64,000 nt of DNA from Coriolopsis trogii (Eukaryota > Basidiomycota > Agaricomycetes > Polyporales > Polyporaceae), in assembly GCA_020543525.1 (NCBI GenBank), contig JAHYIO010000001.1, forward strand, positions 3,596,001-3,660,000. The letters are read 5' to 3'. The notes below the pieces were generated by a model that had not been told where the DNA came from, searched no databases, and saw only the letters and a program-made list of their open reading frames with translations. Every line of letters starts with the position of its first letter. Within the stretch, counting starts at the first letter, position 1. Below, piece after piece: positions 1 through 64,000 of the stretch. The position numbers were made by a program, and so were the translations under genes.

Positions 1-2347
1 GTGTTGAAGAGACGGATGAGGCCCTCGTCTTGGATGTCGGACCCGATCCCAGCGAGCTCCAAGAACTCCAGCCTTGGAACGGCGTGGGCGAGGTGCGAGC
101 ACGCGTGGTCCGTGAGCATGATGCACGACGAGAACGCGATATGTCTGAGACGCGTTACCCGTCTCCAGTACCGTTCCGGATCCGCTGGGTCGCGGCCGGC
201 CTCGCGCGCCGTCAGCTGGACGGACTCGTATTGTCCTGCCTCTTCGTCCGTCAGAGCAATGAAGGCTTCGACGGAAGAGTTATGTAGTCCAGCCGCGTAG
301 CTGAGATCCAACACTTCGAGTTCGGGGGTGGCCCTGCCTAGACACCGCATCATGTCGTCCGTCACCCTGCTTAGGGAAGGTAGACGAAGCTTCCTCAGGC
401 GCAGCGTCTCGCCTCTGTCCAGTGCCAATGCTGCCATCGTGCGTATGCCCTCCCCGTCCAGATTTCTGCACCTGCCCATGTCGAGCGATCCAAGGTTCGG
501 ACAGTGTGTCGACAGCAAAGAACACGTCCTGTTGGTGACCGCGCTCAGGCCTTTCACAGATAGTGTCTGTAGAGCGGGTACGCGTTCGAGAAGATGATGC
601 AGCGAGCGGGTCGTCAGACTACTGCAGCCTTGGAGATTGACCGTAGTGATACGAGTGGAGGACAGCCCGGCAGGTACGCTCCTCTCGCACAGGTCGTCCG
701 TCATCTCGATAAGTGCATCCGGAGAGAGGTCTGTGAGACCAGCAAAGTCGATGCGTCTAACGAAACCGCCCGCGGACTCACAAAGCCGACCCAGGACGCT
801 GGCAGGAAGCTTCGGGAGCCTCTTCCAGAGCTGGCCGTCGTAGACAAGGCTCTGCCAGGCCTTCGAAACCTGTCACGACCAAACGGTCACCAAGCAATCT
901 TGGTATGCAAGGAGATGATACCAACCCTGCTCAGCTTCAGCAGTTCTCTGATACCCTTCTCGACACCTGTCCACCTGTTGCGGTGTTTGGCGGCTGAGAG
1001 CGCGGTCCACTTTCCAGATGACAGCGCTCGGAGATGTTCGGCTTCGTACAATCCGACGTAAGTCGCCAGTACACGGATCCTCAGCTCACGAGGGAGATAT
1101 TCATCAAAGTAGTCAGGAGTGTCCACCGGAATCGGCTCGTATATCTCCGCGGGGGAGACTGGAACGATGTCGAGCGGAGAGGTTGGCAACGGAAACGGAG
1201 ATGAATACGAGCGGCCCTTCGCGCGCAGTATGGCCGTACTGGATGGCGGACCTGGGCGATAGGTGGGTGGAAAAGAGCGCGTGCCAGACAGATCGACGTC
1301 GATATCCACCAGGGTGCCCACCGGGGGACTCGTGCATGACTTCAGCGGCGGTGCCCAGGGCAAGAAGCAGCTGCCTCGACCGAGCTGAACGGCTCCAGAC
1401 CAATCAGTGTCGATGACGGCCGCTGGTGTGGTTGGAGGCGTAGGACTCGTGACTGGGGAAGCATCGCCCCCTTTCTTGAACAGGAGCTTGCGGGCAATAT
1501 TGGCCGGGCCCTTGGTGCCGTTGAGCTTCCCCTTTACCTTGGAGACAGAAAGCGCGGAAAGCGAACCCGTAGAGCGCATCGAGATATTGGATAGAGTTCG
1601 ACGGCGGGTCGGGATGTGCTCGAGAGACGCCGAGGATTCGGGCGTAGTCGTGACATCATGGCTATGGTCAGACTCGGGCTCGCCGATGGAGGTGAAGCCC
1701 GAGCCGTAGGAAGATGGTCCTGCGGTCTGAGGAGACATGCTCGCTGACAACTCCTCGGGGCTCCCATAGTCGAAGCCCGTGGGCATGAACACCAGCGGAG
1801 GCAACACGGGAGGTCGCTCGCGCCCTTTGCCCTTTCCCGAAAAGCCCGAGGGTTCACCGATGTTTTCACTAAGAGAAGCAACGGCGGCTGCGAGAGTGTC
1901 GTCGTCGTTGTCGGCAACGCCTTCATATTGTAGAGAGGCGACGTGGGAGACATGCGGAGAGTAGGAGGAAGATGGGAAGGCCCATGCATTTGCAAGATGG
2001 TAGTTGGCTGGAGAGGACGACGACCCAAGGCTTGAAAGAACGTCAAACTGGAGATCGACGGGGTCTCGTCTGTGGATGTCCAAGGGCTGGGAAATACCTT
2101 TGCCCTTGGAAGGACTGGATGGAGGATCGCTCATTACGTCCCTTGGCGGGGGTTGACTGTAGCCCAAGTTATTTGGGAGGTCTTCGTGGGGGGACATGGG
2201 GGTTGAGGACGAGTCGCGCGAGCTAGAACGGGGATGTCGAGGGTGCTGCCCACACCCCTCGAGGCGTTGAGAGCCATTAAGCGGCTCATATAGATCAAGG
2301 TCGAGAAAGAAGGGGGTGTCGTTATCGATGTCGTGTGTCTGGCTCAT
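1..2347 (-). CDS. F-box/leucine-rich-repeat protein, 3' end outside window
   Basis: Exon 1 runs 2347-926 (474 codons) and exon 2 from 869 to the window edge, joined by a 56-nt intron (870-925); the frame stays open to base 1, so at least 763 residues. The first ~400 residues are Ser/Pro-rich and look disordered. An F-box follows (YLPRELRIRVLATYVGL ... then VSKAWQSLVYDGQLWKRLP across the intron), and then a series of leucine-rich repeats with the usual TVNLQGCSSLTT and LEVLDLSYAAGL spacing. This is the architecture of SCF ubiquitin-ligase substrate adaptors (Grr1/FBXL type): the F-box binds Skp1 and the LRR selects substrates. I chose ATG 2347; an in-frame start at 2458 would add a hydrophobic 37-residue leader that looks fortuitous. 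Substrate unknown. Confidence 0.85.
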
Positions 2348-3037
2348 GGCGAGAGACTGCAGTTCTAAGACGATGAGATAAGAGATACACTGGGAGCTAG
2401 TGCTTTGACAGAGCAAGATGGCAAGTACGATAAAGAAAGAGAGCAGATGGCGAAACACTAGTCAGTGGTCGCGAAGGGGGAAAGCCTAGGAGAGAGTCTG
2501 ACCATGATAGGTCGAGACAAGAGAGGCTCGCTCTCCCATCCTGGCGGCCATGAGCATACCGGATCGGAACGCCCATACCACTCCATACTCGATATTCCCA
2601 CGCGTGCTAATTAGTGCCCCTATGTAAGTCCCTGACTCCGTCTGTTCGACCACACTGTCTTCGGGAGCATACGAGCACTAGTCATTAATGTCGGCATAGA
2701 GCATGTAATGTACAATCACCGCGAAACACTATCATACACAATACACGCACGCAATTCGAACCACCCTACCATGCGTATAGGGCGCGCGAGGTCGCGTGGC
2801 CAAACCAACGTCAGTAGAGTCAAGACGGGAGAAAGCAAAGCGACTAGGACGATGGAAATCCGGAAGGTGATCGATGATCACTCAAGCAATACGCGCCAGT
2901 AACAGCGCAAACTACCCGCTGCAGTTTGCAGAGGGCACAGAGATGTCGAAGAAATAAACAGGAACGACAACCGGTCCGCGGGGGAGCGCCCCAAACACCT
3001 TGCAAAGAACTTGTGTACGGAGGCACATGCGCGAGTC
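2348..3037. other. Intergenic: F-box promoter side and YABBY-like gene 3' side
   Basis: Upstream of the F-box gene and downstream of the YABBY-like gene. Only short unconvincing frames are present; no RNA gene or repeat was seen. Confidence 0.5.
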
Positions 3038-3435
3038 CTACTTGGACGTCTCCTTCTGCTTGTTCCAGTTGTCGATGACAAGCTTGAACCTGTGAACGAA
3101 GGTCTGATAAGCATCCTCGATGATCGTCAATCAAGCAACAGCGCAGCGCAGCGCTGGTTCCGCACCTATCCTTATGGGGCATGTCGGGATTTTCCTGTTT
3201 GAGCCGCGCGACTTCGGTCTGCATGAACTTGTTGAATTCAGTCAGCTTCTTCCTGCCGCCGGCGTTGCTCGATTTCCCTGCAGAGCGAAAGGGGCGGGAA
3301 ATGCGTGCGAATGCGCCGGAACTATCAGAACCTTCCAACCAAAATGCGTTGGACACCGTGGTACGCACTCTTCGTCGTCGTCGTCTTGGCCTTCTTCGTG
3401 TCAGTGGCCGCCTGCTGTTTTGTGGTAACGACCAT
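3038..3435 (-). CDS. Small YABBY/HMG-box-like protein (76 aa)
   Basis: Three exons, 3435-3369, 3277-3166 and 3089-3038, total 231 nt, spliced with GTGCGT..CAG and GTGCGG..CAG introns. Residues 1-33 are Lys/Thr-rich (TDTKKAKTTTTK) and probably flexible or nuclear-targeting. Residues 34-76 match the C-terminal HMG-like YABBY domain: LTEFNKFMQTEVARLKQENP, then PHKDRFKLVIDNWNKQKE. In plants this helix-loop-helix segment binds DNA; plant YABBYs also have an N-terminal C2C2 zinc finger, which is absent here. The fungal protein is therefore only the HMG-like half with a basic tail, suggesting a small chromatin or DNA-associated protein. Family identity is strong from sequence; function is inferred. 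It is too fragmented by introns to be visible as one open frame. Confidence 0.85.
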
Positions 3436-4478
3436 CACGCTGAGCTAAGTGCACCGGACGCGCGCCGCGAACTCGTGAGCCCCCGCGTGCGGACGCGACA
3501 CCCTGAACGACGAACCTCAACGGTTTGGGGGCTTTTGACGAGGTTGTTGGCGGAAGGGTGGAGGACGTGGTCGAGGGGAAGGAGGAGGGAGAGGCATAGG
3601 CTCTAGTCAAGGGGCTTTATGAGAGAGCCCAGAGGAGGACCGTGCACTCTGGCGGGCTTTAGTCCGGTAACGCGCTTCGATCGCACTTCGCCGTCAATCG
3701 GGGACCCCGGCCACCCCATGTTCAATCGTCTCCTGACTTTTATGGTAAGCGTTGTGTTTGTCCGCCCTCGTCCTCTCTCCTCGTCGTCATATGTGTGATC
3801 TACACTCATATACGGCTCCAGAGACCACCTGTTCCAGTTGTCCCTATTTCACGCGCGTTAGCCTGGAAGTTTGATTCCTAGTCAGCCACACGGCCCTATG
3901 TCGTTGAGGAGCGGAGACTCGGGGTCGCCCACTGTCAGGTCGCGTGAACGTGTACATAATACGACTCGACCGCAGACATCCGGTCTGATCTAACCCAATT
4001 TCTGCACCCTCTTAGTCGAACGAGAGGATCTGCACGGATCCTTGCGACATTGCTGTGACGCACCGTGCTGCGCAGGTCCGGGGCAAGAGACTCCATCAGC
4101 CTACCCGGTCACCCGAAAATTGGCATCGAGCACCCGAACCACACAACCGGCGCTTGGCTCTGCGAACCGTTGCGGGGTCCCAGGGTCACGTCACCGGGCC
4201 CAGAGTATGGGTCTCAGAGGTCCATGTCCGGCTGGAGGTTTGGAAGGACTTCCGTGCGCCCAGCAGCAGACTTCGAGATGTGCTCAGCAGCTCGGGATCT
4301 CGCCGGTCAGGACTGCGCGAGGGCAAGGGACGGGATACTAGTCCTTTCAATAGCTTCAGAGCCCGGACGATTTTACACACATCGCTCGCCCCAGGCTGGC
4401 TGCATTCGACGGAGCGCCGCCCCTCCCAGGACATATATAACCATCTCTGTGCGCGCCGACTACACCGTCCAGACCAAG
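3436..4478. other. Intergenic, no gene recognised
   Basis: About 1 kb between the start of the YABBY-like gene and the Vps33 stop, both on the minus strand. Plus-strand frames near 4042-4549 have no recognisable domain and a composition unlike neighbouring exons. Confidence 0.45.
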
Positions 4479-7277
4479 CTACAGACCCACTTCTTTCGAA
4501 GCCGCGCTTGCCGTCCCCACTATACTGTCTATCATGCTGTTCCCACTAATGATCCCCGTCGTCGCGATCAAGAACTTACGGCCTGGTGGAGCGCATCGTC
4601 AGGGTCACGGAAATTCAACGTACAAGGAGGGACCTCGTTCACCTTTGTGCTGCCGCCCCACCCAGCGCAGCGCAGCAATTTCCGTATACGTGCAGCCGCC
4701 CAAGAAGAATACCACGGTCGTCGTCGTCCGTTCTCTCGGAAGCACTGCGAGAAAAGAAACGAGAGTTGGACGCGTGTCAGCCACAGGAACGTTCTCGAGC
4801 AGAGAGCACCAGAGCAGACACCCACTCAAGCTCGACACAGGCGGCAGCGCAGATCCGTCATGCGTGCCCGGCAGCCGCTGCACGATGTCCACTGTCTGGC
4901 CCGGGATGGACGCTACCACGTCCTCGAAGCCTCTCCACCCGACAATCGGGTGCGCCTGCACCAGCGTGCTGCTCGTCCCCCCTTTGCGCACGTTCTCGCC
5001 ACCACCCTCGCCACCTGCTGCTGCCGCTGCCTTCTTGTCCTTCTCTGCTGCAGGATTGCTCAGCACTCCGCCCTTCTGCGCCACGCACTGTACGAGTCGG
5101 ACGCTGATGGGCGCGTATCCAGAGTAGACGTAGCTGATGTCGTTCTCGAGCTCCTCTATTGGGTCTGGGTCCTCGATGAGAAGCCGCAGTGATTTGCGCA
5201 CGTTCGCGTAGGGGTACTTAGAGTCGACGACAGATGGTGGCGTGTTTGGTGGGAGAGGATTAGGGAGCAGCGCGCAAAGTGGTGGTGCGGCAAGCGAAAG
5301 CAGCAGTGATAGGTAGCTGTAGCCATATGTCTAGGGAAGACGTCAGGACGCACAGCACCGAGTGGATGAGCAGCGGGTTTACCTGCAATATTTCGCGCTT
5401 GAGGTTTTCTAATGCCTTGGACTTGATTCCTCCCAAAACGATACTGGCCAGACAGAGCAATCGTACCACAGTCCGCACGTCAGCTCCCTGCGCAATCATG
5501 TCCTCGATGGCTGTTATCTGGGCGCTGGTGTCGTATAGGGCGAGAAGATCTGTCGCATGTCATCAGCATTGTTCGGTAAGTCACATGCCCCCCGCCAACG
5601 TACTCTGCTGGATCTCCAACGATTTGTTGAACTCTTCGGTTCTCGTCATTGGAACGAGCATCTCCGACAAGCCCGTATCTACAACGACTCGGTCAGCGCC
5701 CCAACAGCATAGCGTGAGCGAATGTCCCATACGTAACCGCAGGGATTGGTGCTCGTTCTGGAGCCCTCCCAGCTTGCCCACAAAGTCACGCAGCTGCGCA
5801 ACGGTCTTCGCCTGATGTCTGAGCTGGCGAGTGGCATACAAGTTGAGTCATCTTACGCAGCACCCGAGGATTTATTTCGAGCCGAACCTTGTAGTCTTCA
5901 TCGAGTCGTCGCGCCACCTGATTCAGCCTCTTGCCCACTGCGGAGAAATTGAGGTCCTGCAACTCCCCCAGTAGGGGATCTGTTGCTGTGGTAAGATGAT
6001 GTTTCCGTTTCTTTTCCTTGGCTAAAGAAGCTGCTGGAGGGGGAGCACTTGAGGAGCTGCCAGCGGCAGCAGCAGCATCAGGCGGATTGGTCGGTGGAGA
6101 GACAAGCGATGCAGGTATTTCTACATGCGCTGGAGGAGATAGTCAAGCTATTGCTATGCGAATGCGAGAATTATGCCTACAGTTCTTGATCCCGATCAGC
6201 TCGTCAATGAGACCTTCGTAGGTGAGCTGTGTCAGCAGAGGCGATATCATGTCCACTCGTCTGTCAAGCACAATGAGCGAGTCGATCGTTTCCGACGCTG
6301 CGTTCAGATGCGTCTCGGAGGGTACCGTAGCGGAGGATTGGGGAGTATTGCGAGTAAGCAGATTGGCGAGACGCTGTGCTCATGTCCAGTCTCAGTTACG
6401 CTCGCTGAGCAGGAGGGACGGACATACAGCAGCATAGTCACCCTTGCCAATAATCCGGGGGAATAAGCCATGTAGTTTCTCCAAGGTGATGAGTGCCTGC
6501 ATAGCGTCATACAAGACGGTCTCGTCGCCATTCTGTACTTTCGTGAGGACACAACACTCCAAATATCGACTGTAGCCACGTACGCACCACCCATATCTCC
6601 TTGAATGCGTTGTCGTTCTCCAGGGATATCACGTCGTCGGCCAAGGGAATAAACTGCAGATTGTAGGAAGAGACCGTGACATCACCAAGCACTCCCTCTT
6701 CCTCCAGGATACGAGTTACCAGAGTCGACGCTCTGGGCACCAGCAGAAGGGTATACGTGTGTTTCTGCGATTCCCGCGCGTGTCGTTTGATCTGGTCTTA
6801 CAACAGATGAGGAGGGGCCCGAGCAGGGGAACGGAAGAGGGGACGGTTCTAACCTGCTACGATCTTGACCCACTTGATGAGCGGCCGACACAGATACACA
6901 ATGTTCGTCGACGTCGCCGAAAGCGGGCCTGGCTCGAGCCAGAACATCTTGTCCACCCCATGATGCTGCACCACGTCATCTTAAGCAGCGGGGGGTACTC
7001 GAGGGCGAAGACGTACCTTGAGCAGCGCAACCTCGGTCACCAACCCGAGAGGCCCAGCCAATGTCGGGTCCAACACCAGTGTCTTTGCCCCGCTGACCTG
7101 AGAGGGCTCTGTACACACGTCCGATAGTCAAGTGAGAACGACAGAACGTACGGAATTGAGTGCATCCACCAGCGCCTTCCTGGCCAGCTCCCTCAAGACG
7201 GATACATCAAGCAGACCTTCGTTGGAGTCGGACTTCGCGCCGTTTGCCTCAGAAGGGGGAGCAGAAGACGTAGCCAT
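4479..7277 (-). CDS. VPS33: Vacuolar sorting protein Vps33 (Sec1/Munc18 family)
   Basis: SM-family subunit of the HOPS/CORVET tethering complexes, which promotes SNARE assembly at endosomes and the vacuole. Exon 1 is 7277-7152 (MATSSAPPSEANGAKSDSNE..); exon 2 encodes SGAKTLVLDPTLAGPLGLV, a later exon HGVDKMFWLEPG. The SM core motif LIVLDRRVDMISPLLTQLTY lies near 6260-6150 and the C-terminal hallmark VVFFLGGCTYTEIAALRW near 4720-4665. A 60-nt intron (4583-4642) precedes the last exon, which ends GRKFLIATTGIISGNSMID.. and stops at 4479, so the open frame ending at 4605 is intron read-through. An Ala/Gly-rich insert lies before the C-terminal motif. The order and C-terminal GG-T-E motif favour Vps33 over Sly1, Vps45 or Sec1. 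Confidence 0.9.
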
Positions 7278-7816
7278 AGACGAAAACTGTTCCGAAGACG
7301 ATCGCAATACAACCTGCTGGTCTTCGTAGCAGCTGAAGTTGCGTATGTGGTGGTCCAAAGGACGTCGCGGGCCCGGGTGGCTGGACGCGGGGACGCGGGA
7401 CGCGTGTAAGCGGAGTCTCCGGTGCATGCATCTAAGCGTCGCGCACGCATATCGCTTGATCAGGAGCCGGCTACCTCAAGTCGGACCTCTTGGACGACTG
7501 GAGACTCATATCCATCCCTACGAAAGGTACTGCGTATATTGACCCTGGAACATACGGAGCTATACAGCAAAGGGATGTATTCAAAGCAAACTCATAGTAC
7601 GGAAAGCAATGGGGATCGCGGATCCCCACAAGACAGGTTACAAACGTCGATAACGGAGAGGACAGCAAAGAAAACTGGATAGCGGATGGACTAGTGATAC
7701 ATAGGATGGGGATGGGGGAGGACAGCGACGGCATGAGCGCACAAGCGGAAGGTATACGATGAAGTCCTCGATGTCTGGGGCCGGAAAACAGGCAAGATCG
7801 ATGGGTTCGAGTGCCC
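7278..7816. other. Intergenic between Vps33 and dsRBM gene
   Basis: Holds the Vps33 upstream region and the 3' flank of the dsRNA-binding gene. No convincing coding sequence was seen. Confidence 0.45.
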
Positions 7817-8262
7817 TCACTACAACACAAACTTCAGTCCCTTGTGAACACAACATGCTCACGGAAAGACGTACGCAATGTCCGCTGAGGGCCATGCGCT
7901 CGGCCGCCTTCTCCTTGGCGATCTTCTTGCTGGGTCCGTAGCCGACGAAGACCTCCAGCCTCTCCCCTTGATCTAGGATGCGGTCGCTTCCACTTTGCCA
8001 TAGGTAGATAGTCATGGAACGACTTACATATGGGTATCGCACTGAAGTGGGGAATGTGATCCGCCCCTCCCACTCGCTCTGTCTCCCACGTCAAGAAGCC
8101 CCTGTTCTGCACGGCCCATTCGTTGAGTTGAGGAAGATACCCCCAGACCGGGCTTGGTTGCATGAAGACGTATGTCCCTTGACGCTCCAAAAAACTGATC
8201 GGCATGGGGGGCGGGGGCGGGGGCGGGGGTGGGGGCTGCATTGGGGGCAGAGGGAGGATCAT
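7817..8262 (-). CDS. Small double-stranded RNA-binding motif protein (111 aa)
   Basis: Exon 1 8262-8028, intron 7973-8027 (55 nt), exon 2 7972-7875, intron 7820-7874 (55 nt), then TGA at 7819-7817 directly after the acceptor. Residues 10-19 are ten consecutive prolines. Residues ~44-110 form a complete dsRBM: PQLNEWAVQNR (helix 1), LTWETERVGGADHIPHFSA and ERLEVFVGYG (strands), and PSKKIAKEKAAERMAL (helix 2 with the KK-x-AK RNA-contact pattern). Proteins like this bind duplex RNA non-specifically, in silencing or RNA processing. If the last intron is retained the frame continues to about 7638. The ATG lies just before the proline run; further 5' exons cannot be excluded. Molecular role is inferred from the fold only. 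Confidence 0.75.
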
Positions 8263-8830
8263 GTCAAGGGGAACACGGAAGGGAGGTACAAGGTAACTTC
8301 GTCCACAGCGCGCGATGGCTTTATCAACGGTTCTCCAGCGCCCATGTACCGAGAGCCAACCATCCCCTGCCGCAGCCCTTGTACGGGTTGACAGTCTTTC
8401 CCATCGGGTATTCCCCACAATGACTGCCAGATTCACGTGAGCGCCGCAATGCATGGAAACCTTGTACTTCAGAACAGCCTTGCAAGAGTCTTCCCGAGGG
8501 TCATAAGCCACACATATAAGGCAGCGCCACGAATCCTGCTGTCTTCCGTGCACGTACCTCATGATCACGGACCGGACAGATGCGCCCGATTGGCAAACAT
8601 CGATGATCAGGTATAGCTTGCCCCCGTATATGAGTATCGCTTGATCGTAGATTCGCAGGCTTATCAACTGAGAGTGACATGTGTTTGGGTGAGTACGACA
8701 GTGTGTCCGTGGAGTGCAAGAAACAGCTAGGCTACATCTGACGGTCAGCGTCAGCAACAACGTCTTGTCAACCATGCAGGGAACAGACTCACGGAGAGCA
8801 ATGGAAATCTCAAAACGTAAATGCAAACGA
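8263..8830. other. Intergenic between dsRBM gene and NTE1
   Basis: Candidate promoter/5' UTR of the minus-strand dsRBM gene and 3' flank of NTE1. An open minus frame upstream of the ATG continues here but has no recognisable domain. Confidence 0.4.
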
Positions 8831-11800
8831 CTAGATTGAATTGCGCCGGGCACTACGGCCCCTCGTCTTGCTCGCAGCAGCTTTCGTGCCCTCCCCAATA
8901 TAGGGCGAGGGTAGGAGACCCTCCGCGTCAAACTTCTCGAGGAAGTCCATTGCGGCGTGGTATCCCTTCTTCTGGATCTCCTCGAACTTACCAAACTGCA
9001 GGGTTCCGTACTGCACACAAACGTGAGTTGTCAGGGATGCTGGGTTTCCGGAGCTACCGGACTCACCTCCTGCACGGGCATCTGCATGTACAGACAACCC
9101 TTCGTTCTCTTCGCCTCTTCGAGGGTCTTGACGCTTGAGACGCTACAGTCGTGCGTCAGTGTCATAGGTCGCATGATTTGCAGACATGTACGCACTAAGT
9201 CAATCGCTGCTGCAGCTCAGTGATTGCAGGGATATTCCGAGCGTTCGAGAACGGGTTCCACCGATTTATGAAAAGCCATACTCCAGACACGGAATCGCCG
9301 AAATTCCGCGGGGAGTTATCGTCAATCTAATCTCTGTCTCAGCATGTTCAGGACGGGCGGACGGGAGACTAAAAACTCACAGAACCAACATCCGAGGCAA
9401 TGACTGCGCTTGCACCCATAGACAACATAGTCGAAACCTACATCCTGAATCAGCGCCCCCCAAAGCCGACCGCGACCAGTGAGCAAGCTCACCGGAAGAT
9501 TGTCCACTGTCCAACGCAATCAATGAATAGAGTATCACAGAAGACCGTACGTGTGACGCACCATATCCGCCATCGACCAGCATGTTGCCATTGTCGCAAA
9601 TGGGCGGCAGCAGACCAACCAGGGTCATCGAAGCGCCTGCAAGCAGCTCAATCCCAAACATTCGTGCCGGCATCCCTGAGATTCGCAACTTACGAATGAA
9701 TCTCCACGCGTAGCCTGTCTCGTGGATCTCCATCTGAGTGGGGTTCAGGTTTGTGGAATTGCAGAAGAACGGCAGCCACATGTCTTCGATGTGTAGGTCG
9801 TAAAACGCCTAGAACCACCCAGACGTCGGTTAGCACGGCGTCCCAGAGACCGACAAATCCGCAAACCTTGTAGATGGAGCGGTTGAACTCGTGACCCTAC
9901 GACAACAGAGTTAGCACATACCGCACGCCCGCGACTTACTGAACTACGGGCGACGGACCGTAGTATATGCGACGATAGGGTAGGTGACGTCCGATAGCAT
10001 CCGCCAAATGTTTCCCATCCTGGCGCTGAACTGCTTGGCCCTACCAGAACTCGAGATAATGTCCCCCTCGCGGGCGTAAAGGCCGCCGATAAATGCACCG
10101 ATACTGGTCCCTGCATTCACACGTCAGGGAAGCCCGCAGTCAACAAGGTTCGACAGAACTCGCCTCCGATGTGATCCACAGGTATGCCACACTCCTCCAG
10201 CGCGCGAAGCACGCCCTACAAAATTTTCAGTCACCAGCGCTGAACCGTTCAACAGGACACCCGTGCTCACCAAATGCGATATCCCTCGAGCGCCACCACC
10301 GCCTAACACGACACCTATCGACTTGCCACATATCCGCCGAGCCAGCCGTGCGAAGTCGCTCATGTGTGGAGGCCGTTGTGGACGTGGGTCGGACCGTGTC
10401 CCGCGGTACCTCTGGATTTCGCTCTGCACCCGATCCTTCATCTTCTTGAGCGCGACTACGGCAGCGGGGTCTTGTGGAGGCGGCGCGGCCCTTGGTACCG
10501 ACGGGTTGATACCCTTGCAGAATTCTCAAGTGAGACATATGATCAGGCCACCAAGGGGACAACTCACTGGCAGCTCGACATGGAGGTGCCGATGCACCCA
10601 TGGGCGAAGCTATGATGGGAATTAGTCGCCGGTCACATACAGCCCTGCACATTCAACCGCTCACCTTCAGCCACTCCCGGGTAGATCCAGGCACGACGGA
10701 CCGATCAGGATGGAGAAGGACGAGCTCCTTCCGTGCTGTAGTCTTCAGCGACAGCAGGAGCCGTTCATACTCCCCAATGCTAGGATCATCGCCCATCCCG
10801 ACCACCATGACACAGTCCGCTTGCCGAATGCACGTCTGTGTCCACGAACTGCTAACCGCCGAGTCCGCGATGTAGAGCACGATCCGATACTTCTGCTCCT
10901 GCTCTGCTAACCATCCTGCGGCTTTGAGCTTCCCCATCCGTGTGAACGCATGTCGACCGAGATGATCAGACACAGAAGCCTGGTTTAAGAAAGCGGTAGG
11001 CGCTCCGATACCTTCGAGTGCAGCATGAAGTTTGCGAGCAAAGGCATCAATGGGGATGCTGCGCGAAACAGGAAGAATAGCAACGTTCTTTAAGTTTATG
11101 TTACCGCGGGATCGTTCCAACGCCATGTTATTATGGGAAGAGTCGAGTTCTGTCCGCACGCGGGACGCGATCATGCGCAGGATCCTGAATCGATGATTAG
11201 TGAAAAGTGCATAGGCCTGTGTGATGTTACACACTGAGACGTTGTCCGTGGGTTACTGTGGAGTAACATGAGGTTATGATCACAATAGGCGGCATACGGA
11301 CAGTACGTACCGAGCGGAGATAGCATTAAACAAAGTCTGCGGCATGCGGATGAGCTCCGTGTCACGGATTGCATGCAGTGTGTTTCTCCTCGGTGAGCTT
11401 GTGATGACATCTAACTCTCCAACTGTATCACCCTGCCCGTACTCGGCGGTGATGGTGATCGCGCCGTTCTCCTTCTCCGTTATAGCACGCAGACGACCGT
11501 TGATGACAATATAGAAACTGTCGCTGGCATCTTCTGGCCGCCAAAGTACTTGACCTGCGTCCACTTGGACCCAGTCGAGGGAGCCATCGATATGCAGGAC
11601 TGCGACAGATCTTCAGCTGAAAGTCCGGTCGAAAACATGGGGGTCACTCACCGAGTGGGGAAAGAAGGGAAATAAGACGTTTAGCAAGGGTCAGCAACAC
11701 GATCGGTCTCCGCTCGAGTAAGCGTTCGAGAGCAGGAGAAGGCAAGAATCCAACATAAGTGTCCGTCTTCGCCACAATATCGACGTAAGATGCGGTCTGA

Positions 11801-14505
11801 CATAGTGAAGCTGTGACTGGTCAACAACAATAAAGGCCATCGTCATGTGATGCTGTGACTTACAGAGATAACCTGCGATCCCTCCGGGCTTGACGGTGAA
11901 GAGCGGCTTCTGCGATTGATCCTTGTCACTCCGGCTCTTCGTAGGACCACCCGTTTGCGATCCCCTCTGACCTGTCGAGAATGACGAATCCGACCGTGAC
12001 CATGACCGTTCATGCACATGTTCGGTCTTCGGCTTCTCCACCTTTGGCTGCTTGGCAGCCTTCTCGCCCTCGCCCGACCCATCTTCAACCGGGAGGATGA
12101 CGTCCAAGAACCCATCAATGACATAGAATAGGCCTGTTCGATCCGACTAAGTATCGACGTCCGCGAAAAAGTCATTACAGGGCGAGCCACGCACCGGTGT
12201 TCCTCTCTCCGGCCTTGGCCAAGATCGAGCCTGCAGGGAAAAACAAGATCTCGACCTCGTTGTCGAGGTTACTCATATACCCGTCCGCGTAGAAAGACGA
12301 CGAGCTGTCCGTCCGACTGCTGCTCGCGTCATCCACCCCGATCTCCAGCAAGCTCAGCGACCCAAACGACGAGTTGAATCCTCCGCGGCGCGAGATCCCG
12401 CCGTCGCTCGGGGAGAAGCGGGGAGACGCCTCGGAGGAGTCCCCGCCGCTGAGGGGAGGCTGGATTAGCCCGATCGACTTGGCAATGCACGACATGACTT
12501 CTTCCCGTAGGTCGAACTCGTCCGTCGACAGCCTCTGACCTCCGTAGCTCGACGGTTGCTGAAGCGGCTCGACTCGTGGTGTTGGTGCGCCTGTCGTGCT
12601 GACTCCGCTCGGCATCCGCGCGATGGGCTTGGGCCTATCCGTGTAGTTGCCAGTGGAAGTCAGCAAGTCGCCCGCTTGAACGAACTGACGCGATCCGTGG
12701 CTCTTCATCGGGGTCACGGGGGAGTATTTGGTCGTGGTGGATGCACCCATAGAGCCCGTCCCCGCCGTCGGCTTGGGTTTGAACTCTTCCAAGAAGGTGC
12801 TTGGAGAGACGTAACTGAAGTAGTCGCTTTCTGAGTCAGAATCGCTAGAAATAGTAACACCATCGAAACGCTGTCGGAGCTGCTTGAGTCCGCCTTGGTA
12901 GAATGACTGTGGCAGGGGATGGCAAGCGATATCGTTAATAGCTTTCTCCGTCCGAAGCACCTCTGTCGTCAACCCAAGGTACTTATGGGCCGCGTTGAAA
13001 GTGACGCGAGAGAAACGCGTCAGGATCACTTCATATTGGTGAGAAGGCTTTCGCTACGAGGGGAAGAGGGGGTAATTACCTTGGACGATGTGGGCTGCTG
13101 CTTTGGGGAACTTCTTCGTGAGCCGTTGGAATGCCTCCGCCGGAATCACAGCTAGTGTGCTGTCTTCGACGGCGCGCGCAACGACGCTATAGTGACTGGG
13201 GGTTTCCGACGCAGCTGTCGTCACACGACTAGAGTAAGGGAGCCTGCCGGAAGGAGTCCTCGAGTATCGTGATTCGCGCGACACAGATCTCCCGCGGGGT
13301 GAGGCGGCGTCGGCAGCATGTACCGTGGACCCAGACGATGATACCGAAGCGGAGCGTGTGCGACGTTCAGGACTATGGGTTAGATCCAGCTGCGAGACGT
13401 CGGAATTCGAACGCTGTAACCGCGTCCTCGGTAGGGATCCTCGAGACCCCGGTGACCTGACATGGTCGTCCAAGGGTTCATCTGGCCTGTCGCCATCTTG
13501 CCAGCTCATCTTGACGTTTTCGGTGAACAAGCTGAGGATGGTGAACAAACTGGACAAGGTGCCGCCGGGTCCAACCTGGTTGAGGAGCTGGTATCCGTTC
13601 ATGTCTTCCTCATCCCACGCGCCCCTTGTCACATTGTGGGGTGGCTGTTCAGTCTGTGCGTATACTTGGACATTGCCGTCAATTACACAATAGAAACTCT
13701 TGTCCTGATCGAGGGAGAGGGTATCTCCAGCCACAAGTCTCCTCGTTTGAAGGTGTCGTGCTAGTTCATGGAATACCTGAGTGAAGAACGTTCAGTCTCA
13801 ACTTACTCGGAAACAAGCAGAGAGACATGGGAACAGCATATAAGGTCCTAAGCATGTGTAAAGCCACCAACAATCCATGATAGGCAGCTGCGTCAAAGTC
13901 GTGCAATTCGGATCGACAACAATGGAATGACCCGACGCCCCGTTGAGAAATTCATACTACTCACTGGTTTCTCGAGGAACCCGAAAACGCGAACAGCTTG
14001 CAAGAACTCATCAAGGTAATTGTGGAAGGTAGGCGGCTGCTCCGGGGTGTTCACATCCGGGTGGAGTTCTTGTGCGTCTGCCTTGACCAAAGGAGGTTCC
14101 TTCAATTGCGTGTATGTGTTCAGGTACCGGAAGCGAATCCAGTAGTTGAGGCCGACAGCAAGCGCAAGGAACAAAAGCGCAAACGACCAGAAGTTCAGCT
14201 GAGTAGTGTCAAGGCAGGGTCAGAAGGGACTTGAACTCAATCGCATGTAACAAAGACTTTTACCGTCAGGGTCATGGAGTAGGAAAGTAGTGCGTAGATG
14301 AACCGGGGCACAGTGATTGTGACGAATGCAATCAAGGACTTTGCCCACGAAAGCAACCATACTGTATAACTAATTGTATGAGGGACTGCAGGCTTACGAC
14401 CGAGGAAATTGTATACGCACAGATGACCCAAAAGAACGCCGAAAGCAAGAGGATGACCGGATGCCTCTCGTTTCCCGATACCCCTCCGTCTGTTGTCGCA
14501 TCCAT
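8831..14505 (-). CDS. NTE1: Lysophospholipase NTE1 (patatin-like phospholipase with cNMP-binding domains)
   Basis: Homologue of neuropathy target esterase, an ER-membrane serine hydrolase that deacylates phosphatidylcholine to glycerophosphocholine. Start ATG 14505 ([16 protein letters not shown]); a 59-nt intron then joins WVI to LWLLSWAKS. Three N-terminal hydrophobic segments follow ([44 protein letters not shown]). cNMP-binding-like domains are at ~13730-13060 ([16 protein letters not shown]) and ~11564-11280 ([17 protein letters not shown].. GDTVGELDV). The patatin domain starts near 10360 with [18 protein letters not shown], carries the nucleophile motif GTSIG near 10110, and the DGG of the Ser-Asp dyad in NMLVDGGY near 9580. 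The C-terminus is [18 protein letters not shown].. and a basic tail. At least ten introns, and long disordered linkers between cNMP domains, typical of fungal NTE1. Confidence 0.92.
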
Positions 14506-15282
14506 ATTGACCAAGCTTTCGGGGGACACCACAAGTGAACCCTTGTAGCCGATGAGAACTCAGCGGAAGTGGAAGAGTATGGTGGCAGAGGGTCAAGGGA
14601 TGGAGGCTCTTGGTCTGAGTTGCCAGAACGCTCGACGTACGTGCAGACGCCCAGGCAGAACATGGCGCGTCATTCACGTGCGCACGTTTCTCCCGGTCCG
14701 AGTCCCGTTAGATAGTCGCTCATTGTCAAGCAGCTGAATTGTGCTACGACGCTCCCTGGTCCCATAGGCGCTGAGTCAGTCTTACGGGGGAGGTGCAATA
14801 GATATTGATAATCGGAGTACAACTTGAGAAATAGACAGGTATGCGTGTGATGCGAATGGGAAGGACATGCAATATCGAATGTGATGCAGGACAAGGCAGG
14901 CTGGGGATCATTATTGTAACGGCGGCCGTGGTCGTAATGGTAACGATGGGAGCGAGCACTGTGACATAGCGGCAAAAGGGGGGTAGCGCATGACGTCGAC
15001 ATTGAGAGAGGCTGTAAGAGCGAGAACGCAAGACATACACGAGAACGAAGACGAACGCGATACATATGATGGACCGGGAGGGACAGGTGGTGATGATGAT
15101 ACTGATGTACGAGAGGCGGAATAATACACGGCGCGGTAAGAATACGTGTATGTGTACTGGGAAGTGTCCGCGCAGACGTGTGTGGATTACATACATGCGT
15201 ATTAACCTATTTCCATGGCACTGTGAGCACATGACTACGAGATCGAGAAAAAGAAGACGTACAAATTACGAATACTTTTGCA
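14506..15282. other. Intergenic between NTE1 start and homeobox stop
   Basis: Upstream region of NTE1 and 3' flank of the homeobox gene, with CA/TG-rich low-complexity stretches. No gene recognised. Confidence 0.45.
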
Positions 15283-17085
15283 CTAGTGCACAACAGTACC
15301 GTGGTGGAAGCTCAATAATAGTAGAGCGTCCTCCATCTTCACACCAGTATCCAGCTCGGGCTTCGCAGCCAAAGCAGTCTTCTCGACCTCATACTGCGCG
15401 TACTCGAGCGGATACCGTTCGATGGATGCCTTCGTTTCCCGTACGTGTGGGTGGACCAGGGGAAGCGTCAGACTAGAGGTAGACGCAACAACCGAAGGGG
15501 GTGGAGAAGACTCGGGAGAAGGTGTGACAGCCTCCGGCATATCCTCGTCGCTATTGAGATCCGAATGCGAGTGCGCTAAAGGGACACGCGTGTATAATGG
15601 GCGACGATGATTGATCTTCTCTTCGGTCTCGATCTTGATGTATTCGACACCCGACGTCGAAGTAGCACTTGGCGTCGCCATTCTCGAGACACTGGCGTGA
15701 GTGCTTGTCTCGTCGTCAGCGATGTCCATCGAGTCGGCGTCGTCGTCCATATCGTCCGCGCTAGCGCTCTCGTTCTGCCGAGCCCGCTTGCGGTCAGACT
15801 GCCGAAGGTTCCTGAACCAATTGGTCACCTTGCCCACGTCCATGCCGATTTCAACAGCCAGACGCTGGCGGTCTTCAATCGAGGGTGTCTTCGTGCGATT
15901 GAACAGCTTCTTAAGCGCCTCAAGCTGCCATGGCTCTGGACGTGTACGACGGGGGCGGCGATGGGAGCCGTCTGCGGAGCGTTCGCGGGAGTGCACGGGA
16001 TAGGGCGATGCGCGCGGCGAAGAAGGTCGACTGCCACCACTGGGAGCGGCGCTGGGAGAGCGGCGCGCGCGCGGCGCATGAAGAAGGGCGGATAATGACG
16101 GGTGAGAGGTCGGTGGTGGTACTGCGAGCGACGGATGTGCGGCGTTCGAGGCCGGGGGGAGGACGAAGGGCGAGTATGCGCGAGAGTGCGAGGCGGATTT
16201 TGCGGCAGCGGCCTCCTCGCGCTTTTTGGCGATGCTGCGTTGGTTCTGGAACCAGTTGGTCACACTTTGGTAACGCCTACGTGATCGAGATTTGTCCGAC
16301 AGAGGTTTCAGGAGACAAGCGCCGGAAGAAGAATGGCGGAAAGGGGGTAAATCAGCTTTCTGATTACGGAATCGTATGACAACCGCAGAGAAAGCACTCA
16401 CATTCCGATCTTGACACCGAGGGCTTCGCGCTCTTCTTTCGATGGATGCGGTTTCAATTCGTAGAACTTTTTCAGCTCCTCCGTTTGCTCGGGCGATGGG
16501 CGCGAGCGGGCTTTGCGCGGCATGGCTGATTCAGAGTCGTATGCGTGTTTATGTTGGGCGTCGCCTGCGTAGAAGAGGGTATGTTGTTGGGGCGCGTGCG
16601 ACGCAGAATGGACCGACATCGAATGGTAAGACTCGTCGTCGGACAGTTCGTCGTACTCTTGCTGGTGCGGATGCAGCGATGTTGGAGGAGCGGACACGGA
16701 CGCAATCAGCGCAGATATAGGCGGGAGCTCGCATTGAGTGAGCGGGGCTTTATGCCGCTTCTTTGAAGATGCGCGTTTGTTCTGAAACCAAGAGTTGACC
16801 GTCTTTGTCTCCCTGCATGCAGATGAGCGGCCGCTAACAATCGACGGACGTGACGGCGTGCGACGAGGAGCATGTTACGTACATTCCCAAACGCTCAGCT
16901 AACGCAGTCCTCTCCTCTAGTGTTGGGTGCTCCGTTTTGTCGTAGAGCTCGTTGAGGGCAGCAAGTTGATTTGGGCTATGGCGGTGACGAGGCTTCTTGG
17001 GTTGTTCTTGTTTGACGTCCTTGGCATCAAGCTTGGAGGACGCGGCGGGAGGCTGCTGCTCCCATAGCGCGAGGGAGGGATGCAT
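15283..17085 (-). CDS. Triple-homeodomain transcription factor (535 aa)
   Basis: Exons 17085-16883, 16812-16402 and 16276-15283 (203, 411 and 994 nt) splice in frame to 535 residues. It holds three homeodomains: residues ~31-88 (RHRHSPNQLAALNELYD .. TVNSWFQNKRASSKK), ~166-224 (RPSPEQTEELKKFYE .. VTNWFQNQRSIAKK) and ~312-371 (TRPEPWQLEALKKLF .. VTNWFRNLRQSDRK). Each has the invariant W-F-x-N-x-R of recognition helix 3, so all three should be able to bind DNA. The tail (residues 372-535) is acidic and Ser/Thr/Pro-rich, a possible activation or turnover region. Homeodomain 1 and 2 are each interrupted by an intron inside the Met codon just before helix 3 (Met68 and Met205); homeodomain 3 is not. 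It is not a mating-type HD1/HD2 pair. Likely a developmental regulator; targets unknown. Confidence 0.9.
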
Positions 17086-18219
17086 GGCGGGCGGGGGAGT
17101 GGCGGATACGGACGGGGGCGGGAGAGGGAGGGAGGGAACTAAGAGGGGAGGGGAGCGGTTTCACGGAAAATGCAGATGCTTATAGCAGGGATGTGAGGAG
17201 CATTTGAGCGAGCTGTCTCACGGCTAATGGATGCTCTCAATCCGTCATCACTACTGCAATTGGCCGACGTCGGCCGGCTGCTGTATGCATGATCGGCCCC
17301 TGCCACTTGTCCTCTGAATCTTTCTACACCACCGCCCCGCCGTCCAGACTCGACCGACATCCATCGCCCCCTGCGCCCGACGCTGCTCTCAGCCGTCTGC
17401 ACGTCGTGGGCTGCGTCTGAGAGCTCGGAAGCGGCTGTATTTGTCATGGAATGTGAGTAAATTGACAGTTGATATGGGTCGGTTAGGGAATAAGAGACAA
17501 GAGCTGTGCCTGTGAGTTCATGCTTGTCCTCGATCCACGTGCGAACGTATCATGATGACTACCAACTCGGTATTATCGGCCATTTATGGGCGCCTACTTA
17601 TAGCAGTTTTACTTGATGGATCCCCCCCTCGCGTCTGCTTCCCCCGGTTTCGGTGTCAGAACTCAGAACGCACGCTCTCTCCTCCGATGCCGTGTTCATT
17701 CCTTTCCAGCACGGCCTCTGTACCGGCCACATCCCGGTCTCCCGACGGATGCACGCTGTGGCTGTTGGATATCCAGAGGACAATGAACCTGGATATCCCG
17801 GACCCTGGGTGGCCAGACAGGGCAGCTGCTTTAGATCTCACGATCTGATGTTATGTATGACGGCTGATACGCGTCATATCTCATTCATCCTCTCTTTCGT
17901 GCGGTCGAGAATTCGTCGCGCCACTACGCCTGATAGAGCTTCTGCTACCCTCTCCAACTAACGTCCCGTGTGCTACGTTACCATGTCTCCCGCCTTCTGC
18001 TCGTGCACTCTCCCATGTCCCCCACCTTAACGCCATTTCCTCCCATGCTTCCCGTCTCAATCCCATCTGCCACTTCTGTCACTCACCTCCGGATATCTCG
18101 CTGCTGTACTCATCTGGGCGCTACGGTTGCTTCCTGCTTGCATTATACTTACACATACAATAGGAGATCCGCTCCGTTCGATAGTCCTCCGGAACATTCC
18201 TTTGCCCCCATCCCAAGCC
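17086..18219. other. Intergenic: homeobox promoter region and PanK 3' flank
   Basis: About 1.1 kb upstream of the homeobox start. Pyrimidine-rich tracts and short open frames only; none resembles a known domain. Confidence 0.45.
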
Positions 18220-20307
18220 CTAGCTTTCCGAATCCTCCCCCTCCCCGATGTTCTTAATCCAAGCTCCGATGGCACCCCTGTAACCCCAGCAGATAAGGTC
18301 GATAGACCGTTGGTACAATGCAAAGACTCACAAGAAGCCTTCATGCCGCAGGAACAGCGCGCGCTTCGTGCCCTTGCTCCAAAACCTGATTGCGTACGAG
18401 AGTGTGCTGATCGTGGCCGCATGACCTGTCCAAGGCACAGCGCATGCCGTCAGTCCATCTGCCACATAGAGGAACCTAGTATGCAGTGCGCAAATATAGC
18501 ATAGCGCACAGGCAAACTAGCGAACGAGCGAGAACATAGCCTCGACTCCGCTCGCATTGTCGACGTCTGTGGCGCAAACCGATTGACGTACCTCGAATGA
18601 AGTAGCCCCCAAAGTAGATCCGATCCAAGTTGTACTTTTCCGCGTTCATGTATCTGAAGCGCGTTCAGTGTGCCATACCACTCTCCGTCCAGAAGGAAAA
18701 TGTGAGGACACGTACGCAATCTGGCCGATGTTATTCGATACAGCGTATAGGAGAGACTTGGCGATGTCCTCGGCCTTGAACGAGCGCTTCGTGCCACCCT
18801 GCTTCTTGAACACCTTCCCGAACGTACTCGCAATCATCGTCGACTTCAGCCCGAGCTTGCTATAGTCCGACCCGTAGATGTCCCCGACGAGCATATCGAC
18901 CGATTCGTTGCTGCCCTTTTCCGACAATGCTAGCATCTCTGCGCGCACACTTTAGTCAGAAGGCGAGAAAGAGGCCGCCACACAACAGAGCGTACGTACC
19001 ATCGAATGTGGTCGCAGGTGTCAGCAAGCTGAGCAGGCCCCAGAGCGTCCCGCCGCCCAAGCTCGTCCCGCTCACACGTTCGTACGACCCATCCTCGTCC
19101 ACCTTCACGATCGACACGCCCGACCCGATGTTCACGAGCAAACACGGCAGCTGCGGGACCGGGTCCTGCACGAACGTCACCGCGTACTTTGGCGGGTCCG
19201 GGCTCGGTCGCTCCAACGGCACAGGCTGTTGTGGCTGCTGCGGGTGCGAGACCGAGTGGATGAGCTCGTCCGAAAAGTAGTACACCTCGTCCGGGATGAG
19301 CGTGATGAACTTGAGGCCCTCGATCAGACACGCCATCTCGTCCTCCCGGTGCACCTCGACCTGCAGCTCCGTCGCGAGCATGTCGAAGAACCGGTGCGCG
19401 CCCCCGCCCGTCGCGATGATCTTCACCCCCCGCCGCATCTCCTCGAGCGGGACCCCGTTCACTTCGGCAGAACGCTCGATGAGCGCGCGGATGAACGACA
19501 GACAGTCGTCGATGTGCTCCGTCTCGAACCGCTCAAAGTTGAGCGAGCCGCCGGGGAAGTGCTGCACCGACGCGCGTCGTAGGAGCGAGTCGTGGAGGTG
19601 GGTGGGATTCAGTGACTCGGGCGAGAGCGAGGCTGTTGCTGTGCCATTGAGGGTGGATGTCACGGATGCAGCGGTGGTCTCTGCTGCTGCTGCTGCTGTT
19701 TGGGGTACCGTCTCCAGGTAGCCATTACAGTGGCCGTTACAGTGCTCCAGGACGGCTGGGGTAAGCGCCCCCTTGCTGATGCCATTGTGTTTTGCGATTG
19801 GTGACGATATCGGGCTGTCCTTTGGCGGAGAGGACGATAATGGCGTAGAGATGTGGCTTGGGGAGGATCCGCGCGTTGCGATCTGGGAAGGAGAGGAGGG
19901 TGGATTCGTCGACCGCGTGAAGTAGATAACCTTGGCTAATGATCCACCAATCTAGCGTACGCCATTGAGATGGTCAGGGCCAAGCTCGCGCGACTCGAAC
20001 GCAGGGACGTACGTCGATAGCGATGTGGGACACTGGCTCGATATAGTTGGGAAAGTAGATGCCGCGACTATCACGCGTCTTCTCGCGCGAATCACATGGC
20101 GGGCATGATCGTCGTTGCAAAGGAAGAAGGGGATGAGCGACATGTCAGTGAACGGTATTGGTGATGAGAAGCATGTCGGGCACAATGTCTGCCGATAGGG
20201 GACGGGACGGGACGTACCTCGGGAGACTCCTCATCCAAAATCATGGCCCCGCGCGTGTCGACCTGGATGGTCTTCGCGGTGGGGAGGGACGGTCCTGCAG
20301 CTGACAT
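18220..20307 (-). CDS. Pantothenate kinase (eukaryotic type II)
   Basis: Phosphorylates pantothenate, the committed and CoA-feedback-regulated step of coenzyme A synthesis, in the cytosol. Start ATG 20307 (MSAAGPSLPTAKTIQ VDTRG); exon 1 ends 20218. The next exon gives YIEPVSHIAID, spliced to IGGSLAKVIYF, the first phosphate-binding loop of the ASKHA fold. Further signatures are ATGGGAHRFFDML (near 19410), CLLVNIGSGVSIVKVD (near 19130), VSGTSLGGGTLWGLLSL (near 19060) and GDIYGSDYSKLGLKS. The last exons encode YNLDRIYFGGYFIRGHAATI and LGAIGAWIKNIGEGEDSES, stop at 18220. A Ser/Pro/Thr-rich and Ala-rich insert (~19900-19640) sits after the first phosphate loop, longer than in yeast or animal enzymes. 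All core motifs are intact, so I expect an active enzyme. The second intron's AAG acceptor is uncertain by one codon. Confidence 0.92.
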
Positions 20308-21541
20308 CCTCCGGGTTGGCTGGGCACGGTTGCGGTAGAGGGTATCGCAGGGAACTTGGTGCAGGTCACTAACGCCTAAGCTGCAGTCACTCGGACGATA
20401 TGCAAAAGATGGAATACCAGCACAAGAACAAGCAGGAGGTATATAGCACAGGAGAGTCGTCGACCAGCACAAAGCCCGAATAGCCGACCGAGGATGGGAT
20501 AATAGCCGGACTCGTCAGACACAAGCTCTGGTCAGATTACAAGCCGCAGCCTCCTATTCGCCGCCACGCTGTTAGCGAGAGTAGTCAGTCGAGCGGCCGG
20601 TGATGCGGCGATGACAATGCCACGTCGTAGGCGGAATGGCTGGGGAGGACGAGGACGGGGCCGCGGGGGTGGGGATGGTACGAGCCATGGCAGCTGCTTG
20701 GGGTTTGTGGCCCTGCCGTGGTCGCACCCATGGGCCATCGGTGGGACCACTTCCGCCATCCGCCTCCCCGCCTTGCCCTTTCTCCCACTCCGCCTCGTCC
20801 TATTCCGTCCGCTCCCCGCGCTCTCCCGCGACATACGAATCATGTCATCTTTCATGTACGCAAGGACCTCGACGTCAAGATTCGGTCACGAAGATACACT
20901 GGCACGCGCGCGAACCCGAGGAGCGGCAGCTGTAGAAACAGCGAAGTGGCTGCTGGCTGTGTTCAATGTTGCAGAACTTGCACCCGTGGCGTCGCGTCAA
21001 GGAAGGTATGATCATTCAGGGCTGTTTCCACTTCAGATGGACATCGAATCCACCCTGCGACTGCAAACTGACAGAGAGCATGAAGCGCGCCGCGATGTTC
21101 GCGATGCATGACTGGTCCGAATCGACACCTTAACATGCCATTCTCGCTCTTGCTGCCGCACAGCAACGCACACGCATACAGAGCTTCGCTTCAATAGGAT
21201 GGTTCCTCCAAAGTACATATCTTCTCTCACTAATATATATATAACAAACTACTGCCGTCACATCGCACCCGTCCGCCCCCAACACATTCTACGCAAGCGC
21301 CGCGTGCACCGAAAACCAGCGACGCCACCACAGCACACTCCCGCAGGCAGGCGCGCGACGAACGGACGCAACGGACACAAGAAGGAGGAGAAAGGGATCA
21401 GGGGGCGGGAAGCCATATACGTACAAGAAAGAGATACAGCGAATTGTTCACTCGAGCAGCGTCGACAGAAACCGGTTCCTTCGTATCGTATCCAGAGTAG
21501 GTAGCAGAAGAGGAGTTACGAGATCATACGGATAAGCAAAC
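20308..21541. other. Intergenic between PanK and chitin synthase
   Basis: Upstream of pantothenate kinase, downstream of chitin synthase (both minus). A GC-rich plus-strand frame at 20611-21111 (166 codons) and a minus frame at 20532-20855 exist but show no domain and Arg/Gly/Pro composition bias. An AT-rich (TA)n patch lies near 21230-21245. Confidence 0.4.
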
Positions 21542-24500
21542 TCAGAGGCCAACCAGGCGCAACAGTAGGTAGACGGTCGACCCGACGAAACGGATGGCCG
21601 ACAGACCAGCCCTACAAACGAGATGCGTCAGAATGTAGTTCCTATGGACGGGCAGAGGGCAGACAACACTCACAGAGCCCAGAAGAGGAAGGTAAGGTAG
21701 GGGTTGAATGTCGCGTCCTTCGTCGACGCCACATGTTCGTTCACCCACTTCGTGAACGCGGAAGAGGTGAAGACAAGGATCATAATGATGTTTGTGCCGA
21801 CCCATGCCAATACGACGTTCGTCCGACTGTTGCGGTCGTGGTCGGCCTGCTTCGTCGCAGCGTCACGGTGCTCCTTCTCCTCAGGAGGCTTGTATGACAG
21901 CGCCGTGCGGGACGCCGACCAGACTTGGTCAATGTCCTCGCGGGCGGTAGGAAGCTCGACCTCCATCATATCCTTGCCATCCTCGCCCTTCACCTTCTTG
22001 GCGCCACCGAGATCCTTGGATGAGCCATTGTCACCTTTCGTGCCCCAAGTGACATCGTGCAAGTTGCACATGGCGTACATCACTGTAGACATGTATCAGT
22101 AAAGCAATTTGGACGCGTCCTACACAATATGATATGCACTCAAGATGTTCACGTCTGAACCAGAAAACAACGATCAGCACGAGATGATGCTTGAAACGAG
22201 GAATGAACGTACAGCTGGGTAGCCAGAACAGGTACTGGATGAACGAAGTGAACATGTGCCATGGTTCAAAGTGCATCAGCGAGCCGACAAAGTAGAGACC
22301 GTAAGTGGCAGCAAGCGAGATGACAATGTCACGGAACGTCGCGTTCGTCTGAATGATCCTGGTCACGAATCATGTGTTAGTTCTCCGCCTAGACGACGAT
22401 GGGAGATGTACTACGGTAGACTTACGTTCCGAAGTTCTTCCATTCCTCGAGCGTCTTCGGCACAGCGAGGTAGACCGTGAACCCAGCACACCAGAGCGTG
22501 ATGACGTTACAGAGACCAAAGAGGACGATGCAGATCGAATACGTCCATTTTGAACCCTGCGGCCGGTTTCCGAGCGAACACACCAAGATAATGAAGAGTA
22601 GACCGAGGTAGAGCTTGAGGAATACTTCGAAAACCTCAGGACCAGCGCCCTCAGCAAGGAAGTTGAAGGCGTCGTTGTTCTTGTCAGAGGTTGCGGAGGA
22701 TACAAGCTGATATTCACCCCGTTATAAGCTCGGGTAATAGTTCCACAAAGGGTGACTTACGAAGAAGAAAGCGAGGTAAAAGTTGGCCAGCGATGTCCAT
22801 GTGAAGAACAACTGGACGGCGTTGTAGATGAATTCGATCTGCAGCAGAATCTTGCGGAAGAAGCCTTGACCAGACGACCAGATGCGGAACCAAAACACGG
22901 TCGCGTGTACGGAGGCAAACAATGAACCGTTCAACCACCGACGACGTTGCGAGATGAACTCTGGAACCTGGATTTCGCAGTCAGTATACAGTTCACCGTT
23001 AGAAATGGATGTAGACGAACTGTAGTGGGCACATCCGTCGCTGCTTTTGCGCTCTTGACATACTTCAGTCTGCATGGATGATTGAGTTCAATAGGGGTTC
23101 CAAGACATTGGCGACAACTTACACCCATGCCTCGCGCTTCTTAGTGACAATCTCGAAGCAGAGAATACGATCCTCAGCGAGATACATGTTCCGCTCTAGT
23201 TGCGAGAAGCATGAGAGGTGATTCCTTGCACGAACGTCTGCTGTACGCACCGAAGAGGCCGGCATCCGAGCCACTTCCGTGCATCGCCTCTCCTTTGAAG
23301 TAGGACGCAAGGGGACCCTTGCCATCCGGACCGTTCTGGAGGGCCTTGTAACGATAGGCGCTGAATGCACCAGGAAGCACGGAGATGTAGCCGAAGACAC
23401 TCTCGAGCGGCTTGTCCAAGATATTGGACATCTTGTACTGTAGCGGGATGTCAGTCCGGCACGACGACATGATCTGAACATGATGCCGCACCTCGAAGTT
23501 CTGTGACGCAGCGAGGGGGCTCTTGAGCAAAAGCCCGCAGGCTTTACCAGTGTCCACGCAGATCCTGGAAGACCGTGATCAATGAGCAGTCTGACTCGCA
23601 GCACGCGAACAGACACGTACTCTCCACATGCACCACCGACGCCGGAGTGCTTGTCGAAGCCTATAATATTAAGTCAGGCGGCGGCAGGAGGTTCATATCC
23701 GGCCCACTCACATTTCCATAGTTCATAGATGGACGTGCCCGTGGGTTTCGTGCCGACGTCGAGAAGGATACAGACTGGAGCCGGATGATCAGTGAAAGCT
23801 CCTTATCTTGATTGGAAGGAAAATAAGCTTACCATTGGGTTGGATGAGGGGACCAAACGCGTTGAAGAACCAACGGTGACTGACCGCCGCTTTCAGCGCG
23901 GCCCGGGACTGCGGTCAGCCGGGTAGCGACGTACCTGTTCAGTTTCTTCTTGTTCTGTTCCTTCAAGCAGAAGATGATCTGCACAGGGCATGCACCTTGC
24001 GAGACCTCACCTCGGTCGGTGACCACGACGTTCGAAGTGTACCTGGAAGCGGGTAAGCATCGCATTGCAGGTTGGCCAGCGTGAGAATGCACCCACTCGA
24101 AGATGTGGGCGGTGACATCCTTCCCTCCGATGGAGTCCTTCGCGATGCCCTCTTGGTAGCAACCCATCTACAAAACGTCTCAAGAAGGCAGGACGCCGCC
24201 ACAGTGTGAGAACACGTACGAGAGTGAGCACCTGGAGGGTGCGCTTGTTGACCTTGTTGCGACCGTCGGAGACGACGCAAACGACGACCTTCTTCCAGCC
24301 GTCTGGACCCCACGTCTTCGACTTGGTCCTACTGCACAGATGCGCAATATTCTTGAGCACGCTAAGTTGAGACGCTTCCATTCAGTGCTCCGCACACGCC
24401 ACAGATAGCAACAATAGCGCGTACGCGTTCATAGTGCGGGTGAAAAGCACTTCGTCCTCGTTATACATGGTCATCACGATGAACAACTCAGTGCGGCGGC

Positions 24501-25083
24501 CCATGAGGTACGGGCGGAGCGTGTACTTGCTGCGCATGAAGTCGTCGGGGTCGCACGTCGCAGCCGTGTACCGGAGCTTGGTCATCTCCTCCAGGTTCTC
24601 CATGCTCTTCGGCACGATGTGCGTCGGGACGGGCATGTCGAGCACCAAGTTCCCCTCTTGGAGGGCGACCTGGCGAACAGATCGCCGCTTCATGAGCTTC
24701 TCGCGGGCGACGGAGTAGCCTGTGCTCTGTTGGTGCACCATGCCCGGCCGCTGCTGTGGAGGGTAGTTGCCCGCCGGGGGACCCTGGTAAGGCATGGTGG
24801 GCATCGGAGGGACAGACACCTGGCTCATTTCGTAGGGGTTGAGGTGTGCCTGCGAGCCGGCATAGCTGCTCTGGTAGGACTTGGTGGACTTGGCGTCCCA
24901 GGTGTTGGAGTGGCCATCGTAGGAATAGTCGGGGGCAAACTGTTGTTGTTGTTGTTGCTGCTGCTGGACTGGAGCGGCTTGGGAACGGGGGTATGCATAG
25001 TTGGGGGATGCGTTGTTAGCAGGGGGGTAGTCGGGGAAGGCATTCGCGCTTCCGTAGGGATCGTGTTGCTGATGATAAGCCAT
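21542..25083 (-). CDS. Chitin synthase, division 1 (class III-like)
   Basis: Plasma-membrane GT2 enzyme polymerising UDP-GlcNAc into chitin. ATG 25083 begins a Tyr/Pro/Gln-rich cytosolic tail ([16 protein letters not shown]..). The N-terminal domain carries [20 protein letters not shown]; an intron then joins RTMNA to [20 protein letters not shown]. The catalytic core shows [65 protein letters not shown], the EDR motif in [17 protein letters not shown] and the product-site motif QRRRWLNGS. Multiple membrane segments follow from ~22880 to 21545 (e.g. [26 protein letters not shown]), ending [12 protein letters not shown]. At least ten short introns. The WGPDGWKK and LCSRTK features match class III enzymes of the division; class is assigned by motif resemblance, not by phylogeny. 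Confidence 0.93.
24940..24966 (-). repeat. Nine-glutamine codon repeat in chitin synthase N-terminus
   Basis: Nine consecutive Gln codons (mixed CAG and CAA on the coding strand) in the cytosolic tail between APV and FAPD. A potential length polymorphism; mixed codons suggest it is not a very young expansion. Confidence 0.85.
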
Positions 25084-27110
25084 GCTTGGGGGATGGGGCG
25101 GGGTGAAGGGCCAGTAGGGAGCGAACCAGACGAACCGGGAAAGAGTGTGTCTCTGAAGGAGTGACTGTCTGCTCTGCACACGAAACCGCCAGGGAACGCA
25201 GAGAGAGACGAGGCCCGGATGGTGGTGGTGGTTTGGGGAAGAGGGAAACTTGGGCTGTGAACGGAAGATCGCTCACGGCACCTTTCACGGTCACGCCGGC
25301 TGTCTGCTGCCGCTAGGCACTTGTCTCCATCACCGCCGCTGCGCTTGTCCGTCTCGGCGTGCTGCTCAATGTGGCCACAAAGACACACCACTCATCGCTC
25401 GTCTCAGTGATAGAATGTAACTTCAAAACGAGCAGTAGCACGCCGAACACCAGATCTCCGCCACTGCATGCGAGAGTACAGTGCAAAAGCGCCCGCACGT
25501 TTACGTTGCCATGCAGATATTGGAGGCAGTTTGGTCAGATATGCAGTACTTTGTGTTCCTCAATGTGCGCGACGGAACACGATCCTGCCTACGGTTTCCC
25601 CCGAAGACGTCCATACGAACGACATACAACTCCGATGAATTTATCCGTACCTTAGAAGTGACTCACAACATTGCCTGAGACATACGTATTGTTGGAATTC
25701 ACTCGGGAGCTGCTCAATCAATTGCGCTGCTTGTTGGACGCTGGAAGCCTATTCGACGGCAGCAAGCGAGCTCGAGGATAGGATCACCTCCACTTGTACT
25801 AAAATCCATGCCGCGTTCATGCGAGTCGAGTGACCCTAGTTATTGAATTGTGGTTGCGCACAATTATGCACCGCGGTCGGTAAGACAGCGTAATATCGAC
25901 GTGGGAGCAACGACCATCTGGTCGTAGAGATGACATTTTAAATCGGGAACGGCGAATGGGAGGTAGTCTTCACATGCACCTGCGGCAAACTCAGTACCAC
26001 GTTTCGCAAGCCTTCTTGATACCTGTACAATCTGACCATGGGTACCATGAGAGTAGCGCAGTAGCACGAAGCAAGCGTGCGTACGATTGCATTGCGTAGT
26101 TCGCGGAGACCCTTTCTGACGCACACTCGATATTACTAGAACCTAGCACAACGAGGTGATGTCCGAATAGACTCTGCCGTCAATTGCGACGTACGGGGCA
26201 AGCACGCGATTGCAGCTGAGCGGCACAAGAACGTCTGGTGAGAAGCGTCAGAGGGGCTGCAAGCCTTTGTGACGGTCTTCAATTGTGAAGGAGAGACATG
26301 ATCATTGTTCATCAATGTGAGAAATGGAGGACTTGATGCTCTATGGAAGCCATGAGGACAGAGTGGAGGGATGGAATACGAAGGGTAGACTTGATCATCG
26401 AAGACACGATGACGACTGTCGATGGAATGTGACTATCAGTGGGAAAGGGCGCATGGAGCAGGGTATGAGCAGATGACGACGAGCGAGCTATGATAGGACG
26501 TGTCAGCAGGATCCGGGAACGCGTTCGGTGCCCTGGAGGCTGCGCTGGAGGCCGGTCGACGGTCGGATGGGACATACGGGAAAAGAAGCAGCGGCCGGGA
26601 GAAGCTCGGTCCGTGTTGGGACTGCACGCCCGAACATGCTACGAGGGCAGCATATGGCCCCGGAGGCGCAAAGAGGAACGTGCGGGAGCAGGGTGGCACA
26701 GGAGGCAGCCAAGTCGGGGCTCCGAGGTGAGGCTGGACGGTGGCCAGTCGGCGGATCGGTACATGTATGCGTACGATGGCTTCTCCGGAAGACCGGTCAC
26801 AGGGGTGATGGATCCAGATGGTGCGAAGGCTAGAGGCCCCGAAGTGGTTCAGACTGGAAGGACAGCGCGGCGGGCATAGCGACGGGGCGGGCGGGGGGTG
26901 TCGGGGAGAGCGACGGCAAACGATGTGAGACTTGGAGGAGAAGCGAATCGATGAGAGCTGCGATGGTCACCGTGGCGTGGTTGCACGGGCGCCAAACCGC
27001 CAACGGTCAATGTTCCCACGCGAGGGGTCCGCCACCTGGCCTGCGCTCGCCCTCCTCTTCTTTCTCCTGCCCTTGTTCTCCACCCTCTCTTTCCTCTCTC
27101 TCCCTCCCCC

Positions 27111-27116
27111 ATATAA
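27111..27116 (+). promoter_or_regulatory. TATA-like element of casein kinase I
   Basis: ATATAA embedded in a long C/T-rich tract, typical of strongly expressed fungal genes. It lies about 70 bases before the donor of the putative leader intron. Confidence 0.45.
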
Positions 27117-27178
27117 CTCAACGCTCCCCTTCTTCCACCTCCTCGTCCACACCGTTCTCGACATCTCTGCCATTCCTC

Positions 27179-27535
27179 GTGAGTATCTTCCCATCCCGTT
27201 TTTTGTGCATCAGCATCTCTCTTCCTCTCCCTCCCGGCCTCGAGGTTGCCTCACCCTGCGGTGGCCTGCCACTCGGCCGGTCACGCTATTGCACGTAAAG
27301 ATCCTTGCCACCCTCCTTGGTCGCCAGCTCGTCCTTCTCAGGCCATGGGCTCCGTAGGCGGCTGCGCCGATGCTGTGCTGGGCGTTCCCAGGTCGCTCGC
27401 CTTTCAACACCCCGCACCCCTACCGCACCCTCCTGCCCTCTTAAACCCCCCCAGTCGCTTCTATTGTCTTCCATCTCTCTCTCCCTCTCCCCCTCTTACC
27501 TTTCTCTATACTAACTCTCGCTTCGCAATCCTCAG
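27179..27535 (+). other. Putative 5'-UTR intron of casein kinase I
   Basis: Donor GTGAGT at 27179, a perfect CTAAC branch site at 27511-27515 and a CAG acceptor at 27533-27535, 21 bases before the ATG. At 357 nt it is far longer than the coding introns. No coding potential; supported only by splice signals. Confidence 0.55.
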
Positions 27536-27556
27536 TGACTTCCCATTCCACTATCG

Positions 27557-28829
27557 ATGGCCGACTCGTCCTCTCACCGTCTTGACCTCCGTGTCGGTGG
27601 CAAGTACAGGCTAGGCAAGAAGATTGGTTCGGGTTCCTTTGGTGCGTGGCGTTATGACTGTTGCGAGGGATCTTCCACTGACACTGTGGTCATAGGCGAC
27701 ATCTACCTCGGGATCAACATCATCTCCGGCGAGGAAGTCGCCATCAAGCTCGAGTCAGTCAAAGCGAAGCATCCGCAGCTCGAGTACGAGTCCAAGGTCT
27801 ACAAGACCCTTGCTGGTGGTGTCGGCGTCCCGTTCGTTCGCTGGTTCGGGACCGAGTGCGATTACAATGCCATGGTCATCGATCTCCTTGGGCCGTCCCT
27901 CGAAGATCTATTCAACTTTTGCCACCGCAAATTCAGCCTTAAGACTGTCCTTCTTTTGGCTGACCAATTGGTAAGAACCGTCCATCGTCTCTAATCGCAT
28001 TTTCTCTCCATCGAGTCTTGGTTCTGAAGGGACGTATCCTGCGTAGATCTCTCGTATCGAGTACATCCACTCACGGAACTTCATCCACCGTGATATCAAG
28101 CCCGACAACTTCCTTATGGGTATCGGAAAGCGTGGCAACCAGGTCAACGTCATCGATTTCGGTCTCGCCAAGAAGTACCGGGACCCGAAGACGCACCTCC
28201 ACATCCCCTACAGGGAGAACAAGAACCTTACGGGGACTGCCCGTTACACTTCCATCAACACCCATTTGGGTGTTGAGCAGGCCCGTCGCGATGACTTGGA
28301 GTCACTCGCGTACGTCCTCATGTACTTCCTCCGTGGGTCCCTCCCGTGGCAAGGCCTCAAGGCTGCGACCAAGAAGCAGAAGTACGACCGTATCATGGAG
28401 AAGAAGATGACCACGCCCACCGATCTCCTATGCCGTGGCTTCCCTAACGAGTTTGGCATCTTCTTGAACTACACTCGCGCGCTCCGCTTCGATGACAAGC
28501 CGGACTACTCGTACCTTAGGAAGCTTTTCCGCGACCTCTTCGTCCGCGAGGGTTACCAGTACGACTACGTCTTCGACTGGAGCATGCAGCGTGCCATGGA
28601 CGAAGGCGCTAGCTCCAGCAACAAGGCCACCGCTGGTCGTCGCAAGGTCGTCCAGGAGGAAGACGATCAACACCGCCCCAGCGACAGGATGTGAGTTTCG
28701 GCGTAACTGAAGGTTCGCCCACCTTTACTTACTTCGTCCAGGCTGCGCTCCCACACTCGTCAACAGCAGGCCGCCGCAGGTCCTGTCGGCCAACGTGCCA
28801 TGCCGCGCCGTGGCGACGACAACTGGTAA
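27557..28829 (+). CDS. Casein kinase I (delta/epsilon, Hhp1/Hrr25-like), 363 aa
   Basis: Exons 27557-27641, 27696-27970, 28047-28690 and 28742-28829 (1092 nt) give 363 residues. Ser/Thr kinase acting in DNA repair, vesicle traffic and clock-type phosphorylation. Visible kinase landmarks: [15 protein letters not shown] (glycine loop), EVAIKLE (ATP-anchoring Lys), [12 protein letters not shown] (catalytic loop, the lysine-containing HRDIKP form), [12 protein letters not shown] (DFG) and the CK1-specific substitution for [24 protein letters not shown]. The C-terminal tail after residue ~300 is short and basic ([12 protein letters not shown].. PRRGDDNW). The short tail and strong conservation match fungal CK1 delta/epsilon rather than the palmitoylated Yck type, as no C-terminal Cys pair is present. 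Confidence 0.95.
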
Positions 28830-30194
28830 ACGAAACCCTCTGCTTGGATGAGGGTGACGTTGTTCTAGTACGTCCGGGTCCGACCGAGCATGGGGGGCGG
28901 GGGGCAGGTGCATAGGTGCGCTCGGTTACTGGTTTGAACGCCATCAATATGGATTCCTCGGATGTCGGATTGTTATCGGTCGGTCACGTCTCTCGCGTGG
29001 ACGGCATAGTGGAGGACGCTCAAGTCGTGGGAGTACGTGACGGGAGCAAGACGCGCAGGCTGTGGAAGGACTTCTGCGCAAGCCCAATCGGTCGACATCG
29101 CTTCGTCCTGACCGCGATGGACCCCAATGCGCTCTGCAACATTGGTCCATACATCCCGCCTCTCGTTGGCTCGATCTCTCGCAGACGCCCGCGATTCATG
29201 GTGCTGGCCTCAAGAGCTCGCACCCCTTCCCCTATCCACCGAGTTGCAAGGTTTTGTTCCGTACGGACGCTTTTTCTTTTCACGCCATCCATTGCGGCCT
29301 GCTCCAGGTTGTTTTCGGTGGCCGCCTCATCCCTCTCGCATGATATGTCTCCCCTCGCGCCGTACTCGTGATGAATGCCCCTCCCACTGCTGCATAATGA
29401 CTTCCTTGTCTCAAACTCCACATCACACGCATCATCACGCCTCCATCCACGATTCTGTGTATATATATTCACAACGTCCCTTCCGTACTCTTCCTAATAC
29501 TCCCACTGCACGCCCTACGCGTCATTCCTCTCCTTCAGTACCTTGCGTTTCTCCTCGTTTCCTCCTCTCATCGACCTCGTTACTGCCTCGTATCGCCTTG
29601 CTGGATCTCTCACTTTATCCTCTCTCCTCCACCTTTGCGGAGCTCGACACTGGACCTATGTCGACTCACGTTAAGGGCGCGCTGGAGAGAGAGGGCGCCG
29701 CGTCTGGTCCGGGTGGAGGTCGTAGGAGGGTTGGTGTTCAGTAGTGTGGAGAGCACGCCGAGCTCTTCACCTGGAGGGGGCGGTTGGTGGTCGGTGGTGG
29801 CCTAGATGGAGGAGGCGTTGTTGACCAGGCGCGGTTCGTCGTTGTACTCATAGTGTCACACTTACACCCACATAAAGTTGATATTCCCGAGTACCGAGTA
29901 CTACCAGAATCCTTGCAGTCTGTGACTCTCCGCTGTGTAGACTGATTCGTATCACGAGTAAATCATACATTTGTGCTATACTTCGATTGTGTGTCCCTCT
30001 AAGTGCGGTGATGGTCGGGGAAGTAGTATACGCAAAGAGGCTGGCTGGTCCATAGTCGCTGGATTGGAAGCGACGTGTAGACTTCGCCACGTGTGGCGGT
30101 GAGTTGCGATGATGCTTGAGCGCTCAGGCAAAGTGTACACCATACTCACCTCCACGTCGCGCGGCACGGCGCGTCCGTATTCCTTCCTCTAACG
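28830..30194. other. Intergenic between casein kinase I and COPI gamma
   Basis: About 1.4 kb. A plus frame at 29127-29744 (205 codons) has Ser/Pro/Arg-rich composition and no domain; I regard it as non-coding. C/T-rich around 29400-29600. Confidence 0.4.
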
Positions 30195-33100
30195 ATGTCT
30201 TTCGCCACGAAAAAGGACGAGGAGAGCGGCCTCAGCACGTACTACAACAATAAGACCACCGTCATCCAAGAGGCTCGCGTCTTCAATGAATCCCCCATAA
30301 GTCCGCGAAAGTGCAGGGCACTGCTCACCCGCATCGTCTACCTGCTCTATGCCGGCGAAACGTTCAATACCCAGGAGGCGACGACGCTATTCTTTGGGAC
30401 GACGAAGTTGTTCCAGCATAAAGACGTACGTTTCCTGTCGTTCTCTCGTTCGACATCAGTACCCACATGCGTTCGTTCGGGATGACAGAGTGCACTCCGT
30501 CAAATGGTCTACCTTGCGATTAAGGAGCTCGCGACGACGGCAGAGGACGTCATCATGGTAACAGCGAGCATAATGAAGGACATGCAGCCCAACTCGGAGG
30601 TCATCTACCGTCCGAACGCCATCCGTGCCCTCGCCCGGATTATCGACGTGAGTGTTCCACTTCTTCTCTCTGCTGGATGTCGGGAAAGGAATGCGAAGTT
30701 GAAGACCGATCCAGCCGTCCATGGCCCAAGGTGTCGAACGGTTCTTCAAGGCCGCCATCGTGGACAAGAACCCGTCGATCTCGTCCGCGGCAGTCGTCTC
30801 CGCCTACCACCTCTTCCCGGATGCGAAGGACGTCGTGAAGCGGTGGGTGAACGAAGCGCAGGAGGCTGTGAACGCCAAGTCGTCGTCGTCGTTTTTTGGC
30901 TCGACCTCTTCGGGGAGTGGGGGGTACCTCGGCGGCTGGGGCAGCTCGTCGTCGAGCTCGAACTCTGGCTACCAGACGATACCGTCCACGAGCTACATCA
31001 CGCAGTACCACGCGCTTGGGCTGCTGTACCTCATCAGGCAGCAGGACCGGATGGCGGTGACGAAGATGATCCAGCAGCTTGGTGGAGGTAAGAACGGGGC
31101 GGGCACGACGCTGAAGAACCCGCTGGCGCTCTGCATGCTCATCCGGTACGCCGCGAAGGTCATGGAGGAAGACCCGAAGTGCGTGGTTTCTATTCTCGAT
31201 GCAGGTTTTATCTGCGCCGTGCTGATGTATGTGGCTCGGGTTGCAGCGTTCAGAGACAGATGCTTGACCTCTTAGAGGGCTGGCTTCGTCACAAGAGCGA
31301 TATGGTCAACCTCGAGGCTGCGCGGGTGATCTGCGAAATGAAGAACGTCACGCCGACGCAACTGACGCGTTCAATTGCTGGTGAGTCTCGTTGCCTTGCA
31401 TTGGGTCATCCACGCTGATCAGCCTGCGATAGTTTTGCAACTCTTCCTCTCTTCGCCAAAATCCACGCTCAAGTTTGCGGCTACGCGGACGCTCGCTGCT
31501 CTCGCTGTCACCCACCCGTCAAGTGTTGCGGCTTGCAACATTGACCTGGAGAACCTCATTTCCGACCCGAACCGCAGCGTCGCGACATATGCGATCACCA
31601 CTTTGCTCAAGACTGGCAACGAGGCGTCTGTCGACCGTCTCATGAAGCAGATCAGCGGCTTCATGAGCGAGATCAGCGATGAGTTCAAGGTCATCATCGT
31701 CGACGCCATTCGTTCGCTCTGTCTAAAGTTCCCCGCCAAGCATGAGTCGATGCTCGCCTTCCTTTCCGGGGTGCTCCGCGACGAGGGAGGGTACGACTTC
31801 AAGCGCGCCGTCGTCGAGGCCATGTTCGACATGATCAAGTTTATCGCCGACTGCAAGGAGCAGGCGCTTTCACATCTGTGCGAGTTCATCGAGGACTGCG
31901 AGTTCACCAAGCTGTCCGTCCGCATCCTCCATCTGCTGGGAGTCGAGGGCCCGAAGGCGCCGAATCCGACCAAGTACATCCGGTTCATCTACAACCGCGT
32001 TGTGCTTGAGAACGCGACTGTGCGCGCTGCCGCTGTGTCGAGCTTGGCGAAGTTCGGGTTGAGCGACATTGATGCGAAGCTCGGCAAGAGCATACATGTG
32101 CTATTGAATAGGTGTCTGGACGATGTCGATGACGAGGTCCGTGACCGCGCTGCACTTTACCTCAAAGTGTATGAGGAGCCGCCCCTCATCCAGCCTTACG
32201 TCAAAGAAGGTGAGTCGGTAGTCGAAGTTTTGAACGCATGTGTGCTGACTGTTACTCCAGAATCCATCTACTCTTTGTCTGCATTGGAGTCGCAACTCGT
32301 TTCGTACATCAGCAACGCTGAGGCTCTGGACGAGCCGTTCGACGTGTCTGAGATCCCGAAAATCAGCAGAGCACAGGCTGCAAAGGAGGCTGCTCGTATG
32401 TGCCTATATTCTCTGCTGTGAGATCTGTGTCATGACAGATTATTGTATCAGGCCCGAGCGCGTTGGACACTATCGGCGCGCCATCGTCGTCCAAGGCTGC
32501 CACCCCTCCCCCTCCTACGGCCGCAGAGACCCAGTCAAACTACGCCCAGCAGCTCGCAGAGGTCCCCGAGTTCAGCTCGTACGGCCCTGTCCTCAACAGC
32601 AGCGTCAAGCCCGCTCCTCTCACGGAAAGCGAGACAGAGTATCAGGTGTCTGTCGTCAAGCATATCTACAAGGAGCACATCGTGTTCCAGGTAAACCCTG
32701 AATACCTCCTCCCGCACTAGCACATGCTAACTACTAACTATCACAGTTCAACGTGTCGAACACCATCCCAGACACCGTCTTGGAGCAAGTGTCGGTCATC
32801 ATGCAGCCGCAGGCCGACTCCGGCCTCACGGAGGACTTCATCATCCCCGTGCAATCGCTTTCGGCTGCGACGTCCCCGGGGATCGTATATGTTTCGTTCA
32901 CGCGTGATACACCAGAGGAATACGTCATGGCTTCCTTTAACTGTATCCTCAAGTTCGTCAGCAAGGAGGTGGACCCGTCGACGGGCGAGCCCGAAGAGGA
33001 GGGCTACGAGGACGAATACTCGCTCGAGGACACGGAACTCGCGGCTGGCGATTACATCGTCCCCAGCTACGTCACGTTTGCGTCAGAGTGGGATCGTATG

Positions 33101-33450
33101 CGCAGCGGGGTGTCTCTCACCGAGACGTTCTCGCTGCCTGCCATGGAGTCTCTCAAAGGTATGTGCTTTGTTGTCCCCCTGTGTGCGAGGACTGACGGTT
33201 GTTCCTTGCAGCCGCGTGCAACTCGGTCATTGAGATCCTCAACATGCAGCCCCTGGGCGGTTCGGAGGAGCCGCAAGCCCCGGCTATACACACACTGCAG
33301 CTGTCTGGCCTCGTTGGTGGCGGAGGGGGGAAGGTGCTCGTGCGGTGCCGCATGACGTACTCCAAGGCCCAGGGCGTGACACTCGAGGTCGGCGTGAGGG
33401 CGGAGCAGCAGGCAGCGGCAGACCTGGTCATTGCGGCGATCGGTGGTTGA
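30195..33450 (+). CDS. SEC21: Coatomer gamma subunit (COPI)
   Basis: Subunit of the COPI coat that binds Arf1 and dilysine cargo on Golgi-to-ER vesicles. Start [20 protein letters not shown] at 30195. The N-terminal adaptin-like HEAT trunk includes [20 protein letters not shown] and [11 protein letters not shown] spliced to [14 protein letters not shown], then [20 protein letters not shown] and a long exon 31430-32210 ([19 protein letters not shown]..). A Pro/Ala-rich hinge (~32470-32560) leads to the appendage domain: [57 protein letters not shown], and a TBP-like end [11 protein letters not shown] .. LVIAAIGG. A Ser/Gly-rich insertion near 30880-30965 is unusual for the trunk. About eight short introns. 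Identification is firm. Confidence 0.95.
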
Positions 33451-34805
33451 TGTTTGTATCTGTATCTCTGGATGTTTATGTCAATAAGGAGGTTAGATGT
33501 GTATTCGGTTTCTATCCTGCATTGCGAGTCTGGTGCATGGGCTCTTGGTGCAAGTGGTCGCTCGCAACGACATTGTAACTCAACGCAGAGTACGCGCATG
33601 TCTCTCGCGCTGCTTCGCTATATACGGAGGCTCCGACGCTTGCGACTTCAAGCTTCAAGCTTCACTGGCGGGAGCGACCAAGGGGATCGGCCATGTATGT
33701 TCTCCAGACTCCCCGAACTGTATTCTGGGTCTCGCCGAGAGTGTTACATCGCCATCCATATGTATTTACATATAGCAGCTACATATGTCTATTATGCTAT
33801 AGTGTACCATACACTGGTTGTCGTGTTGTCGTGTTGAACGTATCTCTTCAAGTAGTGTAGGAATGATGCAATCTATCTGCCAAGAGGATTGTAGACCTGG
33901 TTCCCGGGATAGATGTTTGACTTCGGCCAAGATGCTCGGCACGCTCGATCGGCTTATAAGGCACCCACCTGCAGATGGGGTCAGGTCTCCTCCTTTTCGA
34001 CGACCATCAACGCGTTCGCTATGCCCGTTGTGCGTCATCCCAATTCTATCCTAGCCTTCGAGATCCGTGCGATGGGTTTTGTTTCGCACATCGAAATAAT
34101 GCATGAAAGAATGCCGATGGGAGACAATGCCGCTGAACGGACGCGGTCACGTGTAGCATCCGCAGATTTGTACGCCCTGTGAGTTCGCGCAGTGTACTTT
34201 TGGCAGTTCATGATTGACATGGGAGGAGAGAGGAGTACTAAACATGGGTGCAATTGATAGGCAACTGCTTTGCTCACTGATACTGATATCACTCGATGGT
34301 TCTCTAGGAATAGGGAGGCACTGTGTTTGCCAATTCGTCCAGACTTTCCAATTCACGCCAATTACATTGACCGGTGATCTGCGGGTGTCGTTGGCGGCGT
34401 TGGAGTGCCGTGGTGAGTGCCGTGGTGAGTGCCTTGTGTTTCCCGGACTGGTCGAATCGTTCAACTCTGCTGCGTGGCTACAAGAGACTCTCTTGATGCA
34501 CCTGTAGGAGTTCAGGGGCGAAGGAGAGACAGGACAGGACAGGAAGCGTGGACACAGTGGAAGGAGGAAGCGCAGTGGGGAAGCGACCACTCTGATACTG
34601 GGCGCTTCGGACTAATCAGTGGCCAAATATAGCAGGAACGCGCTGTTACGCGCCGGGACGTCAGGAAGACCGCAAGGCGATGGCTCGCAACCTACTCTCT
34701 TGACATCCACCACCATCTCTTCTTCCTCCTTCTCCTTCTCTCACTGGCCCCCACGTCGCTCTCTCAAATCGTCCTGGCCTTCCTCCGTCCTTGTTTCTTG
34801 CTCTG
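33451..34805. other. Intergenic between COPI gamma and Mg transporter
   Basis: About 1.35 kb without a recognised gene. Holds a CTTCAAG tandem near 33649-33664 and the GTGCCGTGGTGA tandem listed separately; a pyrimidine-rich stretch just before 34806 looks like the transporter's leader. Confidence 0.45.
34404..34440. repeat. Short tandem repeat, ~12-nt unit, three copies
   Basis: Unit GAGTGCCGTGGT repeated nearly three times in intergenic DNA. Probably a replication-slippage repeat with no evident function. Confidence 0.6.
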
Positions 34806-37305
34806 ATGCCTCGCGAGAACAGCTTCAGCGACTCCGAGGGCCGCTCCCTCACGCCAGACCCTGAAGAGGCCTTCGCATCCTCCCCAGTCTATGACGGCCC
34901 AACTGCAGAACGGTTGCCAGGTGTCCGACCATCTTACGAAAACATGCAATCTGCGCCAGCTATCGTCGAGCAACATGGCCCCTACCATCCCCGTCCCTCG
35001 GGCCCGACATCCCCCCTCACTCGTGTCATGTCCTCGCACAGTGCACAACGCCCGACATTTGCCACGCCCAAGGACAGATTCCGCGCTACCGTACGCAAGG
35101 TCATGGCTATGCGCCGCACCTCTACTCTCATGACCCGTCGAGGTATCGGGGCCGAACCTGGTGTGGATCCCCGCCGTGCCTCTGCCTATGTCGCCTACGG
35201 TCATATCCGCCAGCAATGTCTCATCGAGGTCAACGACTACTCCACCATGCGCACCAGCTTCGGACGCATGACTAACGCCGAGTTCATCCGGCTCCTCGCG
35301 GACTCTGGTGCAAGCCATCGCGAACCCTGGGTCAAGGTTCGATGGATCAATATAGGCGGTATAAGTTGGGATGTTATCAGCGCTTTGGCGCTCAAGTTTG
35401 GTGCGTATCACCGTTTCAGCGACCGTGTTCCCTTCCCCCGCGCTATCACCTGTCAACCTTGCAACTGAATGTTATGTGGTGTACACACAGACCTCCACCC
35501 CCTTGCCCTGGAGGATGTACTGCACCAGCGTGGTCATGCGCGCTCAAAGGTCGATTACTACCCTCAGCATATGTTCTTGCGTATTCTCAACCACACGCTC
35601 GCGAGCGATGACGACAACTCTTCCTCCTATTCACACCTGCCTCGGTCAGAATCGCCCACGAACATTGGCGATGATGATGATGACGACGACTCAGAGTTCC
35701 AGCTTGGAAAAGTCGTGGAAGGGGAAGGGCAATACGATGTCGATGACGAGAGGACCATGTATGGGAGCGCTAACGTCTCGCGGCTCAGCACCATGAAGCA
35801 TGCGTCGACCATTCGGCGTCGATTCGGACGTCGTGATGTTGAAAGTTCCACTCCTGTCAACAACCGCTTTGCAGAACTAGAAGAGAACGGCAAGGCGCAG
35901 AAGAATGCACGGAATCGGAAGCTCGTTCGCGAGCTGAAGCGCGGCGACAGGGTGAACGTGAAGATCCAGCCAGTGTGTCTATTCCTGTTCAGGGACGGGA
36001 CAGTTATTTCGATTCACAAGGGTGAGTGATTTCGCATTTATTTTGGTATCGATAGCTGGGGGAAACTGAGACAAAGTGGCTAGATAACACTCTAAACATG
36101 ACGGCCCCGATCACGGAGCGTTTGCGGCAACGTGATACTGGTTTGCGCACCACGGCCGATCCGTCACTATTGATCCAGTCATTGATCGACATAGGTCAGT
36201 ACAGTTGGTCACATTGCAAGTGCACGAGAGCCCTTACCTTCTTTCACGCTCGCACATTCAGTTGTTGACCAAGCGTTGGAGGTTGTGGAGGAGTACCAAG
36301 GCAGGATCTTGAAGATTGAACAGGCGGTCTTGCTCAAACCGAGTATGAAGACCGTCCGCAGACGTCAGTATATGCGTTCGAACGACAGCTTTAACTGTTA
36401 CTGAAGTCGTATATAGTTCATATCCTCCAGGGTGACCTGATTCTACATAAACGGACGCTGGAGCCAATCAAGACAGTCATCTACGGTCTTCGTCGGTATG
36501 ACCTGGACCGTGTCATGGCCTTGTATGAGCACGTCGACCCGAAGATGAAGATAGAAGGCTATATGAGTCATAAGGCCAAGATATACCTCGTACGTCGAGG
36601 TTTTCAGTTCTCGAGAGCGTACAACAGACTCATGATCTGGCCACATTCGACGTAGGCTGACGTCCATGACCACATGGAGTACATTCTGACCAGTTTAGAC
36701 ATGATCGCGGGCATCACTGACAACCTGATCAATTATACGTTCAATGTAAGCACTCTGATAGACTGACCGTTTGTGTTCGTCTGACCGCTCTGCAGATGGC
36801 CTCATACGAGATGAACGAGGTCATGTAAGTAGTGTCTCCGTGTTTTAAACATGCTCGCGACTGATCTCAACGTGCGCAGGCGTCGCCTTACCCTCGCCAC
36901 TATCATCTTCTTACCATTAACCTTGCTCACCGGTTACTTCGTGAGTATCATCTCGGATTGCTCACTCTCGCAATCGCTTACCACATATCCTTCTGCAGGG
37001 TATGAACTTCGAAAACATGTGGTCTATAGGCCACGGCCACAGCGACATAATGTGAGTCGTTCCTTTCTGTCGTCCGATGCGCTGGCTTATCTCGTCTTCC
37101 CGTGCAGATTCTGGGAGATCGCGATTCCTGTCATGGTCATTGTCATACCACTCTTCTTGTTCAGCGATTTCAAGCGGATGGCGCACTATATTGAGAAGAG
37201 ACTGAAGAGGCGCAAGATCACGAAGGTACGCGGCTTGTGGGGGTTTATATACACGGCAATCACTCACTGTGGGCGTGACCTTCACAGTCGTACAAGCGGT
37301 CGTGA
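34806..37305 (+). CDS. CorA-type magnesium transporter (Alr1/Mnr2-like)
   Basis: ATG 34806 (MPRENSFSDSEGRSLTPDPE). A ~150-residue Ser/Thr/Pro-rich cytosolic tail precedes the CorA funnel domain (VKVRWINIGGISWDVISALA, DLHPLALEDVLHQRGHARSK, DYYPQHMFLRIL). An acidic insert of about 80 residues (GDDDDDDDSEF, 35670-35720) interrupts the funnel, as in fungal Alr1/Mnr2 proteins. Long helices follow (VVDQALEVVEEYQGRILKIE; DVHDHMEYILTSLDMIAGIT), then TM1 RRLTLATIIFLPLTLLTGYF, the GMN selectivity motif (GMNFENMWSIGHG), TM2 FWEIAIPVMVIVIPLFLF and a basic tail RRKITKSYKRS. About nine introns; stop TGA 37303. Mg2+ uptake at the plasma or vacuolar membrane is the family role; which membrane cannot be read from the sequence. 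Confidence 0.92.
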
Positions 37306-38220
37306 ACTGGCCTTGCCCGCTGAAAGACAGGGCCCTATCTATACATGGACAAACTTCATATTCAAGTTGGTTGTCAAGAGCTGGGCGGATTGTCATTGTC
37401 ATGTTTAACGACCCTCACGACACTCTTTTGCATACTTGTTGCACGGGCGGGGCTGGCTGGCTCCTGCCATCGTCTTCCTTTCCTCTATATTCCCCTGTGC
37501 TCCGATGGACCCTACTGCGCATCTGATAGATACCGTACAATCTTGCTCTTATACTGACAAATCTGGAACCTTCGCTGACCTGCTTATCCGCTGACGTGCA
37601 CCTAATCCTTGCCTCACGCAGTTTATGACTACATCTGTCCTTCGTCTCCCCTATCCGCTCGTTGCTGTGTTGTTTGTTGTCCATGTGAATATAGCGGTAG
37701 GATTCGGTGATTTGATGGCCCCTACGGAGAGGGCTCGGACTACGTAGCGGACTGGCTGTGTGGTTACTGAGGTTGCTGCAGCTGTGCACTTGATCACTGA
37801 TTCAATATATTACCTCTTGCCACTCCAGTCAGTCACCATAGGGAGTGATTCGATCCAATATCAAGACACACTTCCGACATTGAATCTTTCATTGACACAA
37901 AGATACATCGTCCTCACAGTTGCATCGTCCGGCAGCACATGTATACGTCGTCGCATGTGGTAGGTACTGTCAGGACTAGTAATCGAACCACCAGTATTAT
38001 GGCCATGGCGCTAGCGCTGCTCTCCGTCGCCTCGTTTCTGCTCCTCTACCACCATTTCTCCGGACCCGCGTTCACGGTCTTGCACACTCATAGCCCTCTG
38101 TGTTATCTAGTAGAGTGTTACAAGGTAACTAGCATGATCTTGATGGCAGGAATGCGCGCTCAGGCTACTCCAGTTACGACAGCCGGTTCGCGAAACCACC
38201 AAACAAATCATGACGGATGA
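37306..38220. other. Intergenic after Mg transporter
   Basis: No gene recognised. A plus frame at 37939-38220 contains a signal-like stretch (MAMALALLSVASFLLLYHH) but is followed by unconvincing sequence; I do not call it. Confidence 0.4.
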
Positions 38221-39251
38221 GTAGCTTCAAGCTGTACTGATCTGAATCGGTGCACAAAGTCTCAAGTCACAATCTTAGTCGAACCCCCAGCATTTCTCTT
38301 TTCCGAGTGGCTGGATTCTTTGCTTGTCAGTGACCGAGTAGTTCTTCGACTGTCCGAGAGCGAAGTTCCCCAATGGGCTTTCGCGAAGGTGGCCGATTAC
38401 AAGGAGACCATTCGCGCTATCCACTCCCTCTACAATTCGGTATCCCCATACTGCGCATCTCATCGGAGGTTCTGATGCGTATTCTGGGCCTCGTCATCGC
38501 CAACAAGTGGAAATACTACATACCTCTTGGGGGCGTATGTCGCCAATGGCGAGCGGTAGCGAGCTTGCAATCCCGCAGCTGTGGGCAGATGCGCTCGATG
38601 CTCTCCTTTTCGAACAATCAGGATTCATTGTCCATGTGCTCAGCAAGCTATTGAACTTGTATCTGACCCGCTCTGGGCGGTTGCCAATAGCTGAGTGTTC
38701 TGTCGATGACATGAACGCTTTTTCCTGGCAAACCGCTATGCCCTACTGTTCCCGCTCCCGCTCTGTCAGCCTCGAACTCGACACCATCCACAATCTGTCG
38801 CCAATCCTCAGCGCATTCTCAAAGGGAGCGCCGTATCTCGAAAGACTTGTTGCCCACTGTTGGCGCGATGGCGAGGGCTATGCGAGAGAGAAGACCGTGA
38901 ATACCCAAGTCATCCGCTGGGAGGATGCGCACTTTCCTCGACTCACAACTCTCTTGGTCAGCAGTGCGCAGGTCCTAGGTGCGATAGCAGTCAAGTCACT
39001 GCCTCCGTGCCGGGAGTGTCTACTTTGACGACCAGCTACTGGACGCGCTTGAGAGATGTTCGACGTCTCTCCAATTCCTGAGTCTGTTCGATTCTCCCGC
39101 GTCTCTCACGGGAAAGAGGGGCGTGACCGCGAATCGGGTGTTCCCTCTACCTAACCTTCGAGCCCTCAAGCTCCCAAAGGTGGTCTTCCCCCAGTCCTGT
39201 GCATTCTCCCACATCTCCTTCGACAGGCGGTCAACGCTCTGCACTTTGTAA
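38221..39251 (+). pseudogene. F-box protein pseudogene with several frameshifts
   Basis: Basidiomycete F-box protein sequence is spread over three reading frames. Frame 1 (to ~38448) ends with ADYKETIRAIHSLYNSVSP, the helix that normally precedes the F-box. The F-box itself continues in frame 3 from ~38451 (ILRISSEVLMRILGLVI .. LGGVCRQWRAVA). Near 38560 it moves to frame 2 (ELAIPQLWADALDALLFEQ .. FPRLTTLLVSSAQVL). Near 39020 it returns to frame 3 (DDQLLDALERCSTSLQFLSL .. LRALKLPKV), ending TAA at 39249. None of the shifts coincides with a plausible intron of normal length and no ATG begins the first segment. A decayed member of a multigene family is the simplest reading; sequencing error at three sites is less likely. 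Confidence 0.65.
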
Positions 39252-39395
39252 CGTCACGTACCTCGGGCAGACTAGACCCGCACCACATCGGACCGCATCC
39301 TAACTATACCCCAGCCTTCCTGAGCGTCGTCGGTGCACGGCGACTACTCAAAAAGAGTGGTCTATGGTCAGTACTAGGTCGAGCCATATACAATC

Positions 39396-39440
39396 AGACA
39401 AAAAGTCCCAGGTTTATTAAACCTCGGGACTTTTTTGTCT
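39396..39440. repeat. Near-perfect 45-nt palindrome, copy 1
   Basis: Left arm AGACAAAAAGTCCCAGGTTT, centre ATTA, right arm with matching AAACC..GGGACTTTTTTGTCT. The arms would form a hairpin in single-stranded nucleic acid. It is a near-identical partner of the sequence at 39838-39881. Confidence 0.8.
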
Positions 39441-39837
39441 ACCTACCGCCCACCCCCAAGTGCACTCGCAGCATTCACCTCATTTTGGAGGCTCATAAAT
39501 CGCTAGGCGCAGTGTATAATAGGTTCAGACGCATGCGCGCGCGCGTCCGAAGGCGTGAGGGACGACTACAAGAGAGGGAACAATGACGGGAGATGGAGAG
39601 ACGCCAGGCGGCGCGGAGCTCTAAAAGGCAATCGCGACGGGCGGGAAGTCATGAGCGCCTCTATCATCCCATGCTTCCAAATCAGGAATCATCCCGCCTC
39701 ATCATTGTCCGTCGCCTATGCCATCCCAGCGGTCTTCAGGGCCCCCAAGACAGTCCCTATTTGATCCAATCAGCACAATGCGATGTCAGGAAAATGGGCG
39801 GGGGGGCAGCAATGTGCTACAACAGACGGGGGAGGCA

Positions 39838-39881
39838 GACAAAAAAGTCTCAAGGTTTATTAAACCTGGGACTTTTTTGTC
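39838..39881. repeat. Near-perfect 44-nt palindrome, copy 2
   Basis: Same core as copy 1 (GACAAAAAAGTC .. GGTTTATTAAACC .. GACTTTTTTGTC). The stem extends outwards with GGGAGGC at 39830 pairing with GCCTCCC at 39892. Its right flank, reverse-complemented (CTACAATCGGACAAAAAAG), resembles the left flank of copy 1 (ATACAATCAGACAAAAAG), so the two copies face each other. Confidence 0.8.
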
Positions 39882-40495
39882 CGATTGTAGAGCCTCCCTA
39901 GGTCAGGGCCCGGGAGATTAGACACTCTGTTTGTGATATCTGTTCCAGCTCAGTCTGTTACACACTCACACGCCTACATCCCCGAGCGCGGGCGCGCACG
40001 TACATGCTTCGAAGATGTTCCTTATAACGCTCCAGACCGGCCTCCGTACGACAGACACTCCCAAATACGTACTATACAGTACGTATGCAACCAAATCTAA
40101 AAGATAAAGGAACGAAGACATGCGCAGATAGGCGATAGATAGAAGTGAGAATGTACGCGAGAGCGGAGATGAGCATGAGGGATTGTACAGCAGGAATACA
40201 AATGCGGTCCGAAGTGGAAAAGTAGACAGAGCCCTTGAGCTCGTAGGCGTCGGGTGTCAACGAGAAGAAGTACAGTGGGAACGCTGGGAGCAATAGCGCA
40301 AAAACACGAGAGCGAAGATGGATGTGTTACATAATCTGGACGGTGCCCTTGGAGCAAGGCCGGATCCGTGTGGGCATGCCGATGCACATGGGGGCACAGA
40401 CCCCCACTCCAAGCTCACGGCTCGCGGATGAGGGGGTTCACAGGCTGCCTAATTCAACCTGACAGCGTGCTTCTGCCCCTTCTGGGGCCATCGCG

Positions 40496-43136
40496 CTAAG
40501 CATGGAGATAGGGCTTCTCCAGCGGATGGAAGACGAGGGTGCCCTTCGGCGGCTGAGTCACCTGTAGACGACCGAGAACATAAGTCGCACTTCGTCAAGG
40601 ACAAGGGGTAGGCTTGGCCAGGAAAGGAATCGAGAAGTCACCGTCGGAAAGGAAGAAGATTTGGAGGTACCCCAATAGAATATCAGAGGGAAGACGTACC
40701 GTGTTCAGAGGGTCCGCAATCTCGAACTTGCCCTCCAGAAGCGTCGGCGTCGAGCGTGCCACGAGAGACATGACTATTAGCTTGATCTCTGTGGTACGCA
40801 GTGCCGTGGCCGAGCGTCCAGTGGCGAACAGCCCGTGGGCCATGGAGCGTATAGAAGGTAGGACGATTGTGATGCAGCAACGGCGATGATGGCATGAGTG
40901 GCATAAGGTGTGTACGAGAGAGAAGTTGGTGCCGTCAGATACTGCGCTGTCTAGACGATGATGAGGCAAGAGACGCACCATTGACAGCGAGCACACGTCC
41001 TGGGCAGGCAAAGCGGCCCAAGCCAAAAACGATGTGCGCAGGGCCCGTCATGACAGCTTCCTTCCCGAGCTCTGCCCACTGGAAGCCATTGAATTCACGC
41101 GGCTGGTCTCCAAAGACTTCCGGGTTTTCGTGAACCGTCGTCGACATCGCGGTGACTAGGCTGCCTACAAGGTCGAGAAATGGCTGCGTCAGTTTTATGC
41201 GGGAAAACACCTGACACATTCGAGATGGCTGGGTCGGCCATGAGTGAGTGGAAGCATGCAGCCAGTTCCACGGGAACTCCTACGGCCATCGGGGGAAGGA
41301 AGACTGGCATTGGGCAACGCACCTTTGGGAATAACAACGTTGCCGAGTGGGACGTCGCAAGTCGCATACCGCATAGCCGAGATCGTGTCGCCTTTGAGGC
41401 GCATTACCTCCCGGATGAATGAGTCCATGAGGCGCGCCTCTCGCAGGGATTGTGCCGTGAGACGGAGTTTGCCTTCTTCATCCTCCTCGAGTACCTGGGA
41501 TATCTCCTCGCGCAGCGGTGCGAGATACTCGGGTCGCATTGCTAGCTGGCATAGCACCCATTGCGAAACGACGGTCCTGTATGCCCACGTGCGACAGAAG
41601 AATAGAAGACAGTACGTGAAAAGTTGTCCGAGAGGATCAACGAGCGCGGATATATCGCAAGGGAACTTACGTTGTGTGGACTGCTGCGAAGATCAAACTG
41701 AGAACACACCCTTCAGCTACGCCGTCCACCCCGCATTATGTCCGGAGGTTGCTCACCAAAGTAGCAAGATGGCAATGTACAGGCGTCTCGATGTGCTTAT
41801 ACGCTTCCCTTTCTCATGATAGGTCTTCGTGATCAGGAAAAGGACGTGCCTCGGCTTGAATAGGCAGGGCATGAGCTCCAACACCGTCGGCAGACCGTTA
41901 CACTGTTACCTCGCTTGTGGTAGAGACCGTGCCCGAATCGAGCATCTCTTCATAGCGGTTGATGTCCTTCCATACCGGGGGTCCGTACTTGCGTAGAAAG
42001 CCAAATGGTATGCTAATAAGCATTACTTTCACCCTAGAAACCAGGAAACGTCAAACGTCTATCACGTAGCCTTGACATATGGGCGCGCGAAGATGCGGCA
42101 GTGAGGTAAAAGCCCGGACGTACCAAGTGTATAGGATCCACAGGATTGGTAGGTATCTTCCGATGATAGAGAAATTCTGATATTGCCCCGTGAGTTCAGC
42201 CATGCCGTTCGAGACATCCTCGATGGTTTCTAGGTTGTGTTCATTGACGTACTCCTATTATCAGGACAAAAGAGTGAGTCTCATCCATCATGTGAAGTCA
42301 ACAATAAGCACGAGGCGTTTGTTGTGAATCACATACCTGTCCGAGAAGGAGTATCAAAGTCGTTTCGGCGATGGTGTTGTGGAAGTGGTTGAAAAAGCTG
42401 GGATGGTCGCCGGTCTTGAGACTTTCTCCGGCAAGCGTAACGAACTCCTCAGTATCCCGTTGGAAGAGTGGATATACTAGTGATCCAATGTAGTGAGTTC
42501 TTCCGCTAGAGCTAGAATGCTGCGAAACTCACTCCTGTGGACAATCTCGTCAATGCGATTTACAATGCCGTCACGGACGAAGTCCTGCAAGTCTCGGAAC
42601 AACTTTCCCTCGGTGAACGCCATGATAGGCTGGAGATTCATGATCTTTGGAGAGCATTCAACAGAGGTACGTCGGATTGAGTTCGTACGTACCGCCGCTG
42701 AACCTTGTTCGAAGCTAAAGAGCCGATCACAGCTGAGAACGTGCCGAGCGTGTTCATGGTTGACAATATACTCCAACTGAACGGTGGAGGCAATGAGCAA
42801 TGGAAAAAGGGTAAGTGAAGAACCTACATACATTGCCTTTGCGATAGACACCGATGACGGGCCCGTGTGTTGCGAGTGCTTCCCCATAAGCTTCTCGGGG
42901 ACGCGAGAAGATCTCTTCGGGCTAGGGTGGATGCAGTCAGCGAGAAATACTGGGAGAGTGAGTGCCGTCATACGGGTATATGAACAACGGGGGGTAGACG
43001 ATTCTGAGGGATCTATGGAGCCATCAGCCGAGTACAGAAGAACGAGTCATGTGTGGGGACATACATGGGGGCGCTTGATGTACCAAGCATACAGGGCGAT
43101 GGCGAGGGGGGCAGCAAGGAGGTAGGAGTGCTCCAT
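40496..43136 (-). CDS. Cytochrome P450 monooxygenase
   Basis: ATG 43136 begins MEHSYLLAAPLAIALYAWYI, a classic microsomal membrane anchor, followed by KRPH and an intron. The next exon reads PEEIFSRPREAYGEALATHG, VIGVYRKGN, then VEYIVNHEHARHVLSCDRLF. The K-helix E-x-x-R is in SFIREVMRLKGDT (near 41430). The heme loop is FGLGRFACPGRVLAVN (near 41010), with the thiolate Cys. The final exon, joined through a long intron (GTACGT..CTACAG), reads VTQPPKGTLVFHPLEKPYLH, stop at 40496. At least ten introns. Axial Cys, ExxR and anchor are all intact, so it should be catalytic. The CYP family and substrate cannot be assigned; there is no adjacent secondary-metabolism gene. Confidence 0.9.
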
Positions 43137-45336
43137 GGTAGGAGAACACAGTGTTGGGTGTTGCTACATTCTGCGCTTTTATTACATACGGATTCGCAGC
43201 ATGTTCAGCTCGTTCTTCCGGACAACTGCCTGGGAAGGCCGTGTATCACATCAGGCCAGAACTTGCGCAATACTTCTGTCCAGAACTATGGGACGGCCAC
43301 ACCAGTCTAAGCAGATGCCAGAATCGATCGGCTAGATTGAAGAAGACGGTACATGTAGGGAGTATTCATAGGTTGCATTGGCTCCCAGCTGGAGCGCGAA
43401 TCTGAGTTGGCGCTCCGTCTGTAGTCGTTGCAATCCAGAACACGTCTAGACATGAAGACTGCGACCGGGTACGGGTCAGTCAGCCCCTTTGAGAATTGGA
43501 ACATCATCACAGTAACTCGAATAATGGCAGCCGGTAGCGCACCTCTCAGGATATTCTAATGGGTAATCAGCATCATTCCTTAGGCAGACGGCCGAATCGT
43601 CCGAGTCACCGGTTGTTGTTGGAAGAAGCACAATCTCTCCTGGATATCTACTTGTCCAAATTGAGGAAGCTCGGACTGTGTGTCGGAGACGACAAAGACA
43701 GAAAAGCGATGAGACGTGGCCGCAAGAGGACAAGCGGACTCGAGACTCGAACGACTGCATCCAACCACCGGCAAGAGCCGATGATCCCACGAGCGTTTCC
43801 GTACTCCGCCAGCTTCTCCTTCTCTCGCTAACATGTTTCCGACCTTCATCGCCCCGTCTTTCCATACGTTGTACGCACTTTTCTCTCATGGCATTGACCT
43901 ATCTGCTTAGGCATTATCTTATGCTGCCGTGCTATCTTCATCAATCTTTGCGAGTCCGACCAAAGATGACTTCTCGATGGCTGGGTGGGTGGCTTCGACT
44001 TGCTGTAGCAACCAGTGCCACAAGACTGCCATCTCCGTTAAAGATAAGTGCTACCTGGATCCTGTATACGTCACTTACACAGGGTTAGGGAGAGCATCCG
44101 TAGACCAACCTGGCGGTCTTGAATCACCATCGTTTTGCACTCATACAAAGTATCTCCGCATTTTGCCTCGTAGTTGGTGTGTAACTTGCCTTTGGACGTT
44201 CTATGACCAATTAGGACGCCCTCCGACGATGTAGGGTCTTGGACACCTCATTATCGCTACCCATCGATGTCGCATACCCCCACCTACACGCGATGTCATG
44301 GGTTGTCCGCATACCGAGGCTTCCCGGGCGGCGGCCTCACCTCGTGGGAGCACCGAAGAGGACTCAACTCCATCGCGATTGGCACACACAACTGGTACAG
44401 CATGCACCGCTCAACGTCACTATTGTCATCAGCTGACGTGCATTCCTAACCGAGGCCCCGAGGGGGTCGTGTCACCGTGAATGGCTCTGTGAGCCCTCAA
44501 GGCACCCGTACTCTATGAATTCCAGAGAGCTGCTCCTGCCCCTGGTCCTTCTCGAACACCCTCGATGCTCAGAGGTTGGAGGATTCTCACGCTCTACAGA
44601 TTCCATACCTTGGTTCATCAAAGGCCCTCTCAGTCTCTTCAACCCAATTGAATATCCCAAGCCAAGCAGAGCGTCATGACCAGCGTAACATGTACGCGAC
44701 GAGAAGGAAGCAATAGGTAAGCTTGAGCTGACGATTACTGATAAGCACGTCAAGACTGGTCTGAGAACCGTCCCAAGACATGCGGCCCTGCCGGACAGCC
44801 GTCGGACCCTGCAGATCGCAAGGTAGATTGAGGTGTAACAGTCTCACTGACTGACTGGCATGAGTTGACTGCCAGATTATCAGGGAGCACGCATCGATCG
44901 AAGACAGGTGGTAACCTTCACCGCCGACGGGGTCAGAACCTGAGGCAAACATCGATCGAGCACGGCGACTACTCGACTTGTCAGACGTTTGTGCGTGTAC
45001 GTCTTCAACGGCACCCTTTCGGTTTTCCCGCGTACATGTGATACAAGCTTTTGCCTACCGCCTTCTCGCTTGGTGCCTCTTTATCTACGTAGGCCTGCTG
45101 CTCCCTCGCTACCATCGTCCCGCGAGGATCAGCGTGAGTAATATATAATGTTACATATCCAATCCGATGTTGTACAGTGCGATAAGTACCCGAGCGTGAG
45201 GCCTTCATGTGAAGTGGTAAGTGAATCCAAGGATGCGCGTAGCGGCCCATAAATCAAGGAGATGAATAGAAAAAAGAGCGAACCGAGAAATAGGGTCTCC
45301 AGAATAAGATGAATTTAGTAGAGAGACCTTCGGTAG
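43137..45336. other. Gene-poor stretch with one doubtful small Cys-containing frame
   Basis: About 2.2 kb with no recognised gene. Around 43831-44234 (plus) a frame reads MFPTFIAPSFHTLYALF.. then, after an in-frame stop, LSYAAVLSSSIFASP .. STCCSNQCHKTAISVKDKCY, reminiscent of a small secreted Cys protein, but the one visible candidate intron does not restore frame. Minus frames at 43476-43889 and 44472-44753 have no domain. Might contain remnants or lineage-specific genes. Confidence 0.35.
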
Positions 45337-48300
45337 TCATCGTGCGGTACTGGTGGAGGCATTAGCAGCAGACACGGCCAAAGCCTCTGTCCGGCTCTGG
45401 TCTAACACCCTCTTAGCAGATGCTGGGATGGTCACGAGTTCCGCCAATTCGGCGGTGTACGCAATCGAGCCGCGCGCCCGTGCTTTGATGTGGCATAGCG
45501 CTTGGAACGCGACCTTCCACGCCAAGTACGGCTTCAACGCGTACGCCCACGACGCCTTCAGCTCTTCCAGGTTCGTCAACTGGAGGAGCGAGTCCTTGGC
45601 TATGTCCGGCCCGCTAGCAAAGGAGCGCGAGAGCTCGTCCCATCTCGCTTTCCTCGACTTTCCGGTGCCAGCGTGGGGGCCAGAGGCGGAGGTGGATTTG
45701 GACGATGACGCATACCGCTTTGATGGGGTCTCCGGCTCTGCCTTCGTTTCGCGTGCGACAATCCGCCATTTGTCGATGTGTTCGTCAATGTGGGCTTTGA
45801 TTCGTGCGAGGTCGTGCTGGCATTCAGGGTGGTCGAGGAAGGGTTTGACCTTATCGTAGGGGCCGAGCAAATCTGGGTCAGGTGGTTGCTTCTCCAGAGC
45901 TACCGGGTCGATGAGGCGGTCGTACCGCTTGATGTGCTCGTCGCGCATCTCCTTTCCGGCCGCAAGCAGTTCATCGAGAACAAAGGTAGGTAGGCCGTCT
46001 TTCCGGCGAATTCTCGGGAGGTTGAACTCTTGCTGTCCTTGCTGTTTGCCTTCGCTCCTCGTGGGTCGCAGGCTCGGGGGCGCTTCCTTATCATACTCAC
46101 GCTTGTCCCGGCTCAGAACTCCTGGCTTAACGCGCAGGCCAGTCTTGCGCGAGTCCAACACTGTGTTGAACCTGACAAGCTGGTCAGAAGGCTGCAAAGG
46201 AACAACGCGCCAGGAGGCGTACTCACATGAAAGCGCATCGGATGGCCTCTGGAGAGTCGTATCCGAACCTATACACTGCATTCTCGTGGAAGGTTGAATA
46301 CTGCCCAACGGGGGCGCTGGAGAGCCCGCATAGCAGAGCCTGTTGCAGCTTCTGTCGCCGTGCGTCCGGGTCGTGTGAAAGCTGATCCAACTCCTTAGCC
46401 ATGTCCGACACCTGCTGGATCTCGCCCTGATCCTCGAAATTGTCTTGAAGGAAGTTGTCGGGCATGCGCGTTATCTCCGAGTTCCGGAAATGGTCGACTA
46501 TTCTCGGATCATAGATACAGACGCATACATCTAATGAGGAACAAATGAGCGATATACAATGAATGCGGTTGAAAGTCGCGATACCTCCGTCGTAGTCTAC
46601 CATGCCACATGGATTAGATGACTCTCTGAGTGGGATAGCGGTCGGCTCCACTCACCTCCGCCTGCCAGGAGACTTGCGAAGGAGCAGGGACCTTTCGTTG
46701 GTAGCACAATGACGTCGGTGTACTTCGCAAGCCGTTCGTGTGCTACTGCTTTCACCTTACGGACGTCCGATGGCAGGCGGTTGGGGTTACGGTAAATCTG
46801 CGCGTGTATAAGTATCATCCTCTCACAAGCGGAACATCCCTCATGGCACTCACCAGTACGTCCCCGAGAAGGATATGTGGTTGCGCATCCTCGAGAGGAG
46901 ACTTTAGATAGCTCGTGGACTTGAAGTGAATCTCCCCTTCTTGAAGTACCCCACAAGGATCTGTGCGGCATCAGACGATGTGTCAGCTTGCAGACTCACA
47001 GTGGATCCTGATGTATCACTCACCTGGAACGATGAACGCTTCTGCCGACAGCGGCACCGATATGTGAAAGTCGCACACAATATCCTGGATGACATGCGTA
47101 ACGATCTTTTTCATCTTCTCGTGAAGCAGGCTCAGCCTGAGCGGATGGAAGCCTGCTTGGATGAGGTCCATGGCCACCCCGTGGATCGTTGTAGGCTCGA
47201 GAGTGACTGGATCACGCAGGGACTTGATCGCCTCCGGCAGATCGCTCTCGTCCAGGATGTCTCCAAAACGTTCTTGCAGCACTTCCGCCGTGTCCTCCTC
47301 GACTGCCTCATCCTCCCTGATACGTCCGGTCAACCCCATGGCACGCGTCATGCCTTGTGCGTGCTTCATGATGCGTTTCATCGTGACTCCGCCAACCTTC
47401 TCGACCGCCTTCCACAAGAGCGGCATCGCGTCCGGCCCAGACCACTGCGTCAGCGGCTGCACCTCGGCGTTTAGCGTTTCTTGCATGAGCTCCTTGAAGA
47501 TAGTGACCGGAACTCCGTTGTGCGATAGGTTCATGATGGTCAAGCGCGAGAGACGACTGGGGCGGCTCACGCGAGGCGGCGCAAGGAGGTCGAATATACG
47601 ATGGGCCTCGTGCAAGCGCTCATTGTCCAGGCGTATCTTGACTTGCGAGTCGCGGATCCAGATCTTGGGCTCAGGCGAATCATGGTCACGTTCGTGGAGG
47701 ACCCAAAGCCCTTTGGCCCCTGCGATGCGACCCTGCACGGCGGTGTACGGCTCCTCTGAGCCCATGTGCCGCGCGATGGCTCTGAGTGCAGCCGCATTCA
47801 TGTAGCCGCATCCGTCGGTGTAGATCAATTCGGCAGGTGCTTTCTTCTCAGGGTCAAGATGGTACGGAGGAGCGACTGTGAGGTATGTTCCAAGTCAATG
47901 ATCGAAACGCTGACACGGTCCTCGGAAGGTCTAGGAAGACACCCACGTAGGTCAAGGCTATGATGCATGGTCCGGGGAGCTGAATCGAATAGGAGAGTTG
48001 GCACTGATATGGAGTAACCCAGGTCGAAGCGGGTAGCCCATTTAGCGAGCGCCTGCATCGCACAACCCTCAATACAAGAGGTTGGCAGAGACGTACGTAC
48101 GACGCACCTGCTGCCCATTCCACTCAAGTGGGTTGTGCCAGTTGACGAAATCTTCGAGAGAGATCCTCTGCTCATCGCCGGGAACACGCTGCTGACGCTC
48201 ATAATCTTCTGGAATCTCCATGAGGAAGGTCTTGTTGTCCTTCGATCCACAGAGGACGTACACACGTCCGCAAAGGACGAATCTCTGCAGAAAGAACCTG

Positions 48301-49998
48301 CTGAGTTCAGCCTTTTGGGTGCGCAGGATGATCGCGGGCACGGAGATTTGCAGAAGACGACGCGAGCCGAGGAATCGGGCAAACCGGTGAGACTTGCGCA
48401 TCTCCATCTTCGTCAGCCGAAGGCGAAAAGACCCGTTCTCGTCTTGTTCGAGTCGGGCAATCTGCTGGATCTTGCCGCCGTACCACTTTGGTTGTTCCTG
48501 CCATTCGCCCATGTGTCCGAGTCCCCGCGAACGCTTCTCACAGAGTGCTGCTTCTTCGCGATCGAGTTCAGCCCTGGGTATAAGTTAGCAAATGTGTGAC
48601 CCAAAGGACTGCGAGCATACCAAAGGGCGAGATCCGTAGAAAAAAATGGCATGGCTGGTCCACCAACAACTTGAGAGACTCTCATGGCTGCATTGTTATT
48701 GGGACCGACCAGTGAGCGTAGGTCGGACTGAATGACTTGATCCCATGTCCAGAGGCCAAGAGATACTCCACGGGCCAGCTCGTACTGGACACCCCAACCG
48801 ATCCGTAGGTCATCAAAGATCTTCTGGGCTTCTCTTGAGTGGGCGAGGATATACACTCCCGGTGGCGGTGCCGTAGAAGGATCCACCATCATATGCTGCT
48901 CTTCGCCTGAATGGCGAGATGAAGGACTATTTAGACCTACGGTCTGCGCGAATGACGAGCAGACTCGAGAGATTGTGGGCGTCCCCGACGCCACATTGCG
49001 TGGACTTAGAGAGTCGGGGGACGTGATCCTAGGCCGGCTTGGCGTTTGGGGGATAGGTCGCACAGGCGTAGTAGAGGTGGAGGCATCCTATCAAACCAAA
49101 TTACCTATGTCAGATGACACGAGGAGTAGGTGATGAAGAGCATTCACTGTACGAGTCCCGCGCGGCCTTTTCGGAGAGCCAGTGCTGACTCCTGTCGGCG
49201 CATTCCAAGTATGTTCGTATTCCAATGTACGCTTTCGCCCCACTCCCGCTGCCACAGATGCCGTGGACGACACCGAAGTCAACGATGCGTTTCTCGACTC
49301 CACATTCGAGAACGCGAAGGACACGCCCCTCGTTGGAGGACAGGAGTCATCGCTCTCCGTGTCAATTACTGTCACCTCACGTCAGTATCGTGTGAGCGGG
49401 CTGCGGTAGTCTACTCACGGGCCTCGACTGCAAGGCGTGTCAATGAGCGCAGCGAAGCGGAGGAAGTACGATGCACATACCATCCGCATCGTCCTCGGTG
49501 TCGGTGCCTGGACGGGTTGAGACACCACTGACGGCACTACCTGGGGTTCTACCCGCGCGGTGAATCGTATATGCAGCGTCTTGAGGCGTTCGCAAAGATG
49601 GGCGCACGGGATGTTTATTCAGGCCTGCAGTAACATTGGTCCAATCATGTACTTGGGAGAACCTTCACTTGACGCACCACTGCCTGTGGTCCCGACACCT
49701 TTGTCGGACTTTCTCTTCAATCTCGTCGCTTTGATAGTACTGCTGAAACTTCGGGCCCTTGGTGGGTCGTCCGATTCACTTTCACCATCTGCCCTCGGAC
49801 TCGACCGTTATACGACGCTTCGCACGGTGTATCACTTTGTCTTACCTCTTCCTCCTTGGGGAAACCCCAAGAAAGGAGGCGCTGGGAGAGTCGCGTCCGC
49901 ACCCCAGAACATCTCCTCGTCGGAGTCGGCCTGCAAGATGTAGTCGATATCGCGAGGTAGTTGAATGTGGCTAGAGACAATGATGGACGCACCGACAT
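45337..49998 (-). CDS. RNA-dependent RNA polymerase (QDE-1/RDR family)
   Basis: Cell-encoded RdRP that makes double-stranded RNA for RNA silencing. Probable ATG 49998, giving MS spliced to ADSDEEMFWGADATLPAPPF; the N-terminal ~250 residues are disordered and read through several short exons. The conserved region begins with IFDDLRIGWGVQYELARGVS (near 48790) and NWHNPLEWNGQQ. The catalytic neck follows: IYTDGCGYMNAAALRAIARH (near 47820), GRIAGAKGLWVLHE, IWIRDSQVKI, SRLTIMNLSHNG. The active-site motif DYDGD is built from three exons around the micro-exon 46585-46596. The C-terminal part reads FNTVLDSRKTGLRVKPGVLS and AFQALCHIKARARGS, stop 45337. All signature residues are present once introns at 46531-46584 and 46597-46655 are removed. 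The start exon is the least certain part. Confidence 0.88.
46585..46596 (-). other. 12-nt micro-exon encoding the RdRP catalytic core DYDG
   Basis: Flanked by a 59-nt intron (46597-46655, GTGAGT..GTAG) and a 54-nt intron (46531-46584, GTATCG..TTAG). The first Asp codon (G/AC) and the third Asp codon (G/AT) are both completed across splice junctions, so the exon carries only Tyr-Asp-Gly whole. The downstream 54-nt intron is a multiple of three and has no in-frame stop. Confidence 0.75.
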
Positions 49999-50664
49999 TG
50001 TCGCGCTTTCGGCACGCGTCCGGGAGTTGTGGAGTAGAATATGGTTAGTGGGGTGGGTAAATCTTGTTTGTGAGAGGGGAGTTGTGGTGGTGTATGGCCC
50101 GAAGCATGAACGCGGTATAGTGGCTGCTGCTGCCTGCAGCATCCGGGGCTTCACGCCTTCCAAGGTGGGCTGTGGCTGCCGGCATATGCCGACTGTCTTT
50201 GTCGCCGCCGCCATCATCTTGTCGGACTTGTCGTCTTCCTGACTTGTCTGACTGCGCCCTTGAATGCACTGCACCTGCTCACGCCTTCCTGCTCGTGAGA
50301 CATATTCGTGACTGAGTTGCTACATCGGCGCACTCGGTTATTCCGATCATGACACCACCAGCAGCGAACGTACCGGGAAAGCAACAATCCTGTCAAGGCT
50401 CTGGGCAGCTCCAGCCTTTGTTGATGAGTTGGAGGAAGGAAGACAGATGGGTTGCGCCGCCGTTGAAGGGCAGTTGAGTCTTACAGGTACGCCCGACTCC
50501 CTGCATCCTCCGAGGTCATGGAGCTTAAGCCAGTCTGCAGCCGCCGACGACTTCGACAAGCAAGCTTCACGTGGGCGTCGAAGTCTATCGCGCGTGCACC
50601 CACGCCCTTCAACACGGCCGTCTTCCCTTCGCGCTATCCGTCACTACCGCTCAGCAGCGGCGCC
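49999..50664. other. Divergent promoter region RdRP / HDAC-like gene
   Basis: About 665 bases shared by two divergently transcribed genes. Minus-strand frames (e.g. 50045-50269) continue upstream of the RdRP start but have no domain and may be leader sequence. Confidence 0.45.
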
Positions 50665-52277
50665 ATGAAGGTCTATTGGGATGCCGATACCCTCCTACAC
50701 AACCCGCCCCACGAGATTCTCTCTGGACGACTTGTCCCATACATCGAAAGTCCTGAACGCCTTCTCAGGATCAAGCAAGCTTTGGACCAGAATGCCGCGT
50801 TTGAGATCATTCCTGCGACAGACGACTGGCCCGATATCAAAGAACACATCCTAGCCGTCCACTCGGAGGACTACCTGGATTATCTCGAGAACATATACGA
50901 CGAATGGGTGTCTGTCGGTGGTGATAAGGTATTGTCCGCGGTTCTCTTGGCCTGTGTTAAGTAACACGTATGGGGCGCAGTGACTGTATTAGTTAATCTT
51001 TTCAGGATGCCGTATTTCCCGAGACATTTCGGCATCATCAGCTCCAGGACATTGCCTCCCAAAACATCAAGACCATGTCAGCTCTAGCAAAGCCAGGTGT
51101 GTTCATCGCGGTGGTCTTGGTTTGAGCATGCACGCTTACGGTGCAAGAGGCAACTACTGCTTTGATCTCAGTTGTCCTATCACATCAGGTGCGTACGACT
51201 TCTGAAGGCAAGTTACGTATCTGCATTGAGTACTCAGAATATGTTCTCAGCGACATACCGAGCCTGCATCGCATCAGTCAAGGTTACGTTGTGCGCTGCC
51301 CGGGCTTTGGCGAACAGCAACAGGTCACCATGCGGGGGAGTCCTCGCCCTAGCGTGAGCTCTCAATCTGGTCTGGTATTCTTAATCTGAATCTTTCATCT
51401 CGTCGACAAGACGGCCCCCAGGCCATCACGCACAAAGCAGTCTATGTGGGGGTTACTGTTTTCTGAACAATGTCGCAATCGCCGCGCGATACCTCCTGCA
51501 GGCAACTGGAGCCCACCGTGTAGCTGTTCTTGATGTTGATTATCATCACGGCAATGGAAGTGAGGGCAATCGGTCCTGTCTCCGAGGTCGTCCATCCGTG
51601 ACCATCACATTCAGCCCAGCAAATCTTCTATTCTGATCCGCAAGTCGTCTATGTATCGCTCCACGCTCAGGGCGATTATCCATGTAAGGATATTGTTCCT
51701 CCGAGTGAAGCCCTGTCAGTATCAGTGAGCGCGCTGAGAACCGCTTCTGTAGATTTCACTGGCTCCACCGGAGAACGTGGATCCGGTCAGGGGACGGGGT
51801 ACAATCACAACTTCCCGCTTCCGACAGACACGACGACGGACGATGTCTATTGTGAGACACTACAGAAAGCCGCCGACGTCATACACAGTCACGATGACAT
51901 CGACTACCTGCTCGTCAGGTAAGTGTTTGTAAACGGCATCCATGTCCACGACGGCGCCGAGGTGGCCGATGGCTGCTTGACGACCAGTGATACGTGGCTG
52001 CTGACCAGTGACGTAGTCTAGGCGTAGATACGTACTCAGAGGATCCCATCTGCGACTTCCTTTTGACTCAGGACTGCTATCTTCGCATTGGCGGAATCAT
52101 TGCTTCTGTGGGGAAACGAACGTTATTCGTAATGGAAGGGTGAGCAAATGCGTCCACTCACAATCGCAGCCCGCCGTCACTCACTGGTCGTTGTCTAACA
52201 GGGGGTATCATCTAGACACTCTGGGTGAGAACGTGCGTAGTGTGCTGCTAGGATTCGAGGCGAAGAGGCACGCCTGA
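50665..52277 (+). CDS. Histone deacetylase-like / acetylpolyamine amidohydrolase
   Basis: Zn-dependent deacetylase of the arginase/HDAC fold. Exon 1 50665-50928 starts MKVYWDADTLLHNPPHEILS, then PYIESPERLLRIKQALDQ; exon 2 51006-51096. Catalytic pieces: RRPPGHHA (His-His, near 51408), GGYCFLNNVAIAARYLL, VLDVDYHHGNGT (metal ligands, spliced at the Thr), VSLHAQGDYP, LVSLGVDTYSED (third metal Asp) and EGGYHLDTLGENVRSVLLGF (transition-state Tyr), stop TGA 52277. The N-terminal 'WDADTLLHNPP..GRLVPYIESPER' pattern fits the acetylpolyamine/acetylspermidine deacetylase branch better than class I or Hda1 histone deacetylases. At least seven introns. All catalytic residues are intact. Substrate (polyamine or protein) is inferred only from family resemblance. 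Confidence 0.85.
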
Positions 52278-53265
52278 GAGCGGCCGTTGGTTTGTTTCCT
52301 CACGGCGCCCGGTAATCGCAGGATCTTCGATGGCCCGCTCGATCATACCACAAGCGTGCGTACGGAAACCTTCTGATCCTTCCCTTTTGTGGCCCAAAAG
52401 CAGTTAGCGCTGGCGTTGTGGCTCCAACAACCTACTTACCCGCGTGTACAAACATCCTGCGCCGGCATTGCAACCGCGTACATCACTATGCTGCGCCGGG
52501 ACTGCAGACGAGTCCTGACTGGCCCGGATTGCCCTCGATAATTCGCACATAAAAGTCCACGTATGATCTTTTCATGCTTCCGCGGGTATTTCGTTGAGAG
52601 TCTGGGACCATCTCGGCCGCACACCAACCTGGCGTCTCACTTTAAATGACATGCAGCCGTGGTTCTTCACTCACAGAACGAGAAGTCGCATGGGGTCTGC
52701 CTCACAGAGGCGTGTCACGCGCTCCGTAGCACTCCTGCAGTACTGTCAACCGGCGTTGTCCCTGGTGAGGGCGATCCAATACCCGTGGACGGGGACCAGT
52801 CGGATGCTCGGGCTGTCGGCATCTTAGGCATTCGCCAAGATGCGCCGGCGTGTCGCCCCAGGATCTAGGGATTTCCCTACTCGAACTCCTGAGACAACCT
52901 ATCCCGACTCAGCACCATCTCCGAGGGCCAGCGTTCCCGTGTCTGCGGCTCCGCACCAGCCATCAACTGTGGGTTGCCTGATGGCGATCATGCAACAGAG
53001 AACCACTCGCAGGAAAGTCTTCCATGGATGCGCTCACGCCGCGTTCCAGGCCGTATAACTGGCGCGGCCGCATTACTTATGGGAGCGGTCTGCTTGGACG
53101 GCACGGATCCCGCGCGTGCTGCTTCTTCCCTCCCTCTTTCTGTTTCCTCGCTTCCTACACGAACGCTCTTGCCGAGCGGGTCTCATCGCGCGCGTCCCCA
53201 AGCAGCTGAAGCTACAGGCCCGGAAGCTCGAGGCTTACTGCGTCGCGCGCTCGCTGTATGCATCG
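52278..53265. other. Intergenic between HDAC-like and DUF6533 genes
   Basis: About 1 kb. Short plus frames (52594-52868, 52974-53306) show no domain; the last overlaps the start of the next gene in another frame. Confidence 0.4.
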
Positions 53266-55196
53266 ATGGGTGGGACCGTGACAATACTGCCGGAGCCGCT
53301 GGGTGAGCTTGAAGAGCTGCTGATCGGCATCGACGGGATTCAGAGAGGGCGGTATTTGGCTATCGCGACGTTGTGCTGCTATGTGTACGACTTGCTTTTG
53401 ACTTACAACGATGAGGTACGTCGCCGTGCATGCTCTACGAGATTCTATAGTGCTTACTGGGCCCTGCTTTTGTTCGCCAAAGGTCTGCTACTTTTGGGGC
53501 GGCCCATGGACCGTTACGCGTATATTATTCTTTATGGTCAGTTCACAGCGTTGGTTATCGGGGTGACTGTCGTTCAAAGCTCGATGTCGTTCAGAATCGA
53601 TACTTCCCGATTCCTGTGTTGATGTATGTCGTTCACTCTCACATCATTTGACTCAGTGTTCATATCATTTCGTTCCATAGCTTAGGCATCCTCGGTGAGT
53701 GCCAACATGGCGACATACATAGGGTAACACGTTCATGAATTGTCTCGGCCCACGCCCCTCAGGCTTCTTCGCGCCAAATTTGTCCGTTGCGGTAAGCTGT
53801 ATTTCTGTTGCAATGTACCATTCTTCCCTAACCTCTTCCACCTGACAGGCGTACGTGGTAATTCTTCTTGTCCAATGAGATTCTGCTCACTCTTGAACCC
53901 GCCTGGCTGCAGATGTTCAAGATTGATTCACTCTGTCTTCATCCTCACGATCTGTGGTGTTGCTATCGTGCAAGGCAAGCTCTGTCTCCTGCAATCCTCC
54001 TCTTACCATCGACTGATCCTCGCTCCAGCTATCATCGTCCTTCGCATATGCTATGTCTACTCGAAAAATCCCCTCGCACGGGTCTTACTGGTCGGCACTT
54101 GGCTGACGACTTCTCTCATCACCTTGGTGTTGTTCGGGACGATCTGGCACGACATCGACCCCTTTGAGGTCGTCATAGCCGGCGTCACGTTCCAGAAGGC
54201 CGGGTGTACGGCGCCACCGTCGCGTCAGGTGTGGAAGCTGTTCGTGCCGAATCTGGCGTTCCATACGATCCTCTACCTCGCGACAACCATTCCTGCGCTG
54301 CGGATGCGGAAGTTCGGGAAGCGGAGCCAGCTCATGGACCGTCTCTGGAGAGAGTGCGTTGTTTCCTAACGATGAGTGACCGTGCGCTGACCTTGCACGG
54401 CCTTCCAGCGGCGGTATCTTCTACTTCATCGTGTTGGGTAAGCCTTCACCACGGGCATGGTGTGCTGCTCCTACTCACTCACCCTGCAGTCGCCGCAACA
54501 TTCTCGACCATTGGTTCACTGGCCCGCTCTGAATTGGTGAGACCGCCATCGACATGACATGAGCGAGATGGGATAGCTGACGCGGTGATTGCAGATTACT
54601 GTTCCCGCGATTTACTCCAAGTAATTGTCCTGATCTGCTCACTTTCGAGGAGATCGTATCTCTAACATTTACTTTGTGCAGCGTAATCTTGACGTTCACC
54701 GCAATAGCAGTGTCCCGACTCATGCTGAGCATCCGTTCACTCGCCGCCCGCCTCTCACTCTCCCCCGATTGGCTGCTCAATAACACCGAGCTTGCCCGAG
54801 TTAACTGGAAGCCGGGACGCAGAGAGGGAGAGCTCATCGTGGAGGTCGACGCGATCGAGCACATGGAGATGAACTCGGTCGAACACGACGACAGCTTCAA
54901 GCGCAGCCGCACACCGATGCTACATACTACCCGCGTTGGTGTCCTCGAGCATTCAGAGTATCCCGGGACGAGGGAGTTCAAAGCGCCTCCTCGACTGCCG
55001 AAGAAGCCCAAACCCACTCACGCTTGCAGTGGTGAGTGCCTGTGGCTCGTCGGACACGCCCTAGCATTGACTGGAGAATGTGGTAGCCTCACCACCTCCC
55101 AGATACGAACCCCAACCAGTATACCATGACCCGACTCTCGTAGTAAGTTACACACGAGAGTACGACGAAGAGACCGGCGTCCATATTGTACGATGA
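53266..55196 (+). CDS. Multi-pass membrane protein with DUF6533 N-terminus
   Basis: ATG 53266 gives MGGTVTILPEPLGELEELLI.. followed by the basidiomycete DUF6533 signature RYLAIATLCCYVYDLLLTYN-DE, spliced to VCYFWGGPWTVTRILFFM and NRYFPIPVLI. Later segments read RICYVYSKNPLARVLLVGTW, TTSLITLVLFGTIWHDIDPF, LFVPNLAFHTILYLATTIPA, GGIFYFIVL, ITVPAIYS and VILTFTAIAVSRLMLSIRSL: about seven membrane spans in the seven-TM-like layout of the family. A ~110-residue cytosolic tail (NWKPGRREGELIVEVDAIEH .. VYHDPTLVVSYTREYDEETG) ends at TGA 55194-55196. Around ten short introns. Family members are abundant in mushroom-forming fungi and have no established function; receptor-like topology is an inference. 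Middle exon boundaries (53700-54010) are uncertain. Confidence 0.75.
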
Positions 55197-55419
55197 TAAC
55201 ACGACGAGCACCTAGACTCTGATATATACTTGTAATACATTCATCTTGCAGTTTGTGTGTCCACTTGGTACCCGCCTCGCCCCCGAGTGCTCGAGAGTGC
55301 TCCCTGGTTTGCGATAGTTGCCATTAACGGCCTAGCGGAATATGCCGAGTGTGATTCGCAAGCGCCCTCTGACATTGAGTCTACATCTGCCAGTCTCAGC
55401 TCTGCACTCTTCCTCCTCC

Positions 55420-56549
55420 ATGGCCGACCCATCTGCACCGCCTCTCGCGCACGACCCGATGCAGGGCATTGCAACAAATATTGTCGCCCCTGCGCCCGTC
55501 GGCGTACCCGCAGCCATACCCGGCATGGCACCCCCACCAGGAGGAGCAGCGGCCCCCCCTGCCCAAGAGGAGTTCTTCTCCGAGACGCTCTACATCCAGA
55601 ATCTGAACGAAAAGATCAAAATCCCTGTGCTACAGGCATCCTTACGTGGCCTGTTCAAGTCGTACGGCGAGGTGCTCGACGTCGTCGCGCACAGCAACTT
55701 GCGCATGCGCGGCCAGGCGTTCGTCTCCTTCGAGTCTGCAGAGATCGCGAAGAAGGCGGCGAAGGAGGTTCGAGGGTTCCCGTTGTACTCCAAACCGATG
55801 GTGCGTGCGCGTTCGTGATTTTGGCACCTGCCGTCTGCTCACGTTATCTCGTGCAGCAAATATCATTTGCGAAGACGCGATCGGACGCTGTGGTGAAGAA
55901 GCTGGACGCGTCTCATTTCGACGAGCACAAACAGAAGAGACTGGAACACAAAAGTACGTATTGCTTTCCCTTTGACCACCCCTCTCCCGCTCATCGAGGC
56001 TCATGTTTCTATTTCCAGAGGCGACACGCTACACGAACCCCATCAAGCGCAAGTACCGCCAGAAGCGCCTCGCCGCCGAGGGTCCGTTCTGTTCCTCCCG
56101 AGGGCATGCACATGTTGCTGACCCATTGCACAGTGGATGGCGCAGGAGCGGCCCCGACTTCAAAACGGCCAAACGTTCAAATGCCGGACGAGTACCTCCC
56201 CCCGAACAAGATTCTCTTCCTCCAAAATCTGCCCGAGTCGGTCACCAAGGAACAGCTCACGTCTCTCTTCTCGCAGTACGTATCAGTTTTGCTACCCATG
56301 CCCTACCAGAAATCTGACACAGAATCGTGACAGGTACCCGAACCTGCACGAAGTGCGTCTTATCCCGACAAAGAAAGACATCGCCTTCGTCGAATTTTTG
56401 GACGAAGGAAGCGCCACGGTGGCAAAGGATGCGCTTCACAACTACAAGCTCGATGGAGAGAACAAGATCAAGGTATGGTGTCCTCGCCGAGATTTATAGA
56501 CCACGCTCGCTGACTATGTCTCGCACAGATCACTTTCGCAAGGAAGTAA
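55420..56549 (+). CDS. U1A/U2B''-like snRNP protein with two RRMs (280 aa)
   Basis: Exons 55420-55800, 55857-55953, 56019-56081, 56134-56275, 56334-56472 and 56529-56549 sum to 843 nt in frame. Residues 1-50 are Ala/Pro/Gly-rich. RRM1 (~residues 51-132) has RNP2 LYIQNLNEK and RNP1 RGQAFVSFES, continuing into QISFAKTRSDAVVK, the U1A/U2B'' hallmark order. A basic linker (KATRYTNPIKRKYRQKR) leads to RRM2 (~residues 205-280) with ILFLQNLP and AFVEFLDEGSA, ending KITFARK. This is the architecture of the single fungal/insect (SNF-type) protein that binds U1 or U2 snRNA stem-loops in the spliceosome. Whether it serves U1, U2 or both cannot be decided from the sequence. Confidence 0.92.
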
Positions 56550-56830
56550 ATCTCGTATGTTTATGTCATGTGCTGTACGTTCCACATGCTGTCGAACAAC
56601 TTCACTACTCTATTGTATCCACCTTGTATTCTTGCGCGTATGGGAAAGCGCGCGGTGTATCATACTATTTGTCGATGGATAGATGTTCGAACGGTGCATC
56701 TATTCAAAGAGAGGCCGGTCTATGTGGTCTATATGTGACTCTAGCAAAACTATGCAAAGGTGCGACAGCAAGAAAGCAAGCGTATTGTGGACAAGCCACA
56801 GAATCGATCAGTCCACTCCAAGTCTGACGT
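56550..56830. other. Convergent 3' region (snRNP protein / malic enzyme)
   Basis: The two stop codons face each other across 281 bases; nothing else is seen. Confidence 0.5.
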
Positions 56831-59093
56831 CTAATGCTCACCATGGACGGGATCATATATGTAGTCCGGGTACTCAGCAAGCCACTGGCGCTCCGCGATC
56901 CTATCCCTCACCTCCTCCCGATCCCAGTCTACGCCTGCGCTGCCCTCAGCGATGGCTTGTTCCGCGACGGCCACAGCGACCTCCGTGTTCACCTCGCGAG
57001 CGTGCTCGAAGTCCGGGAGCAGCGCGCTATCAGGATCCTTGAGCGCAGGGGAGAGAGAGGCGAGGCGGCGTGCGCCCGCGATGATCATCGAGTCGGAGAG
57101 CTTGCGTGCCTGTGTGATCATGGCGCCAAACCCGAGACCGGGGTATATGAGCGCATCTAGGAGAAAGGTAAGCATCGGTTCAAGGTCTATCCGTGATGTG
57201 CTATTGTGGGCACATGGAGTGGGAGGGCGAAGATGGCGACGGGCGGACGTGGGAGATGGAGCGAGAAGAACGGAAATATCATGGTCGGAGAAGAGAGAAC
57301 ACGGCGGAGACAGAAGGCGGGGACCGCGAAGAACGTGGAACTCGTCGGAGACTGGAAACACTTACTATTACACTCTGCGACCTCGTACATCTTCCCATTG
57401 GGCATCTTGCATGGCGGGAATGGGCTCCCCGTGGCCATGAGCGCCTTTCCGTTCGTCCAGTCGTTTGCGTGCTTTGGGTCGACCTCGACCAGCCTCGTCG
57501 GGTTCGACAACGGGAAGATGATCGGCCTATCTGTACCCTTCGCCATCTCGCGCACGACCTCTTCCGTGAACGCCCCTGCGTGCGTCGAGCAACCAATGAG
57601 TACCGTGGGCCGCACCTTCTTCACGACCTCCAGCAGTCCAATCTCGCCCTTGTCGTTCGTGGGCACGCCCTCCCACTCGGCATCCGGGCGCACGTATTCG
57701 CGCAAGCTCGGGCGGTTCTTGGTAGGCCCGAGGGACTCCTTGACAAGTCCGTAGCGGTCGAGGAGGAAAAACCGCTTGTTCGCATCCTCGACGGAGAGGC
57801 GATCGATGGTGACGAGGCCGTCACGGAGTTGCTTGGTGATTCCCAGCCCTGCGGTACCAGCCCCGTAGACCACTACGCGTTGGTCCGCGAGCTTCGACTT
57901 CGTGACTCCCACTGCGGACATGAGGGCTGCTAGGGTCACTGCGCCAGTGCCCTGACTGGATGAAGTCAGGATGCCATCGGCCACATTCGAAACCGGAAAG
58001 CTTACACATCGTCGTTGAACACTGCATGCTTGTCACGGTAGATATCGAGCAGGCGTTGGGCGTTGCCAACGCCGAAGTCTTCGAAGTGGAGGAGGGCGTG
58101 CGGATGGTGTTTTCTTACAAGCTGGACGAATCTGGGAGGCGCGGTAAGCCAGTGAGAACTGTTTGTGTAGCGCAAAAGAAGCTTACTTGTCAACAAATCG
58201 ATCATACGCTTTGCCCCGCACCCGTCGATTTGGCCAACCCTGAGTATATGCGCATTTAGTAGATGGCAGGCCAATATGATGTGATACATACCACGTAGAG
58301 GTTGTCGTTGAGCAAGGTCTCGTTATTCGTGCCAACATCCAAAACCACACTGATCGTCTTCGACGGGTCTATGCCTCCGAGAAGCCTACTGTACATCAGT
58401 ATAATCCGCATGACCTTACCGCATACGCGACATACGTGTATATTGCTGACTTGGCCGTGGTGATACCGATTCCCTATGAATACCAGAAGCAAGGTCAATG
58501 AATGAGATGGTTCGAGGGGTGTTGTGGATGCATACGCCGACTCCCTGATCCCCAATTCCGAGGATTGCTTCCGAGTCGGACACAACGAACAGCTGAATAT
58601 CATGACCTTTCGTTTGCTCCAAAAAATCCTCTTCCATTGTGTCTTGTTCGGGGAATGTCAGATACATGCCCTCGCTCCGGCGAAACAAATGAGAGTAGTT
58701 GGCAATAGCATCGCCCTATAGTCAAACTCCGGAATCAGTCAACCTTGCACATGCAGAGGACGTCCAGGTACTCACCTGCGTGGGTGTATAGATTATTGGG
58801 ATTAGCTCTCTCAAGTGTCTGCTTATGAGAGCGTAATACAGGACCCAGTTCTGATCCTTCACACTTTGGAGGAAGGTATTCTTGCGGAGCGGCTCCTCGC
58901 GCGTATTCAGCTGATCGTATGCGCGTATACATTGTTCTTCGAGCGTGTTGTAGCGATATGGAAGACGTCCAGTCAGGCCGAAAGCCTTCCTCTCGGAATG
59001 CGTGAAGCCAGTGCCCTTGTTGAAGCGAGGATGGGTGAGGATGCTGTCGCCACGCAGGGCTACACGAAGAGCGCGGTTGACCTTCGTAGCCAT
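56831..59093 (-). CDS. Malic enzyme (NAD(P)-dependent, decarboxylating)
   Basis: Converts malate to pyruvate and CO2 with reduction of NAD(P). ATG 59093: MATKVNRALRVALRGDSILT, HPRFNKGTGFTHSERKAFGL, then QNWVLYYALISRHLRELIPI ending IYTPTQ. The malic domain continues GMYLTFPEQDT, LFVVSDSEAILGIGDQGVG (catalytic signature), GGIDPSKTISVVLDVGTNNE and HFEDFGVGNAQRLLDIYRDK (metal-binding E-D-F). The NAD-binding domain has QGTGAVTLAALMS, VVVYGAGTAGLGI, PIIFPLSNPTRLVE and ATGSPFPP. The C-terminal end is DRIAERQWLAEYPDYIYDPV, stop 56831. About eight short introns. No clear mitochondrial presequence is visible, so a cytosolic form is possible. Cofactor choice cannot be settled by eye. Confidence 0.93.
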
Positions 59094-59366
59094 GTAGAGT
59101 TGGAGGGGTAGGGCTTGCTATCGCCATCGTGCAGAGCGGACATATTTATAGCGAGCGTCATGAACGAGGTGACGTGCGAGATGGGGGTGCGTAGTCGACC
59201 TGGTGGGTCCTATGAGGTCGAGGCAGGAGACAACGTGGGAGACAATGACCGGACTCTCCTCCTACCATTGCCGAGGACCTCGCCGGCAGCCAGAACACCA
59301 CTATATCAAATGAGGCTCTGCACGGAGCCTCGCCATTCATCTCTTCGTTTCTAACTACCATCTACT
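59094..59366. other. Divergent promoter region malic enzyme / LysM protein
   Basis: Short shared upstream region (273 bases) between the two start codons; no specific motif called. Confidence 0.45.
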
Positions 59367-60178
59367 ATGGGTCGCTGGACGCAATATGACGAGGTGCGTG
59401 GCGAATCATCACCGTTGTTCCTTGGTCTGGCTGTGTGCGCGGCGAGGCTCATCTGGTTGTGTCAACAAATCATAGGATTCCTACCGCCTGCCCGAGGGCA
59501 TGAAGCGCGTCGGATACGACTCCGACACAGGCAAGTATTACTTCCGCGACCAGGATGGCTCGCTGTGGGAGGGTGCAGAAGGTGCTGAGTACGGCCAAAT
59601 GACACGAGGTGTGTATGTCGTGTCAATGCATACTGACCCGGGAGGCAAGAGGGTCGTTTGAGCGAGCTCGCTTACGTCTGTTGCAGTCTCGAATGCCCCG
59701 GTTGCTACAGGCGATCGCCCTGCGGAGGATGTCGAGGACGAGGAGGCCGAGATCGGCGTTCATTCGCGTGCCGATGGGTACATGCCTGTCGCCGTTGATG
59801 CCGTGCGTTCAGCTCGCTCACTCCATGAAGTCCGGACTTATTCACTCTTTTGCTCAGGACGGTAACAAGTATCCCCGTCAAACGAGTCGTAATGACAACG
59901 CCTACCGTGTCATGCTTCCCTTCTTCCTCATAATAGCCGTCGTTCTCCTGCTTGTCATCCGCCTCGTGCACTCGAGCACCCCTTCCAGTCCACCACAAGC
60001 CATCCTTTGTCCTGGCACGAGTCAGGCCTACCACGTTTCTCGCGGTGACACTTGTTGGGACCTGGCGCAGTCACGGAGCTGCACCGTGGACGACATCCTT
60101 GCGGTGAACGAGGATCTTCGGTGTGAGGCGCTGCGCCCCGGTCAAGCCATCTGTTTGCCTGCTAAGGTACAGCAGTAA
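59367..60178 (+). CDS. Single-pass membrane protein with extracellular LysM domain (198 aa)
   Basis: Exons 59367-59393, 59476-59608, 59687-59802 and 59858-60178 give 198 residues. Residues 1-105 are hydrophilic: MGRWTQYDEDSYRLPEGMKR, an aromatic/Gly stretch (GYDSDTGKYYFRDQDGSLWE) and an acidic patch. Residues ~110-127 (VMLPFFLIIAVVLLLVIRLV) form one membrane span with no preceding signal peptide, implying type II topology. Residues ~149-194 are a LysM (CBM50) domain: YHVSRGDTCWDLAQSRSCTV, DDILAVNEDLRCEALRPGQA, ICLP, with five cysteines in the luminal part. LysM binds chitin or peptidoglycan GlcNAc. A membrane-tethered LysM with a long cytosolic N-terminus suggests a cell-wall or self-chitin contact role rather than a secreted effector. 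Function is inferred. Confidence 0.85.
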
Positions 60179-60819
60179 AGCCGAGGACTTTGCGGGCTTG
60201 ACTTTCATGAACTACCCCTCATTCAATCTTCCTATGTGTTTGGTTGCTGGTAACCGTTTGTTCAGGACCTCATTGTACTCTATCACATCGCCGTAATGGC
60301 TGTATACTACCTTCCGCCACTTGAAACTATCACTATGCGACTGGCCAGATGGCGACGGGAGGGTAGCATTGTGTCGCTGCAGGATGTCGTGCGTGTATGA
60401 TCTTCTGACCATTCAACAGAGATGCACACTCTATGACATGACGAGTGGTGGACTATACCGCTTGAATATGCTTGCCAAGCGCTCTTCTAGCACAGACCTC
60501 GCAAAGTCACAAATGATACAGAACCACCAAAGGACCTGTCGAGCATGACGATTGCGAGTATGCCAAGCTCCACCCTTCGGCCTCCGTGGACCCTTGCGGC
60601 GTCGACAATGTCGAACTTTGGTAGAATGTACCATCTACATTTGGGAAGCGCTGACTCTGAACACAGCAATACTGCCGTCATTCATCGGTACCTCAGATGA
60701 CTCGGCTCGCGTACAGAAGACTCCCGCGGGCGATGCGTCATTCAGAGCCCTGCTGTATATTACGACTGCGAGACCAACCCGAAGACTCCCACCCTATCGC
60801 TCCGAACGCACTGCATAGC
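60179..60819. other. Intergenic upstream of the RNA-repair gene
   Basis: About 640 bases. An in-frame ATG at 60697 could extend the next CDS by 41 residues but that segment has no domain. No other gene seen. Confidence 0.45.
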
Positions 60820-63423
60820 ATGGCTCTTTCTTGGTACCACGGTTGCCTCGCCCTCGTCGGGCCTCGCATCTCCGATATCGCAAAAACAGAGCTATCTCGT
60901 CTTGAGCAATCTCAACATACCGTACACCTTCTCGACTCAACCTCTACGAGTTTCCACATTACGGTCCTGACCAAAGACGAACTACGCAACCAGGCAGTCA
61001 AGGACGCCCTCCCATCATTGCACACGGTCGACACGCGCCATCTCCACGTCGCAGGCATCGGAGGCAGCCCCAAGCTCGGGGTGTTCTTCGTCGTCATCAT
61101 TTGGGCAGCGGGTCAGACTCTACGCAAGCGCGTCGGCCTGAAGCCCAAACAGCTCCACATCACTCTCTCGCAACGAGACGACCACGGGATCGACAAGGGG
61201 TTTGACTCTGTTCTCCTTGGGTACTCGTCTACGGTTGCTGCCGACGACTTGGAATTCCTCGACCATCTCGCATTCACGTTTCATGCGGAGGGCAACTTTC
61301 ATCGCGCGAGGGTGGTCGCTGCCGATCTGTGCAAGGCGGTGCCGCATTCCGAGCGCGGCTTCTTGAGGCTCGGTGATGCTGCGCTGAAACTTAACCAGCA
61401 TAAGCTTGCAATGCTTGCGTACGGAAGCGCATTCGAGCGATGCTCCGACGCCAAGGCGATGGAGTACTGTCTGAAGAGGATCGAAGAATGCGCACAGTAC
61501 ACCGAGTGGGGATGCACGTTGACGGACTCGGAACGTACACAGTTGGCAGATGCTCCTCACCAGCTGTTCGAGCCTTGGTCGACCACACTCCGCGAGGAGC
61601 TCAGCTCACGAGAGCTGCAATCTGTCCCATCACTTTGCATTCAGCCCCGGGAACCACTCTGGATACCTCCCATCCGTGGTATCGAATTCTACCGCCTTCC
61701 CAGGTTCTTCAGATGGCTGGTCCCTTTCCACGTCGCTCTCATGTCCACTCCCCGTCATGCCGCCGACATTGAGGCACTGTCCTCGCCTCACCTCCGCATC
61801 CGACACGTCCTGACACTGACCGAAGAGTCACCACTCGATCCTGCTTGGTTCTTGGGGAGGAACATCCGAAATACCTTCCTACCGGTGCCCAACTATCGGC
61901 CGCCCACAATTGAGCAGATGGACCTCATCCTGCGCATGCTCGACGATGAGCGCAACACGCCCATCCTCATCCATTGCGGCGGTGGCAAGGGCCGCGCCGG
62001 GACCGTCGCGGCCTGCTACCTTGTCGCATATGGGTTTGCTAAGCCCGACTCGCGGCGCACGGAACCGGCGATGTCGGCCACGGATGCGATTCACGCTCTG
62101 CGCGCCCTCCGGCCGGGAAGCATCGAGACGGAGGAGCAGGAAGCGTTCGTTGCGAAGTACTGCAGCGCAATCTGGAAGCGCCACGCCGTGCTGCCAGACT
62201 TGGTGCCCGAACCGCCTCCCTGCCCGCTGGAAGTCGAAGGAACGATATCGAAGGACGCTGATCTGTTTATGCTGGTCGGACTCCCGGGGTCGGGCAAGAC
62301 GACGTTGTCGCGCATGCTGATGGCGCGAAACCCGCATGCGTGGATGTACATCTCGCAGGACGACACGGGCAGCCGGAGCGCATGCGAGACCGCGATCGGG
62401 AACGTGCGAAGTGGGAAGGTCCTCCTGGACTGCTGCAACGTCTCGCGCGACGGGCGCAAGGCGTGGCTCGAGCTCGCCTCGCACTGGGCGACTTCCCCTG
62501 TCTGCGTGTGGTTTGACTATGCCAGGGAGCTCTGTGTCTCGCGCGCACAGAATCGTGCAGGTCACCCAACGCTACCACCGGGGAACCGAGTACGCAACGC
62601 GATGGACCAAATGCACGGCGCATTCGTGAGGCCGTCTCTCGAAGAGGGCTTCAGGGCTGTCTTCACCATTCGCTCATTCGCTGCGGCCGAGGAACTGGTG
62701 TTACGGCTTTCGCCCCCGGTCACGCTCTTCAAATTTCCCCGTACGGCTCACATCCTGGACTTGGGGTCGGCAACCGACGATGATATTGTTACCGGCACCC
62801 TCCCGCCCATCGTAGACGGGCACGTCGTGATCACCGAGAAGGTCGATGGGGCGAACATGGGCTTCTCGCTCTCCGCGGACCGCACGCAAATTGTGGTGCA
62901 GAACCGGTCGCACTATGTGAACCCAGCGTCGCACGAGCAGTTCCGGAAGCTCGGGGTTTGGATTGAGCGGCACCGCGCGGGCCTCATGAAGATCCTCGAC
63001 CGGGATCCGCTCTTTGCACAGCGATACATTCTGTTTGGGGAATGGGTGGTCGCGACACATTCCATTTCGTACAGTCGACTGCCGGATTGGTTCATGGCGT
63101 TCGACTTGTACGACCGGAGCTTGGAGGGGTGGGCAGACAGGCGGACGCTGGAGGGGCTGGTGGAGGATACGGCCATTCAGCTGGTCCCTGTCATCCACGA
63201 GGGCGATATGGTGAGCGAAGAAGACCTCAGACGGATGGTCCAACAGCCTTCACGTTTCTACGAGGGCCGTGTGGAGGGAGTATACGTGAAGGTGGAGAAG
63301 ATGGGTAGGGTTGTGTCGAGAGGGAAAGTCGTTCGCGCAGACTTCATCGCGGGGAACGAGCATTGGTCCAGGGGCCCTCTACAATTAAACGCTCTCCAGA
63401 GCCTAGACAGCAGCATTGAATAA
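60820..63423 (+). CDS. Multidomain RNA-repair protein: 2H phosphoesterase-TPR-DSP phosphatase-P-loop kinase-RNA ligase (867 aa)
   Basis: One uninterrupted frame, no introns. Residues ~1-135: 2H (LigT-like) domain with paired HxT motifs FHITV (46-48) and LHITL (113-115), the cyclic phosphodiesterase signature. ~145-225: TPR-like helices (AEGNFHRARVVAADLCKAVP, LGDAALKLNQHKLAMLAYGS). ~285-410: dual-specificity-phosphatase fold with P-loop HCGGGKGRAG (Cys386, Arg392) and PVPNYRPPTIEQ. ~480-625: polynucleotide-kinase-like P-loop with Walker A GLPGSGKTT (487-495), ISQDDTGSR, KVLLDCCNVSRDGRK. ~632-867: Rnl2/REL-class nucleotidyltransferase with motif I EKVDGAN (Lys674), III LFGEW, IIIa FMAFDLYD, IV EGVYVKVE and V KVVRADF. 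Predicted together: open 2',3'-cyclic phosphate, remove phosphate, phosphorylate 5'-OH, seal. Domain order and ligase class differ from tRNA ligase Trl1. The start at 60820 is chosen because the 2H domain begins there. Confidence 0.85.
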   Translation: MALSWYHGCLALVGPRISDIAKTELSRLEQSQHTVHLLDSTSTSFHITVLTKDELRNQAVKDALPSLHTVDTRHLHVAGIGGSPKLGVFFVVIIWAAGQTLRKRVGLKPKQLHITLSQRDDHGIDKGFDSVLLGYSSTVAADDLEFLDHLAFTFHAEGNFHRARVVAADLCKAVPHSERGFLRLGDAALKLNQHKLAMLAYGSAFERCSDAKAMEYCLKRIEECAQYTEWGCTLTDSERTQLADAPHQLFEPWSTTLREELSSRELQSVPSLCIQPREPLWIPPIRGIEFYRLPRFFRWLVPFHVALMSTPRHAADIEALSSPHLRIRHVLTLTEESPLDPAWFLGRNIRNTFLPVPNYRPPTIEQMDLILRMLDDERNTPILIHCGGGKGRAGTVAACYLVAYGFAKPDSRRTEPAMSATDAIHALRALRPGSIETEEQEAFVAKYCSAIWKRHAVLPDLVPEPPPCPLEVEGTISKDADLFMLVGLPGSGKTTLSRMLMARNPHAWMYISQDDTGSRSACETAIGNVRSGKVLLDCCNVSRDGRKAWLELASHWATSPVCVWFDYARELCVSRAQNRAGHPTLPPGNRVRNAMDQMHGAFVRPSLEEGFRAVFTIRSFAAAEELVLRLSPPVTLFKFPRTAHILDLGSATDDDIVTGTLPPIVDGHVVITEKVDGANMGFSLSADRTQIVVQNRSHYVNPASHEQFRKLGVWIERHRAGLMKILDRDPLFAQRYILFGEWVVATHSISYSRLPDWFMAFDLYDRSLEGWADRRTLEGLVEDTAIQLVPVIHEGDMVSEEDLRRMVQQPSRFYEGRVEGVYVKVEKMGRVVSRGKVVRADFIAGNEHWSRGPLQLNALQSLDSSIE

Positions 63424-63612
63424 AGGGAAACCTGGGCGGTTTCGTCCTCTATGCACTCCTGTGATGGCGCCTATCTAATCATGGAAGATAAGCATTCGAT
63501 AGTCTCCCACCGATCGTCGATTATAATCCTCCTCCATCCAAAACTCTCTCGTCCACCCGCAAACAGCTCTCACCACGTCTCCCATCGTGACTGAAACGAC
63601 TATCCACCCATC

Positions 63613-64000
63613 ATGTCTACGGAAACTTACCAGCTCTTCTGCATGGGCAACCCCCTCCTCGATATGCAAGTTACGAATGGCGAAGAGCTCCTCAAAAAGT
63701 ACGACCTCAAGTCTAATGATGCCATTCTCGCTGAGGAAAAGCACATGCCGATGTACGATATCTCCGCTTTTGTGTCCTGAGATCCCTCGAATGACTTTTG
63801 CTCTTTAGCTACGGCGAGCTCGTAGAAAAGTACAAGATCACCTATGTGGCCGGTGGTGCAGCGCAGAACGCGGCGCGCGGTGCAGCAGTACGCATTCCCA
63901 GCCATACCAGTGAGGTCCCTGAGACTTACTAACACCCACTCACACGCTCCAGTACGTCCTTCCCCCGCACTCTGTCGTGTACGTCGGCTGCGTCGGCGAC
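63613..64000 (+). CDS. Adenosine kinase, 3' part outside window
   Basis: Phosphorylates adenosine to AMP (PfkB/ribokinase family). ATG 63613: MSTETYQLFCMGNPLLDMQV. Exons 63613-63752, 63809-63887 and from 63953 join in frame, the first through GTACGA..TTTAG completing an Ile codon. The N-terminal adenosine-binding motif GNPLLDMQ, the KYKITYVAGGAAQNAARGAA substrate/lid motif and YVLPPHSVVYVGCVGD match eukaryotic adenosine kinases. The catalytic Asp/anion hole (GAGD) would lie beyond the window. Confidence 0.93.

What the first reader, a model, noticed from the sequence alone, without database searches (positions are those of the whole stretch)
60820..63423. Single-polypeptide RNA healing and sealing enzyme with unusual domain order
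One frame carries, in order, paired HxT motifs of a 2H phosphoesterase, TPR-like repeats, a Cys-x5-Arg phosphatase, a PNK-type P-loop and an Rnl2/REL-type ligase with motifs I, III, IIIa, IV and V intact. Fungal Trl1 is ligase-kinase-CPDase with a different ligase class and no DSP. This protein reverses the order and adds a phosphatase, so it could mend breaks left by ribotoxins (2',3'-cyclic phosphate and 5'-OH) with no partner. Similar fusions may exist in comparative-genomic surveys of RNA repair; I know of no experimental study of this architecture.
Basis: partly seen in the sequence, partly recalled or inferred. Interest (0 to 1): 0.93.

Follow-up and report, generated by a model that had tools for sequence, protein, structure and literature searches.

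The report
All-in-one fungal RNA break-repair enzyme
A fungus related to bracket fungi carries one long protein with every part predicted to be needed to clean and rejoin broken RNA; the design is already catalogued in a domain database and found in many mushroom-forming fungi, but I found no report of anyone testing it, and its phosphatase part has an unusual active site.

Summary
Window 60820-63423 (+) is one uninterrupted frame of 867 aa with, in order, a 2H phosphoesterase, TPR-like helices, a Cys-phosphatase, a PNK-type kinase and an Rnl2/REL-like ligase core. It is not a new architecture: Pfam holds the 2H and phosphatase modules as 'Swiss Army Knife' families (PF22547, PF22784), and 119 of the 120 listed homologues carry the 2H domain too. 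The phosphatase-kinase-ligase part also occurs in oomycetes, ascomycetes and bdelloid rotifers. The genome also has Trl1 and Tpt1 profiles, so this is a second RNA-joining system. Best reading: 2H opens the 2',3'-cyclic phosphate, the phosphatase strips the 2'-phosphate, the kinase adds a 5'-phosphate, the ligase seals. No enzymology was found.

The parts
60820..63423 (+). gene, one uninterrupted frame, for an 867-aa 2H / TPR-like / DSP / PNK / RNA ligase protein ('Swiss Army Knife' type)
   Evidence: no transcript data
60841..61185 (+). 2H phosphoesterase domain (residues 8-122), HxT motifs at residues 46-48 (60955-60963) and 113-115 (61156-61164)
   Evidence: PF22547 E 1.1e-18; fold rows dominated by 2H proteins; motif counts
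61249..61491 (+). TPR-like paired helices (residues 144-224)
   Evidence: helices in model; TPR_14 16.7 bits, below cut-off
61699..62151 (+). Cys-based phosphatase PTP-SAK (residues 294-444), closest solved fold DUSP23/VHZ
61891..61893 (+). Asn358, at the place of VHZ Asp65 (IPD-loop acid)
   Evidence: phmmer alignment to DUSP23; N in 101 of 104 and 36 of 38 in a wider set
61975..61995 (+). phosphatase signature Cys386-x5-Arg392
   Evidence: Cys and Arg 104 of 104, 38 of 38
62125..62127 (+). Glu436, at the place of VHZ Glu134 (Q-loop acid); Gln440 follows
   Evidence: both 104 of 104 and 38 of 38; role in VHZ and Tk-PTP from passages of PMC9038691 and PMC5965843
62263..62715 (+). PNK-type 5'-OH kinase domain (about residues 482-632), P-loop 487-494, Asp514
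62821..63330 (+). Rnl2/REL-like nucleotidyltransferase core of RNA ligase (residues 668-837), K674, E741, D762, E819, K836
   Evidence: PF09414 E 2.7e-33; Foldseek to Naegleria RNA ligase, archaeal RNA ligases, T. brucei REL1 1xdn; counts

Best explanation
A one-chain RNA end-healing and sealing enzyme used for repair of cut RNA, working beside Trl1/Tpt1 rather than in place of them. Inferred steps: the 2H domain opens a 2',3'-cyclic phosphate, most likely to a 2'-phosphate with a free 3'-OH; the Cys-phosphatase removes that phosphate through a Cys386 phospho-enzyme with Glu436 as the only acid (Asn358 replaces the usual Asp); the kinase phosphorylates the 5'-OH; the ligase adenylates Lys674, passes AMP to the 5'-phosphate and seals to the plain 3'-OH/2'-OH end. 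The phosphatase is what would let an Rnl2-type ligase finish without leaving a 2'-phosphate for Tpt1. Shown here: domains, order, conserved catalytic residues, presence of Trl1 and Tpt1 profiles in the genome. Not shown: any reaction, substrate or trigger.
Against: No biochemistry found. 2H motifs altered in 12 of 104, so that step is not always in this chain. In Foldseek the best 2H row is a plant cyclic-nucleotide phosphodiesterase, not CNPase, so the 2'-phosphate product is unsure. Asn358 may lower monoester hydrolysis: in Tk-PTP both acids matter about equally (PMC5965843, passages). The ligase ends 31 residues after Lys836 with no Rnl2-type C-terminal domain, and the ligase piece matches no solved chain by sequence. 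The rotifer paper found RNA-ligase functions not enriched in the desiccation response.
Confidence: 0.62

Rival explanations
1. The phosphatase acts at the 5' end, stripping a triphosphate or diphosphate like DUSP11/Mce1, so that the ligase can use primary transcripts as well.
For: Cys-phosphatases whose loop lacks the WPD motif include Mce1, the baculovirus RNA 5'-phosphatase and DUSP11 (PMC9038691, passages); Asn358 is at that place.
Against: DUSP23 and a DSP family protein (25xa) head the sequence list, and VHZ heads the fold list; DUSP11 and Mce1 are not among the rows shown, which does not exclude them. VHZ's main acid Glu is in 104 of 104, which a good leaving group would not need. A 5'-OH kinase sits next to it.
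Confidence: 0.13
2. It heals ends and adenylates RNA, but sealing needs a partner that supplies the missing RNA-binding or C-terminal ligase domain, as in the trypanosome editosome.
For: Ligase core only, with 31 residues after the motif-V lysine; REL1 and Naegleria ligase among fold matches. That REL1 works in a complex is general knowledge.
Against: The other domains of the same chain could do that job. I did not search for partners systematically; the one neighbour seen to recur is an adenosine-kinase-like gene.
Confidence: 0.15
3. It is mainly a back-up for tRNA splicing or for the unfolded-protein-response mRNA, or works on DNA (sources often call it 'ATP dependent DNA ligase').
For: End chemistry of tRNA splicing is the same (general knowledge); source names.
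Against: Trl1 and Tpt1 profiles are present, though I did not test that those genes are intact; PF09414 and the top ligase fold rows are RNA ligases; a 2H CPDase domain has no evident use on DNA (inference).
Confidence: 0.07

Closest known systems
'Swiss Army Knife' RNA repair proteins (Pfam PF22547 2H-SAK, PF22784 PTP-SAK)
   Same: 2H and phosphatase modules score far above cut-off; same domain set in 119 of 120 listed homologues (my reading of the listing)
   Different: Nothing in architecture; this is a further orthologue. I did not find the Asn/Glu active-site pattern described in the papers held
Fungal tRNA ligase Trl1
   Same: Kinase plus 2H CPDase plus ATP-using ligase in one chain
   Different: Order reversed, Rnl2/REL-like instead of PF09511 ligase, extra phosphatase; the same genome has Trl1 profiles on another contig
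T4 and bacterial Pnkp with Rnl
   Same: Kinase, phosphatase and ligase for RNA repair; kinase resembles C. thermocellum PNK
   Different: Phosphatase is Cys-based, not HAD-type (T4) or metallophosphoesterase (bacterial); those two are recalled
DUSP23/VHZ and Tk-PTP atypical DSPs
   Different: Loop Asp is Asn in 101 of 104

Membership tests
Swiss Army Knife RNA repair protein | 2H-SAK domain above Pfam cut-off | tested here: met
   68.1 bits against 27
Swiss Army Knife RNA repair protein | PTP-SAK domain above cut-off with Cys-x5-Arg | tested here: met
   194.6 bits against 27; C386, R392 104 of 104
Swiss Army Knife RNA repair protein | kinase and RNA ligase in the same chain | tested here: met
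   PF13671 53.1 bits, PF09414 115.9 bits, both against 27
Swiss Army Knife RNA repair protein | RNA repair activity | not testable with these tools
   no enzymology found in the ten literature searches that ran
Trl1 tRNA ligase | PF09511 ligase, PF08303 kinase, PF08302 CPD in that order | tested here: not met
   none of these among the 22 families; they match contig C9 instead
Rnl2 RNA ligase | nucleotidyltransferase core with motifs I, III, IIIa, IV, V | tested here: met
   PF09414, residues conserved; motif names recalled
Rnl2 RNA ligase | full Rnl2 profile including the C-terminal domain | tested here: not met
   TIGR02307 only 13.9 bits against 197.15, matching 28-124 of 326; 31 residues follow K836
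2H phosphoesterase fold | two HxT motifs in a 2H fold facing one pocket | tested here: inconclusive
   motifs and fold matches present; pocket geometry not measured
DUSP23-like phosphatase | loop Asp (Asp65) plus Q-loop Glu (Glu134) | tested here: not met
   Glu present, Asp replaced by Asn358

The most novel reading that the evidence does not exclude
The phosphatase module is a 2'-phosphate-specific RNA phosphatase of the Cys type that runs on a single Q-loop glutamate after loss of the loop aspartate. It would be an NAD-free alternative to Tpt1, letting one polypeptide turn ribonuclease breaks into clean 3'-5' joints in mushrooms, oomycetes and rotifers.
Probability: 0.35. Interest if true: 0.75.

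Novelty: new member of a known kind. Interest (0 to 1): 0.47.

Why it matters
If the predicted chemistry is right, one protein holds a complete RNA repair line in a fungus that also has Trl1 and Tpt1. That raises the question of what cuts its RNA, and whether a Cys-phosphatase can replace Tpt1. The Asn/Glu pattern gives a sharp, cheap mutational test. The enzyme could also serve as a one-pot tool for ligating RNA fragments with cyclic-phosphate ends.

Tried and rejected
Rejected: that the protein is a frame artefact or merged gene (119 of 120 listed homologues carry the same four Pfam domains, 117 of 120 are covered at 94-100% of the query, my reading; exceptions P0016 without the 2H domain, and P0016, P0018, P0060 at 81-89% coverage). 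Rejected as evidence: the split of 2H-TPR (about 305 aa) and phosphatase-kinase-ligase (577 aa) in bdelloid rotifers. The short proteins break off or diverge right after G-K-Y or G-R-Y in 7 of the 10 rotifer-type rows, which is how a splice donor GTAAGTAT or GTAGGTAT would read, so one gene with an intron is likelier; I had no rotifer DNA to check. Likewise I do not claim that oomycete or ascomycete forms lack the 2H domain: several of the short models look truncated by eye, and the search that found them only takes proteins up to 1.75 times 392 aa.

Led nowhere: prokaryote genomes (51 pattern matches, none confirmed); viral contigs gave 2 distant stand-alone ligases, L012 and L013 (2 of 68 pattern matches), with no phosphatase or kinase recognised by eye among their ORFs (no profile search done). 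The ligase piece matched no solved chain by sequence at E up to 10, the 2H piece 3 chains at E 0.95 or worse, none a phosphoesterase. The review that I recall as the source of the 'Swiss Army Knife' name, doi 10.1093/nar/gkw722, is not held; I saw it only cited in two rotifer papers. The phrase itself I saw once, for a HAD domain, in a table of PMC7765460. I did not use the third Foldseek job or the viral structure library.

Counts: A1 is the window protein plus 103 of the 120 listed homologues. I left out 17 (P0009-P0011, P0014-P0019, P0039, P0046, P0060, P0076, P0080, P0099, P0100, P0111), mostly unusually long or short gene models. A cruder regex count over all 121 gives phosphatase signature 120, kinase P-loop 120, QD[DE] 120, ligase motif I 118, motif III 119, motif IV 119, motif V 113, first 2H motif 116, loop Asn 116, Q-loop Glu 116. 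Some misses are pattern strictness (P0028 and P0107 miss motif I there, but K, D, G and N are in 104 of 104); others look like broken gene models (P0111 lacks the stretch after its motif-I lysine). The patterns are loose enough to hit elsewhere in the chain, so I use the alignment counts. A2 is the window plus 37 sequences picked by me. The 501 homologues are a lower bound, since only 7994 candidates were scored, and 120 were listed.

Full report
What is there. The stretch 60820-63423 on the + strand is one open frame for 867 residues. Pfam finds, in order, 2H-SAK (8-122, E 1.1e-18), PTP-SAK (294-444, E 1.3e-57), AAA_33 (482-515, E 5.6e-14) and RNA_ligase (668-837, E 2.7e-33), all above their curated cut-offs; a TPR match at 146-186 is below its cut-off. 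AlphaFold2 on 104 aligned sequences gives mean pLDDT 92.8 and pTM 0.88, with paired helices at 144-224 between the 2H domain and the phosphatase.

Already catalogued. Two of the profiles bear the name Swiss Army Knife, so I infer that Pfam's curators knew the protein class. Of the 120 listed homologues (501 found, a lower bound), 119 carry all four domains by my reading, and 117 are covered at 94-100% of the query. The named ones are, by my knowledge of the genera, mushroom-forming fungi; Dichomitus squalens at 75% identity is nearest. A length-limited search found the phosphatase-kinase-ligase core, among others, in Kwoniella, Violaceomyces, Elsinoe, Aureobasidium, Phytophthora, Globisporangium and the bdelloid rotifers Rotaria, Adineta and Didymodactylos (domains re-checked for 10 proteins, 8 of them core proteins).

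Not the splicing ligase. The same genome (38.8 Mb, 39 contigs) has Trl1 ligase, kinase and CPD profiles in order on contig C9 between 431009 and 433708, and Tpt1 in three pieces on C30. These matches lie on separate exons or frames, and I did not test whether the genes are intact. There is no RtcB match (9 of 14 control genomes ring), one PF09414 ligase and one 2H-SAK, both this gene. Apart from itself, the whole protein finds only two weak matches in its phosphatase part.

The phosphatase. In VHZ, Glu134 is the main general acid and loop Asp65 the lesser one (PMC9038691, passages; also PMC5965843, passages). The alignment to DUSP23 puts Asn358 on Asp65 and Glu436 on Glu134. Asn is found in 101 of 104 aligned sequences (2 Asp, 1 gap) and 36 of 38 in the wider set (1 Thr, 1 gap); Glu436 and Gln440 are in 104 of 104 and 38 of 38. 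In the engineered archaeal-type ShufPTP a D63N variant loses about 70-fold but keeps general-acid catalysis (PMC12848742, passages). Against a simple reading, in Tk-PTP both acids matter about equally. So this family looks like a natural single-acid enzyme. I infer that it takes the 2'-phosphate left by the 2H domain; the vicinal OH might help. A 5'-triphosphatase role remains possible, because RNA 5'-phosphatases of this superfamily also lack the WPD motif.

The 2H domain. Its HxT pairs are intact in 92 of 104 and altered in 12. One of the 12 (P0108) has only Thr to Ser, which other 2H enzymes also use (recalled). Seven of the 12 are Mycena, Roridomyces or Favolaschia by name, but six other Mycena rows in the set keep both motifs (P0044, P0045, P0052, P0054, P0069, P0095). 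The domain profile still matches in the four that I re-scanned. The cyclic-phosphate step may thus be supplied from elsewhere in some species.

Limits. I found no enzymology in ten literature searches; most subscription papers are not held. Rotifer papers report induction of genes annotated as RNA ligases by a fungal pathogen and after radiation (passages), but I could not tie those genes to this protein.

Evolution. A tree of 38 core sequences (midpoint root for drawing only) puts three named rotifer rows and nine unnamed ones in one strongly supported group (100/100) beside the mushroom group; the joint fork has only 80/62 support, and Kwoniella pairs with Armillaria at 92/80. Direction of any gene transfer is not settled.

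Noticed in passing
window 63613 onward (L011:4113 to about 5397): A gene with PfkB (adenosine-kinase-like) exons starts 189 bases after the repair gene's stop, on the same strand. In 4 of 120 listed homologues (P0039, P0046, P0099, P0111) the gene model runs the two together, so the order may be conserved from Polyporales to one Mycena; merged annotation is likelier than true fusion.
   Followed up: partly
P0057, P0062, P0063, P0087, P0091, P0101, P0102 and five others: 2H catalytic motifs altered in 12 of 104 aligned sequences, 7 of them Mycena, Roridomyces or Favolaschia by name, with the phosphatase, kinase and ligase residues kept.
   Followed up: partly
P0251, P0257, P0253, P0258 (rotifer-type 2H proteins): Short 2H-TPR proteins end or diverge at a G-K/R-Y peptide that looks like a read-through splice donor: probably split gene models of a full-length protein.
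   Followed up: partly
P0135 (Kwoniella mangroviensis): A tremellomycete sequence groups within mushrooms beside Armillaria at modest support: transfer, contamination or weak signal.
   Followed up: no
window 59609-60178 (+): Upstream ORF with a LysM domain (PF01476, E 3.1e-11) after a hydrophobic stretch.
   Followed up: no
L012:4013-4726 and L013:3956-4621: Stand-alone ligases of 237 and 221 aa in viral contigs, 24-27% identical to the ligase core.
   Followed up: no
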